A DNA stretch of 64,000 bases from the NCBI GenBank assembly GCA_017893485.1, contig CM030366.1, positions 188,277,947 through 188,341,946 of the forward strand, written 5' to 3'. This document shows, one piece after another, positions 1 through 64,000 of this stretch (position 1 is its first letter; every line of letters begins with the position of its first letter). A model generated the notes under the pieces. The model searched no databases, was not told where the DNA came from, and worked only from the letters and a program-made list of their open reading frames with translations. Source of the DNA: Hemerocallis citrina (Eukaryota > Streptophyta > Magnoliopsida > Asparagales > Asphodelaceae). A program made the translations under genes and the position numbers.

Positions 1-293
1 AACAAAACCGGGTGATATCCACCAAAAATATTTCGATTCTGAAAATAAAAATAACATAATAATAAAATAATAATTTTTAATACCATCCCGTAATTTTACA
101 GACATTTTCTCAAAAACGCATTTTACACGATTTTGTACAAGTGCACAAAATCGATACAATACATATATATATATACTTACTTGTATATATATACAAATAA
201 CTTTTTATTAGTAAAACCAAGAAATTTCCATAAAAATATTTTAATTTCAAAAATAATAATAATACAAATATAATATCCGACCGGGATATTACA
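1..293 (-). repeat. Edge of an LTR (probable Ty3/gypsy), cut by window start
   Basis: This AT-rich stretch ends in CCGGGATATTACA, directly before readable copia coding sequence. Read on the minus strand it begins TGTAATATCCCGG, the usual look of a plant gypsy LTR start (compare TGTAATACCCC at 18744 and TGTAACACCCTA at 17869). I infer an LTR or solo LTR inserted into the copia element, since the copia reading frame begins abruptly a few bases later. The other end and target duplication lie outside the window. No coding sequence was seen. Confidence 0.4.
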
Positions 294-298
294 TTCGC

Positions 299-2380
299 TG
301 TGTTTTCGTGGGATATGCACAAGATAAGAATGAGTATCGATGCTATCATCCACCAAATCAAAGGATGTATGTGATTATGGATGTTGTATTCCATGAAGAT
401 GAGATATATTTTTCTTCCTCTACGACTGAAATTCAAGGGGAGTACCGAAGTGAAGTTCAGACTCTTGGGTATGATGAAATAATTACCAGTCAGAATGAAC
501 AACTGGATACAAATAATGGTGAACACTTGAATGAAGACCTAGAAAGGGAGGAAGACCCTCATGAAGAAGTGCAACCAAGGGAAGAATCCCCTCTTGAAGA
601 ATTGCAACGAGTAGCGAATTTCAGTGAGAGTGAACCGTCAGAATCCTAAAACCAATCGTCATCGTTGTCCGAAGCTCCTAGAAAAGAACTCCTGCACCGT
701 ACTAATAGAGGTATTCCAAGACCCACTTATGAACCTGATCCCACTAGTAACATCAAATATTCCATGAGTAATTATGTATCCACTCATTGCTTGTCGAAAT
801 CAAATAAGTCATTGGTAAATCAATTATCTACTGTATCTATTTCTAACAGTGTGCAGGAATCCCTTACTAATCCAAGGTGGAAAGCAGATATAGATGAGGA
901 GATGAAGTCGTTGAAAAAGAATGAGACTTGGAAGATAGTCGAGCTGCCAGCAGGGAAGAAGCCAGTAGAATGCAGATGAATTTATACGGTGAAGTATAAG
1001 TCTGATGGTTCAATAGAGCGATACAAAGCAAGGCTGGTTGCCAAAGGATACACTCAAACGTATGGAATTGATTATGAAGATACATTCGTACCTGTGGCAA
1101 AATTCAATACTGTTCGAGTCCTACTGTCACTTACTGCAAATCTTGACTGGCCGTTGGAGCAATTTGATGTGAAGAATGCATTTTTGCATGGGGAATTGAC
1201 ATAAGTGGTTTATATAGATCTTCCACCAGGGTCGAACAGATCAGTCGAACACAACAATAAAGTATGTCGTTTGAACAAAGCATTGTATGGACTTAAGCAG
1301 TCGCCAAAAGCTTGGTTTGGGAGATTTACAAAATCAATGAGGACATTCAGATACTATAAGAGTAATTCAGATCATACTCTATTCCTAAAAAGGAAAGAAG
1401 GTAAAATTACTGCTCTCATTATTTATGTGGATGATATGATAGTAACTGGAGATGATCGTGAGGAGAGGAAGGCATTAAAGAACTACTTGTCACAAGAGTT
1501 CGAAATAAAAGATCTTGGCTCTTTGAGATACTTCCTTGGTATTGAAGTTTCTCGCTCAAGAAAGGGAATATTTTTATCTCAAAGAAAGTATGCTATTGAT
1601 TTATTAAAGAAAACTGGAATGTTCGCTTGTCAGCCGACTAGTACACCATTAGAAGAAGGACTGAAACTGTGCAACGAAACTGATCATATACCTTGTGATA
1701 ATGAAAGATATCAGAGATTGGTTGGACGGTTGATGTATCTTGCACATACACGGCCAGATTTGTCATATGCTTTAAGTGTTGTAAGTCAGTTTATGCATGT
1801 GCCATGGGAACAACATATGGATACAGTGATGAGAATTATGAGATATATTAAGTCTGCTCCAGAAAAAGGGATCTTATTTGCGAAACATGGTCACTTGAAA
1901 GTTGAGGCATATACTGATGCTGATTGGGCAGGATCTATAATTGATAGGCGCTTCACTTCAGGATACTTCACCTTTGTTGGAGGAAGTTTAGTTACATGGA
2001 GGAGCAAGAAGCAAAATATTGTTGCGCGCTCTAGTGCAGAGGTTGAGTATCGCGGAGTAGCTATAAGTATAGCGGAAGCTTTATGACTGAAACTCTTGTT
2101 GCAGGACTTAGGCTATGGTCCGAATGAACCTATGAAAGTATATTGTGATTGTCAAGCAGCGTGTGATATTCCTGCTAACCCGGTTTAGCATGATAGGACG
2201 AAACATTTAGATGTGGATAGATTCTTCATCAAAGAAAAAATAGATGAGAAAGTATTGAGATATCGAAAGTGAAGTCAGAAGATCAGCTCGCAGATATCCT
2301 AACCAAGGCAGTTTCGAATCGGCTCTTCTTGAAATTTGTTGACAAGTTGGGCATGTTCAATATCTATGCACCAACTTGAG
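299..2380 (+). pseudogene. Ty1/copia polyprotein, 3' half (integrase tail, reverse transcriptase, RNase H), decayed
   Basis: Pieces in order: the integrase C-terminal region (GYAQDKNEYRCYHP at about 308-350, then an acidic linker); the RT N-terminal region (about 850-980, then [13 protein letters not shown] and [10 protein letters not shown]); the RT core with YVDDM near 1425; and copia RNase H (AYTDADWAG near 1911, SSAEVEYRG near 2032), followed by the tRNase-like tail. Frame stops at about 646, 977, 1202, 2084 and 2187, plus a shift near 2265, prevent a full product. Several stops replace expected Trp or Gln codons (TGG to TGA, CAG to TAG). Gag, protease and most integrase are absent because the copy is interrupted at 293. 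It cannot be autonomous. Confidence 0.93.
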
Positions 2381-2386
2381 GGAGAG

Positions 2387-2579
2387 TGTTGAAATATAGT
2401 AATTGTATATTCTGTTTTCTAACCTATAGGAGACAGATTCCCCAAATCTCTAATCTCCTCAATTTTCTTTCAAACTCCTTTCTTCTTCTCCAAGAATGTA
2501 ACTCTTATATATAGATGTATACAGTAGAGGAATAAATGAATAAGAATAATAATTATTTTCCCCTAAATCTGTTTCAACA
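2387..2579 (+). repeat. 3' LTR of the copia element (193 bp)
   Basis: The LTR starts TGTTGAAATATAG after a purine-rich tract (GAGGGAGAG) and ends CTGTTTCAACA. The perfect terminal inverted repeat TGTTGAAA/TTTCAACA fixes both ends. A TATATATAG motif near 2506 may be its promoter. The 5' LTR is outside the window or lost. The first bases after it, CTTAA, should be the target duplication, and they fall inside an AMP deaminase codon series. Confidence 0.88.
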
Positions 2580-2715
2580 CTTAATGTTGATTTATTAGAT
2601 GTTTCTGCTGACAAGAGCAACTTTCATAGATTTGAAAAATTCAATCTCAAGTATAACCCTTGTGGCCAGCGTAGGCTAAGGGAGATTTTTCTAATGCAAG
2701 AGAATCTCATCCAAG
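2580..2715 (+). pseudogene. AMP deaminase exon remnant (3' part of one exon)
   Basis: The frame from the first base after the copia LTR reads LNVDLLDVSADKSNFHRFEK, then NLKYNPCGQRRLREIFL and QENLIQG. This is the conserved block of plant AMP deaminase (the EMBRYONIC FACTOR1 family), which converts AMP to IMP. It ends at a donor-like GTATCATTC in the position expected after LIQG, so this is genomic exon-intron structure, not a cDNA copy. The copia LTR interrupts the exon in the middle of a conserved segment, and CACTA-1 sits in the following intron 81 bp downstream. No further AMP deaminase exon was found, so this is a broken gene or captured piece. The assignment is from memory of the family motif. 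Confidence 0.75.
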
Positions 2716-2796
2716 GTATCATTCTACTAAATAACCTACTTTTTCCATATCTTGTATCTAGGTTGTAGTTGTATATACATCTAAGGAAACTTGCAA

Positions 2797-3060
2797 CACT
2801 ACAAAACATGTGCAATTTACCGGCGTATATTCCCCGGCGTTTTACCATTCGCGCCGGGGTAGGGAGTGACCAGGAATGGGGCGTCAGATTGGATGGTTAT
2901 ACACCGGCGGCCTCTATAAAATGCCGGGGAATCATGATATTCACCGGCGTTTTATTTGTAAACACCGGTAAATGGTATTATTCACCGGCATTTTAATAAC
3001 AAACGCCGGAGAATATACATACATTCACCGGCGTTCGTAACTTCAAACGCCAGTGAATTA
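2797..3060 (+). repeat. Left terminus and subterminal repeats of CACTA-1
   Basis: At least ten copies, in both orientations, of a short motif around CACCGGCG/CGCCGGTG or CCCCGGCG, spaced roughly 20-40 bp apart, begin directly after the CACTA tip. In En/Spm elements such repeats bind the TNPA-type protein. Here that role is inferred from position and layout. Confidence 0.8.
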
Positions 3061-3061
3061 A

Positions 3062-3331
3062 CTGAGATAAATCCCCGCGAACCTTAACATTTCGCTCGCT
3101 AATTCCCAAACCTAATTTTCCCCGCCTTCGTTTTCCCTCCTCCATCTCTCTATTTCGCGCGCTTCGCCTCCGACCCTTCGTCATCTTCGACAGCCCAATT
3201 TGATTTCCCTCCTCCATCTCTCTATTTCGCGGTGAATTTGCGATCGAAAACCACCGCTCGTCGCCCCGCTCTCTCTCTATCTCCTACGCCACTGCTCGTC
3301 GCCCCGCTGGTCGGCCCCCTCTCTCTCTTCG
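3062..3331 (+). other. CT-rich leader exon of CACTA-1
   Basis: The stretch is much richer in C and T than its neighbours (repeated CTCTCTCT and CCTCCATCTC). It contains a short duplication (CCCTCCTCCATCTCTCTATT twice, near 3135 and 3207) and ends at a good donor, TTCG|GTAATTAC. This fits a 5' untranslated exon of the transposase transcript. CACTA-2 has a comparable GC-rich leader at its right end. Confidence 0.5.
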
Positions 3332-3339
3332 GTAATTAC

Positions 3340-5003
3340 TCTTGATTTCTCTCATTTTCACTGTCAAAGATGCTGAATTCATGCATCTGATTGGCATCTT
3401 AGCATGATTTTTTTACCAAAATGGGTTCACTGTCAACTAAGTATGCTGTATGTATACCAAAATCCTCCAAATCTGTACAAGAATTGGGCGGAACAAAACT
3501 TGTGCAGGTTTATTTTGGAGCCACAAACATCATGATTTAGTTGGGATGAAGAATTAATAGAGAAACATATATGCTTAGATACTGGAAATTTTCATTTCCT
3601 TTTACTGTTAAAGAAACTGAATTCATGCATCTGATTGTCATCTTAGCATGATTTTTTTACCAAAATGTGTTGACTGTCAAAGATGGATGCTGTATGTATA
3701 CCAAAATCCTCCAAATCTGTACAAGAATTGGGCTGAACAAACCTTGGGCAGGTTTCTTTTGGAGCCACAAACATCAATGGTTTAGTTGGGATGAAGAATT
3801 AATAGAGAAACATATATGCTTAGATACTGGAAATTTTTATTTTCTTTACTGTTAAAGAATCTGAGTTCATGCATCTGATTGCCTTTTTAGCATGTTTTTT
3901 TTACCAAAATGGGTTAACTGTCAACTAAGGATGCTGGCTGTATACCAAAATCCTCCAAATCTGTACAAGAATTGGGCTGAACAAACCTTGTGCAGGTTTC
4001 TTTTGGAGCCACAAACATCATGATTTAGTTGGGATGAAGAATTAATGGAGAAACATATATGCTTAGATACTGGAAATTTTTATTTTCTTTTACTGTTAAA
4101 GAATCTGAGTTCATGCATCTGATTGCCTTCTTAGCATGTTTTTTTTACCAAAATGGGTTAACTGTCAACTAGAGGATGCTGGTTGTATACCAAAATCCTC
4201 CAAATCTATACAAAAATTGGGCTGAACAAACATTGTGCAGGTTTCTTTTGGAGCCACAAACATCATGATTTAGTTGGGATGATGAATTAATGGAGAAACA
4301 TATATGCTTAGATACTGAAAATTTTCATTTTCTTTTACTGTCAAAGAAACTGAATTCATGCATCTGATTGTCATCTTAGCATGATTTTTTTACCAAAATG
4401 TGTTGACTGTCAACTAATTATGCTGTATGTATACCAAAATCCTCCAAATCTGTACAAGAATTGGGCGGAACAAACCTTGTGCAGGTTTCTTTTGGAGGCA
4501 CAAACATCAATGGTTTAGTTGGGATGAAGAATTAATAGAGAAACATATATGCTTATATACTAGAAATTTTCATTTTCTTTTACTGTTAAAGTAGCTGAAT
4601 TCATGCATCTGATTGCCATCTTAGCATGATTTTTTAACCAAAATGGGTTCACTATCAACTAAGGATGCTGTATGTATACCAAAATCCTCCAAATCTGTAC
4701 AAGAATTGGGTGAGAACAAACCTTGTGCAGGTTTCTTTTGTAGCCACAAACATCATGATTTAGTTGGGATGAAGAATTAATAGAGAAACATATATGCTAT
4801 ATACTGGAAATTTTCATTTTCCTTTACTGTCAAAGATGCTGAATTCATGCATCTGATTGTCATCTAAGGATGCTAGCTGTATACCAAAATCCTCCAAATC
4901 TGTACAAGAATTGGGCTGAACAAACCTTGTGCAGGTTTCTTTTGGAGCTACAAACATCAATGATTTAGTTGGGATGAAGAATTAATAGAGCAACATATTA
5001 GTA
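3340..5003 (+). repeat. Tandem array A of the 244-bp CACTA-1 repeat (about 7 units)
   Basis: A unit of about 240-250 bp repeats head to tail. Landmarks in each copy are TTCATGCATCTGATT, ACCAAAATGGGTT, AATCCTCCAAATCTGTAC, CTTGTGCAGGTTTC and TAGTTGGGATGAAG. Copies differ by scattered point changes and small indels. No reading frame runs through a unit; short ORFs in the array are chance frames. The array occupies the place where the Transposase_21 coding region would be expected. Confidence 0.93.
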
Positions 5004-5028
5004 GCCATATTAGTTTCTTTTGTGCAGG

Positions 5029-5030
<2 letters not shown>

Positions 5031-5067
<37 letters not shown>
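5031..5067 (+). repeat. (TTA)n microsatellite
   Basis: About twelve uninterrupted TTA/ATT triplets at the end of array A, directly after a GTGCAGGTT that belongs to a truncated repeat unit. Confidence 0.95.
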
Positions 5068-5544
5068 TTGGGATGAGTAACTGATTATTAGTAGCCATGA
5101 ACAGAATAGTTCATGAGTCATCAAATCTTCTTGTTACCGTATTTACAGCACGACGCCCTCGTTATTCGTCCGATTCCTCTTCCTCAGCAAATACCCTTTA
5201 CCATCATCATCTCCTTGAACGGAAAGCCAAATACAGGGAAGACTATAGTCGAATCGATATTAGACTCGAACACAAGGTGTGCGATAAAATGCCACTAAGG
5301 TGGTTGTGATAATTTCCACAAAGGTAGTTTAGGGTTATGTTAATAGAGTAGATTGTATTAAGATTTAATTGTTTTTTTATACATTTTTGGAACCATGATT
5401 TCTTTATTTTACAATTAATTGTTTTATTTATTTGCAGCTAGGGTTGGTTTTAAAAAAGGTGAAATTAAAAATACAAAATGTCCTTTACTGTCAATACTAT
5501 TTAATATGTCAAATTTTAATTTCAGATTGTGTGCTATTGTTATA

Positions 5545-5820
5545 ATGGATAGAAGTTGGATTAGTAAACCACGATTATCCAAGGAGTACCGTGATGGTAT
5601 TAAAGATTTTATTATCTTTGCCAAATGACATTCCCGTGATCCCACCTAATCCTTTGTCCATGCCTTCGGTGTACAAATTGTAATTTGAGGACATGTGACG
5701 TAGTACATACACATTTGGTTGTCAACGGTTTTCATCAAGGGTACACACGGTTTCTTCAAGTTGATGAATGAAAAATTTCATAAGTGGTTTGAATCTCATG
5801 TAGGTGAATTAAGAAAATGC
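5545..5820 (+). pseudogene. CACTA transposase N-terminal (transposase-associated) domain remnant
   Basis: The start codon at 5545 opens MDRSWISKPRLSKEYRDGIK, typical of the transposase-associated domain (PF13963) that begins CACTA TnpD-type proteins. A stop follows after FIIFAK. In another frame the domain continues with Cys-rich CTNCNLRTCDVVHTHL and GFHQGYTRFLQ, matching the zinc-binding end of that domain. Directly afterwards comes NEKFHKWFESHVGELRKC, a segment normally found far downstream, just before DUF4216. So the middle of the protein, including Transposase_21, has been deleted. Non-functional. Confidence 0.75.
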
Positions 5821-5881
5821 AAGTTAATCTTCATTATATCTACATTATCCATGGTGCTGATACGATTTGCGCAAAATTAAT

Positions 5882-6558
5882 AGGTACATTCTTTGGGTCC
5901 TGAAGGTGTGTTATCTGAAATACAAGTACTTGCCAAGGGTCCCTATAAGATGGCCAAAAGATACAGAGGATACATATTCAATGGCTTTAGATTTCGTACT
6001 AAAGATCGTGAATGTAATTTGAAGTCTCAAAATAGTGGAATGGTAGTGACTTCTAAGACTAGAAGTTATGCTTCCAAGTCGGACACGAGGCCGGTAGATG
6101 GAGATCTCGACTACTATGGAGTGCTCACGAGTATCATTGAGTTGAACTATTTTGGTCATTTTCGTGTTGTCTTATTTCGTGGGGATTGGGCTGAGTTTGA
6201 TAGGAATTTTGCTAATAACAAGGATAAGTTAGGTTTCACAGTTGTAAACTTCTCAAAATTGATTCATATCGGTACACACATTAGCCACGAACCATTTGTG
6301 TTCCCATCCCAAGTGCAACAAGTGTTCTACATTGAAGATCCAACCCTTCCAAAATCGTATGTGGCTCTTGAGATGCAACCAAGAGATTTATTCCAACTGG
6401 GCGATACTTCAGAAGATGAAGACAGTGAAGCCATGAACAGTTACATTGCTTCTGAGTTTCCTATGTTTGATGTAAACACTACCGACGACGGAATTTGCGG
6501 GACTTGGCTCCGCAAGGATGGAGAAGAGGGAGATGTATTGGAAGATGTCGTATTGTAG
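5882..6558 (+). pseudogene. CACTA transposase C-terminal region with DUF4216 domain
   Basis: An open frame of about 225 codons follows an acceptor-like TTAATAG. Early residues VLAKGPYKMAKRYRGYIFNG and SQNSGMVVTSKTRSYASKSD, then YYGVLTSIIELNYFGHFRVV, form the DUF4216 signature of plant CACTA proteins. The C-terminal part (GFTVVNFSKLIH, PFVFPSQVQQVFYI) is also family-typical, and an acidic tail ends at TAG. No stop or shift interrupts this exon, unlike the exon before it. The conventional ATG is not obvious, so I treat it as an internal exon. The domain's biochemical role is unknown. It lacks the catalytic half, hence pseudogene. Confidence 0.85.
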
Positions 6559-6821
6559 TTTACTTGATTTTCATAGCTCAATATTTTATGTCCTGTAATT
6601 TTCGTGTCTTAAATCTTGTTGTAATATTATATCTTACAATTCCGAACATGTTGTATGTGAATTTAATAATTGGTTTAATTATCTTTCTATTTTCTACTGC
6701 TTGGTGTCATTTACATTAAACAATGCTTAGTGTCATTTGCATCAAACTATCATTGTAGTTGAATTTGTTACAAATCTCACTTTTTTAATTTTTTGTAATT
6801 ATGTTGGTTTGTTAATCCTAG

Positions 6822-6955
6822 GTAATAATGGCAGTCAAACAGAGGAGGGAGAGGGTAGCACGCCGCCTACTGTCGGGCAACCGGTTGGTGATAATGCAAG
6901 CAAATTCTCATCCTTTATTGTGGTAATAGCAAGGAACCCACGGATAATTCCACCG
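6822..6955 (+). pseudogene. Transposase_24 (Ptta/En/Spm) exon fragment
   Basis: An exon bounded by acceptor ATCCTAG and donor CCG|GTAAGTC reads NNGSQTEEGEGSTPP, then GQPVGDNASKFSSFIVVIAR. The GxPVGDNAxKxSS motif opens the plant En/Spm Transposase_24 domain (PF03004), which belongs to the TNPA-like DNA-binding product. The rest of the domain is missing, and duplicated intron and array DNA follows. Order and strand agree with the DUF4216 exon upstream. Confidence 0.65.
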
Positions 6956-7044
6956 GTAAGTCTTTAAATTGGTAATTTTGAAGATATTATAATTTTGAAT
7001 GCATGAAAGACACGTTTTAGTGTTTGTGAGTCTGCATTGTGGTT

Positions 7045-7365
7045 GTCGTCTATGTTTCTTAATTGGGCTGTGATTAGAAAGAAAGTGCTCGAGTGGAGAT
7101 CTGGAAACCCATATAGAGACATCTCGTTTATTATAATCTATTATTATTGTTGGACCAACCCCCTCTTGCTGTGTGCGTGTGTTGAAGAGAAAGAAGGGAT
7201 GAGAAAGAGTTGAGGAAAATGCCGCTATGTTAGCCTGGTGTATCCTCATTCTCTACCATTCCTCTTTCTGGCTCCATTTATGGCTTCTATATTAAATTGG
7301 TTTCCTTCCACGATGACAGTTCCGTAAAACTACACTTGATATGAGCCCTGTTCTTATTTTTCTTC
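7045..7365 (+). repeat. Segmental repeat copy 1 inside CACTA-1
   Basis: A block running from TTAATTGGGCTGTGATTAGA through CATCTCGTTTAT to CACGATGACAGTTCC and CTTGATATGAGCCC recurs at 7690-8015 and 10370-10765. Copies differ by small insertions. This one carries a unique CAACCCCCTCTTGCTGTGTG piece. No protein is recognised. I read it as intronic or spacer DNA duplicated together with array units. Confidence 0.8.
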
Positions 7366-7440
7366 AAACACTAATACGTGTCGTTCATGCATTCTATGAC
7401 CAACCCCACTTTGGCATATAGCATGCTTAGGTGACATTCT

Positions 7441-7642
7441 ATGACCTGCACAAGGTTTGTTCAGCCCAATTCTTGTACAAAATTGGAGGATTTTGGTATG
7501 CAGCTAGCATCCTTAGTTGACAGTGAACCCATTTTGGTAAAAAATCATGCCAAGATGACAATTAGATGCATGAATTCAGCTTCTTTAACAGTAAAAGAAA
7601 ATGAAAATTTGCAGTATCTAAGCATATATGTTTGTAGATCCA
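7441..7642 (-). repeat. Single inverted unit of the 244-bp repeat
   Basis: The plus strand here shows the reverse complement of the array unit: GACCTGCACAAGG, GGAGGATTTTGGTATGC, AAAAAATCATGCC, ATGCATGAATTC. It lies between segmental copies 1 and 2, while all other units run in the opposite direction. The ORF over it is only the antisense of the repeat. Confidence 0.88.
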
Positions 7643-7689
7643 GGATCACAAATTTTGATTGGGCTGTGATTGGATTTTTTAGTGACTAT

Positions 7690-8015
7690 CAACAAGTGTT
7701 CTTAATTGGGCTGTGATTAGAAAGAGAGGGCTCGAGTGGAGATCTGGAAATCCATATAGAGACATCTCGTTCATAATAATTTATTATTATTGTTGTTCTT
7801 GTCGCTCTTGCTATTGTTGCTGATGTCTCTTTATGTGCGTTTGCTGAAGAGAAAGCAGTTATGAGAGAGAGATGAAGAAAATGCCGCTATGTTAGCCTGG
7901 TGTATCCTCATTCTCTACCATTCCTCTTTCTGGCTTCTATATTTGGTTTCCTTCCACGATGACAGGTCCTTAAAACTATACTTGATATGAGCCATATTCT
8001 TATTTTTCTTCAAAA
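7690..8015 (+). repeat. Segmental repeat copy 2 inside CACTA-1
   Basis: Second copy of the block seen at 7045. It has the GTTCTTGTCGCTCTTGCT segment shared with copy 3 but not copy 1. The downstream part returns into a truncated 244-bp unit near 8163, so arrays and this block have been amplified as a composite. Confidence 0.8.
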
Positions 8016-8162
8016 AAAATGGGAGTTTTGGTTATCCAACAAACATGTACCCGCATACTTCCAAATGGCATTTCCTTTAGAAAGTCGGACTCCGAAGAAT
8101 CGATCTATGACTAGAATCTCCATTCAAAGCCCAATCAAAATTTGTCATCCTGGATCTAAAAT

Positions 8163-10320
8163 CTTCTTTGAGCCACAAACATCAATGGTTTAGTTGGGAT
8201 GAAGAATTAATAGAGAAACATATATGCCTAGATACTGGAAATTTTCATTTTCTTTTACTGCTAAAGAATCTGAGTTCATGCATCTGATTGTATTCTTAGC
8301 ATGTTTTTTTTACCAAAATGGGTTTACTGTCAACTAAGGATGCTGTATGTATACCAAAATCCTCCAAATCTGTACAAGAATTGGGTGAGAACAAACCTTG
8401 TGCAGGTTTCTTTTGTAGCCACAAACATCATGTCTTAGTTGGGATGAAGAATTAATAGAGAAACATATATGCTTATATACTGGAAATTTTCATTTTCTTT
8501 TACTGTGAAAGAAGCTGAATTCATGCATCTGATTGCCTTCTTAGCATGATTTTTTAACCAAAATGTGTTAACTGTCAACTAGAGGATGCTGTATGTATAC
8601 CAAAATCCTCCAAATCTGTACAAGAATTGGGCTGAACAAACCTTGTGCAGGTTTTTTTTGGAGCCACAAACATCATGATTTAGTTGGGATGAAGAATTAA
8701 TAGAGAAACATATATGCTTATATACTGGAAATTTTCATTTTCTTTTACTGTGAAAGAAGCTGAATTCATGCATCTGATTGCCTTCTTAGCATGATTTTTT
8801 TACCAAAATGTGTTAACTGTCAACTAAGGATGCTGGCTGTATACCAAAATCCTCCAAATCTGTACAAGAATTTGGCGGAACAAACCTTGTGCAGTTTCTT
8901 TTGGAGCCACAAACATCATGATTTAGTTGGGATGATGAATTAATGGAGAAACATATATGCTTATATACTGGAAATTTTCATTTTCTTTTACTGTTAAAGT
9001 AGCTGAATTCATGCATCTGATTGCCATCTTAGCATGATTTTTTAACCAAAATGGGTTCACTGTCAACTAAAGATGCTGTATGTATACCAAAATCCTCCAA
9101 ATCTGTACAAGAATTGGGTGAGAACAAACCTTGTGCAGGTTTCTTTTGTAGCCACAAACATCATGATTTAGTTGGGATGAAGAATTAATAGAGAAACATA
9201 TATGCTTATATACTGAAAATTTTCATTTTCTTTTACTGTCAAAGATGCTGGATTCATGCATCTGATTGTCATCTTAGCATGATTTTTTTACCAAAATGTG
9301 TTAACTGTCAACTAGAGGATGCTGTATGTATACCAAAATCCTCCAAATCTGTACAAGAATTGGGTGAGAACAAACCTTGTGCAGGTTTCTTTTGTAGCCA
9401 CAAACATCATGATTTAGTTGGGATGAAGAATTAATAGAGAAACATATATGCTTATATACTGGAAATTTTCATTTTCTTTTACTGTTAAAGAATCTGAGTT
9501 CATGCATCTGATTGCCTTCTTAGCATGTTTTTTTACCAAAATGGGTTAACTGTCAACTAAAGATGCTGGCTGTATACCAAAATCCTCCAAATCTGTACAA
9601 GAATTGGGCTGAACAAACCTTGTGCAGGTTTCTTTTGTAGCCACAAATATCATGATTTAGTTGAGATGATGAATTAATGGAGAAACATATGTGCTTAGAT
9701 ACGGGAAATTTTCATTTTCTTTTACTGTCAAAGAAACTGAATTCATGCATCTGATTGTCATCTTAGCATGATTTTTTTACCAAAATGGTTTCACTGTCAA
9801 CTAGAGGATGCTGGCTGTATACCAAAATCCTCCAAATCTGTACAAGAATTGGGCTGAACAAACCTTGTGTAGGTTTATTTTGGAGCCACAAACATCATGA
9901 TTTCTTTGGGATGAAGAATTAATGGAGAAACATATATGCTTAGATACTGAAATTTTCATTTTCTTTTATTGTTAAAGAATCTGAGTTCATGCATCTGATT
10001 GCCTTCTTAGCATGTTTTTTTACCAAAATGAGTTAACTGTCAACTAGAGGATGCTGGATGTATACCAAAATCCTCCAAATCTGTACAAAAATTGGGCTGA
10101 ACAAACCTTGTGCAGGTTTCTTTTGGAGCCACAAACATCATGATTTAGTTGGGATGATGAATTAATGGAGAAACATATATGCTTAGATACTGGAAAATTT
10201 CATTTTCTTTTACTGTCAAAGAAACTGAATTCATGCATCTGATTATCATCTTAACATGATTTTGATTGTCATTTTCATTTTCTTTTACTGTTAAAGAAGC
10301 TGAATTCATGCATCTGAAGA
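8163..10320 (+). repeat. Tandem array B of the 244-bp repeat (about 8-9 units)
   Basis: Same unit and orientation as array A. The CAAATCTGTAC landmark recurs near 8365, 8608, 8855, 9096, 9340, 9580, 9830 and 10075. Alternating variants (GGGTGAGAACAAACC versus GGGCTGAACAAACC; TTTTGTAGCC versus TTTTGGAGCC) suggest amplification in blocks of more than one unit. The array ends in two partial units around 10230-10320. Confidence 0.93.
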
Positions 10321-10369
10321 TTTAAGATCTAGGATGGTAAATTTTGATTGGGCTGTGATTGGATTGTTT

Positions 10370-10765
10370 AGTGGCTTTCATCTATGTTCTTAATTGGGCT
10401 GTGATTAGAAAGAGAGGGCTCGAGTGGAGATCTGGAAACCCATATAGAGACATCTCGTTTATAATAATTTATTATTATTGTTATTCTTGTCGCTCTTGCT
10501 GTTGTTGCTGATGTCTCTTTATGTGCGTTTGCTGAAGAGAAAGCACGGATGAGAGAGAGATGAGGAAAATACCGCTATGTTAGCCTGATGTATCCTCATT
10601 CTCTACCATTGGGTGAGAGAGATGAGGAAAATGCCGCTATGTTAGCCTGGTGTATCCTCATTCTCTACCATTCTCTGTTTCCATTTCTGGCTTCTATATT
10701 TGGTTTCCTTCCACGATGACAGTTCCTTAAAACTACACTTGATATGAGCCCCTTCTTATTTTACT
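10370..10765 (+). repeat. Segmental repeat copy 3 inside CACTA-1
   Basis: Third copy of the 7045 block, with an extra internal duplication of the GAGAGAGATGAGGAAAATGC to CTCATTCTCTACCATT part. After it the sequence runs to TTTTTTTTATAG at about 10811 and a short frame ending GNSDDQH and TGA, a possible final exon of the CACTA transcript. Confidence 0.75.
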
Positions 10766-11194
10766 TATATTTGGTTTACTGTTGAACTAAATTATTGTTT
10801 TTTTTTATAGAACGGTCACCCAGATCAAGGAAATTCTGATGATCAGCATTGAAGCTACTCGAGGGGTATGGATCTGTTGTCGGCGGCCTCTAGTTGTTGT
10901 TGTTATGTTGTTCTTGTTGTTATGTTCTGTATTGTTGTTTTAAGTAGTTGTTGAGATATTTGGGATGTTAATTACTGTATTTGTTAATTATGATGTTAAT
11001 TAAGCGGTGAATTTGGACGATTAATGGACTATGTGTGAAACTTTATTATCTTAATTAATTCTTGTGTTTGGTTGTGATTTCCGCATTAATATGCTTGAAA
11101 TTGGTTGATTCAGTTGTGAATTAGTTTACAGGTTTTTAAAATGAAATTGTGAATTGAAATCGAATGAAAAATTGGAGCAGAAAAAACTAACAAG

Positions 11195-11560
11195 CATAAA
11201 CCGACGTTTCATAGAACGCCGGTGTATCTAATTATTTAGTTGAAAATTTCGTTAGAGAGGCGTTTCCACACAGGCGGGTGTACCCGTAAGTTGCAGCACT
11301 CCTAAGATACACTGACGTTTTATAAAACGCCGGTGAATATCTATATGGCGGCATTTTATGACACGCCGGTGTTTGTAAGTAGGGAAAGAAGGGCGCTTAG
11401 AAACAAGTATACACCGGCGCTCTATGACCACCGGTAAATATTACACATTCCCCGGCGTTTGTACAATCGCCAGTGAAAAGATATATACCGGCGGTATGTG
11501 ACCGCCGGTGAATGTATATTGGGGAAAAGAACGGCACCCAGAAATCGCCATATACCGGTG
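11195..11560 (+). repeat. Right subterminal repeats of CACTA-1
   Basis: Repeated CGCCGGTG/CACCGGCG motifs in both orientations, matching the left end, for example ATACACCGGCGCTCTATGAC and ACCGCCGGTGAATG. The series stops at ACCGGTG near 11560 without the TTGTAGTG tip, so the extreme end was deleted. Confidence 0.8.
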
Positions 11561-11707
11561 TTATCAAAGTTCACAATTCACACCTTTCAAGATGATCATC
11601 TTACTCTAAAGCATAGATTGATATAAAATCACTTTATTAAGGATGTTACCTGTGGTGGTGTACACACGTGTGCTTTAACGGCCAAAGGTACTCTTTATGC
11701 CTGGGGT

Positions 11708-11908
11708 TAGGGCCGGCCCCCACCTTGAGGCAGGTGAGGTGGCTGCCTCAGGCCCCCAGATTTTTTACAATTTTAGGAGCCCCCAAATTTGTATTCTCCT
11801 TATAAATATAGACACGTATTTTGTGCGTAAAAAATTTATATAGTTATTAGGGGCCCCAAAGATAATTATTTGGGCCGTTCGCCTCGGGCCCGTGGGAACT
11901 CGGGGCTG
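11708..11908. mobile_element. hAT-like MITE inserted in the RCC1-like exon
   Basis: A 201-bp insert splits the codons for YAWG. It is flanked by GCCTGGGGT on both sides (11699-11707 and 11909-11917), a duplication of 8-9 bp. It starts TAGGGCCGGCCCC and its other end reads CTCGGGGCTG, imperfectly complementary. The TAGGGCCGGC end and the duplication length suggest a non-autonomous hAT element. Removing it and one target copy restores the RCC1 frame across the site. Confidence 0.82.
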
Positions 11909-12434
11909 GCCTGGGGTGGTGGGCAAGCCGGGAAGTTAGGGATCTGGCCCCAACATGGCTTCTTTTCTTGCGGTCCTAATGATTCTGATGCAATGCTCTG
12001 GAATATTTCCATTTGGTGTGCAGCTTGTTACTTGTGGTCACTCTCATACACTTATATCTATGAGAGATGGAAGGATTTATGGATGGCGTTACAATAGTTA
12101 CGGTCAAGCAGCCAATGAGAAATCTACATATGCATGGTACTCTTCACCTGTTGATTGGTAGGTCTTTCTTAAAGAGCTACAATATCTCTATTTGGGCTTA
12201 AATAAGAAAATTTACATATTTTTTTCCTAAAAAAATTGATAGGTGTGTTGGTGAGGTAAAGAGACTTGCAGCTGGGGGTGGTCATTCAGCTGTGTTAAAT
12301 GATGCGTGATCTTTGAAAGAGTTGCGTGAGTTTAGGCTTGCAGAGAGAGTCACTATGTCTAATTCACTTTTAATTGAGGATGTGGCATCTCGAGCTGGTG
12401 CAGATGTCCTAGCATGTCTCTGTGAAAGATTGAG

Positions 12435-13368
12435 GTATGGTACAACTTGCTACTTTTACCATGTACTCCAATCTGTTGCTGATCATTTTGGTGTGGGAGC
12501 AAACAGATAGTGAGTTAATAATTGATGAAAACTACTAAAAGTCTGACCTTTGACCTTGGCCATTAAATGCGGTTAGAGCACCTGAGATTGAATCTGGATC
12601 ATTGATTCACCACCATGATCTGAATCCGACGGTTGCTGATGCGGCCGATGGATCTGCAAAAAGCATGAAACACCGGGGGGTGACCCCGGCGACAGACCCT
12701 CTGACGCTCAAGAACCAGAAAGAGAAAGAGAGTATGGGAGAGAAACTGGCGGATTGTTGATTATCTTTGGAGGGGGAGGGTTAGGCCCGAGGAACATATC
12801 AAGAGATCGTTCTGGAACCGTTGGATCGATATGAATTTCTTATCTCCTTTATGTTCCTCCCCCTCAAGAGATAAGTTCTCTTGTTAGGGGATAAGAGATT
12901 TGACTCCTAGCTTGCATAGGCTGGGTGTCTCTTCTAGTGGGCCTAGTCTGTCACTTTTTATGAGCTTGAAAGAAGTCCATATCTTGGAGAAGGTCCGGAC
13001 CTATTAAAGAGGCCCGTTATGATTAATCTGCCTGTAGAAACTTTAAGATCCGTGCTGGAATTCTACGGCCCTGATTTACTGTGATTTTTACCATCATCAC
13101 CAACTAATGCTTCTGTTCAGTTAACCCTTATTGATGTCTACTACGTTTAGGTTATATACTGATAGTTGCACATAATTTCATCTTGTTTAGTTATTATCTC
13201 TTGATTTCTTGCGACTGAATTCTGTGCATAGATGATGGAAACTATCTGTGACCCATTTAGCATTTAGCTATGAACATTTTAATTTCAGTAGCTAGAATGG
13301 TAACTTTCCGGAAGTAGAATTTTTGTTGTTGCCTGATGGATATTGCTCGTCTTGACTGGCTTTCGTAG
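12435..13368 (+). other. Long intron of the RCC1-like pseudogene, probably holding repeat DNA
   Basis: The donor is AG|GTATGG and the acceptor TTTCGTAG. The middle (about 12540-13070) is more GC-rich and contains CACCGGGGGGTGACCCCGGC, with CTCTGACGCTCAAG downstream, and many GAGA runs. That is similar in feel to retrotransposon leader DNA, but no ends or coding motif could be fixed. No protein coding potential was recognised. Confidence 0.5.
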
Positions 13369-13441
13369 AGAACATTTGCATGAGCATGGGGATCGAGGTG
13401 AAGAAGAGAAGGATGTAGATTACAACATTCAATACCCTTGA

Positions 13442-14556
13442 TATGCACCCATGGTTGGGTGCTTGTTATATAATTGTATTGACATTTTATCTGATCATTA
13501 ACAAACACTTGTATTAAAGAAAACTTAGTGTAGCACATTGTATATGATAATGTAACAATGTTGTAGACTCAGTAGTCAAGGAAGTGTGTGTGAACCGTGA
13601 AGATATGTTTATGGGATCTTGAAGATTGATATGTTAGGTTGATGCAATTTTTGAGCATTTTGGTTCAAAACTGTGAAAGATTTGAATGTTCAGATGGTGA
13701 AGTTCTGTAAATTCATGAGTTAAAGAGTATATAGATTGGAGCTTGGTAAGGCTTTTATGCACAATTCTCTTAATCTAATAAATGGGCACTTTGTCAAATT
13801 GTTAGTGGATTGGATGGAGGAAGAACTGTATGGGAATTGAATTGTGTAGGTTACGCTGAGTTGGGAAATAAATCTAGTGAGTATGGTAATTTCGTAACTC
13901 TAGATAACTTCACCCAGTCAGTGGATTGGAGATTGGTAAGGCTTTTACGCTGAGTTAAGGAAATTTTAAGAAATTATTAAGGAATTTAAAAATAAAAACA
14001 ACAACAACAACAAATGAAAATTTCCGAATTTTTTCCAAAATTTCTTCCTAATCTCTCAATTTTCAAAAAATGGCATAAGGATATTTATAAAAACTGCATA
14101 AGGGTATTTCATCATTGGAAAATTGACACGTCAGCACTTTTTTCAGATAACAGTCCAAAATTAACGGAGTAGGGCTCACTGCCTAACGGAGAAAACTTAA
14201 GTAGGGTTATATGCCAAAAAAATTGGGTATAGTTTTCTGTCAAATGGGTAAAACTGAAATTTACCCTTTTAATTTTCTAAATTGTAGTTGACGATAAAAT
14301 AACTATTTTACATCATGCAATGGTCTAACCAAGGTTAATTTTATTATTATTTTTGTCCAACTCTGCCTCGAAGTTAAGTTAGAGATATTTATTCGAGGAT
14401 TAATTTAAACGTGACCTAGCTAGCTACATCCACATTGTTCAAAAAATATTAATTGTGTGAGACAATTCTAAAATTAGCATATTTATGAGGAATATAGATA
14501 CTCGAAAACCTTTACAAATAAAGTTTTGTTTAAAAGCTGAAGAAGTGCATGTAAGT
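13442..14556. other. Spacer after the RCC1-like pseudogene; nothing identified
   Basis: AT-rich DNA that probably begins with the pseudogene's 3' flank. Two phrases recur (GATTGGTAAGGCTTTTACGC and a variant, near 13734 and 13930). A (CAA)n run lies near 13997. The 14040-14270 part resembles the 'ATGCCAAAAA...GGGTAAAACTGAAA' type of dispersed plant repeat. No ORF of interest. Confidence 0.5.
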
Positions 14557-15234
14557 TGTAGCGCCCCGAATTTCCAATATAATAAACTCAGAAAAACGTG
14601 GCACAATTTCCAGCATCTACCTCAATGTAATAGTAAACATAGCCAAACATATAAAACTTTTCAACTTTTATTACATCAATTCTTTACATAACACAGCAGA
14701 AAATTAAACACCTTGAATTACAATTTCTTTTACAATATATTCTTTTACAATTTGCATAAGCCACATTATCATTTTACTACATGCATCCAAATCCCAAGCT
14801 ATAGGTACATACCTGTAAAATATGAGGCTAGAGATAACCTTAACCCCCAAAACTACAGGGATCAGCCATAACGGTGTGAGTGACATCAAAAGAAATCCAA
14901 TATAAATGAAACATAAAGAATAAAGTCATGATCAACACTTTCCCACAGTAGTAACACATGGATAATGATATATCGATCAATAAAGCATGAAAACATCAAG
15001 TGAAACTAGACTAAGTGTCAAGTGTAGGAAGACAGATTACATCATGTATAACACAAGTTAAGAAAACATAAATGCAGTATGATGACCATCTAATGCATAC
15101 TTGTCGGATTCTATGCATTCCATATTACAGAGGTTCGGTGCAATCCTTTATCGTTCTCCACTTTATAGGATTTAATCCCTCGTTATGCAACTAATCCTAC
15201 TACGGTGATAGAAACAAGATTTAGATTACTCTGC

Positions 15235-15455
15235 GAATAGGCCTAACAACCTCGACGCGCAAGCATCATGTAAGCATAGCTCAAAAATTGGAGAATCACC
15301 TCCTTACCGTGTACCCCACGAATAGGCCTGCCGACTCTCGACGTGCAGATACACAGTACATTCCGTGAATAGGCCCACCGACCCTCGACACGCGAATGCA
15401 CCGTATGTTCCGTAAATAGGCCTGCTGACCATCGACATGCGAACATACCAGCTGT
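15235..15455. repeat. Minisatellite within the solo LTR
   Basis: Four imperfect units of about 50 bp, each with GAATAGGCC, then CGACnnnCGACnnGC and a variable ATACACAGTACATTCCG-like tail. The overlapping minus-strand ORFs with repeated AYLRN/AYSRN peptides are a by-product. Confidence 0.8.
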
Positions 15456-16467
15456 CCTTTATGAACACAACAACACACAGTCATAGAACACATCCGTTGG
15501 ACTAACCCCTAGAGCATATACTTACGTTTCTCAAGTTCTATCACATCTCCACTAGTGTCTGTCCTTAGGTTGATTATTATTAATAAAACACAAATTTTCC
15601 CTCTCTAGGGTTAGTGTATCCTGTCAGACTTAATTCCAACAAAACAACCCCAAGATCTAACTGGTCAAAATCCATAAAATCTAATCTGTTGGTTTTTAGG
15701 AATCCCACTCAACTTCTAGAGACTCACAATTTGAATATCAACACAAAAATCCTTCAATAAAACTCTTAATTCCATCATCAAATGTTTATATTAAGAAAAT
15801 TTCTTTAATCAACAAAATTCAAATTCATCCAATATACTCACAAATTTTCAGAACTGAAATAAGATATTAAATCCACTAAATAAAGGAGCTTCGTATTTTG
15901 AAGTCGTAGAAAAATCACAAAACATCCATTTCTTGAAATGCATATATATTTTCGCTTCTTAAATTCATAGGAATACAAATTTAAACTCCATTATAATCAA
16001 AATGTAACTCTTGTAAAATACAGTAATCTGTAGTAAAAATATCATCTAAAATAGTAGATCAATAATCCATAAGTTCGAAGAAATAATCGTTCAAGAAAAA
16101 CGACGAAAACTCAACAAAACAGCACATACAATAGCTGTTGGTTGACTGTCAAAACATTTCAAAAATACGACGGTCGACCGACATGCTTAAAATTGAAAAT
16201 CTTGCAATTGATAGTCAACTGTCATTTTAGTGTAAAAAGTGGACGGTCGACTGTCGGCTCATACTCAGACCACTTTAAAATTCGTGCACTTTAATTGATA
16301 CTTCGACTATGATCTTTAAAAGCATAAATTTGTAAAAACAAAAATCTTGAGATGATCAAATATAACTTGGCTAACATACTGGAGTTCATAAATCAAATCA
16401 AATCCTCATCGAATTCACAAAAGATCAATTTTTCGACAAACTTCATCAAAACAGGATATATATAAAA

Positions 16468-16474
<7 letters not shown>

Positions 16475-16505
<31 letters not shown>
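16475..16505. repeat. (GT)n microsatellite
   Basis: About fourteen GT dinucleotides, followed by GGGTGTGTATAC, inside the minus-strand solo LTR. Confidence 0.95.
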
Positions 16506-16508
<3 letters not shown>

Positions 16509-17869
16509 TGTATACATCAGTTAAAACATCAAGAATCACTGTGTATGAGTGGTATTTTGTCTATTTCAATCTCATTGTCAATTTAAATCAAAATCCAATC
16601 GAAAACTTCACAAAAAACACAAAAACCAGTTCGGCCTACACACCATCAGACCCGAAACATCAAACCCCCTTTTCACCCTCCAAAACTTGATCTTTTTGAT
16701 CCAAAAACCCCTCTTGAAATTTGTTAAACACACATACAACCACTTACATCAGTTTGCCCATGATTATATGCAATTATAATATGTATTAGTCAAGTTTTTC
16801 TTCATCAAAATATCAAAACAGTACATAAGTATACACAACAGTAAAGAATTCATCTTTATTCAATTTTTTGTGCATCTCAACATACAATCTCATCACATAC
16901 AATCAAAACAGCAAGAGTAGGAAAGAAAACATCATACCCATGATTTCTATTAGGTTCTTAACATTCTTAAGTCATCTGTATAGAGATTTCATCATCAATT
17001 CATAGTTTTCATGAAAAGTTCGATTTTTATTCATCCATCCATCAATAATTCATTATACCATCATCTATCATGTATTCTAACAGACAAATCATCACATACA
17101 ACATGCATAGAACAGTAAGAAAGCAAACATATGTCACTCACCTTATTAAAGAATCAACCAAAATCCAAGATCCTCGCTTCGAAACTCCAAGAAATTAATA
17201 ATAAAGAAAACCCTTTGTTTATAGCGCAGCAAAGAGGCGGCTGCCTGCTCTTATAACAGGCCGAAATCTGGGTAATTAGGGTTTTGAGAAGATTTTGCAA
17301 AATATTCCTTTAGAATATATCTTTACATATATAAATCCTTATACTAGGAAATTAAATTAACCAGTTCAATTCAGATTTAAAATAAAAAATAACCACCCAG
17401 ATCTGGTTGGCACTGGTTTCAAACCCAGAAAACAAATTTTGTAATTTTTGCCTCTAAGTGGCAATTTTGCAAAAAGACCCTTCTTTAGCAAATCTGCAAA
17501 ATAAACCAAATCTATTAGAATAAAAAGTAAACTCTTTGACTTTGAGATGGCTAGCCATCATGCTCATCCCATAAAAACAAAATTATGGAGTTTTCACTCC
17601 AAGTGGTAATTTTGCACAAAAACCCATCTTTTTATAATATTTGCAAATATGCCAAATAAATATCAGAAAAATCCAGAAAATTCATAAATAATACCTACGA
17701 ATAAATATTAGGTTTCCCCAAAATAATTTATGACTTTTAACTAACCCAAGAAAATATTTGCACGTGCAAATAGTTAAATTTCAGAAAAATATTTATTAAA
17801 TCATCAAAAATCACTTTAATTTATTTGTTAATCTCAAAAAAATTATTTAAAAAAATATAGGGTGTTACA

Positions 17870-18743
17870 TAAGCTTGGTAATATACTGCACTAGTACCGG
17901 GTCAGGTCATGCACTATCCAGACCCAGACCTGCAGAGGTCCAAATATTGGATCCAGACCCGACTCGTGAGAACCAAGTACAGATCCTCTAAAAAATTTGC
18001 TACCCGTTCGGGTATGGGTTTGATTTGGGTTTGGGTCCGGTGCGGGTATGGGTTTGATTTGGGTTTGGGTCCGTGTCTTATGCTGTCAAAGTAGAAAATG
18101 TGGATAAATCTACAATAAAATTAATAAAACTAAAGGCTAGGCTTAGCCCATATCACTTATTGGTTACTGCAATATGTAATAACAATACATACGCAATACT
18201 TGATACATATATGAACACACAAATACTTGCATACATACTTATATGTAATTTAAGGCAAATTCTAATGAACAAACCCATCATGGTAGTAAGCCAATCAAAA
18301 CCCACCAATTACACTACACATATCCAAAAATGCAACCACAAACAAACCCAAGACCTTGTCTTTTCCTTCACAAACCCAGCCTAGTAGTAAACTAATCAAA
18401 ACGCAGAACAATGCAATTTTACTAAAATATAAAGACAACCCATGATTACAATGGGCCAAACTAATTCAAAACCTGATTGCAACACATTGAGTTTCTCTCT
18501 CTAGATTTTTTAGAGAGAGCTTCCCCATAGAAAAAAAAACCTAGATCTAGATCTGAGCTTGGAAGGGGGTGGCGGCTAGGATTTCGCCGCCCCCTCCCCA
18601 TTCGCCCTTCACCCTTAACCCACCTCCACTATCCCCTTCTCTCCAACTACCCAGATCCCAGATCTCAGATGATGGGGGCGGCGGCTCGTGCTCCCCCCCG
18701 CCGTCGAGCTGCTCCCCGTCGTCCATCACGAATCTGCATCCGC
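17870..18743. other. Spacer with a 33-bp tandem repeat and GC-rich block
   Basis: Between two LTR elements. At about 18008-18073 a unit CGGGTATGGGTTTGATTTGG plus GTTTGGGTCCG occurs twice. Such GGGT-rich repeats resemble hAT subterminal DNA, but no transposase or matching ends are present. At 18547-18740 the DNA is GC-rich (GGCGGC runs) and could be a truncated gene leader or LTR leader. No protein was recognised. Confidence 0.5.
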
Positions 18744-19286
18744 TGTAATACCCCATATTTTTATTTTAATTAAAAATACATTTTTTTAATTTTGCACGTA
18801 TGATGCACGCGTTAATTTTTCCATCTCTATTTTCTTACATTAATTTACCATTTTAGCATGCGTAAGTCTTTTTATTTTATTTAGCATTTCTTTAAACCCA
18901 TGGACCTAAGATTAGATTCTAGCCCACTAGATTAATTAATAAATTAATTAAAAAGAAAGCCCATGAGATAAGCCCATTAATTAAATCCTATTTTAAGTTG
19001 TGCATGAACTCACACATGACATGTAACAACTTTTAATACACATTTTTATAGGAATTGTATTAAATATTGTGTATGTGTGTGCACTAGTGCACAACACGTG
19101 CACGTGTGAAGATGAGGGGTTGAGAGGGCGGCCGGTTTTTGTAGTAAAGAGGATGGGGGTTAGGTTTTTGAAGTGGTGGAGTAGTGAAGAGTTGGGAGTT
19201 ATGGGAGTTAGGATAATGAAGAAATAGAGAATTAAGTGAGAAATTATTAGGTGGAGAAATTTGCAAATTTAACCCTCACTTTATCC

Positions 19287-19294
19287 TATAAATA
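19287..19294 (+). promoter_or_regulatory. TATA box of the chromovirus LTR
   Basis: TATAAATA after a pyrimidine-rich CACTTTATCC, followed about 30 bp later by CATTCACACTTAAAA and a purine-rich leader. The same motif is kept at 27766 in the 3' LTR and near 53656 in the solo LTR, which supports a role in Pol II initiation. Confidence 0.65.
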
Positions 19295-20239
19295 CCCTAG
19301 ATATTTCTTCTCATTCACACTTAAAATAAACAAAATAGAGAGAGGAAAAAGAAAGAGAGAAAAGAGTGTTCTTGTGTATTGGAGAGCTCTTGCTATGAGG
19401 AGAAGGAAAAGGAGTGCTTGTTGGAGATAGGAGCTAGAAGATTTCTCTCCATCTTGGTTATTCATTCTTCATAAGAAGTGGGTGATCTCTATATTTTCTA
19501 ATTTCAGGTTGAGCATGCTAGAATATGATATTAGTAATATAGATTAACTTGATGTGATGTGAGTAATCTTGTGTTTTTCTAATTATAAGACATGCATGCT
19601 AATATATTACATGAGTATTAAAGATAAAGTTGATGTGATAATAAGAGAACAGATCCATGCTATTTATGAATTGTAGAGATTTTGTTATAGTCATCATGTT
19701 GGTTGAAAATGAGAAAAAGAAAGAGAAAAAATCCATGCCATTGTTTGTACTATGAATAGTAGTAAAATTTTGTTACTAATGTATTAATTAGAAATAAGAA
19801 AAAGAGATAATGAGTTATGGCCATATATGCATGTTAATTTACAAATGTAGAAATATATAATGGAAAGATCACTTGTTGAGATTTATCACTTTTGATAAAA
19901 ATGAATTTTTGGGTGAAAATGAATTCATGTGCCTAGAGTTATTTTTAAAATTATTTGAAAGAGATACATTATGCTATTTTTGATTAATATGAAGAAATGA
20001 AACTTTTGTTCATTCAAGAGAAGGAGACAATTTGAAATATAAATACAATGTTGAGAATACAAATTTGGAAATTCGTGAACCATTGTTTTCAAGGAAAAAT
20101 CAGTATGAATAAGAAAATTATAGTTCATAAAAAAAAAAAAGAGATTAGATTGATCATATGTCGAGTTTTGTGAAAAATGACTAAAATCAGAACGGTGTGA
20201 ACAAAAACAATAGCGTGATTCCTAATCAGTAATCACATT

Positions 20240-20312
20240 TGGACTTATTGGTTAGCCAGTGCACCACAGAGCACTACTATGCTTGGAAGAGATCTTGGGT
20301 TCAAAACTTGTT
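20240..20312 (+). repeat. tRNA-like module 1 in the LTR
   Basis: ATTGGTTAGCCAGTGC resembles an A box region and GGGTTCAAAACTT a B box, about 45 bp apart. The total length is close to a tRNA body. In the LTR at 52562 the corresponding module reads TTTGGCTAGCGGGTGC ... GAGTTCGAAACTT, and in the 3' LTR it lies near 28715-28790. A full cloverleaf was not established. Confidence 0.45.
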
Positions 20313-20397
20313 GACACATTTTTTTTTGTTTCATTTAAATAAAATCCGAAATCTGTAATTGGGTATAAGGGGAATTTGTAGCTTTATGACACAGAGT

Positions 20398-20485
20398 CCA
20401 TATGGACTTAGTGGTTTGCGGTTGGATCCTTGGGCGCTTATTGTAGCTATTGGCTGATCCAGGGTTCGAAACCCGAAGGCCACTT
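20398..20485 (+). repeat. tRNA-like module 2 in the LTR
   Basis: GACTTAGTGGTTTGCGGTTG then GGGTTCGAAACCC 45-50 bp downstream: an A-box-like and a near-perfect B-box-like motif. Related copies lie near 28880-28965 (B box decayed to GGGTTCGAAACTT) and 54660-54745 (CGGTTTCGAAACCC). It could be a fossil SINE or captured tRNA-related piece fixed in the LTR family. Confidence 0.45.
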
Positions 20486-22048
20486 TTGATTTTTTTGAGT
20501 TTTAATATTTTTTTAAAAATGATTTCTAATGAGAATAAAAAATTGAGAAAAATACTAGAATTTCTATAAAATGAAATAGAGTTTATCAAAAAGAGTTTTA
20601 GAAATTTTCAAGTATAATTGAGAAGTTAAAAAGGAGAAATTTAGATAGAAAATGAGTGTTGACTTAAAGTTTTAATTATTAAAAAGTATGAGATTTATTT
20701 TAGAAGAAGAGTAAAACATGGTTGTGTGAAATGATTTATCTTGAAAAGATTATACTCTTACTTGGTTTAAGAAATGTTTAATGTGGTTGAGATACATTTT
20801 ATGAGCTTAAATTGCTAGTAAGATTTCAAGTGATTAATTTATATTCATGAAAAAAATTATGGCTTCTAAAGATTGTAAATGAATAAGTGAATCATGAATA
20901 GTGTCAAGATAAGATAATGATCACTTTGTGAATAAGTTGAAGATAAGAATACATTGAGTTAAGGCATGATTATTGAAGGGTATGAATACCCATGGATTCT
21001 TGTACATGAAAGGTTGTGATTTAGAGTTAGTAAGACATCGGTTACCGGCATTGTTGAAATAAAAATAATTGAATTATATTTTTGAGATATGGCCATTGAG
21101 CTATCTCGGTGTTTGTGATTAAGTCCAGTAGGGGGTAAGACTAACTCTAAGTATGAAAATTTATTCATGTCTTGAACTTAAGAACTAGACACTAAGTGAA
21201 GATGTAGTAAACCTGGGCAAACGTAAGTGGGGCACTCTATATATTTTGGCAGTGGATTCCGGGACTGTGGTTGATTTGTGGGACACGAGTTTTTATTTAA
21301 ATCTGGGAATATGCGTAGTCGGGCGGATAGTTTGCCATACTTCAATGTATATACGTATACCAGAGCTAGAGAGGCACTTGCGGGATGATTCGCACGATGA
21401 GGAGTCTCTTATAACAGTCGGGCGGTAGACTCCGGGACTGAGATCCGTACTCATGGAATGATCTAAACCTTGCTTTATTACTGTGTAGTTTTCATGGCGA
21501 GGGATCGAACCCTTAAATGTGGAGTACGTAGGTGCTTGCACTCGGGCCTATGTAGTATGGGATGCATAGAATCCAAACAAGTATGCATTTGTGTCATCCT
21601 AGTATAAAATATCTGCATTAGGCATTAAGGCATCGCATACACTTACATGTTTAGTGTAATCCCATTTAACACGTTATTTGCATTCAAATTTGTGATTTGT
21701 TAAAGTATTGAGATCATTATATTTATGGTATAGAGAAGATGGCCGAGTATGATATTTTCGTCGGTTGTAGGCAACTGACGTGTCCACAGTCTTATATGCA
21801 GGAGTTGGATTTTCAAGAAGGAATAAAGTTGATTTCGATGTTGTTGATTAATTACCTGTTAAAGATGTGCAAGTTGTATATTATTTTCATTGTTGTATTT
21901 CATCTTTATCTTTCGCTGTGTAAACAATGTAAAGAACTCGGATGTATGATGAAAAGTTTAAATTTCCTTGTAAAATTGTACGAAGTGAAGTGTAAAGATC
22001 CTGTGGAATCTCGAATTCGGTTTTATTTGGAATTTAGGGCGTTACAGA

Positions 22049-22060
22049 TGGTATCAGAGC
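22049..22060 (+). other. Primer binding site (initiator tRNA-Met type)
   Basis: TGGTATCAGAGC lies two bases after the LTR end. It is the standard complement of the 3' end of plant initiator methionine tRNA and marks the start of minus-strand DNA synthesis. Confidence 0.92.
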
Positions 22061-22199
22061 CGCGCTTCATAAGTAGTACAAATTTATAAGGAACGACACC
22101 CAGTGTGGACATTAGAGTCTGAGTTTCAACTTATTGAGATTTAAACTTATGTTTATGTTGCTCTATGATATGACATTTTTCCCTCCTTTTCCCTATAAG

Positions 22200-22697
22200 A
22201 TGGCCGATCAGCATGATCCCCAGAATGAGGCGCATTGATTTGTCCTCTTCGAGTATGAAGAGGAAGAGCCAATAGAGAAAAAAGAAGACCTAGAGGAGGA
22301 AGAAGAACTAGAAGAGATAGAAGAGAAATTCCCCGAGTCCAGGGAGATTACTCCACCCCCGCTTGACTTTCCTGAAGAATCCTCAGACGAAGAACTAGTT
22401 CCAGATGACCAAGACGATATTGTTGCTTCTCTTTGAAGAGAATTGGATGCTCAAAAGTGGAGAGTAAACCACTTGGAATCGCAATGGGCAGAAGACAAGG
22501 AGCGCATTCAGGAGCTGAGTTTTCAAGTGTGCGAACTCGAGAAGGTTCAGCACGTGAATGATCGACATTTTGCCAAGTTGGATCACCTCACTCGCTAGGA
22601 TAAGCAGGAGCGGCAACAGAGCTTTGAAGATATGAGGAAGGAAATCCAGGAACTACGGAAAGAGCTCAGAGCAGCCAAGAGAAACTGTAGAATCTAG
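22200..22697 (+). pseudogene. Extra coiled-coil ORF between primer site and gag
   Basis: From ATG at 22200 a 165-codon frame runs to TAG at 22695. It is broken only by TGA 22236, TGA 22434 and TAG 22596, all explainable as CGA to TGA or CAG to TAG changes. The N-terminal half is extremely acidic (runs of E around residues 25-50). The C-terminal half is charged with heptad-like spacing (QWAEDKERIQELSFQVCELE; FEDMRKEIQELRKELRAAKR), suggesting a coiled coil. It precedes the gag ATG by about 150 bp. I do not recognise a named family. Function unknown; a gag-like leader protein or structural partner is possible. Confidence 0.6.
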
Positions 22698-22848
22698 ATT
22701 GTCTTTTGTTAAGGGATGTAATGAATGTATTGAAATAAAGTTTTTCTTTCTGAATGTAAAAAATTTAATTTTGGAATGAATAAATTTTTTTGAAGTGATG
22801 TTATTTGTGTTATTTATGATGATTAATGATGAATTTTATGACTCAGAA

Positions 22849-23741
22849 ATGGCACAAAGGAACAGGGAAAACGAAGTGCATATCAGTAAGAATGGGCTAG
22901 ATTTGGAGACCGAACTAGTTCAAGTATATCAGACCTTAAGTGCTTTTTCTGCCAACATTGTCGGGAACCATGGGGCAGGGCCAGCTGTACATATTCCCGA
23001 AGCAATCAGGCTGGTTGAATCGTTCAAAAGGATGAGGCCACCTATGTTTGAAGGCCAGGCAAATCCGAATGCTGCTGATGACTGGATTAGACAGATTGAA
23101 TCAGTCTTTGAAGTGCTAGAGACCCCAGAGGCCATTAAGGTGAAATTGGCCACCATCCAGCTGGAGAAAGATGCAGGTGTTTAGTGGCAATCATTGAAGA
23201 GGACTTTGGGCAATGTGCAGCTTACTTGGGAAGAGTTTCTTGAAGAATTCAGGAGTCACTATTTTCCAGTGGATGTTCAAGAGAAGAAGGCTATGGAATT
23301 TTTGGGCTTGCAGCAAGACAGTATGTCTGTGCGGGAGTATGAGACCAGATTCAACCAACTCTCAAGGTATGCACCGAAAATGGTTCAGGATGAAGCCAAG
23401 AAAGTCCCAAAGTTTGAGTAAGGGTTGAGGCCAAGCTTGAAGACCCGCATGATACCCTAGATGTCCGAAGATTTGAGAAGTTGGTCAGGAGCCTGGAAGG
23501 GTACCCACTTGCTACAAGTGTGGAGAAGCAGGCCATATATCTTCTGGGTGTACTAAGTCACCAGCGAACAGGACGTGTTATCTTTGTGGCAAGGAGGGCC
23601 ATATCAAGCCATTTTGCCCTCAACTTCAGCCGGAAGGACCAAGTCAGAAGCAGTCCAACCCAGGGCAAAAGCAGTTTCGGCAGGGGCGAGTGTTCGCTTT
23701 GACCGAGGCAGATGCTGATGATGTAGACAACGTCATCACGG
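22849..23741 (+). pseudogene. Chromovirus gag with two zinc knuckles
   Basis: It opens MAQRNRENEV. The retrotransposon gag domain follows (FKRMRPPMFEGQANPNAADDW, then LTWEEFLEEFRSHYFP and SVREYETRFNQLSRYAPKMV). The nucleocapsid part, in a shifted frame around 23510-23640, has two CCHC knuckles: CYKCGEAGHISSGC and CYLCGKEGHIKPFC. Defects: TAG at about 23182 where Trp is expected, TAA at about 23419, TAG near 23458, and a shift before the knuckles. The gag frame reads to VDNVITG, where a candidate splice donor lies. It coats element RNA in particles when intact. Confidence 0.88.
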
Positions 23742-23815
23742 GTATGGGAGATGATGCTTAGTTGCTTTATTGCTTTTCCACTTTTGTAATAAATGAGAGT
23801 ACTCTTATGTAACAG
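23742..23815 (+). other. Candidate 74-bp intron between gag and protease
   Basis: GTATGGGAG ... TTATGTAACAG, with a T-rich tract (TTGCTTTATTGCTTTTCC). Removing it joins VITG to DIQINGIKASVLFD in one frame, exactly the continuity expected in a gypsy gag-pol protein. Unspliced, the frame hits TAG shortly after VITGMGDDA. It could instead be a random insertion, or gag and pol could be separated by another expression strategy. Evidence is only from sequence. Confidence 0.5.
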
Positions 23816-24240
23816 GAGACATTCAAATAAATGGAATAAAGGCATCAGTTTTATTTGATATGAGATCATCGCACACATTTGTGTCATCCTCATTTGCAAA
23901 ACGATTGGGAGTTGAACCTAAAATTTTTCTTGACAAAGTTCTATCTGTGGATACTCCGTCAGGAGAAAATTTGACTACCGGCCGATATTATGAAGGGTGT
24001 GATCTTGAGATCGGAAGCAGGCTCTTTGACATCGACTTCATTGAGTTGGCGGTTTTAGGGATCGACATCATTATTGGCATAGACTGGATGTCACTTTACA
24101 GTGCCACTATTGAGTGCAAGAGCAAAGAGGTTGTGGTGAAGGCTCCAGGGGGACCAGCAATTACATTTAAAAGTAAGAGGAAGTGTAAGCAGTTGGTAGC
24201 AGCTTTGTCAGAGAAGAAAGTTCCAAAAGAAGTGAGGTAG
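23816..24240 (+). pseudogene. Chromovirus aspartic protease
   Basis: INGIKASVLFD, then SSHTFVSSSFAKRLGVEP and LAVLGIDIIIGIDWM match the retroviral-type protease fold of gypsy elements. The catalytic Asp-Ser/Thr-Gly is changed: the sequence at 23857-23865 reads Asp-Met-Arg, which C-to-T and G-to-A changes could give from Asp-Thr-Gly. The protease is therefore dead in this copy. The frame ends at TAG 24238 at the border to RT. Confidence 0.85.
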
Positions 24241-25905
24241 ATTCCAGTGGTCCGAGATTTTCCAGCAGTATTTCTTGATGATCTACCAGGGCTTTCCCCT
24301 CATTGAGATGTTGATTTCAGCATCACTGTTCAACCAGGGAGTGCACCCATTTCTAAGGCACCATATAGAATGGTACCGGCTGAGCAAGATGAGATCAAGA
24401 AGCAGATTGAAGAGTTGTTGAGCAAAGGATTCATTAGGCCCAGTGCGCCACCTTGGGGAGCCCTAGTTCTTTTGGTGAAGAAGAAGAATGGATCAATGAG
24501 GATGTGTATCGACTACAGAGAGTTGAACAAGGCTACAGTACAGAACAAGTATACTATTCCTCGAATCGATGATCTGTTCGACCGTCTACAAGGAGCAGCA
24601 ATTTTCTCCAAGATAGACCTACGGTCAGGATATCACCAAGTCCGAGTAAAAGAAGAAGATGTGCACAAGACGGCTTTCCGAACTAGGCATGGTCACTATG
24701 AGTTTCTCATACCATTTGGAGTAACTAATGCACCTGCTATCTACACGGACATGATGAACAGGGTTCTGCGGCCATTCATCGATTCTTTTGTCGTTGTGTT
24801 CATCGACGACATATTGGTCTATTCCAAGTTAGAGGAAGAGCATGCCGAGCACCTAGCAGAGGTTCTGAAGAAGCTACAAGAGCACAAACTGTATGCGAAG
24901 CTGTCCAAATGTGACTTCTAGAAAATCGAAATTGCCTTCCTGGGTCACATCCTTTCTAAGGAGGGAGTGACTACTGACCCACAGAAGATTGAGGCAGTGA
25001 AAGATTGGCCTAGACCGACCACAGTAAAAGAGATTAGGAGCTTTCTGGGTTTAACTGGATACAACAGAAGATTCATTCAGGGTTATGCCCAGATAGCTGT
25101 GCCACTTACAAGGCTTACAAGGAAGAACGTGAGTTTCAATTGGTCGGATCAGTGTAAAGCTAGCTTCCAAGAGTTGAAGGGAAGATTGACTACTGCTCCC
25201 ATTTTGGCTTTGCTAAGAGCAGGAGTCGAAAATGATGTCTACAGCGATACTTCCCATCGCGGTTTGGGCTGTGTGCTGATGCAAGAGGAAAAGGTAATAG
25301 CTTATGGGTCTAGACAGCTGAAACCGCATGAAAAGAATTATGCAACCCATGATCTGGAGCTGGCAGCAATCATCTTTGCTTTGAAACAATGGAGGCACTA
25401 CATGTACGGGGAGAAGGTCAACATGTACATGGATCACAAGAGTTTGAAGTATATCTATCATCAGAGGGAGTTGAATTTGAGACAGAGGAGATGGTTAGAA
25501 GTGTTGGAAGACATCCGACCTGAGATCAAGTACCATCCGGGCAAGGCTAATGTTGTAGCTGATGCGCTCAGCAGGAAGAGCAGTTTGTCTCGATTGATCA
25601 CAACTCAGGAAAAGTTGGCGGATGATCTTGATCGAGCAGAGATTGAGGTGGTTTTGCAAGGTTTGGGAGCTTCCTTAGCTCAGTTGAGGATTCAACCTAC
25701 TTTGAGAGACAGAATCATCGACAGTCAGAAGATAGATCCAGAAATCCAAGAGATGATAGAGCAAGGTGGTGTTGGCAGGTTGTCAGAGTTTCAGGTGAAG
25801 GATGCAATGTTGTGGTATGGAGAGCGGCTGTGTGTGCCAGATCTAGCAGAACTGAAGGAAAGTATTTTTCAGGAAGCGCATGCTACTTTATTATCCGTGC
25901 TCTAG
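24241..25905 (+). pseudogene. Chromovirus reverse transcriptase and RNase H
   Basis: RT landmarks: [62 protein letters not shown], and the catalytic [10 protein letters not shown] near 24801. Thumb region: FLGHILSKEGVTTDPQKIEA. RNase H: VYSDTSHRGLGCVLM, AYGSRQLKPHEKNYATHDLE, and the HPGKANVVADALSR end. Stops lie at 24305 and about 24919, with upstream TAG at 24238. Most catalytic residues survive, so decay is modest. After RNase H the linker leads to the integrase zinc finger, where the frame breaks near 25903. Confidence 0.94.
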
Positions 25906-27124
25906 GGAGTACTAAGATGTACAAGAACATAGAGCTATATTTCTGATGGCTAGAGATGAAGCAAGATGTGGCTGAGTTTGTTGCCAAGTGTGCAGTTTGT
26001 CAGCAAATCAAAGCCAAGAATCAGAAGCCCAGAGGTTTGTTGCAGCCATTACCCATCTCGGAGTGGAAGTGGGATTGTATCAGCATGGACTTTATCACAG
26101 GTTTGCCCAAGAGTTCCAAAGGCAATGATACAATTTGGGTGATAGTGGACCAACTCACCAAATCGGCTCACTTTTTGGCGATGAAGCTTACTTGGTCAAT
26201 GGAGAAGTTGGCAGAGTTGCATGTTGACGAGATTGTGAAGCTTCATGGAGTTCTGCTATCGATAGTATCCTACCGAGATGCGCTTTTCACTTTGCATTTA
26301 TGGAGAAGTCTTCAAGAAGCTTTAGGGACGAAGACTAATTTCAGTACGACCTTTCATCCTCAAATTGATGGGCAGACTGAGAGAGTCAACAGGGTACTGG
26401 AAGATATGCTGAGATGGTGTGTGTTGAATTTTGGTGGCAGCTGGGAGAAACATTTGGCTCTTATAGAATTTGCCTACAACAAAAGCTTCCAAGCAAGCAT
26501 TGGGATGGCACCGTATGAAGCTCTGTATGGTAGGAAGTGCAGGACACCGGTTTGTTGGTATGAAGTAGGGGAGCGGTAGCTGTATGGGCCAGAGATTGTG
26601 CAGCAAACCTCAGAAAAGATCGAGCTGATCAGGAAAAGGTTAGTCGACGCACAGAGCAGGCAGAAGAGTTATGCCGACAACCAGAGGAGAGACCTGGAGT
26701 TTGATAAAGGTGACTTTTCTTTGTGAAGGTGTCCCCGACCAAGGGGGTGATTCGGTTTGGCAGGGGAAGAAAATTAACCCCGAGATACATTGCACCTTAT
26801 AAGATATTGAAAAGGATTGGGAAGACAGCTTATCGGTTAGAATTACTAGAAGAATTGGCCCAAGTGCACAATGTCTTTCATGTGTCTATGTTACGAGGTT
26901 ATATCCCGGATCCGAGTCATCATTTGCCAAAAGTGCCAGAAGGTCTGCAATTGGATTTGAGCTATGCAGAACGTACAGTAGAGATTGTGGATCGTCGAGA
27001 GAAGGTCTTGAGAAATAAGACAATATCTATGGTCAAGGTCATTTGGAGGAACCAATTTGTTGAGGAGGCCACTTGGGAATCAGAGGAAAAGATGATGAAA
27101 GATCACCCTGAACTCTTCAACTAA
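25906..27124 (+). pseudogene. Chromovirus integrase with C-terminal chromodomain
   Basis: The zinc-finger end (CAVCQQIKAKNQKPRGLLQP) is kept, but its HH half around 25880-25950 is scrambled by a stop and shifts. The catalytic core shows WDCISMDFITGLP (first Asp), YRDALF (second Asp, expected DRDPRF-like) and DGQTERVNRVLED (Glu). A TAG at 26577 and a shift near 26720 follow. The C-terminal GPY/F-like region leads to a chromodomain (VEIVDRREKVLRN, VKVIWRNQFVEEATWE) and stop at 27122. The chromodomain is the main reason for the Tekay/Del assignment. Confidence 0.92.
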
Positions 27125-27210
27125 ATTTTTTGTGAACTTTCTTGTCTTTTCTTTTCTTTCTTTGTATTTTTCTCACTCTTAAGAGTAGTTTCGAGGATGA
27201 AACTATTCTA

Positions 27211-27222
27211 AGGAGGGAGTAC
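27211..27222 (+). other. Polypurine tract
   Basis: AGGAGGGAGTAC lies immediately before the 3' LTR at 27223. It is the usual primer for plus-strand synthesis. Confidence 0.8.
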
Positions 27223-30041
27223 TGTAACACTCCATATTTTTATTTTAATTAAAAATATATTTTTTCAGTTTTGCACGTATGATGCACGTGTTAACTTTTT
27301 CATCCCTATTTTCTTACTCTCATTTACTATTTTATCATGCATAAGTCTTTTTATTTTATTTAGCATTTATTTAAACCCATGGACCTAAGCTTAGATTCTA
27401 GCCTACTAGATTAATTAATAAATTAATTAAAAAGAAAGCCCATGAGATAAGCCCATTAATTAAATCCTATTTTAAGTTGTGCATGGACTCACACATGACA
27501 TGTAACAACTTTTAATACACATTTTTATAGAAATTGTATTAAATATTGTGTATGTGTGTGCACTAGTGCACAACACGTGCACGTGTGAAGATGAGGGGTT
27601 GAGAGGGTGGCCAGTTTTTGTAGTAAAGAGAATGGGGGTTAGGTTTTTGAAGTGGTGGAATAGTGAAGAGTTGGGAGTTATGGGAATTAGGATAATGAAG
27701 AGATAGGAAATTAAGTGAGAAATTATTAGGCGGAGAAATTTGCAAATTTAACCCTCACTTTATCCTATAAATACCCTAGATGTTTCTTCTCATTTCACAC
27801 TTAAAATAAACAAAATAGAGAGAGGAAAAAGAAAGAGAGAAAAGAGTGTTCTTGTGCATTGGAGAGCTCTTGCTAGGAGGAGAAGGACAAGGAGTGCTTG
27901 TTGGAGCTAGGAGCTAGAAGTTTTCTCTCCATCTTGCTTATTCATTCTTCATAAAAGGTGGGTGATCTCTATATTATCTAATTTTTGGTTGAGCATGCTA
28001 GAATATGATATTAGTAATATAGATCAACTTCATGTGATGTGAGTAAACTTGTGTTTTTCTAATTATAAGACATGCATGCTAATATATTATATGAGTAGTA
28101 AAGATAAAGTTGATGTGATAATAAGAGAACAGATCCATGCTATTTATGAATTGTAGAGATTTTGTTATAGTCATCATGTTGGTGGAAAATGAGAAAAAGA
28201 AAGAGAAAAAATCCATGCCAGTGTTTGTACTATGAATAGTAGTAAAATTTTGTTACTAGCGTGTTAATTAGAAATAAGAAAAAGAGATAATGAGTTATGG
28301 CCATATATGCATGTTAATTCACAAATGTAGAAATATATAATGGAAAGATCACTTGAGATTTATCCATTTTGATAAAACTGAATTTTTGGGTGAAAATGAA
28401 TTGATGTGCCTAGAGTTATTTTTAAAATTATTTGCAAGAGATACATTATGCTATTTTTGATTAAAATGAAGAAATGAAACTTTTGTTCATTCAAGAGAAG
28501 GAGACAATTTGAAATATAAATACAATGTTGAGAATACAAATTTGGAAATTCGTGAACCATTGTTTTCAAGGAAAAATCAGTATGAATAAGAAAATTATAG
28601 TTCATAAAAAGAAAAAGAGATTAGATCGATCGTATGTCGAGTTTTGTGAAAAATGACTAAATTCAGAACGGTGTGAACAAAACTACAATAGCGTGATTTC
28701 TAATCAGTAATCACACTTAGACTTATTGGTTAGCTAGTGCACCACAGAGCACTACTATGCTTGTAAGAGATCTTGGGTTAAAAACTTGTTGGACACATTT
28801 TTTTTGTTTCATTTAAATACAATATGAAATCTGTAATTGGGTATAAAGGGAATTCGCTGTAGCTTTATGACATAGAGTCCATATGGACTTAGTGGTTTGC
28901 GGTTGAATCCTTGGGTGCTTACTGTAGCTATTGGCTGGTCTTGGGTTCGAAACTTGATGAAGGCCACTTTGATTTTTTTGAGTTTTAATATTTTTTTAGA
29001 AAGATTTCTAATGAGAATAAAAAATTGAGAAAAATACTAAAATTTCTATAAAATGAAATAAAATTTATTAAAAAGAGTTTAGAATTTTTCAAGTATAATT
29101 GAGAAGTTAAAAAGGAGAAATTGAGATAGAAAATGAGTGTTGACTTAAGTTTTAATTATTAAAAAGTATGAGATTTATTTTAGAAGAAGAGTAAAATATG
29201 GTTGTGTGAAATGATTTCTTTCGAAAAGATTATACTCTTACTTGGTTTAAGAAATGTTTGATGTGGTTGAGATACATTTTATGAGCTTAAATTGCTAGTA
29301 AGATTTCAAGTGATTAATTTATGTTCATGAAAAGAATTATGGCTTCTAAAGATTGTAAATGAATAAGTGAATCATGAATAGTGTCAAGATAAGATAATGA
29401 TCACTTTGTGAATAAGTTGAAGATAAAAATACATTTATTGAAGGGTATGAGTACCCATGGATTCTTGTACATGAAAGATTGTGATTTAGAGTTAGTATGA
29501 CCTCGGGTACCGGCATTGTTGAAATAAAAATAATTGAATAATAATTTTGAGATATGGCCATGGAGCTATCTCGGTATTTGTAATTAAGTTCGGTAGGGGG
29601 TAAGACTAACTCTAGGTATGAAAATTTGTTCATGTCTTGAACTTAAGAACTAGGTACTAAGTGAATATGTAGTAAACCTGGGCAAACGTAAGTAGGGCAC
29701 TCTATATAGTCAGGCGATGGATTCCGGGACTATAGACCCAGTTGGACGGTGGATTCCGGGACTGTGGTTGCTTTGTGGGAGACGAGTTTTTATTTAAATC
29801 CGGAACTATGCGTGGTCGGGCAGATAGTTTGCCGTACTCCAATGCATATACGTATACTGGAGCTAGAGGGGCACTTGCAGGATGATTCGCACGATGAGAA
29901 GTCTGTTATAACAGTCGGGCGGTAGACTCCGGGACTGGGATCCGTACTCGTGGAATGATCTAAACTTTGCTTTATTACTGTGTAGTTTTCTTGGTGAGGG
30001 ATCGAACCCTTAAATGTGGAGTACGTAGGTGCTTGCCCTCG
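27223..30041 (+). repeat. 3' LTR of the chromovirus, truncated
   Basis: It begins TGTAACACTCCATATTTTT and follows the 5' LTR closely, including the TATAAATA box at 27766 and the tRNA-like modules. It has an extra GGCGATGGATTCCGGGAC unit near 29714. It stops after GTAGGTGCTTGCCCTCGG, where the 5' copy continues CCTATGTAGTATGGG. The missing tail is not found beyond the copia element at 37634, so the junction involved a deletion, not a simple insertion. Confidence 0.88.
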
Positions 30042-30343
30042 GATTGTGGCATCAAATATACGTAGGCACCGAGTACTTGAAGTTTAAGAAGAAGAGGAGA
30101 AGACGAAAACAACAAAAGAAGACATCAGCAAGTAGAAGAATGAAGCTGAAGGGGTTGCGGTCGACCGAACGGGAGTGCGATCGACTGGATGGCTGAAAGG
30201 AGTTCTTCGAGAGTACAGAATTCAACAGAGAAGGGGATGGTCGAACGTGCAGTCGATCGGTCATGCCTCGAGTGTGGACTTGACACGTTGTAGTTGACCG
30301 ACCCAAAGTGTGGTCGACCGACATCAACACTGTGTGTTATTTG
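30042..30343 (+). repeat. 5' LTR of copia 2, left piece
   Basis: It aligns with 36947-37207 of the 3' LTR (CAAATATACGTAGGCACCGA versus CAAATACACGTAGGCATTGA, then GAAGAAGAGGAGAAGACG). It carries several copies of a GGTCGACCGA/TCGATCGGTC motif. The piece ends GTGTTATTTG at the insertion point of the solo LTR. Confidence 0.88.
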
Positions 30344-33300
30344 TGTAACCCCTGTTTTCCCAAATCCATATTTTCTGTTTATTTTTGGTATTTTAAATTT
30401 TTGTAAATTATTTTCCCGCTTTCAAATTCTTTTTCTTAAAATGTATTCTGGGATCTTCTATTAAAATCTATTTTCGATTAATAACTTTATTTGTAAATAT
30501 TTTCTATAATTTTTATATTGTAATACAATTCTTATTTTTTTGTTATTAATACTCTTATTATTATTATTGTTATTAGTATTATGGTTAGTATTGATATTTT
30601 TGACTGGTTACTAAAAATCTACTTTTATTTACTATTGGCATTTGTAGTTATTTCAAATAAACTCTATAGTGTAATACAAATTACATTTTTTATATAGATC
30701 ATATTTTTATCTAATATTTTTATAAATATTTTCTACTGAATTTAATAATCCTAAAACCCTAATTCTATTCTTAATGGATTTTAACCCATTTAAACCCATT
30801 TCCCTAATTAACCGAAAACCTGTATACTACCCATAACCCCTTTTCCCCAACCAGTTACTCGTTTTCAACCTCAACCCTAATATCCCTATCCCCTCTACCC
30901 ATATAAAGTGAACCCATATCTGCACCCTAGCCGCTTCGTCTTCTCTCCCTGTCTACCCCTCAGCCGCCCCCCTCGTCTACCTCCCGCTCTCCTCCTCTTC
31001 AACCCATGCACCCTTCTCCCTGTCACCTTCACCTCGCGCCGCCTCGTCTCCCTTTCCCTATGTGCCCTCATGCACCTCCCCATCTTCTCATCCCCTGCTC
31101 TCTGGCTGCACCCTCCCGTCTCTCCCCTCTCCTCCGCCTGCTTGCGACCCCCTCGCGACCCCGGCATCGCGCCGCCATCCAGTGCAGTCAGTCACGATGC
31201 CACCGCGGTGCGCAGCTCCACTACTTTGCCCTCCCTGCCTCCCTCTGCGACTCCTACAACACCGCGCCTCCAGTAGCCCGTACCCTGCTCCCTGTTCGAC
31301 TGCAGTGCCTTCCTCCGTCGACTTGCCGTAGTGCCGCCCTTCCAGTGCGCTGCTCGATCTCGACAGCCAGCCGGTGACGCCTGCAGTACTGCCTGTGTCC
31401 CCCTGCCGTCCAGTCATGGTGCCAGCATCAACGGTCCTCCGTGCGCTTCCCGGTGCGTCGCCCTGCACCTCCTGCAGTGCACCACGAGATCCCCGAGCAC
31501 CCCTGTGCTCTGCCAGCACTTCGACGCCGCTCCCCGGCTTCCCTCCGCAGTGCAACAGTAGCCTCGCCGGCAGCCTTGTCCCGTCGTCGCCCTCGCCGGC
31601 GCTGCCCCTATGCACCGCCCACCGCTAGGCCAACCATCGCCGCAAGAAGTCACTGCCTATAGTTGCTTTTTTATCAAAGGTATTAATCAAGTGATCCTGG
31701 ACCGTCCGATCGACTTGATCATCTTGATCATCATGATCTCTTAATCTGGCCGTCCGATCGTCGATCGATCTTCATCATCCGATCAGATCCTAGCCGTCCG
31801 ATCTTGTTAATCTTAATCATCACCTCTTGATCTCTTGGATCTAGCCGTTGGATCTCTTGATCTTCATCAGTCTTGTTCTGGCCGTTCGATTTGATCTAAT
31901 TATTTTGATCTTGGCCTCTTGATCTCAGCCATCCGATTTTGTGATTGTGTGTTCGTGATTGGTTCGTGATTCGTTCATTATGTTCGTTCCCCAGGATCCG
32001 TTCCTGTTATTCTTGTTCTTTGCATCGTTTTCATCGTCGTTTCTCAGGCAAGTAATTTGTATCAAATTCCTTTCTAAATACAAGTACTAAATACTGCTTG
32101 TAGTGTAGTTGGGCTCTAGAGACAATTCGTGTGTGAAACCCCTTGCTTATATTGTCTTTATAGTGTTGATTCGACCATAGTTGCCTCACGACATACATGA
32201 CATGATATAACCTAGGATTGACCACTTCTTATTGTGTATATGCGTGTTATTCATGTGATATCTTGTGCTCGTTCGTGTTATTCATGATAGACTTGTTGTG
32301 GACTTGTGAAATACCCTATATCATGTGGATTGGACATCTTGTATACTCTATATCATGTTTGGTTATGTTTTGAATGAGTTCTATGTGAACTAGTTGATTT
32401 TGTGCATATACGATGTTTCAGTTTTGCTGGCTTTTCTCGTTTTGATCAATATGTAAGACCCTATTAAGGTCAGTATTTGAGAATGTTTTGTGAACATGAA
32501 TAGTAGAGAATTCTATCTATTTTCCAATCCTTTTGACGGATCTCAGTTTCGTTTTATGGTTTGTGAGTTATGCCTATTTTACTACAGTGGTGTCGAAAGA
32601 TTTTCAGATTTTGTTTTCTATGAATTCTAAAGAGTACTCTATTTTTATTATGGTATTAAAATTATTATTTTGATATGAAACTTTGCTCAGTATTTCTAGA
32701 CTTGATTGGGGTTTACCCAGATTTTTTATGGATTTATTTGAAGAGTTTTACAAAGCTTTTCATGCTTGCAAATAAAGATTTTACATGCAGAATTTTACTA
32801 CTGTTCAGTAAAGAACTTGATTTTCGATCTATTTCTACTTGCTGTTTCTAAAATATTTCTAAATATAAAAGTTAGCCTACTGTATCTATTTTATTAACCT
32901 TTTGGTGGATTTGGATTTCAATATATGGTTTTTGAGATATTTTTGTTTTCGTACTGTAGCGTTTGTTATTTTAGATTTACAAAACTACTGCATATTGATG
33001 TTTTCTGATTTTACTTGACTACTCTATTTTTGTTAGAAAATTATGAAACTTGATTTTCTGTTGCTACACATATAGGGGAATACCCCAGATTGTTTGTGGA
33101 TTTATTTAATGAGTTTTCGTGATGTTTTCTTGTTCCTGAACACAATCTTCTGATTTCTGGCTGAAAGTATTTTCTGGATTCAAATTAGTTTTGAGACTTG
33201 ATTTTGTAAAATACTATATAACTTATATATGTTTGATGGATTTGGCCGGGAGTCTATTTTCTAGAACTTTCGACAGATTCAGATTTGTATTTTTATAACA

Positions 33301-34650
33301 ACGGGAATCTCAGTTTTACTGAAGTATGGTCTTGCTGTCCTGAACTAGAAATTCGGTTATGTAATCCTTTTGTGTGTTATCTTTCACCCATACATATTTA
33401 TCTTGCAACTTGAACTTATTACTTGATCATACTATGATATACTTGCCCTGTTTTGTGACACATACATGCTTGTTTGACATTAATAATAAAATAACTAAAC
33501 CGGGGTTAAAGGGACAGATCTAATAGTGAAAAATACAGAAACGTGTACTCGGAAGAGGATCTATTGATCCTATGTGACACTTGGCTTGATACTTGAGACT
33601 TGGCTTGATACTTGATACTTGGCTTGATACTTATTACTTGAGGCTTGATATTTCACTACTTGATACTTGGCTTGATACTTGATACTTGAGGCTTAGTATT
33701 TCACTACTTGAGGCTTGATACTTCACTCTGAGGCTTGTTTACTTGATACTTGAGGCTTGATACTTGATACTTGATTTTTTGAGGCTTGTCCCTGAGTACA
33801 ATGCCCTCTATGATCCACTATGAAATCTAAAACGAAATTGCATTGACTGTAGCAACCATGTAGTAAAAGTATGGATGCATGAAGTGCTACCTAGATAGTA
33901 ATAATACAAGACTTGAACATAATCACTTGACACTTGATACTTGATTACTTGAACATGATTACCTGGTACTTGCTACTTGATACTTGTACTTGACCACTTG
34001 ACACTTGTTACTTGTTACTTGATTACGTGATACTTGATTCGTGATACTTGATACTGTTTACATGATACTTGTTCACTTGACACTTGATACATGTCACTTG
34101 TACTTGTTCATCTTGCCAATGCTAGTATTTTATTTTGTTATCATATATATTCCATGTTATTAGTTAGTTTTTTCCATGTACTTGTATCCTACATTACAAG
34201 CAGCCCGTAACTTGCATTGATGTTTTACATGATGCTTGTTTTCTTTTTCCTATTCCTACAATTGTTAAATTGCAGATTTTGGAGAACAGGTACCAGATGG
34301 TGTTGGTGATATGAGATATTAATACTGAATTTTGCTATTATTATTCCTTGTTGCTTGTCTTGAACAATTATATCTTGTACTTAGATTTATTTGTGTTTGG
34401 ACAATGTGACTCAGGATATTAACTTATTCAGATCTGGATTATTTGAGATTAATATATTTTGGTTTCAAGTATTCTTGTTGGTATTTTGATTCATACGTGC
34501 ATACTTGGTTGATACTTTTGCTTCTGACTCTGATTATTCTTGTGAAATATTGTAAAGATTCTTGAACAGCTTATGGATGATGAAAATCATTCGCTGGGCT
34601 TAGTCATGTATCCGTATTCCGTATTCTCTTTTGGGAAGCGGGGTGTGATA
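30344..34650 (+). mobile_element. Solo LTR of a long-LTR gypsy-like element, nested in the copia LTR
   Basis: It starts TGTAACCCCTGTTTTCC and ends GGAAGCGGGGTGTGATA. The 5-bp target duplication ATTTG is perfect (30339-30343 and 34651-34655), and removing the insert and one copy restores the copia LTR. The end matches the solo LTR at 60266-63587 (GGAAGCGGGGCGTGACA), with its final CA decayed to TA here. At 4.3 kb it is long partly because of a tandem repeat at 33578-34112. The C-rich block 30890-31660 gives overlapping chance ORFs on both strands and is not taken as coding. A TATAAAG sits near 30903. Confidence 0.87.
33578..34112 (+). repeat. ACTTGATACTTGGCTTG-type tandem repeat
   Basis: Dozens of short imperfect copies of ACTTGATACTTG, ACTTGGCTTG and ACTTGAGGCTTG. 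A much shorter version is in the related LTR at 60266 (AACTTGTTATCTTGTTATC near 62888), so the expansion is specific to this copy or subfamily. Confidence 0.9.
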
Positions 34651-35054
34651 ATTTGGAATGACGAGTTTAACGCCCAATAAGTTGTATTTGTGTTTATCTT
34701 TTAGGGTTTACTTGGGGGCTATATAAGTGGCTATAGACTCTAGGTTTGTATCCATTTAATCCATCTAATCAATCTAATCCATATCAAGAGAAGAGAGGAG
34801 AGAATTGAAAGAGGGGATTGTTTCGAGTGTTTCAAAGGTGAGGGAGAGAGAATGCGAGTTGTAATCTCTTTGTAATCTTTGTATTTATTAGGGAATAAGA
34901 AGTATTGGTATCTCTGTATATTGATTGTGTTCTTGTAAAATCTTGCATATATTATGGTGGTTTGTTCTTGGTTTATCTAGTTCTTGGAAAGTTTCTATTG
35001 CTTGTGATGTGTGAGTTCCACAATTAGCACTACAAGTTGTTGGTATATTCTGCA
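34651..35054 (+). repeat. 5' LTR of copia 2, right piece
   Basis: It begins with the second ATTTG target copy, then CGAGTTTAACGCCCAATAAG, matching 37203 onward in the 3' LTR. It contains a TATATAAG promoter motif at 34720 and ends GTTGGTATATTCTGCA. The 3' LTR ends GTTGGTAGATTGTGCA. Confidence 0.88.
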
Positions 35055-35059
35055 ATAAG

Positions 35060-35071
35060 TGGTATCAAAGT
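35060..35071 (+). other. Primer binding site of copia 2
   Basis: TGGTATCAAAGT lies five bases after the LTR, a one- or two-base variant of the initiator tRNA-Met site TGGTATCAGAGC. Confidence 0.85.
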
Positions 35072-35083
35072 ACTAGGTTCGAG

Positions 35084-36290
35084 ATGGCCGATAGCAAGTC
35101 GAAGAACGAGAAGTTCGATGAGAGTGACTTCCTGATATGGAAGATTCAGATGAAAGCGTATCTTCGTCAGAAAGATCTAGATGGTCCGTTGTTTGATGAG
35201 AAGCTTTGAGGTGGAGGCAAGGATGCAAAGGTCTTAACGGAGTGGAATCTTTTGGATCAAAAGACGGTAGAGAAGATTCAGTTGGGACTGAGTAGGAAGA
35301 CGTTATTTCATATCTCGAAGGCGAAGACCACAAAGATGGCTATGGAGATTCTAACGAATATGTATGAGAAACCGTCAGTATCTAATTAAATTCTTCACTT
35401 GAAGAATAGGTTAATATGAAGTTGACGGAAGGGGTTCAGTAGCACAACATGTGAACAATTACTGTATGATTTATACCCAGATGGAAGCTACATGTTTGTA
35501 GTTTTTAGAGAGGGAACAGTCATTGTTACTTCTATCTACTTTGCCTGATAGTTATGGTAGTGGAACAGATTATTACATGCACTATGATAGATTCGATAAC
35601 TCTACATGATGTTGTGAATAGCATTCTCAACGAGGAGGTGAGAAGGGTGAGAAATGGGGGATTCTCATCATCATCTTCTAGAGATTCCACAATAAAAGTT
35701 GAGAAAAGACGTCGGAGATCTAAGAGCAGTCGAAGAAGACATGATCAGAGTAGTTCATCTGAGAGTGGGTCTGATGACAGTGATGAGGGATATGGACCTA
35801 AGTGTTGGTATTGTCACAAGAGAGGTCATATGATGCGCAGTTGCAAAGCTTATATGAAGAGGAAGCAAGAGAAATCGAAGAGAGATACCCAAATGAAGCT
35901 CAAGTGGGGCTTGTTGAAGAGTTATCCTTATCATCTCGGGAGGAGTTGGGCAATCAAGATTGATGTATTGATTCAGGAGCTTCTTTTCATTATACTCTGA
36001 GGAGAGAGGTGTTTGATGACTACAAGGAGGGTTCTTTTGGAGATGTGATCGTGGAGAATGGTCACATGTGTCTTGCACGTGGGGTTGGTACTGTTCACGT
36101 GAAAGCCAATGATGATATGATTGTAGTCTTGCGGGAGACAAGACATGTTCCAGGCTTGAAGAAAAATCTGATCTCGATTGGAAGGCTAGACAAAGAGGGT
36201 GTGTCTACTACAGTTGATAGTGGGAAGTGGCATAAAGCTGCATGTTCAAGGGTGATTACAAAATGAAAGTGTGAGGGAACTTGATATTTG
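35084..36290 (+). pseudogene. Copia 2 gag and protease, decayed
   Basis: ATG at 35084 opens MADSKSKNEKFDESDFLIWK, the copia gag (UBN2-type) start. TGA at 35207 and later stops break it. A basic Ser/Arg-rich stretch leads to a CCHC knuckle, CWYCHKRGHMMRSC (about 35809-35850). In another frame the protease site DSGASFHYT lies at 35970, followed by HVPGLKKNLISIGRLDKEG, which leads into the pre-integrase region. The remaining polyprotein is missing. Stops and at least two shifts make it non-functional. Confidence 0.88.
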
Positions 36291-36939
36291 CTTAGAGACG
36301 TAAGAGGCGTTTCTCCTATAGTTGATTCACAGCCGAAATTGAGTAGTAGGTTGTGTGTGGGGTGTAACTGAGTTCTTTCAGTTGTTGAGGGTAGGTTACA
36401 AATTTAGTGGGAGCTGATGGCCATGAAAGTGATCTTAAAGGGTAAAACGTTGCTGCAGTGATGGTACTTTGCGATATGGAAGACGAAACTTCAAGTTGCT
36501 CTTGTATGGTAGAGAGCACTGATATGATATGCGGGGTGATGTCGATGACGATAACCGAAATGGGACGTAGGGGTTGAACAGTCTGCAGATTTTGTAGAGG
36601 TATCATCTACGGAGACTTCTAGTGCAAAGGGTGCATTGGGAGGCTTTGAATCATGTCCGGTGTTAATGAAGATTCTGCGAGTTGGGGAGTCTTGTAACAC
36701 GGAATCTGATACGGGAGGTTGTTTCTCCGATATTCGTGCTCTATGCGATTGGTGGAGCACATCCCTCATGAGGCGATGAGGGGTGGTTGGTGCACTCCAT
36801 GTGGTGGAGTGGCGGATGTGCTCTTCATGAGAGTAGGGAGTACTTGGCTCTTCCATGAAAGTGGAAGATTGGCAGAGATAATGCGAGACAAAAATAACAA
36901 TAACTTAGAAGCATTATGTATTTGGTCAAAGTGGAAAAT
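36291..36939 (+). other. Remnant between copia 2 protease and 3' LTR
   Basis: No integrase, RT or RNase H motif was recognised in any frame. The last part (AAGTGGAAAAT before 36940) is the polypurine-like tract. A GTGGTTGGTGCACTCCATGTG stretch and other phrases look like scrambled internal copia DNA. Confidence 0.6.
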
Positions 36940-37634
36940 TGTTAGGATTGTGCCTCAAATACACGTAGGCATTGAGTACTTGAAATATGAGAAGAAGAGG
37001 AGAAGACGAAGACAGTAAGAGAAGTCATCAGCAAGTAGAAGAATGAAGCTGGAGGGGTTGCGGTCGACCGATCTTGGCTGAAAGGAGTTCTTCGAGTGTA
37101 CATGGTTCAACAGATTAGCAGACGATCGACCGTGTAGTCGATCGGTCATACATCGAGTGTGCACTTGACATGTTGCAGATGACCGACATTGGTGCTGTAT
37201 GTTATTTGAGCTGATGAGTTTAAGGCCCAATAAGCTGTATTTGTGTTTATCTTTTAAGGTTTACTTGAGGGCTATATAAGTGGCTGTAGACTCTAGGGTT
37301 TGTATCCATCTAATCAATCTAATCAATCTAATCCATCTCAAGAGAAGATAGGAGAGAATTGGTAAGCTGTTATCATTGTTCAACTTCAAGATGAGATTGT
37401 GCCGAGTGTTTCCAAGGTGAGGGAGAGAGATTGAGAGTTGTAATTTTTTTGTAATCTTTGTATTTATCGGAGAATAAGAAGTATTAGTTATCTCAGCATA
37501 TTGATTGTGTTCTTGTGAAATCTTGCATATATCATGGTGGTTTGTTCTTTGTTCATCGAGTTCTTGGAAAGTTTATATTGCTTGTGGTGTGTGAGTTCCG
37601 CTATTAACACTACGAATTGTTGGTAGATTGTGCA
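36940..37634 (+). repeat. 3' LTR of copia 2 (695 bp)
   Basis: From TGTTAGGATTGTGCC to GGTAGATTGTGCA. It contains a TATATAAG at about 37273 and the GGTCGACCGA-type repeats near 37062 and 37128. Compared with the 5' LTR it has a small deletion in the repeat region and an insertion near 37360. Confidence 0.88.
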
Positions 37635-38067
37635 ACGCGTGCGGAGGAGGGAGAGGGTGAATATGAGATTTAAATTTTTATTGGGAGATATATGTTAAAA
37701 ACCATATATAAATTGATTACTGTGGAGAGCACTCAAAGGCGAAAGTGTGAGTACAATGGATGGCAGGGACTCTTTCTAATGTCAGAAATATCTTGGTAAT
37801 ATAAACCTATTGATGGCAGAGACTCTTTCTAATATCAGAAATCTCTTGGTAATATAAACCTATTGAATTGGTTGATTAATAAATCCCTTCTCCTATCGTC
37901 TGCAGTCTTCGTCTGCAGTCTGCAATCTGCAATCTCGCTGCTGCAAGAAAGAGTTTGAGAAAATCGCCAAGCTGATACTCCTTTTAATTAATCTCCCTAG
38001 ATCCTCAATCCCTTTCCTTTCTACTCATATTCTATTTTTTTTCATTCCTTTTTTAAAAGAATAGTTA
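37635..38067. other. Spacer with a 53-bp tandem duplication
   Basis: A unit GACTCTTTCTAATGTCAGAA ... AATATAAACCTATTGA is present twice (about 37765 and 37818). A related stretch occurs near 58335-58420 (GATATCTCTTGGAAATGCAA, then ATGAATCGATCCCTTCC), so this belongs to a dispersed repeat of unknown type. No gene was seen. Confidence 0.55.
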
Positions 38068-38076
38068 TATTCTAAT

Positions 38077-39566
38077 GGGATATTTTAGCAAATGCCCCCA
38101 TTCAAAATGTGTAAACTAGCATATACCCCCACTATTTTTAAAAACTAAGAAATACCCCTAGTTTGGATGGAATGGTTAAAATTTCGTTAAGTTAGCTTAC
38201 GTGCATCACATGTAACACAGTAAAATGACCAAAATACCCCCAATAAAATTATTTTAGCAAATACCCTTATTCAAAATCTAAAAACTAGCATATACCCCCA
38301 CTATTTTAAAAAAAGGAATATTTTAGCAAATGCCCCCGTTCAAAATATGGAAACTAGCATATACCCCACTATTTTTAAAAACTAAGAAATACCCTTAGTT
38401 TGGACGGAATCATTAAAATTCTGTTAAGTTAACTTACGTGCATCACACGTGACACAGTAAAATGACCAAAATACCCACTACATAGAGTAAGGGTCTCTTG
38501 AAGCAAATTTGAAAAGAGAATGAACCGTCTCCTTTCCACTTTGCAAGTCCGTATAATTTTTTCTCTGATGGCCATCTACCCCACCTTGTTATATTAGGAT
38601 TTTTAAAGAAGAAATACCCCAACCCTAATCAGTCATTGACTCATTGTAAGCATCTTCTCCACCTTGTTATATTAGGGTTTTTGATAGATTATGTTTGTTT
38701 GATCGTTTCAACTTGATCAATTTTGTGATGTTTTTTTTCTGAATTCTTTTTTAAGGAAAATTGGTTGTAGGAAGAGCCATGAATTCGAGAAGGTTCGCAT
38801 CTGAATCTTTGTTCTATTATTTTGTTTATATTTTTATTATTCGGATGCGAACCTTCAAAAATTCATGGCTCTTCCTACAACCAATTTTCCTTAAAAAAGA
38901 ATTCAGAAAAAACATCACAAAATTGATCAAGTTGAAACGATCAAACAAACATAATCTATCAAAAACCCTAATATAATAAGGTGGAGAAGATGCTTACAAT
39001 GAGTCAATGACTGATTAGGGTTGGGGTATTTCTTCTTTAAAAACCCTAATATAACAAGGTGGGGTAGATGGCCATCGGAGAAAAAATCATATGGATCTGC
39101 AAAGCGGAAAGGAGACGGTTCATTCTCTTTTCAGATTTGCTTCAAGAAACCCTTACTTTATGTAATGGGTATTTTGGTTATTTTACCGTGTCACGTGTGA
39201 TGCACGTAAGTTAACTTAACGGAATTTTAACGATTCCATCCAAACGAAGGGTATTTCTTAGTTTTTAAAAATAGTGGGGGTATATGCTAGTTTCCATATT
39301 TTGAACGGGGGCATTTGCTAAAATATCTCCTTTTTTAAATAGTGGGGGTATATGCTAGTTTTTAGATTCTGAATAGGGGTATTTGCTAAAATAAATTTAT
39401 TGGGGGTATTTTGGTCATTTTACTATATTACATGTGATGCACGTAAGTTAACTTAACGGAATTTTAACGATTCCATCCAAACTAGGGGTATTTCTTAGTT
39501 TTTAAAAATAGTGGAGGTATATGCTAGATTTCACATTTTGAATGGGGGCATTTGCTAAAATATCCC
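38077..39566. mobile_element. Foldback (Mutator-like) element with very long inverted arms
   Basis: The two arms of roughly 720-740 bp are near-perfect reverse complements around a short loop at about 38810-38850 (arms meet at GGTTCGCATCTGAAT and CGGATGCGAACC). It starts GGGATATTTTAGCAAATGCC and ends in its complement. A perfect 9-bp target duplication TATTCTAAT flanks it (38068-38076 and 39567-39575), which fits Mutator-like elements. Each arm carries internal repeats of an ACTAGCATATACCCCCACTA block. There is no coding capacity; the short ORF over the centre is from the palindrome. Confidence 0.93.
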
Positions 39567-39754
39567 TATTCTAATTTATAAGGCTATGGTTAAGTTCCGA
39601 ACAATCTAAGCAAGTGCCAATCATATATCAGAAATGAGATAAAGGTATAATTACCCATTCCCCCTCCCTTTTCTTTCTCCAATGAGGGCTCTCGAATTAC
39701 CACTTCCTGGAGACTGAACTTAAAAATAAACTTCATGCCTCATCTTATCCCTTT

Positions 39755-40197
39755 TGTTAGAATATAAATACTAAATCCTCAATCTTTATCAACACCTTAG
39801 AGTAATGCTAGATCCACTATCAATTTCACTGCAATTCTCTTTACTACCTTAGGTGGCACACTTCAATAGGTAGGAAAAGATAGAGTAGGTGGGGAAACTC
39901 TCCACCTAAGGTAGTGAAGAGAATGGTAGTGAAATTGGTAGTGGCTAAAGCATTACTCTAGAGTTTTAGTTCATTGATAGAATCTTTACATGGTATCATA
40001 ACAATCCAGATTCGAATACCACTAATTATGCAATATTAGATATAGATTAAATAAAATAAAATAGCGCTGCATACAGTCCAGATCTTGGCCAATAACGATG
40101 GTCAGAACCAGCAAAGGCATGTTAGAATATAATACTAAACTCTCGAATCCTTGTCACAACTTCAGAATTTGGTCTATTATTAATAGGATGTTTCACA
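39755..40197 (+). mobile_element. TRIM-like miniature LTR element, MITE-containing
   Basis: LTR 1 is 39755-39990 (TGTTAGAATATAAATACTAA ... GAATCTTTACA), about 75 bp once the MITE at 39798-39958 is removed. It is followed by TGGTATCATAAC, a primer-site-like sequence. A non-coding middle of about 130 bp ends AGCAAAGGCA. LTR 2 is 40120-40197 (TGTTAGAATATAATACTAAA ... GGATGTTTCACA). A third diverged LTR-like piece begins at 40229. Size and layout fit terminal-repeat retrotransposons in miniature. No target duplication was found. Confidence 0.6.
39800..39958. mobile_element. MITE, GAGTAATGCT family, copy 1
   Basis: A 159-bp element with ends GAGTAATGCT and AGCATTACTC and longer inverted arms (CACTACCTTAGGTGG-type and CCACCTAAGGTAGTG). 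TA lies on both sides, as expected for a Tc1/mariner Stowaway-type MITE. It sits inside the LTR of the TRIM-like element. Two relatives are at 58745 and 59452. Confidence 0.88.
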
Positions 40198-40228
40198 TCT
40201 ACATGAATTAAATATTTCCAGTCCTTGG

Positions 40229-40278
40229 TGTGAGGGAATATATATACTAGACTTTCAACCCTTATGATAACTTCGTCA
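40229..40278 (+). repeat. Third LTR-like piece of the TRIM, split by CACTA-2
   Basis: TGTGAGGGAATATATATACT then AGACTTTCAACCCTTATGA resembles the TRIM LTR start. It continues after CACTA-2 at 46444 with TCACTCTTCGTGGAGTTTTG, similar to LTR 1's GAGTTTTAGTTC. It suggests a tandem (LTR-internal-LTR-internal-LTR) form. Confidence 0.4.
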
Positions 40279-40299
40279 CACTACAACCGTCGATGGATT

Positions 40300-40550
40300 C
40301 ACCGGCACTTTTTTATAGATTCACCGGCGATACCCTACCGGCGTGTCGAACAGCGCCGCATCAACCGCCGGCGTTGCGCGTGCCGGGCATTCACGACCAG
40401 GTATCCCCGGCGATTTAGAAACCGCCTGTGAAAGCTGTATAATGGGCGGCGCTTGTAAAAGCGCCGGTAAATATTTGTTTTTATTTTTTTTTTTTAAAAA
40501 CGAATTTTAATCTACCCCGGCGTTTTGAAAAACGCCGGGGTAGGTGTAAC
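40300..40550. repeat. Left subterminal repeats of CACTA-2
   Basis: Multiple copies of CACCGGCG, CGCCGGTA and CCCCGGCG in both orientations after the CACTA tip. Same motif class as in CACTA-1, so one binding protein could act on both. Confidence 0.85.
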
Positions 40551-40555
40551 TTTAA

Positions 40556-40770
40556 ATTTTTTTTAAAAAAATTAAAAAATTAAAAAATTAAAAAATTAAA
40601 AAATTAAAAAATTAAAAAATTAAAAAATTAAAAAATTAAAAAATTAAAAAATTAAAAAATTAAAAAATTAAAAAATTAAAAAATTAAAAAATTAAAAAAT
40701 TAAAAAATTAAAAAATTAAAAAATTAAAAAATTAAAAAATTTAAAAATTAAAAAATTAAAAAAAAATTAA
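40556..40770. repeat. (TTAAAAAA)n minisatellite
   Basis: About 26 near-perfect 8-bp units. A single T variant (AATTTAAAAA) appears near 40740. It adjoins the left subterminal repeats. Confidence 0.95.
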
Positions 40771-41220
40771 TACAATTTTTTAATGGAGGAATATATGCAA
40801 AATCCATAATAAATTACAATAATCCATACAACAAGTAAAAAATCTTATACAAAGAGTATTAACTATAGCAATCGTCAAATTTTCTACTTTCCGGCCCGTA
40901 TTCGTTCTCAATCTGCATCATATTTAACTCAATTAGCAAACTTCTTCTTTTCATTGAATTTGTTGAGAACCAAGGGCTATTAGCTTAAGAAAGAGCAATG
41001 CCTGTGAGAGGATGATGGGACCGCCCTACTACACACCAGAACCTCTTTAGTTTTTTGTCAGTTTAGATATTATTCCTTGCTCCTACTACATACCAGAACC
41101 TCTTTAGTTTTTCACAATAGGAATGATGTTGAGCAGGACCTATATGTTACCAGATATTATTGTTCAAGTGCATAATGAGGTTTGATAAATAGGAAAAGAG
41201 CAGTTTTTTGCTTCACAAAC

Positions 41221-41330
41221 CTGGTCACAGATGGCGCAAGTATGGCTTCTCTCCATCCACTCTAGAATGCATGAGAGGTGAAAATGATGCTCACATTTTG
41301 TGATGATGCGAGGGTTTCCCTTATCATATT
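41221..41330 (-). pseudogene. Captured RING-H2 exon (E3 ligase fragment) in CACTA-2
   Basis: On the minus strand, acceptor TTTTTTGGGCAG is followed by EYDKGNPRIITKCEHHFHLS, then CILEWMERSHTCAICDQ, and the donor CAG|GTTTGTG. This is the second half of a plant RING-H2 domain (Cys-x2-His-x2-His-x2-Cys core, then Cys-x2-Cys), closest by memory to the At3g02290-like E3 ligases. The first zinc-binding Cys pair is on a missing exon, and PV(C) of the family reads AI(C). The exon is 110 bp, exactly bounded by consensus splice sites, so it was copied from genomic DNA. It cannot form a full RING alone. Confidence 0.85.
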
Positions 41331-42909
41331 CTGCCCAAAAAAAGAATTGAAGGAATGAGCTCTTCTTTCTAGATATAAGTAAATAAAAGATAAAAAAGTT
41401 CACCCAACAAAACATTTGAGGTAAATATTTATCAATGCTCTTGTAGGATTCTATATGGTGAAAATGTTAGTGAAGAGTGAAGAGCCTTGACCAAAATAGC
41501 AGCCTGACATTCATTTGGTTAGATTGCATGATACACCTTTATAATTTGCATCAATGTGTATCTGGTACATAATATGATCAGCATGGAGATCCAGGAAGTA
41601 ACAGAATGCATAACAAAACAATAGAACAACATGACCCAGAATGACAAAATCAACAACATCAAAAGGACCACACTATTTAATTAAAAATTAATAATAATTT
41701 GCAAAGAAAGAAAGATATAACAATCTGTGTAATGGAAAATGTGTCAATGTTTTCATGCAGATAACCAAGGACAAGAAAAAGGAAAAAAATTATTTTTGTG
41801 ATGAGAGAAAACTAAACCAAGTTACCATTTATTCGTAAGATGAAACAAAAGTAAATTGATTTAATAGATGGTAGGGTTTAGAGGCACTAAATATCGCTTC
41901 TCATTCAGTGGTTGAAGAAATAAAGGCCACTTAGAGAAACTCAAGTGGCAGAAAGGGTGTTGAAAGCATGATATGCCCGGGGGACGAACAGCCCAGTGTC
42001 ACATTTGCATTGATATAAGAGGTTTACTCGCTTGGTGGATATACAGAAGCATAGATATGAGCTCTGGTTGGCATATTGTAAACTTATTATGTATCCAGAA
42101 TGCATGGGTACAAGTTTGAGATGTTTTGAGATGTATGATGTATCAGATATGAATTTGATACTAAGACATTAGATTAATGATTAAGGCAATTTAATATGAT
42201 AAGTCCAATGCATTTGTATAATTTTCCTTTATTGCACATATCTGATCGATTATATTGGATATCAACATGTGTATCTCATTCAGTGGTTGAAGGAATAATA
42301 ACTGACTAGCAAGGAATAATAGCTAAATATATCCGTCAGAAGACGGTATAGCTAATTAGTCCACATTGTCAATTCCCATTTATTCTACTGCAACAGAGAA
42401 TGGCAAATAATGAACTAGATGATCATATGCTATGCACGAGACGAGATAAAAATTTGTATACTTTTATATGACACATAAAAATTAAACATTAAGCATAAAA
42501 ATTAAACATTAAGCATTCACATAATTACAACTAAAGTGAGACTTGATAGTAGAATTTTCTTTAATAAATTCTCCACAGTAAATAAATTGAAAGAAACTTA
42601 ATTATTTGTGAGTTCTAAGCTAATGTGAATATTAACAAATGAATCCTTCCATTAAGAACAAAATATCTTAATTGTTTAATTGGTTACAAAAGTACTTCCT
42701 AAATTAAGTTTATTAAAAATAGAATGGAAAAGATCGCACAATCTTTTTACTGCACTGAGACGAAAGAACTCGGAGAGATTTCACTATAAAAGTAAAGAGT
42801 GCATAGATGTATTCCACCTCTAATTTCACCACTAATTTATGCCCTTCAACTAGAAATAAAATTGAGATTATCATAATGAAAAGAAAAGAAAAAATTTAAA
42901 GGAAAATAC

Positions 42910-43027
42910 CTGCATATTCAAGGCAACCATCTGAGCTCCATACATCCAACCTAGCAATGGATTGTAATTTGAGCTTGTGACACGTATACCTTTCGGATAA
43001 ATCCTTAGAATGTTCTTCTGAGTGAAC
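42910..43027 (-). pseudogene. Captured PI-PLC (Y-domain) exon in CACTA-2
   Basis: On the minus strand, acceptor GTTTCTAG then [20 protein letters not shown] and [20 protein letters not shown], ending at CAG|GTATTTTCC. This block is characteristic of the Y half of plant phosphoinositide-specific phospholipase C, which cleaves PIP2. Apart from a few substitutions (family: Thr for Ile after KG, His for Tyr before GAQ) it is uninterrupted. It begins in split-codon phase, so if spliced to the TGA exon upstream it would be read in another frame that is open across this exon. Confidence 0.87.
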
Positions 43028-43126
43028 CTAGAAACATAGTTATTGTAACTGGGCATTCAGTTTTAAAACATTTGGTCCACACTCAATTAGTAATTACAAA
43101 GTGAAATGAAACATGTATCATCAAAC

Positions 43127-43180
43127 CTGTAGTAACGTATTCATAGAAGTGCTTGTTGAAGACACTAAACTCAAACCATC
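43127..43180 (-). pseudogene. Captured TGA-type bZIP exon 3 in CACTA-2
   Basis: Acceptor CTTTTAG, then DGLSLVSSTSTSMNTLLQ, then donor CAG|GTTTGATG. It continues the phase of the 43291-43349 exon. SLVSS is the family-typical piece. The remaining residues diverge from the SGSKRPSE expected in TGA proteins, so assignment rests on position. Confidence 0.6.
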
Positions 43181-43290
43181 CTAAAAGAAAATTAAGGGGA
43201 AAACAAAGAACTGAAGCAAGCTAAGGAAGTCTTGAATTCTAACATAATTAAAGGCATATATTGTTATTTATTGGTCATTTAGGTACAAAC

Positions 43291-43349
43291 CTTGGTTGAT
43301 GGGTCTTCATGCACATGCATGGGCTGAGAAGGGAAAATGTTCAAAGTCT
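43291..43349 (-). pseudogene. Captured TGA-type bZIP exon 2 in CACTA-2
   Basis: Acceptor TGTTTGCAG, coding TLNIFPSQPMHVHEDPSTK, donor AAG|GTTTGTAC. TLNIFPSQPMHVE is a conserved N-terminal stretch of a subgroup of TGA bZIP transcription factors (TGA9/TGA10-like). The codon split with the exon at 43718-43821 is compatible, so the two would join in frame. Confidence 0.77.
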
Positions 43350-43717
43350 CTGCAAACATGAATCAATTCCTGCAAACCATTAAACCTTCTGAAACTACAA
43401 CTCTCAAAAATGCAAAATATGAGTAATTTAAATTTGACAAATCTAATAAAAATGTGTATAAGTTTGAAGAAAGAAACAAAAACACTGTGGAAAATAATCA
43501 AATAGAAACTTCATTAATCATTTCTGACTGTCAACAAAATATTAGAATATAGTAACTCAAATTCTAACAACTCAAGCCAAGAAAATTAAAGATATATAGC
43601 TATTCTAAGCTTCTAATTTTGTATGATGAAATAGATAATTTATCGATATAAAAATATGGAAATATACAAAGTTTGTAAATAGCAAGATGAATTAGTAATT
43701 AAAAGATCGATACTTAC

Positions 43718-43821
43718 TTTTGTGTTCTTGAATATCTCCAGCTGAATGATCATGTCCATCAAGAAACAAGAAAAGAGCTTGATCCAACTCAGCCATGTCA
43801 TAAGCCCCTCCCTCTCTAATC
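43718..43821 (-). pseudogene. Captured TGA-type bZIP exon 1 in CACTA-2
   Basis: Acceptor ATATACGGCAG, coding IREGGAYDMAELDQALFLFL then DGHDHSAGDIQEHK, donor A|GTAAGTATC. AYDxxELDQALFLYLDGQD is the conserved segment ahead of NIFPSQPMH in TGA9/10-like factors. The bZIP domain and DOG1 domain are not present in the element, so only the N-terminal, non-DNA-binding part was captured. Confidence 0.77.
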
Positions 43822-43829
43822 CTGCCGTA

Positions 43830-45860
43830 TATAATACCTCAAAAGATTAAAGAATTAGTCCAGACTTCAAATTGTAAACCTAATCAAGCTCACCTAATAT
43901 TTATCAAAGAAATATAACTCTACATGATTTTGGCTTTCCTTTTGTATGTGATAATATTTTGACTATAATATTTTTCTTATGTCAGGGAGGGCAAACCACA
44001 TTAAATAATTGCCAAGTTTTGCAGGTAATTATGCTATCCTTTGATTCTTTCTTATGAAGAAAGTCTTTTCCTTGTAAACTTGTGACGAGGAGATCATTAG
44101 GATTATTCACATTGAGAAGTTTCAGAATGTAGATACAGTGGAGCCACTATAGCCTGATACCCTGGACATATAGCTTACATTTCATCACCAAACAATCAGC
44201 ATCCTTAAATTTTATTGGTCTACATATAGAAGTTGAAAATTTTGAATTCTTTATCTAATTCTTAGCTGTTTAGTTAATAATTAGTTAGCACATAAGGGGA
44301 TATATTCTAAAAGCATGGTTGAGTGCAGTTTAAATTTAATTAGGTGGTATGGATGGTTGATTTATTTCGAACTTAAAAATATGTGGTTGGGATTAGTTAA
44401 ATTTGCACAACTCCAACTCTATTGTTAAACTAGTAGAGATGCTTGTCAATCACATTTGTTCTTGTTCTAGCTATTGATTTCAACTTGTGTGTATTGTGTT
44501 TGACTGTTTGGTAAAAATGGAATAGAGATGATGGAAAGAAATGATCTTTTAAGCTGGTAAGGTGATTCAATGCTATTTATGAAATTTTTTATCTTAAAAT
44601 AGATATCATAGCTAAAGTCACAAGTTAAAGAAGATGCTGAGAAAGAACTTTGAATGCTATAATTTAGAAAATTCAAAAATTATGTCTATGGTGATCTTGA
44701 CCTAATGAATTAATGAGAGATGTTACTTGAAGAATTTCTACTATGATCATGACCTTTTGCATGGTAAAATGTTTAAGTGCATCATTTTTCTTACTCCCGC
44801 GACCATATGACAAAAGGAGAACTAATACAACCAAACAATTTACCAAACCATGAGATGATCAATAAGATAACACTTCCAAGCTAATTACCAAGTTGGAGCA
44901 AAAGAAGGGTCTTGCATCACAGCTTAGGTAGAACTCTTAGAAATTAAACATTAACTATAATTTAGAACACTGGATAAATTATAGAGGATGGAAAAAAAAA
45001 AAAGTTCTGTTTATTGTAAATTCAAAGAACTAACATATAGTAACATATATGAAAATTCTAAGACTGACATGCAGGACCGTTTTAATTATATATCATAGGT
45101 ACATCATTGTCACGTATATCATGTACAGTTTGCTTTTTTCAGCATACAGCCATACTAACTTCCAACATATGAAGCCCTACTTGTCATATAAGAAAATTAC
45201 ATTGCTATTCCTACATAGCTTTCTTCCTCTATATTTTTTTTTCCCTTTTCAAAGAAAGTGTGCACCTTCCTTGAACATTCTCAAAGCACTTTAATTTTAT
45301 TCCACAGTTTGTGAAGTGGCATCAACTAATTCCTTTACATCATATTCAGGCTAGAAATAAAGCAGAAATTCAATTTTATTTTATATTAGTATAAACATAT
45401 CTATTTGATTCTATAAATAGTGGAACTTATGCCTCAAGCAGGTCAAAGAGTACAGTTTGACACATCTGTTCTACTTACATTTCATTTTGATATAACTTGT
45501 CTTCTGTTACTGGATTGTAAGGTGAAATGGAGCTCCTCATCTTCTTCATCATCTTATTACAAATATTGTATAATGAGAAGATGGAGAATAACATAGCAAA
45601 GAGTCATACAAATAGAAATATAAAGGTTACATGTAAACCATGTGCATCCTTCTAATGCTAATTGTTTATTTATTTATTTGTTTGTTTATTTATTTGTTTG
45701 TGCATCCTTCTAATACAACAAACCCTAATTAGTCCACATTATCAAATCCCAACACATTCTCAAATCCCAAAATACTCCTAAATCACAGATTATTCAGCAC
45801 AAAATCCCAAACAATTTCATTATAAAATAAAAAAAATTATTAAAAGTTGAAAATAATCAT
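43830..45860 (-). other. CACTA-2 interior, probably intronic
   Basis: Between the leader exon and the first captured exon. AT-rich, with poly-T and (TTTATTTG)n near 45665-45710. No coding block I recognise on either strand, though short diverged exons could be missed. Some of it is likely flanking intron DNA captured with the exons. Confidence 0.5.
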
Positions 45861-45861
45861 A

Positions 45862-46200
45862 CCGGAGATGAGCGAGGGTTTGAGAGCTAGAGAGAGGGGG
45901 AGAACGATGGCGTGAAAGGGGGATTAGGATGTCGGAGATACGATGACGGGGAGCACGGTAGAGGAGACGAGTAGGGGGCGCATGGCGGAGGAGACGAGCG
46001 CTAGGGGATTTGGGTTGCGGTGCGGTGATTTGGAGACGAGGGGATTCGGGTTGCAAAATTTGGAGACGGCGCGGGGATTTGGAGACGAGTGGAATTTGTG
46101 ATCGAGGAGATGTGGAGAAGAGGGGATTTGGGGCGCTAGGGTTTTGGGGATTTTGCGCGCTAGGGTTTGGGGATTTCGCGCTCGTAAAAGGAGAGAAAGA
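45862..46200 (-). other. GC-rich leader exon of the CACTA-2 chimeric transcript
   Basis: On the minus strand a Pro/Arg-rich open frame (MQPESPRLQITAPQPKSPSA ... TLAHLR) ends at donor CTCCG|GTATGATT. GC content is far above the surrounding DNA, with repeated GGGGATTTGG-type phrases on the plus strand. By position it matches the CT-rich leader of CACTA-1. Whether the frame is translated is unknown. Confidence 0.45.
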
Positions 46201-46261
46201 GGCGAAAGATTAAATTAAAGGGAAAATAAAACGCTGGCTCAGCGTAATTAACAGATGTAAT

Positions 46262-46420
46262 TAGAAAGAATCCCCGGCACCTCCTATACAACGCCGGGGA
46301 ATATACGTAAACCCCGGCATTTTATAGCAAACGCCGGGGAATTAAGGGGTTTTTTTAATCCCAGATTGCAACTTCGTTCGTCCCCGGCGTTTATTGAAAG
46401 CGCCGGGGTAAAAATGCCAT
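46262..46420. repeat. Right subterminal repeats of CACTA-2
   Basis: CCCCGGCG and CGCCGGGG motifs at about 46272, 46294, 46312, 46334, 46382 and 46400, leading to the GTTGTAGTG end. Confidence 0.85.
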
Positions 46421-46777
46421 TGTAGGTTAATTTAGTTGTAGTGTCACTCTTCGTGGAGTTTTGATACATATACAGTTAAATAATTTCATGGTTAAGGGGC
46501 CGGATGGATTGATTTGAAGAGACCAGGACTTAATTGGATTTCTAGGGTTGGCATTCGGGTCAAACGGACCGGGCCGGACCGGACCCGCCCGGGTTGGATG
46601 TTGACTTAGGCGGGTTCGGGCCCGGTTGGTGGCTTAATCGGGCCGGACCAGGCCGAGTCGAAAAGTGGAAATGGCGACCCGCCCAACCCGTGAACCCTTT
46701 CAGGTCCAACCCGGGTCGGGGCGGGTCGGTTCGCGGGTTGGCCTATTTAGATAGGTTTTTTTTTAAAAAAAACTTAA

Positions 46778-46860
<83 letters not shown>
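46778..46860. repeat. (AAT)n microsatellite
   Basis: About 27 uninterrupted AAT triplets inside the hAT element, downstream of the transposase stop. Confidence 0.95.
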
Positions 46861-46861
<1 letters not shown>

Positions 46862-47153
46862 CATTAAAAATTGTAATAATAATAATAAGATTGAAAGAGT
46901 GAAATTGCCAAAAAATATTAAAATATTATTCATATAATTTTAAGTTATACAAGTTTTACAAATTCTAATGAAATAAAAAATTCAATTCACAAATTTGTTT
47001 TATACACTAACATATTTCTTACATACAATTTCAATTTACTTCAATTTTTCTAGTTTGAAATAACAAGTACAGATATAATAATTTTTTTAAAATCTATTTA
47101 TAATTGTCTTCAAGTTGATGGCCTTGAATTTGTTGTTGTTGGTCTTGAATTCT

Positions 47154-47166
47154 TCATTTTGGTTGC

Positions 47167-47200
<34 letters not shown>

Positions 47201-48402
47201 CTTCCGGCGAGTTGCTCCCACTTGTGGATGCAGATAATACTTTCCCTTGTGCCTTATCTTCAGCCTTCAGCCAGTCTTCTGTACAAATGAGCATCTCTAA
47301 CGTGTCGGGCTTCAAGTGATTCCTGTAATCAGTTAGAACTCTGCCACTTGAAGAAAATGCACTTTCAGAAGCAACTGTAGAGACAGGAGGAGTTAGTAAA
47401 ATCTTTACCCATATACGACAGAATACTATAAGTGTGTTCATGGTCTTTCCACCATTATAAAATATCTAGTGAAGAAGAAGAAGACTTAGAATCTTGTTGG
47501 TTATACCAATTTAATTCATTTGGTTGATTAGTCCTAGGTTTTTTGAATTGAATTTGTGCAAGTAAATTAAATGTTCTGTCATCAAATTTACTCTTACCCG
47601 TACCTTTGGAATTTACTCTTACCCTTACCCTTACCTTTTTGAAGAATCCAACCATTGTCGATCCAATGACAGGTTATTTCCATCGTTGGAATATTATTGA
47701 CACCTGTCCAACAATCCGAAGTTAAACTAACTCTACAAGTTAAACTCCATAAAATTACAATCAAAGCGTCCTTCATTTCATCACTTTAAAACAATCCGAT
47801 TTGCAAATATTTCTCGGGATTCTTCTAAAATGAGGGTTTAAGGCCGTTGATTAAAATTTTCCAAGTCCCTACTTTCGGGATAAGAAAATGGTAACTCTTC
47901 CTTTATTACTAATCGGGTCATTTCCCGACGAACAAGATCGGGATCATATGGGTGGCTATCAACTAGACCGGTCCTAGGGTTGATTTTTTGTTGGCCGGGT
48001 AGGTCAACAAGAAGGTCTTTATGGTTATGTTGGATGTATATACTAATTGTACCGGTGCCATCACCCCTCTTGAATTTGTATGCCTTATAACATGTTTTAC
48101 AAACTTTCAACCCTATACCCGGATTTTCTTCGTTCGGGATAAAATCGTAAATTTATGCCAATCACTATTTTCTCCTCTACTTTTCCTACCACTACGGGGT
48201 TGTGTGGTTGCATTTGGTGGTTGTTGTTGTTGTTCTTCTAATTGTATGTCTCCTACAACCACATCGTGTGTACCCTATTGTTGGGTAGGTGGATCATGGT
48301 ACTCTTCAACGGCTCACTAATTGGGACAATTGGTGGCCTACGGGAAGTGCCGGTGGAATCTTGCCCACTTTGGCTACGACCGCTAGCGCGTGATCTAGAC
48401 AT
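47154..48402 (-). pseudogene. hAT transposase (BED zinc finger / RICESLEEPER type), deleted
   Basis: It starts MSRSRASGRSQSGQDSTGTS at 48402. A BED-finger region follows (VCKTCYKAYKFKRGDGTGTI with downstream His), then YDPDLVRREMTRLVIKEELP and RVSLTSDCWTGVNN, the first part of the catalytic region. After HWIDNGWILQK the frame jumps to the C-terminal part: QPNELNWYNQQ, then PVSTVASESAFSSSGRVLTD and LEMLICTEDWL, the hAT dimerisation domain. The central RNase H-like domain is deleted, and shifts lie near 48110 and 47600. A CAA-encoded polyQ tail ends the frame. Confidence 0.9.
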
Positions 48403-49270
48403 AATGTAGTAATGTATGTAAAAAAAAAAAACACAATATAGGTACGATGAGTTATAAAAAAAATTTAAGAAACAAGAGGGTTGAGATAGAGAAGTTCAAA
48501 AAACCAACAAAAATTATAACTACAACAAAAATTAAATAAGAAGAGAGATATGAAATTTTGATACCGTTCACCGTGGATATGCATATATAAAAAAATCCGT
48601 AAAAATAAGAATAGAAGTAGAAGTAGAAATAAGCAATTCCGAAATTGAAGAGTTGAGGAGAGCTTGAAGGAGAGTTGAAGACTTGATCACTTGGAGTTGG
48701 ACGAGAGTTGAAGAGTTGAAGACGTTGTTAAATTTTAATTTCGATACGATCGGAATTTGATCGTGTATATGCCTTTAAGCTTGCTTGTTGAATACTTCAA
48801 TTGTTCACAAATTGCTTAGAAATGAGTTATAATAGTAGAGAGAGTAAGAGAGTTTTTTGTGAATTTTTTGATAGGATTTTCGAGGGTATTTATAGGGTTA
48901 AAATAACAACAAAAAAAAACCAAAAAACCCCCAAAAAACGGTTATAAGAGCCATTGAGGCTCTCCGTTGTACAGTACCCAACGGCCCTTTTGCGACCCAT
49001 TGGACCCGTTCGGGTCAACGGTTGACCTGGGGCGGGTCAAACGTTTGACCCGTTCGGGTCAAACGGTTCGCAACCCGCGGGTCGACCTGCGGGTTGGCGA
49101 GCGGGTTGGGAAAATTAACCGGGTTCGCGGGATCCGATATTTCGGCGACCCGGGTCGGCCCGTTACCGTTTACGGGTTCGACCCAAACCCGAACCGCCGT
49201 TTCGCGGGCCGGGTTATACGGGCAGGTCGCGGGCGGATCGGCGGTTGACCAGGCCCACTTGCCATCCCTA

Positions 49271-51065
49271 ATTGGATACATGACAAATGAAAAAAGAGGA
49301 TATACATTAGCATACGTCTTTTACATATTTCACCTTGTTAAATTCAATGTTTTCGTTTCATGTAATTTTGGATAATTTTTCAGACATGTACATTTTGGTT
49401 GCTAATTATCAAAAATAAACATTCAGAAATTCTCAACGTTGTTTGACAGATTTGGCCTTGAAAATTTACAAAAACTCAGTTTAACTATGTAATGTAGATA
49501 TATTTTGGTGATGAATAATAAAAATACTCACTATATGGATCGTTGCAATATTAAATATTAAAAACAGTAATAGCGCAAGTGTAGCGCTCAAGCCACCAAT
49601 AATGGAAAACGTAAATAGTGTCATGCATAGGGCACGCTATGACTGATTTTTATTTTTTAATTTAAAAATTAAAATTAATTATCCAAAAAATATTTAAATT
49701 ATAAATAATTTATGAAATTTAACATAAATAAATTTGAAGACTAAAAAATACTAAATATTCACTAAACTAAGACTTCAATGTTCAAGAATTAAGACTTCTA
49801 CTTGCAGGACTTAAAAACGCACATAAGCGTAAATGTAAAACGAAAAGATCCAAGTGAGTGATGTAGATTACCTTTTGTAACTCTAAATTAATGCCTCTAA
49901 TTAAAACTTCAAAATCAGAAAGAAAAAAAAAACCAAAAAAAACTAAGAAGTCGAAATCATGAAGGATGAACTACAAAGAAAACCCATGAAGAATCAGAAA
50001 AGGATATATAGAATAATAGAAACCATAACAGGTAAGTTGCTAGCTGGAATAAAAAAAAAATATTGAGAAATTCATTGATAACAGAGCCATTGTTGCCGAA
50101 GAGTGGAATCTTCGCCACAACTTAAAGAAATTGGAGTCCTTACAAGAACTGGTGTCTTAGTCATAAGAAAACATGATGAAGAGTAAATACACGAAGAGTT
50201 TTGTCATTTGTATTTATAACTCAACATTTTTTTTCAGTTAAATTAAAGGATATGTTTGTAGTGCATGCTATTTAAGTTGAGTTACGATGTGCAAATATGT
50301 GCACTACATAAAAATAGTGCAAAGCTATGTAGGAAATTAGTTAAGCATATGAATTTCGTTGCAGAACAGCTAGAGTTAGGTTACATAGCGAGTTATTTCG
50401 AGCCTCGTAAAGTGCTATTTTATACATTGGATCGATGATATACATCATGATCCATAAAGGTTTGTCAATTTTTTGCATCACTTTGGTTGTAGTAAAAAAA
50501 GTGTCAAATCTGCCCCAAATATTTCAAATCCCTAATTTCAAATAATCATAGCAGAATTCGGCTAGTGTTTATTTATTTATTTTGAGATAATAGACAACCT
50601 ACCAAGATGGTTAACCATCTATATATATACCTAGGAAGCATATGTATAGAAAAATCCAAACTTTGTGCAACTTTAATAACATATTTGATAACATCTGATG
50701 AAGTCCAATAAAACAGAGATGGAGATGGAGATGGGTGGAGGTCGTGGCGGAGCCGGGTGTTCGAATGTGGAAGCATGAGCTGAGGATGGGATTTCGATGG
50801 TGGGGGTTTTCGGTAAGCTGATTGAGTCAAGGGTGGAGAAGACGGCGGTAGGGAGTCAAAGAGAGAAGATGAGAAGAAAGAAGAGATCCGACAAGAGAAG
50901 ATGTGAAGAAAGAATGGGGCTGGATGGGGGTATTTTTTTAGGGAAATGAATAAAATATCTCCGCTTGAGCTAGGTATGTTTCCTCCGTTTGATGCCCATC
51001 ATGAGGGTGAGAGAGATCGGATGGTCCTCGATAGAGTTCACTCATGATTAAGTGCGAACTGGTTT
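49271..51065. other. Spacer, no gene identified
   Basis: AT-rich DNA. A short frame near 50080-50160 (AIVAEEWNLRHNLKKLESLQ) has protein-like composition but no recognised family. At 50700-50930 a purine-rich GAGATGGAGATGG and GAGAAGA region is seen. No element ends were fixed. Confidence 0.5.
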
Positions 51066-51068
51066 GCA

Positions 51069-51069
<1 letters not shown>

Positions 51070-51125
<56 letters not shown>
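51070..51125. repeat. (AT)n microsatellite
   Basis: About 27 AT dinucleotides. Directly after it comes a unit with TTGGATCAAATTCATCTTGA, typical of the edge of TA-flanked MITEs. Confidence 0.95.
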
Positions 51126-51130
<5 letters not shown>

Positions 51131-51227
51131 ATGCTCAGTTGCAAACGGGTCTGTTTGCATAGATCCGTGCAGACGGCATTGCTGGCCATTGGATCAAATT
51201 CATCTTGATCCAAAGGCTGTGATCGAG

Positions 51228-51262
51228 CCCCCCCTCCCCCCCCCCCCCCCCCCCCCCCCCCC
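51228..51262. repeat. Poly-C homopolymer
   Basis: A run of about 35 C interrupted by one T. Length is likely uncertain in sequencing and the tract may form unusual DNA structures. Confidence 0.9.
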
Positions 51263-51263
51263 G

Positions 51264-51555
51264 CGCGTTGAATGAACCTAAGTCGATGTTTGAAACAATG
51301 ACCTAGGTTGTTTGAAATAGCGATATTTTATAGCCTAGGCTGTTGTTGGGAACAACAACCTAGGTTATAAAAGGTCATTGTTTCAGATAACTCGTTGAAT
51401 GAACCTAGGCTTAGGTTGTTTGAAACAGCGGCATTTTATAGCCTAGGCCGTTGTTGGGAACAACGACTTAGGTTATAAAAGGCTGCTGTTTCAAACATCG
51501 GCCTAGGTTTTATAACCTAGACCGTTGTTTCCAAACAATGGTCTAGGTTCAAAGG
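51264..51555. repeat. Nested palindromic repeats with CCTAGG cores
   Basis: Two direct repeats of about 130 bp (starting GTTGAATGAACCTA near 51267 and 51394). Each contains a hairpin: GCCTAGGCTGTTGTTGGGAA / AACAACAACCTAGGTT. A final inverted copy ends AATGGTCTAGGTTC. The outer parts (GAACCTAAGTC and GGTCTAGGTTC) are also inverted. The layout suggests the end of a DNA transposon or a small foldback element; no protein and no sure target duplication. Confidence 0.7.
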
Positions 51556-51716
51556 TGGGAGTGAGTGAAAGAGCGAATGAGGTGAAGAGTTATTTGGGAT
51601 GAAATTCCCAAATTATCCCTCACAACTTAAGTGAGATAGGGTGATGGGCGGAAGTCACTTTATACAATATGGAGGAAGGTAAGTACACTCCTTGAAAACT
51701 GTGACATATAAGGAAG

Positions 51717-52561
51717 TCAACATGAAGAAAAAATAAAAAAAGTCACTTTATACAATATGGAGGAGGAAGGTAAGTACACTCCCCGAAAACTGTGACAATT
51801 CCTCTCATGACAAATAGCCCAAATGAGTGCGAGGAAGTACAATTCCAGGAATGACTTTGGTGAACGGGGACACGCTGCGACCGCTAGGTAGTCCATAGTG
51901 CATGGATGGAGGCCGACTAGTGGGTTACCTGATGCAATCGAATAAAGGGATCCCAAACATATCCCGTGAATGGGCATTGGAGGAAGAGATGCCCAAAGGA
52001 CTCTGGCTGAAGGCCGAAAAACATAAAAGGGAAGCCAATAGCTAGTCTCCTATAAGAGAGGACATCAGAGGTGAGGAGGCGACCCTTGATAACTAGTCAC
52101 ATATTGAGCTTCACCTTAAGAGGAACCGTTAGTGTTCCACATCACAATGCATGCCACATCTCTGTGAGAGACTCCCTAAAGGTAGCTGCAAAAGGAACAC
52201 ACAGTGAATATCCTCGTAGTGGACAAGTCCCACCTTATGGTGTCCTCTCATAGGGATATGGTATGAGTATAAAGAACCTGTTGAAGATCTGCTCACTGAA
52301 GTATAGTAGTTGGGCTGGGGATGCATCGAAAAATAGGGGCCCATCGGTTCCCTCGCCGCTGCGAGGACACAGAAGCTCGTGGATCATGAGCAATGGCAAA
52401 GAAGACATGATAAAGGTCTGCCAGTGTACTATCACCAACCCAGTGATCTAACAAAAATCTTGCAGAGTCACCTAAACTGCAACTAACTCTGATACCTAGT
52501 TTAAAGAACTTGGCTCATCGGAAGAAACTCCTGTAGAAGGGTGAGTGTCCGACTGAAAGGG
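51717..52561 (-). pseudogene. LINE (non-LTR) ORF2 C-terminal part, split copy
   Basis: On the minus strand: WVGDSTLADLY, then LLTSDVLSYRRLAIG and PESFGHLFLQCPFTGYVWD, then LELYFLALIWAICHERNCHS. This is the zinc-binding (zf-RVT) tail of plant LINE polyproteins. It continues the RT part at 56291-57290; a solo LTR separates them. Several stops and shifts. At the left edge (51645-51790) the phrase AGTCACTTTATACAATATGG is duplicated in tandem. Confidence 0.82.
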
Positions 52562-55500
52562 TGTAACACCCCGTAAAATTGGAAATGACAATTTTGCCCT
52601 CGTGTATTACGCACGTGTATTTTGTACCGTTACTGGTAATATTTGTAACGTGTTTTCACTACGTATTTTTATTCCGACTATTTATGCATTTTCCGTATTG
52701 ATTTTATCCTATTTGAGTTAACTAAAATATAATATTTCAATCTCTGTATTTTTACGTGTTTTTTATGTGTTTTCGATGCACGTATCAATTACGTATTTTT
52801 TCACCGTTACGTGTGATATTCCTGTGCTTCAATTATTTATTTTCTGTATTCGAATTTGTTTTATAAAATAGAAATTTATTTTCTCTATTTTTGATGAAAA
52901 TAATTTTGTACGTGTAATACATGTGTTTTCTATGTATGTAGTGATTACGTCATGAAATATATAAAAATTAGTAAATATATTTTTCTTATGTTTTTTTCAA
53001 TTATATTTAATAATTTTCCATCAATCGCATTTTGATATTTTACGTGCAACGCACATATCTGAGCGTATTCATTTTCAAAATAAATTTTTGGGAGTGTGTG
53101 TATATTTATTTTATTTGTGCATGAAAAATTATAATTTTTAAATTAAACAAATTTTATATGCATCTTATATATTATATACATGTGTTTTAATTTAAATATT
53201 TAATTGAGGAAGGGTGTGCAAGTGCATTGCACGTGCTAATTTTTTCATCTTAATTTTTCTTACTCTCATTTCTTATTTTAGCATGCATGAGCCTTTTTAT
53301 TAGCCTTTCTTTAAACCCATGGACCTGAGAATAAATTCTAGCTCACTAAACTAATTAATTAATTAATTAAAAAGCAAGCCCACAAGATAAGCCCATTAAT
53401 TAAATTTCATTTTTAGTTGTGCATGGACTCACACATGACATGTAACAACTTTTTAGAACTATAGGAATTGTATTATTTTTGTATGTGTGTGTGCATGTGT
53501 GGAGAGGGAGAGTGGGGGCCGGTTTGGAATGTGATAGGCCGGGATTGGATGGGGGTTAGAGAGGTGAAGAGATGAGGGTTAGGGAAAGTGAAGAGATGGA
53601 GATAAGTGAGAAGTTATTAGGTGGAGAAATTTACATTTTAGCCCTTCTTTTGTCCTATAAATATACCCTTGTTTTTGTCTTCTCTTTTCACACAAAAAAC
53701 AAACCAAATTAGAGAGAGGAAAAGAAAGAGAGTAGAGAGTGTTCTTGTTGCATTGGAGGCTTTTTGGAGTGCTCTTGCTAGGAGGAGAAGGACTAGGAGT
53801 TGCTTGTTGGAGCTAGGAGTTGTGTCTCATCTTCTTTGTTACAAATTCTTCATTAGAGGTGGGTGATCTTGTGCTTTCTAAATGTAGGAAATGCATGTTA
53901 GAAATGTTCAATGAGTAGTATGATTAAATTGATGTGATTATGAAGTACACTCGCATGTTGATTATTTGTGCCATGAAAATTTTAGAAGTAATGTGGTATT
54001 CAATATATGCCTAGATATCATGATGATTAGAAAGAGAAAAGAAAGTAAAACAAATTAAATTGTTGCCATGAAATGTGTTAGTTTATGCATATTGCCATGT
54101 TATGTTAAAATTATCATTTTTGCACAAAAGAGAATTTTGAGATCCTCATGGACAATTAAGAGGCATGGTTGGTTTTATTACTAAAGTTTAATTTGTATAA
54201 ATGAGTGCATGAACAAGTTATAATGAATACAATTCTTAATTTCAAGTTTGAGACAAATGCAAATTTATGTGTGAAATTGAGAGAAAAACTATTTGAAAAA
54301 TAGAGATATGTTTGTAAAATGGATTATAAATTTGTTGGCTACTATTTTTTTAAATTAATCTCAGTCAAGAAAAATTTTATTTCAGTATACTAAAAGATTG
54401 GATCCATTGAATAAACGAGTTTTGTGAAAAATAACTAATTTCAGAATAGTATGAACAAAATAACATTAATGTGATTCCTAATCAGTAATCACACCTGGAC
54501 TATTTGGCTAGCGGGTGCGCCATAAGGCGGTCGCTGTGCTTGTCAGAGGTCTTGAGTTCGAAACTTGTTAAACCCATTTTATTTTTGATTTCGTTTAAAT
54601 AAATCCAAAACCCGAAAGTGAATATTTGGGGATTTCGGTGTGGTATTATGACAACTAAGCCACATGGGCTTAATGGCTTTCGGTGGCTGCTTTAGGCGCT
54701 CACTGTGTTTTGGATGGGCCCGGTTTCGAAACCCAGTGGCCACATTTTATTTTTTGGGTATTTTTAATACTTTTGAAGGAGTTTTAATGTGAATAAAATT
54801 TGGAGAAAAATTCTAATAATCCTATAAAATGATATAGAATTTATTAAAAATAGTTTTAGAATTTTTCATGTATATTTTGAGAAATAAAAAAGGAATTGAG
54901 ATAGAAAATGAGTTATTGTCTTCAAAATTTTTATTTAAGAGTATGACATTTATTTCTTTAAAAAGAAGAGTAAAATATTGTTATGTGAATTGAATTTCTC
55001 TTGAAGAGATTATACACTTATTGACTTAAGAAATACTTGATGTGGATCGAGATATATTATATGAGCTTAAATTGCTGAAGAGATTTAAAGTGGATGAATT
55101 TATGTTCATGAAATCAGATCATTTTATTTTGAATTGTGAATGAATAAATGACTCATAAAACATTGATCAAATTGTGAATAAGTTAAAGATAAGAATACAT
55201 TGAGTTTAATACATGATTATTGAAGGGTATGAGTACCTATGGATTCTTGTACATGAAAGGTTGTAATCTAGAGTTTAGTGAGACATCGGGTACCGGCATT
55301 GTTGAATTAAAAGATTTGAGTTATTTTTGAGATATGGCCATGGAGCTATCTCAGTATTTGCGATTAATTCCGGTAGAGGGTAAAACTAACTCTAGGTATG
55401 ATAATTTATTCATGTCTTGAACTTAAGAATTAGGCACATAACTGAAGATGTAGTAAATTTCGGTCAAACGTAAGTGGGGCACTCTATATAGCCGGGCGGT

Positions 55501-56290
55501 ATACTCCGGGACTGAGGTTGCTTCGATAGAGACGAGCTTTTATTTTAAATCCGGAGCTATGCGTAGTCAGGCAGATAGTTTGCCGTACTCCAGTGTATAT
55601 ACGTATACCGGGGCTAGAGGGGCACTTGTGGGATGTTCGAACGACGAGGAGTCTGTATAACAGTCGAGCGGTGTACTCCGGAACTGGGATCCGTACTCGT
55701 GGAATGTCCAAACCTTGCTTTTATTACTGGGTAACTTTCATGGCGAGGGATCGAACCCTTTAATGTGGAGTACGTAGGTGCTTGCCCTCGGACCTATGTA
55801 GTATGGGATGCATAGAATCCGAACAAGTATGCATTAGTGTCATCTTAGTATAAAATATCTGCATTAGGCATTAAGGCATCGCATATACTTACATATTTAG
55901 AGTAGTCACATTTAAGACTTTATTTGCATTCAAGGTTGTGGTTTGTTAAAGTATTAAGATCGTTATAATTTTGGCATAAAGAGGATGGCCGTGTATAACA
56001 TTTTCGTCGGTTGTAAGCAACTGACGTGCCCACAGTTTTATATGCAGGAGATGAATTTTCATGAAGATATAAAGTTGACATGCTGCTGTTGATTTACTTA
56101 AATATTAAAGATGTTGCAATTGTATTTTTTTTATTATTTTACTTCATTTTATCTTCCGCTGTGTAAATAAATGTAAAGGATTCTGTTGTATTATGAAAAG
56201 TTCAAATTTCCTTATAAAATTGTACGAAGTGAAGTGTAAAGATCCTGTGGAACTTCGAATTCAGCCTTATTTAGAATTCGGGGCGTTACA
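52562..56290 (+). mobile_element. Solo LTR of the chromovirus family, inserted in a LINE
   Basis: It starts TGTAACACCCCG and ends AATTCGGGGCGTTACA. From about 53215 on it follows the LTR at 18744 (CATGCATGAGCC, TATAAATA, tRNA-like modules, GTACCGGCATTGTTG, GGCGGTATACTCCGGGAC). The first about 650 bp differ, so it is a related subfamily, 3.7 kb long. The 4-bp AGGG directly flanks both ends (52558-52561 and 56291-56294); the fifth base is not conserved. The LINE frame continues across it. Confidence 0.87.
54495..54745 (+). repeat. tRNA-like modules in the 52562 solo LTR
   Basis: Module 1: TTTGGCTAGCGGGTGC with GAGTTCGAAACTT 45 bp later. Module 2: GGGCTTAATGGCTTTCGG with CGGTTTCGAAACCC. They correspond in order and spacing to those at 20240 and 20398 despite overall LTR divergence. 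Confidence 0.45.
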
Positions 56291-57290
56291 AGGGGGAGGG
56301 TAAAGTAAAAATTAAAGAGCTGTGCAGATGAGTAGTAGGATAATCTGACAAGGCCATTCCAAGGAGAGGTATGGTCTTGAAGAAGTCGCGACAACCACTT
56401 TGCCAAGAGGGCAATGTTGAAATGCCAGAGGTTCCTAACCCCAAGTCGTCCTTTGCAAACGACTTCCCAAGCAACAAGGCATTGACCCCCATGTACGCAA
56501 TGTTGCCCCTTCCAAAAGAAAGCCCGTCGAATTGAATCAGTACGGTTGATGACCCAACTAGGGAGGCGAAAGTATGACATGTAGTAGAAGAGGAGACTTG
56601 TAAGGACCACATTGAAGAGGACAAGTCTCCCACCACGAGAGAGACGATGGTCAACCTTTTTAATAATCGGATGCCATTCGGCTCAAGTGAGTGATGACGG
56701 TTTGAGAGGTAGTCCATTGTAGGTAAAGGGACTAAACTGGTGTTGTAGTTGAGGATGGAGGCTACCTCGTGAAAAGTGGTCTGATCAACATAGAGGTTGT
56801 AGATGTGGGATTTGGAGTAATTGAAGCGTAAACCTCTAAGTAACTGAAAGAAATAGAGAGTCAGCTTTAGGTTGATATGAAATCACGGTTCTGGGGAGAG
56901 GAGAAGAAGAGAGTCATGGAAAGTCTCCTACATACTGGAGAAAACCACAATCAATAGACTTCTATATAGAACAAGAGAAGACATCGACGGATATAATGAA
57001 TATGCAGGGGGATAAGGGGTCACCCTGATGTAAACCACATCTGCATCTAAAATCTCCCCCCTTTTCTCCATTCATTAGTACAACAAAGCTGGCTAAAGTG
57101 ATACAGGTCTGAATTTAGGATACCATACGTGCCCGAAACCTCTAGGTATGAGGGCATCTATAATAAAGGACCAATCTATGCTATCAAATACTTTGGCAAA
57201 ATCCATATTAAGAAAGATAGCTGGCCAATGGTGACGGTGACGAGAGGCCATGAGTTCCTAGGCCTTGACAATTGTGACGTTCAGGTCTGC
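56291..57290 (-). pseudogene. LINE (non-LTR) reverse transcriptase part
   Basis: On the minus strand: MDFAKVFDSIDWSFI (RT motif A, family LDFAKAFDS), RCGLHQGDPLSPCIF (family GLRQGDPLSP), then GGRLVLFNVVLTSLLFYYMS, FRLPSWVINRTDSIRRAFFW and VVCKGRLGVRNLWHFNIALL (the thumb and connection). Stops and shifts are frequent, for example between motif A and RQGDP. The frame running into 56212 is chimeric, since its last residues come from the adjoining LTR. N-terminal endonuclease is not present. Confidence 0.85.
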
Positions 57291-57510
57291 TTAGTTGTTT
57301 ACACCCCAACGCGTCTATGTACATACACACTTAAGAACTAAACCATACAGCCCCAACATAGGGATTGACCCTCCAAAAGAGCTAGCTTAATTAATAGATA
57401 CTTTTGGCTCCTTGAAAACTATATTTAAAGCACTCATCACTCACACTCTTCCCTTATGAGACTAACTTTTGTCACCTTTTTCACTTTGCATGTATATGCA
57501 TGCATGCCTC

Positions 57511-57512
<2 letters not shown>
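57291..57512. other. Spacer after the LINE
   Basis: No coding or element motif recognised. Ends in TGCATGTATATGCATGCATG and a (TA)n run. Confidence 0.5.
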
Positions 57513-57552
<40 letters not shown>

Positions 57553-57896
57553 TTCCCTTCGGTTGCTCATTACTTTTGATAAGCACTCCGTGAGTACTCA
57601 TGAAATAAAGACTATGAAAAATCCGAGCCACTCATATTATTCTATATGTCTAAGATAGCATAACAATAAAAAATCGAGTAATTTGTAGTTTATTTGCCCA
57701 TTCATCATGCTGTTAGAATTTTCAACCATACAATTTTGTGATGATGTAAATTATGGACAAATAAATTTCAAATTAATTGAATTTTTATTGTTAGGCTATT
57801 TTAGGCATATAAAACAATATCAGCAGTTCGGATTTGTCATAGATGCTCTATTTCGTGAGTGCTCACAGAGTTCTCACCAAAGTAGTGAGAACTGAA
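57513..57896. mobile_element. MITE flanked by (TA)n
   Basis: A (TA)n run (57513-57549) precedes GAGTTCCCTTCGG. Inverted segments CACTCCGTGAGTACTCATGA (57585) and its imperfect complement TCGTGAGTGCTCACAGAGTT (57854) lie near the ends. Another TATATATATA follows at 57907. This is typical of TA-inserted MITEs. The ORF inside has no known relatives. Confidence 0.65.
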
Positions 57897-57899
57897 GAT

Positions 57900-58744
57900 T
57901 TCTCTCTATATATATATAACTCTTTGGTCTCATATTATATATCTATTTTTGTAAAGTTCGTTGCTTGATAAAATGGTTGCGAAAGTTTTTGACAATGATG
58001 ACTTCTTAGGTATTGCTATATGTAAGTTGGGTACGTAAGTTTTGCTGCATAAACTGATGTGGCATAATCTTGACTGTACCACAAAAGTCTTTTTCTTAAT
58101 AGGAGTGATTAGAAATTATGCCACATACTTATAAAGTAGAACTTGTGCAAAAAAAATATAACCTAAAAAAGTTGCTGAGTTTAATGAAAAGTATTGGTTA
58201 TTTGAAGTATATACATGTAAGAAACTATAGTATAAAAAATAAAAGTTTTGGTAAATTGGCAATGGTTGAGAAACTCAACTAAGCGCTGTAGAAATCTAAA
58301 ACAGACCAAATTCAATGGTTTCCAGAAGCTCTTCTTTCAATGTCAAAGATATCTCTTGGAAATGCAAACCTATTGAGTATTGATTCATGAATCGATCCCT
58401 TCCTTCTGTCCTCTGCAATCTTACTGCAAAATTGTATAGCTTTAAAAAGCTTATAAACAAAATTTTATTTTTGATCTCCCTGGACTCTCCATCACTTTCT
58501 TTTGTCCATTTATTCTACAGGCTCTACTCTCTACATATAAAAAAAGTGCTGAAATTTTTTAAACAAAGTTCCCGTTACCACCTACCAGTATTGAAGCAAA
58601 GGTGTGATTGGCTACTTTTGATCATATACCACATACCACAGTTGTTTTGTTTTTTTTTTTCTAAAAAAATGACCAAAGTCATCGATTCATTAATGACGGA
58701 TTAACGAAACAAAGAATATATATCACAGTTGTTGATAACGCAAT
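57900..58744. other. Spacer with a dispersed repeat
   Basis: 58265-58420 shares phrases with 37740-37920 (see that entry). The rest is AT-rich and unrecognised. The ORF 58387-58704 has low-complexity hydrophobic composition and is not taken as a gene. Confidence 0.5.
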
Positions 58745-58917
58745 GAGTAATGCTTCAGCTACTACCAATTTTACTACCATTCTCTTCACTACCTTAGGTG
58801 GCATACTCCTATTGGGGAGTTCTCCCTCCTACTCTATCTTTCCCTATCAATTGGAGTGTGCCACCTAAGGTAGTGGAGAAAAATGTAGTGAAATTGGTAG
58901 TGGATGTAGCATTACTC
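58745..58917. mobile_element. MITE, GAGTAATGCT family, copy 2
   Basis: Ends GAGTAATGCT and AGCATTACTC; inner arms TTCACTACCTTAGGTGGC and GCCACCTAAGGTAGTGG. About 170 bp. TA follows the right end but not clearly the left, so the target duplication is worn. Confidence 0.87.
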
Positions 58918-59451
58918 TAAAAAAAAAAAAGGTTCATTCATTATTTTTAAATTGAATTTTTCCCACTTCAAATCCACTCAACTTATCAACTACCGTATCT
59001 CCTTTTTCCTGTGAATCCACCCATGGTGTATGACAAAAAAACCCACTTACAAGTTCAGTACATTACTCAGAAAATGCATTTGGGTTCAATGTACCATATC
59101 TCTGAATCACCAAATGCTGCACTTGCAATTAATCTCACGAGTATTTCCACTTTCCAAGTTTTCCTTCAACTTGCCTTGCAAAAGCCCTGATTTCTTTTTG
59201 CTCTCCATACTACTAGTTATCCTGCCATTTCTCTATTACACTTCAACAATATCACACACGAGACTCAACGCCCACTCTCAAAGCAGAGCATCCCCCGTTA
59301 TACTTCAAACAGCAAACAGGCAAAGTTCGAAAGCAATGCCACGTTTGAATCCTGCTCCCTTCGGATCAATCCGTGGGTTGTATCTGTCCTGGCCCTTTGT
59401 TATTACTGGAGAAGAAGAGTTCTGGTCTTTATTAATGGCAATTAAAAAAAA
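58918..59451. other. Spacer with an unassigned ORF
   Basis: A frame from about 59030 runs into the next MITE. Its part AMPRLNPAPFGSIRGLYLSW is not a family I know, and composition on the other strand is similar. I would not call it a gene. Confidence 0.4.
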
Positions 59452-59623
59452 GAGTAATGCTACATACACTACCAATTTCACTACATTTTTCTTCACTATC
59501 TTAGGTGACACACTCCAATAGATAGGAAAAGATAGAGTAGGGGAGAGAACTTTCCAATAGGAGTATGCCACCAAAGGTAGTGATGAAAATGATAGTGAAA
59601 TTGGTCGTGGCTCAAGCATTACT
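59452..59623. mobile_element. MITE, GAGTAATGCT family, copy 3
   Basis: GAGTAATGCTACATACACTA at the left and CTCAAGCATTACT at the right; inner arms CACTATCTTAGGTGACACAC and ATGCCACCAAAGGTAGTG. Flanked by poly-A and poly-T runs that probably absorbed the target duplication. Confidence 0.85.
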
Positions 59624-60265
59624 TTTTTTTTTATATGCATAAAGTTGGTAGCTCCAATAGGAGGAGATGGTATGAGATTTTGGATTTCCCTGAGTAAGTA
59701 GGGTCGTGCTGACGAATAATTAGTTGGTAAATGATGCTCTGTTAGTTTCAAAACATAAGTCGTTTAAGGTGTCATTTTTTAAATAAAAATAAACACCTAT
59801 GTTAGTATATTGAAAAATAGATATCCCTCTTACCTAAACCTATTAATAAACTTATTAATTAATTGAATCTACAAGGAACTTATTAAGTAAAATTGATAGT
59901 ATGCTTAAAAAATTAAGGGAAAAAAACAGAGTAGCCTCAAACATTTGGGCTTAATACAATATGTCCATATAACATCTGAAAAAGTACATTTAACCAATTT
60001 CTCTGTTAACTTAATCATATCCGTTAAGTTAGAATTATTGAATTACTTTTCTACCCTTATCCTTTCAAAATCAAATCTCTTATTCTTTCTTCCATTTCTT
60101 CATTCCCTTTATTAAATTGAAACTGGATATTAGATGACCTTGTGAATGATGAGTGAACCATACTCAAATTATTGCCAACTTGTGATTATAAATTACAATT
60201 CAGCCATTCAGGACTAGAATTAGTACTGACTTGCAGACACATCCATCTACGCAGCATATATTTGA
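59624..60265. other. Spacer, with a possible exon edge at 60236
   Basis: AT-rich, no element ends. GACTTGCAG at about 60227-60235 followed by THPSTQHIFD could be an exon that the solo LTR at 60266 interrupts. Too short to assign. Confidence 0.35.
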
Positions 60266-63200
60266 TGTAACCTCTGTTTCCGATTGTACGGATTTTCTTG
60301 TATTTTGTAGTGCTCTCTTTCTATTTTCATGTATTTTGAGTCTTGGACTTGTTGTGGGCATTCTGTTACAATTTATTGTATTATTGTTATTATTATTACT
60401 ATCCTTATTATCTTTTGTTAGCCCAATCTATTTTCAAGTCCATACTATTATCTACCTAGACTCATCTCCTCATTGGATCATGAACCGATCATGAACCCAA
60501 ATTCTAGTCTACCTAAACCCACAAACCCATATTCTCCCTAACAATCAACCCAGATCTCCTCCCCCCACAATTCCCCGTATCTCTTAACTACCTACTACTT
60601 TATTTATTATTTTATTAAAAAACCCCCACTCTCTTTCTCCCTTATTCCCGTTCCCTTTCTCTCCCACTCTCCCCCTCTTTCTCCTCTGTTCCCCAATCAG
60701 AGAACCCAACCATTCCCGCTCAACCTCCCTCGTCGACACACCCATCGCCGCCTTGCCCGACCGCTACTCTCGAGACGCCTCTTCGCCAGCACAGACGACC
60801 CCCCCCCCCATCGTCTTCAACCTCGCATCCACTGTTTCGCCTCCGAAGAAACCCATCCTCATCATCATCAACCTTCGCCCCACCAAAGCTCCATCTGCCA
60901 TCGCCATTCCTCAACTTCCTCCTTCAACTCACCACTCCACCGCAAGCCTCCTTGACGCCCTCGCCTCCATCGACCCCCCATCCTCCTTCCAATGTTGCTG
61001 CAACCCCATCGTCATCCTCTCCATCCTCGTTGAGCCACCTTGACGCCACTGATCCTCCGCCTGCAATCCCAAGACCCACCGCTGCATCTCCATCCTCTGC
61101 CTTCTTCCTTCTCCACCAACTCTGCCATTGCCGAAGTCAGAAGCTTCACCTCCATCGCCACCTACCATAGTTACGAGCCACCTGACCCTTGGCCTTCCTC
61201 CACTGCCGTAGTCGTCTTCTTCCCCCTCCGTTCGAGCTTCGAGCATCGCCGAAACACATCAAAGCACAGAGAACTCCCCCGTCGTCGTCTTCCCCTGTTT
61301 TCGAGCGAGAACAGAGCCGTTGCCGAGCATCGCCGTTGCTGTCGCTTCCCGACCGCAGCGACGTCGTCGTCGTCTGTCGTCGTTGCCCTGCCGCTATGCC
61401 GCACGATCGCCAGCCGTCTCTCCCGCGCTCTCTCCTTCTCTCTCTATCGAAGTGGGGAAGAAGAGTAAGCAGCGGTGGATTTTGGTATTTGCTGTGTTGT
61501 TGAGGGGGATCCAATCTTGGCTTTCGGTGTGTGCTTTTTTGCGTGGTAGGGGATCCGCTGTGGTGGGCTTGGTGTGTTGCTGTGGTGTGTTTGTGTGCTG
61601 TTGCTGTTTTTTGCATGTCTCACTCGTGTCTTGGACCTTCGTCTGGGATTCTAATTCCGTTATTCTAGTTATTCGAATCTCTCACACAAAAGGCAAGTCC
61701 ACTTGAACTCGTTTATTTTTCTAGTTCAAGATTATTGATCTCCTTCGCAAGTAGTTCTCTTCGATTATCATAATATTGCTTTGTATACTTTCTGTTGGAG
61801 ATATCGAGGATTTACACGATCTAACCCGAAGTATTCTTGACTCGTGCCAATATCCATTGATTCAAATCCAAACTTGCATGCACACACGACATGAACAAAT
61901 TGACTAGAACTTGCATATGAGATATATAATGATATGGATACATGTTGATTGATTGAGATCTAGTGAATTGAATCGTGACATGATAATCTTTCCTTGTATA
62001 CAGTAGAATTTCATCTCAACTTGCTGTATCTTAATGTTAATGCATTTCATGATAACAAGAACATGTTGATTATTCACTTTGACAAATATATATGATGACC
62101 TTTGTTATGTCTTGCTGCATATTCTGTTTTGTACTGACGTTTCGACCCTGTTACAATAGGAATCAACCAAAACCATATAAAAGAAAATTGTAGCCTAATG
62201 AATCTAGTTTCCATAACACTTGATGGATCTTGATTCCGATCTGTTAGCTGTGAGATATCACAGTTTTAGTCACCGCTGGTCTGTACTTTCCAGATTGCAA
62301 TTCATTGAAATACCGATACAACTTTCAGTTGAAACACCATGATAACAGTAGTATAATGACCTGAAACTCTCCAGAAAATTAGTAGGCATGCTTAAGATTC
62401 ATTCATAATTTTTTTAGATTTTTATATTGATTTTAGACTTAGTTTTCACCCATAAAATTTTGACGGTAAGCTGCTGCCAGAACAGTTAGCCTGTAAAGGT
62501 TTGAATAATTGACCTAGCTATACTTAGAATCAACTGAAACTTGCTCAATATGAATTGTAGCCCCAAATATCTAGTTTACTATCCCTTCGATGGAATCGAA
62601 TTTCGAGTTGTATTTTGTGAGTGACTACTGTTTTAGTATTGATGTGTCTGCTCTTTTCAAATTCATGATTACTTGTATTTTACCATGCATTGTATCATTT
62701 TGTTGCATTCCTATTGTCGTCTTGATATTCGTATACACATTTGCATGACCATGAATGAAATAATAAAATATTAAACAAGCTGGAGTTAATAAGGGTTGAC
62801 TTAGTAGTGGATAATCTCAGAAAATATACTCGGTAGTGCCCTTCTTGTGTATTTGTACTATTGACATGGAAGGTGGAGAATTACTTGTGAACTTGTTATC
62901 TTGTTATCTTGTTACACCGAGTACACGCTCTGTAGATCTCACCACTATATCCAAAATGTACACTGTTTTGCGTGCATCGAACCTGTGGTATGGAACACAG
63001 TAGTATGTGCACTAGATAGGAAAATAAAATGCTAATAAACCTAAGTTGACACTTGTACACTTGACCATTGTTTATTGATATCGTTATTGCTTTTGGACTT
63101 TGATCTTGCTTCATACTCCTTGATATACCATATTCTCTTACTCTTTGCTTTTCACTACTTGCTGTCCATACTTGCTCTAAGTACATTTTCTTTTTCACTC

Positions 63201-63587
63201 TAGTTGATCCAGCTACAGGTGCACAAGGAGAATTGTCAGAAGGCATTGGTGAGCAGTTCTTTAAGGATTGGAGCATGAGCCGCTTTAAAATAAATTATCT
63301 TCTTCCATGTTATTCTTTTATTGCATTATTATTTCTTTTGTTGAACTTTGTATCACGTGCTTGTTGACCCATAATTGTTTATTTTTTCAGTTGTTGGTTA
63401 TTATGTTGACTACTGCATATTTTTATCTCAGTTATTGTTTATGTGATTATATTTATCTGCGTGGTTTTGATTATTTCTGTCATGTTGTTGAGTTAAGACT
63501 GGTCCAGCTTATGGATGATGTTAATATCATTCACTAGGCCTTCGTCACGGACTCGTATTCCCGTATTTTCGGAAGCGGGGCGTGACA
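60266..63587 (+). mobile_element. Solo LTR related to the one at 30344 (3.3 kb)
   Basis: Starts TGTAACCTCTGTTTCC and ends GGAAGCGGGGCGTGACA. The 5-bp target duplication TTTGA is perfect (60261-60265 and 63588-63592). Both LTRs share a pyrimidine-rich block after about 600 bp (60640-61470 here), a GTTTTCATCG/GATTCGTTC-like AT-rich middle and the terminal GGATGATG ... GGAAGCGGGG segment. The overlapping ORFs on both strands of the C-rich block reflect base composition and are not called as genes. Confidence 0.87.
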
Positions 63588-63669
63588 TTTGATTTCATAC
63601 AACTCCAATTGTGTGCTTGTAGTGTATTTTTTTACTGGAAAAGTGATTGCATTTGATTTCTGAACAGTT

Positions 63670-63882
63670 TTTTATAACTGCAAATTCTTTGTTGAGAATA
63701 TCCCGGTCTATGATACCGAGGAACATGAATCCACCTCGCAACAGCTTAAAGCAATTGTTCCCATAAAAGACGACATGGTGACTGAAAGAGGTAGTGAATA
63801 TATCCTTAGATCTTCTGATAATTATAACACTACACAGTTTTGTGACTATACTATTCCAATTACTGTAGAACCACTAAATTAA
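63670..63882 (+). CDS. Unidentified candidate exon
   Basis: After an acceptor-like TTTCTGAACAG (63657-63667), a 70-codon frame reads FYNCKFFVENIPVYDTEEHE, then STSQQLKAIVPIKDDMVTER and NTTQFCDYTIPITVEPLN, ending at TAA 63880. Composition is protein-like and the frame is clean. I do not recognise the family. It lies just after the solo LTR at 60266, which may have inserted into an upstream exon of the same gene. It could be a host gene remnant or part of a transposon. Confidence 0.35.
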   Translation, partial: FYNCKFFVENIPVYDTEEHESTSQQLKAIVPIKDDMVTERGSEYILRSSDNYNTTQFCDYTIPITVEPLN

Positions 63883-64000
63883 GTACTTGGAAAATGGTAG
63901 TTGAGGGTCCCTAGTGATATAATATTGAAGAACTATAAATTCTTTGCACCATGTAATTTTACTGATCTTCCTAGCCAGAAAAAAGTAACTTCTATCTTTT

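Follow-up and report, generated by a model that had tools for sequence, protein, structure and literature searches.

The interval 40279-46443 of the window (the whole 64,000-nucleotide stretch analysed) is a complete non-autonomous Pack-CACTA of 6165 bp, as confirmed by its ends, its target site duplication (TSD) and its sister copies. Its captured exons read in sense on the minus strand. The element is very probably one of a modular CACTA family, built by successive captures and by the joining of elements. High confidence likewise attaches to the explanation as a whole, in which a modular Pack-CACTA assembled by successive captures would yield mostly non-functional or silenced chimeric RNA. 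Donors and sister copies were traced in the 3.78-Gb genome, and 18 loci were picked by hand, not randomly, from 101 matches.

Element ends and captured gene segments

The element starts with CACTACAAC at 40279 and finishes with GTTGTAGTG at 46443, carries the inverted-repeat termini of the CACTA superfamily (CACTACAACC / CACTACAACTAA) and is flanked by TCA on the left (40276-40278) and on the right (46444-46446). The complete ends and TCA duplication of the original prediction are thus both present. The left terminal region (40279-40603, on the 3' side of the captured exons) and the right one (46241-46443, on their 5' side) bear CCGGCG-type subterminal units. CCGGCG/CGCCGG occurs 8 times in the left 322 bp and 4 times in the right 294 bp of the element; 19 further occurrences were counted in the window outside the element ends, 15 of them within another CACTA-like stretch. 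The left region has numerous matches genome-wide, and a 26-base left-end pattern gave 52 exact genomic matches, versus 0 for the control. No transposase was found among the Pfam matches (E ≤ 0.001) of the 29 window ORFs of at least 48 aa that were scanned.

Next to the right terminal region lies a leader with 55% G+C (45863-46240, minus strand; its upstream limit is arbitrary), ending in the 5' splice site CCG/GTATGA at 45862. It had been proposed as a GC-rich leader exon with a donor. The donor 45863/45862 is indeed present, but the leader belongs to the right end of the element itself, a multicopy sequence, and no host exon was identified in it. The right-half body that follows (43999-45862, minus strand) corresponds to the first long intron of the gene model and is also multicopy, with at least 74 pieces listed in the genome (best 40 of 541 candidates scored), many of them at places absent from the matches listed in another genome comparison. 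Among the 18 chosen loci, positions 44000-45620 were aligned over at least 90% of their length in L009 and L010 alone.

The first captured segment (43141-43972, minus strand) derives from a TGA10-like bZIP gene and comprises exons 43821-43718 and 43349-43291, the initial 40 nt of a third (43180-43127) and the introns. Its donor is a locus on C4 (L051, C4:100626400-100628600), identical at 97.7% over 43141-43485 and at 95.5% over 43490-43972, introns included. The TGA part of the element itself had no Pfam match; the corresponding donor exons match TGA10-type bZIPs, and the 12 best relatives of the C4 donor are monocots. An earlier candidate donor, C5:102620670-102621426 (L047, 84%), was displaced by the C4 locus with its 95-98% identity. 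TGA sequence ends at 43141, within its third exon, and is followed by 17 filler bases (43124-43140, minus strand) that make the join to the PLC segment. The 5' splice site of the third exon (CAG/GTTTGA, 43127/43126) is native to neither parent gene and is supplied by this filler. Of the three TGA-type bZIP exons predicted, the borders and the C4 origin hold, but the donor site of the third is filler and not TGA. No match of at least 10 bases to the filler was found in L047, L048, L051 or L024.

The PI-PLC segment (42688-43123, minus strand) consists of one Y-domain exon (43027-42910) and parts of both flanking introns. Its donor lies on C2 (L048, C2:229506400-229510400), with 98.9% identity over 437 columns and identical exon amino acids. 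An adjoining stretch (42385-42687) without assigned origin also borders the PLC piece in L038 and in a C1 element. The next segment, from an RHB1A-like RING gene, spans 41056-42269 (minus strand) with its RING-H2 exon at 41330-41221. Its donor region on C11 (L024, C11:14676072-14686179) is 81-89% identical, introns included, and is the closest among the matches listed (best 40 of 801 candidates scored). The RING protein match in the C11 gene stops where CAG/GTTTGT follows, and the native donor is found at 41221/41220; the RING exon therefore seems to be internal. Pfam matches on the element (PI-PLC-Y, 5.1e-15; zf-RING_2, 1.1e-8) and the C2 and C11 loci agree with the predicted PLC and RING exons.

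Downstream of RING, the element contains a remnant of a GH35 beta-galactosidase (BGAL) gene, which raises the number of host genes from the three predicted to four. It comprises the end of an exon, GGPIILSQ, with a GC donor after it (41002-41025, minus strand), and the start of an exon, IENEYGPESRKFDDC, followed by a stop (40859-40912, minus strand), which offers an alternative 3' end to the chimeric frame. The IENEYGPESRKFDDC motif is also present in L009, L018, L019, L020 and L022, and longer GH35 pieces were detected in L011, L013, L014, L015, L023 and L026; Pfam and PDB support for the GH35 identity comes from these sister elements. C5:169062255, at 74%, is one candidate donor. Altogether, the analysis supports the prediction that a Pack-CACTA carries exons from unrelated host genes, all oriented alike, and parental loci with matching introns exist on other contigs for TGA (C4), PLC (C2) and RING (C11).

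Sister elements and the proposed order of assembly

Two further copies, L009 and L010, have the same architecture, are 95-96% alike over about 5.7 kb and have other TSDs. Identical 3-bp flanks were found at 13 of the 14 loci with both ends, representing 12 distinct sites, 7 of which hold the TGA-PLC-RING set. The exception is L013, whose flanking sequence is common to L014. Several insertions with TSDs indicate past mobility. The same 17-nt filler was recovered in the window, L009-L011, L013-L017, L021, L025, L032 and L038.

Other elements carry only some of the pieces. L038 (3590 bp, TSD GCC) contains TGA and a trimmed PLC piece, joined by the 17 filler bases, and no RING; its right end was picked from three matches with 3 mismatches, since it fits. 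The ends of L038 are 66-73% like those of the other elements. A C1 locus combines a CACTA-type right end of another subfamily with 1.4 kb of the C2 PI-PLC gene at 97.1%, without TGA; no left end was found for it. L043 was initially interpreted as carrying just a small piece of PLC, a reading that was rejected when upstream PLC exons revealed a larger piece. In the CACTAs L018-L020, pieces of RING and beta-galactosidase occur without TGA or PLC. The elements with all pieces show two types of right (leader) end, that of the window and that of L016/L017. BGAL motifs are absent from L016 and L017, so the BGAL piece was lost or gained separately.

Presence and absence in these sister elements suggests an order of steps. 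PLC would have been captured first, and TGA then placed beside it, as in L038, although the C1 locus may reflect TGA loss instead of later gain. The TGA/PLC cassette would then have been joined to a RING/BGAL element, before a swap of ends. Joining may have occurred when related elements inserted nearby and were aberrantly excised, as proposed for Arabidopsis Pack-CACTA. The finished elements, sitting at several sites, each with its own 3-bp duplication, were presumably moved by transposase supplied in trans from the many CACTA transposase genes of the genome, in which at least 150 Transposase_21 matches exceeded the cut-off (150/150 scored of 4929 first-look candidates).

Chimeric reading frame and alternative explanations

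Every predicted exon border proved to be a GT-AG site: the leader donor at 45863/45862, exons 43821-43718, 43349-43291 and 43180-43127, the PLC exon 43027-42910 and the acceptor before 41330. A spliced chimeric transcript is therefore possible. It would start in the GC-rich right end, cross the captured exons in the sense direction and be spliceable; it would mostly yield chimeric RNA that is non-functional or silenced, instead of a selected protein. The predicted spliced frame of 158 aa is open, with all sites intact in the window copy, and reads TGA and RING in their native frames and PLC in a non-native one.

It is improbable that this frame is a young functional gene whose 158-aa (or BGAL-ended) protein is produced and maintained by selection, with the element acting as an exon-shuffling vehicle that has already yielded a product. 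Of the 10 loci with all five exons (the window and nine loci), 7 do have a frame that stays open across TGA, PLC and RING, and the TGA and RING parts are in their native frames. In a context-corrected test with a same-segment intron baseline, TGA exons had 17 changes versus 35.0 expected from adjacent introns (P = 0.0006) and the PLC exon 15 versus 25.7 (P = 0.017). Plain neutrality does not predict this deficit, except if AT-rich introns are more prone to mutation or misalignment. Changes at A/T sites were rare in the three exon sets (4/1583, 3/1050 and 1/822) and commoner in introns (54/7958 and 110/12284), so low-complexity A/T tracts may underlie it. A comparison of TGA/PLC exons with all introns (Fisher p = 0.0005) was discarded, since p rose to 0.025 with same-segment introns only. 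However, the RING exon showed no deficit (21 changes versus 24.0 expected), and the replacement/silent ratio for all exons together, 0.66, was not significantly below neutral (p = 0.11). Both L013 and L014, and both L019 and L020, were kept in the frame and substitution counts; the copy consensus omitted L024, L047 and the RING-bearing L012, the latter because neither of its ends was found. The frame together with its TGA, PLC and RING splice dinucleotides (AG/GT at these borders being those checked in copies) is kept in only 4 of the 10 loci: the window, L009, L011 and L014. Two other ATGs precede the frame, and one of them, in the leader, opens 19 codons. The first half of RING is missing: its exon matches the profile only from position 10 of 44 and has no first zinc-ligand (Cys) pair. 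Each of the 120 matches listed in a protein search with the chimera has a RING domain; the two longest of those listed cover 73-75% of the query at only 33-37% identity. Moreover, two of the three PLC frames are open and one of the three RING frames is native; such a frame is therefore not rare by chance. The new shuffled protein initially envisaged thus retains an open frame in its favour, but is weakly supported in view of the non-native PLC frame, the truncated RING, the four intact copies and the ratio.

That the element acts chiefly by giving rise to small RNAs, which would silence both the element and, in trans, the TGA gene on C4, the PLC gene on C2 and the RING gene on C11, appears possible but doubtful. 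Copies are numerous, and identity to the PLC donor (98.9%) and the TGA donor (95-98%) extends over hundreds of bases. In the intron parts, changes at CG (6-7%) and CHG (3-6%) exceed those at CHH (1.6-2.1%), an excess that would be expected of long-methylated DNA. However, every captured piece would be transcribed in sense from the putative promoter, so that antisense RNA would have to come from another source, and no pairing between two captured exons occurs in the 25 longest of the 79 inverted pairs listed. It is extremely unlikely that the exons are remnants of distinct genes lying here independently, with CACTA ends around them by chance: C1 and C3 have the same assemblage, 95-96% alike, with different TSDs, and the donors, with introns, lie on C4, C2 and C11.

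Possible polarity of capture and relation to known elements

A GC-rich island lies 285-435 bp from the right end in 12/12 complete elements examined, a set from which L013 and L020 were omitted as probable duplicates. The captured genes are TGA, PLC, RING and BGAL in the window element, and PhyH, histone H4 and pyruvate kinase in sisters. All seven identified (six Pfam host families and TGA) read away from the GC-rich end. ORFs of at least 48 aa were scanned from parts of the window, L014, L016-L019, L026 and L038, omitting L012, L021, L023, L025 and stretches already covered. None of the 54 plus-strand ORFs had a Pfam match, versus matches to six host families among the 80 minus-strand ORFs. 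The minus set includes L019:2387-2641, added by hand; suspected by eye of being an ENT transporter piece, it had no Pfam match and was not counted. Tentatively, capture may be directional: an element of fixed polarity would keep only host pieces reading away from the leader end, acting as an exon trap with its own promoter in which spliceable exons accumulate and from which fused cassettes pass between subfamilies.

Comparable elements have been described. Tgm-Express1 of soybean, 5.7 kb long, is reported as a non-autonomous CACTA that contains fragments, introns included, from five host genes unrelated to one another, the captured exons being spliced as cassette exons with predicted chimeric frames of 105-418 aa (PMC1947982). 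The window element resembles it as a non-autonomous CACTA with several unrelated, intron-containing gene fragments. However, the account of Tgm-Express1 gives a transcript from the host gene F3H, with splicing shown by cDNA, whereas for the window element splicing is predicted, and its donors, intermediates and fusion join are visible in sisters. Pack-CACTA or Pack-TYPE elements are described with CACTA ends, a 3-bp TSD, no transposase, pieces from several loci and growth through the joining of neighbouring related elements (PMC8903248, PMC13317346; Catoni et al. 2019 as cited therein). The window element shares the ends, TSD, lack of transposase and multi-locus pieces, and presumably the growth by joining; it differs from that description in that the partners come from clearly different CACTA subfamilies (the L038 ends) and the cassette is itself a two-gene fusion. 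In the Tpn1 family of Ipomoea nil, captured genic regions are reported to replace the interior while termini are kept, with 3-bp TSDs and some transcription in chimeras (PMC5105172). The window element has the same captured genic interior, kept termini and 3-bp TSD, but in another, monocot-like genome and with captured pieces common to several subfamilies.

As read from these sequences, the element illustrates very clearly a process already known, in which a CACTA picks up pieces, here of four unrelated plant genes, stepwise and spreads them. It provides an unusually complete record of the assembly of a multi-gene exon array, with donors and their introns, steps preserved in sisters and a filler join that creates a splice site. 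Two questions are thereby made countable: whether CACTA capture is directional, and whether selection acts on the chimeric frames of Pack elements. If directional capture is true, the family would be a mobile exon trap that lines up spliceable exons of many genes one after another.

Copies and insertion sites of the element

The element at window 40279-46443 (6165 bp, 33% G+C) is a well-resolved Pack-CACTA, a kind already known. Its CACTA ends, the TCA target site duplication and each exon border named in the original prediction are all present in the window sequence, with subterminal units of the CCGGCG type at both ends. Just inside the left end (3' of the captured exons), 40566-40776 is a run of an 8-bp unit (AAAAAATT), part of which is missing in the compared loci L009 and L010. 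Beside the element, an inverted repeat at 39800-39958 (57-nt arms, 88% complementary) is perhaps a small MITE.

In the 3.78-Gb, 701-contig assembly (window: G000:C9:188277947-188341946), the 26-base left-end pattern occurred exactly 52 times and its reversed control 0 times. Eighteen stretches, selected from 101 matches, were compared with the window element. Both ends were located in 14 loci (window, L009, L010, L013-L020, L022, L026 and L038; the right end of L038 is the best fit of three candidates, each with 3 mismatches), and 13 of the 14 have identical 3-bp flanks, the exception being L013. L013 and L014 share flanking sequence and L019 and L020 their left flank; the loci therefore represent 12 distinct insertion sites. 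TGA, PLC and RING exons (TGA10-like bZIP, PI-PLC Y domain and RING-H2) occupy seven of them: window, L009, L010 and L014-L017. Because of these flanked copies, and because L009 (contig C1) and L010 (C3) match about 5.7 kb of the window element at 95.9% and 95.1%, the rival view that the exons are leftovers of separate genes is excluded, and past mobility is demonstrated.

L013 (small contig C267) and L014 (C4:137.52M) have the same insertion flanks, yet their divergence is 0.6% over one segment and 2.9% over a second; they may be haplotypes or a segmental duplication.

A further CACTA-like stretch lies at window 2797-~12700, with CACTACAAAA at 2797 and CCGGCG-type units at 2820-3028 and 11217-11503; its right end was not found. 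It contains a DUF4216 ORF (5884-6555, Pfam 2.9e-16), a domain occurring beside CACTA transposases, and an RCC1-repeat piece (11940-12158, 7.9e-7).

Donor genes and sister intermediates

Parental loci with matching introns, which the original prediction had called for, were found for all three genes. The TGA donor (C4:100626400-100628600, L051), including its introns, is 97.7% identical to window 43141-43485 and 95.5% identical to 43490-43972; its exon 3 extends beyond the capture break, and further on there is a bZIP basic region (bZIP_1 8.8e-6, just below the cut-off). This stretch matches TGA10-like bZIPs (307 matches among 392 candidates; the best 12 of the 120 listed are monocot proteins), and a C5 paralog is 84% alike. 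For PLC (Pfam 5.1e-15 in the window), C2:229506400-229510400 (L048) matches 42688-43123 at 98.9%, the exon encoding the same amino acids; to either side of it are pieces of the X domain (1.2e-20) and more of the Y domain (0.001). RING (Pfam 1.1e-8) groups with RHB1A-like E3 proteins (of 187 candidates, 180 matched with E <= 0.001, of which 120 were listed). Identity to its C11 donor (L024) is 83.6% over 41172-41783 and 88.6% over 41056-41166, and C11:14676072 matches sequence further upstream at 81%; no upstream exons of the gene were found in L024.

The original prediction named TGA, PLC and RING correctly and miscounted, as a fourth gene was also captured. On the minus strand, GGPIILSQ is encoded at 41025-41002 and IENEYGPESRKFDDC from 40912, which we take to be plant GH35 beta-galactosidase (BGAL) motifs. 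This stretch and the L014 piece are 94% alike. Sister elements retain more of the gene (PDB match 9.4e-8, Pfam match 0.00022), L011 showing two protein stretches of 22 and 27 residues; no donor locus was resolved in the genome.

Sister intermediates carry subsets of these pieces. L038 (C9:18938147-18941736), a 3590-bp CACTA with a GCC duplication and ends 66-73% like the others, holds TGA and PLC without RING. A C1 locus with a right end of the L038 kind has 1.4 kb of PLC, 97.1% like the C2 gene and with the window's border at 42688, and lacks TGA; its left end was not found within the 6.6 kb examined. L018-L020 contain RING and BGAL without PLC or TGA. L016 and L017 contain RING, PLC and TGA without BGAL motifs, and their right end differs from the window's. 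The right half of the window element (43960-46443) is widespread, with at least 74 pieces (40 scored of 541 candidates).

At the TGA/PLC join sits a 17-nt filler, identical bar single-base changes in the window, L009-L011, L013-L017, L021, L025, L032 and L038, which is everything recovered by a pattern with exact flanks. Common to these copies, it marks the join as one event; it also provides a 5' splice site absent there in both parents. In the simplest order, PLC would have been captured first and TGA next, followed by union with a RING/BGAL element and then by an exchange of ends.

The predicted chimeric frame

The predicted spliced frame has 158 aa, with its ATG in the first TGA exon; TGA and RING are read natively and PLC is shifted. 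Since PLC is open in 2/3 frames and RING is native in 1/3, an open chimeric frame is not remarkable. In L024 the RING-exon protein match ends at CAG|GTTTGT, and a candidate next exon lies 1.8 kb on (11 residues, E 0.56). Should the RING exon be internal, the final 18 residues of the frame would come from read-through into the intron. Predicted splicing of RING to the second BGAL exon keeps the frame, ending ...CDQ-IENEYGPESRKFDDCYS-stop.

All five exons are present in ten loci, the window among them, and in seven of these the frame through RING is intact. Frame and AG/GT at the TGA, PLC and RING borders, the sites covered by this count, are intact in four (window, L009, L011, L014). Lesions comprise a 4-nt deletion in RING (L010), a stop (L013), a stop with a lost acceptor (L025), a lost acceptor (L015) and a lost first acceptor (L016, L017).

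Against base-specific intron rates, the replacement/silent ratio was 0.72 for TGA, 0.70 for RING and 0.66 for all together (p = 0.11); for PLC it was 0.60 in the chimeric and 2.18 in the native frame. Relative to neighbouring introns, TGA exons had 17 changes vs 35.0 expected (P = 0.0006) and the PLC exon 15 vs 25.7 (P = 0.017), with no deficit in RING (21 vs 24.0). Because the TGA and PLC exons (42910-43821) are short of silent as well as replacement changes, we do not claim selection, although we have no full explanation for the shortage. Changes are in excess at CG and CHG sites, a pattern that fits long methylation.

Polarity of the family

The 12 complete elements examined, among which a few kinds of right end recur and which are not independent, were scanned 150-900 bp from each end. 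All 12 show a GC-rich 250-bp stretch (53-62%), placed 285-435 bp in from the right end, vs a maximum of 36-42% at the left. This GC-rich leader may resemble the untranslated first exon of En/Spm.

ORFs of at least 48 aa were scanned in parts of eight elements (Pfam E <= 0.001). None of the 54 plus-strand ORFs had a match; the 80 minus-strand ORFs gave matches to GH35, pyruvate kinase, PI-PLC-Y, RING, PhyH and histone-fold (histone H4), six host families in all. With TGA, placed via its donor, 7/7 captured genes are in sense with the GC-rich end, for which random orientation gives a probability of 2 x (1/2)^7 = 0.016. As the sample was chosen by likeness to a single element, the shared sense is a lead only.

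Three pieces were located on the minus strand of sister elements. The histone H4 piece (residues 30-103; L019:4583-4900) lies near the GC-rich end, its DNA common to L018 and L022 at 96-97%. Pyruvate kinase (L026:4722-5228, 4.5e-47) and PhyH dioxygenase (L016:5237-5386, 4.1e-7, position set by eye from the translation) have the same sense.

No report of an orientation bias in CACTA capture was among the papers listed from the literature searched, with most subscription papers outside it. For the soybean element Tgm-Express1 (PMC1947982), five captured fragments are reported to be exons of one transcript, and the CDC2 and FPK introns to be spliced out, so that at least these two pieces would be in sense orientation.
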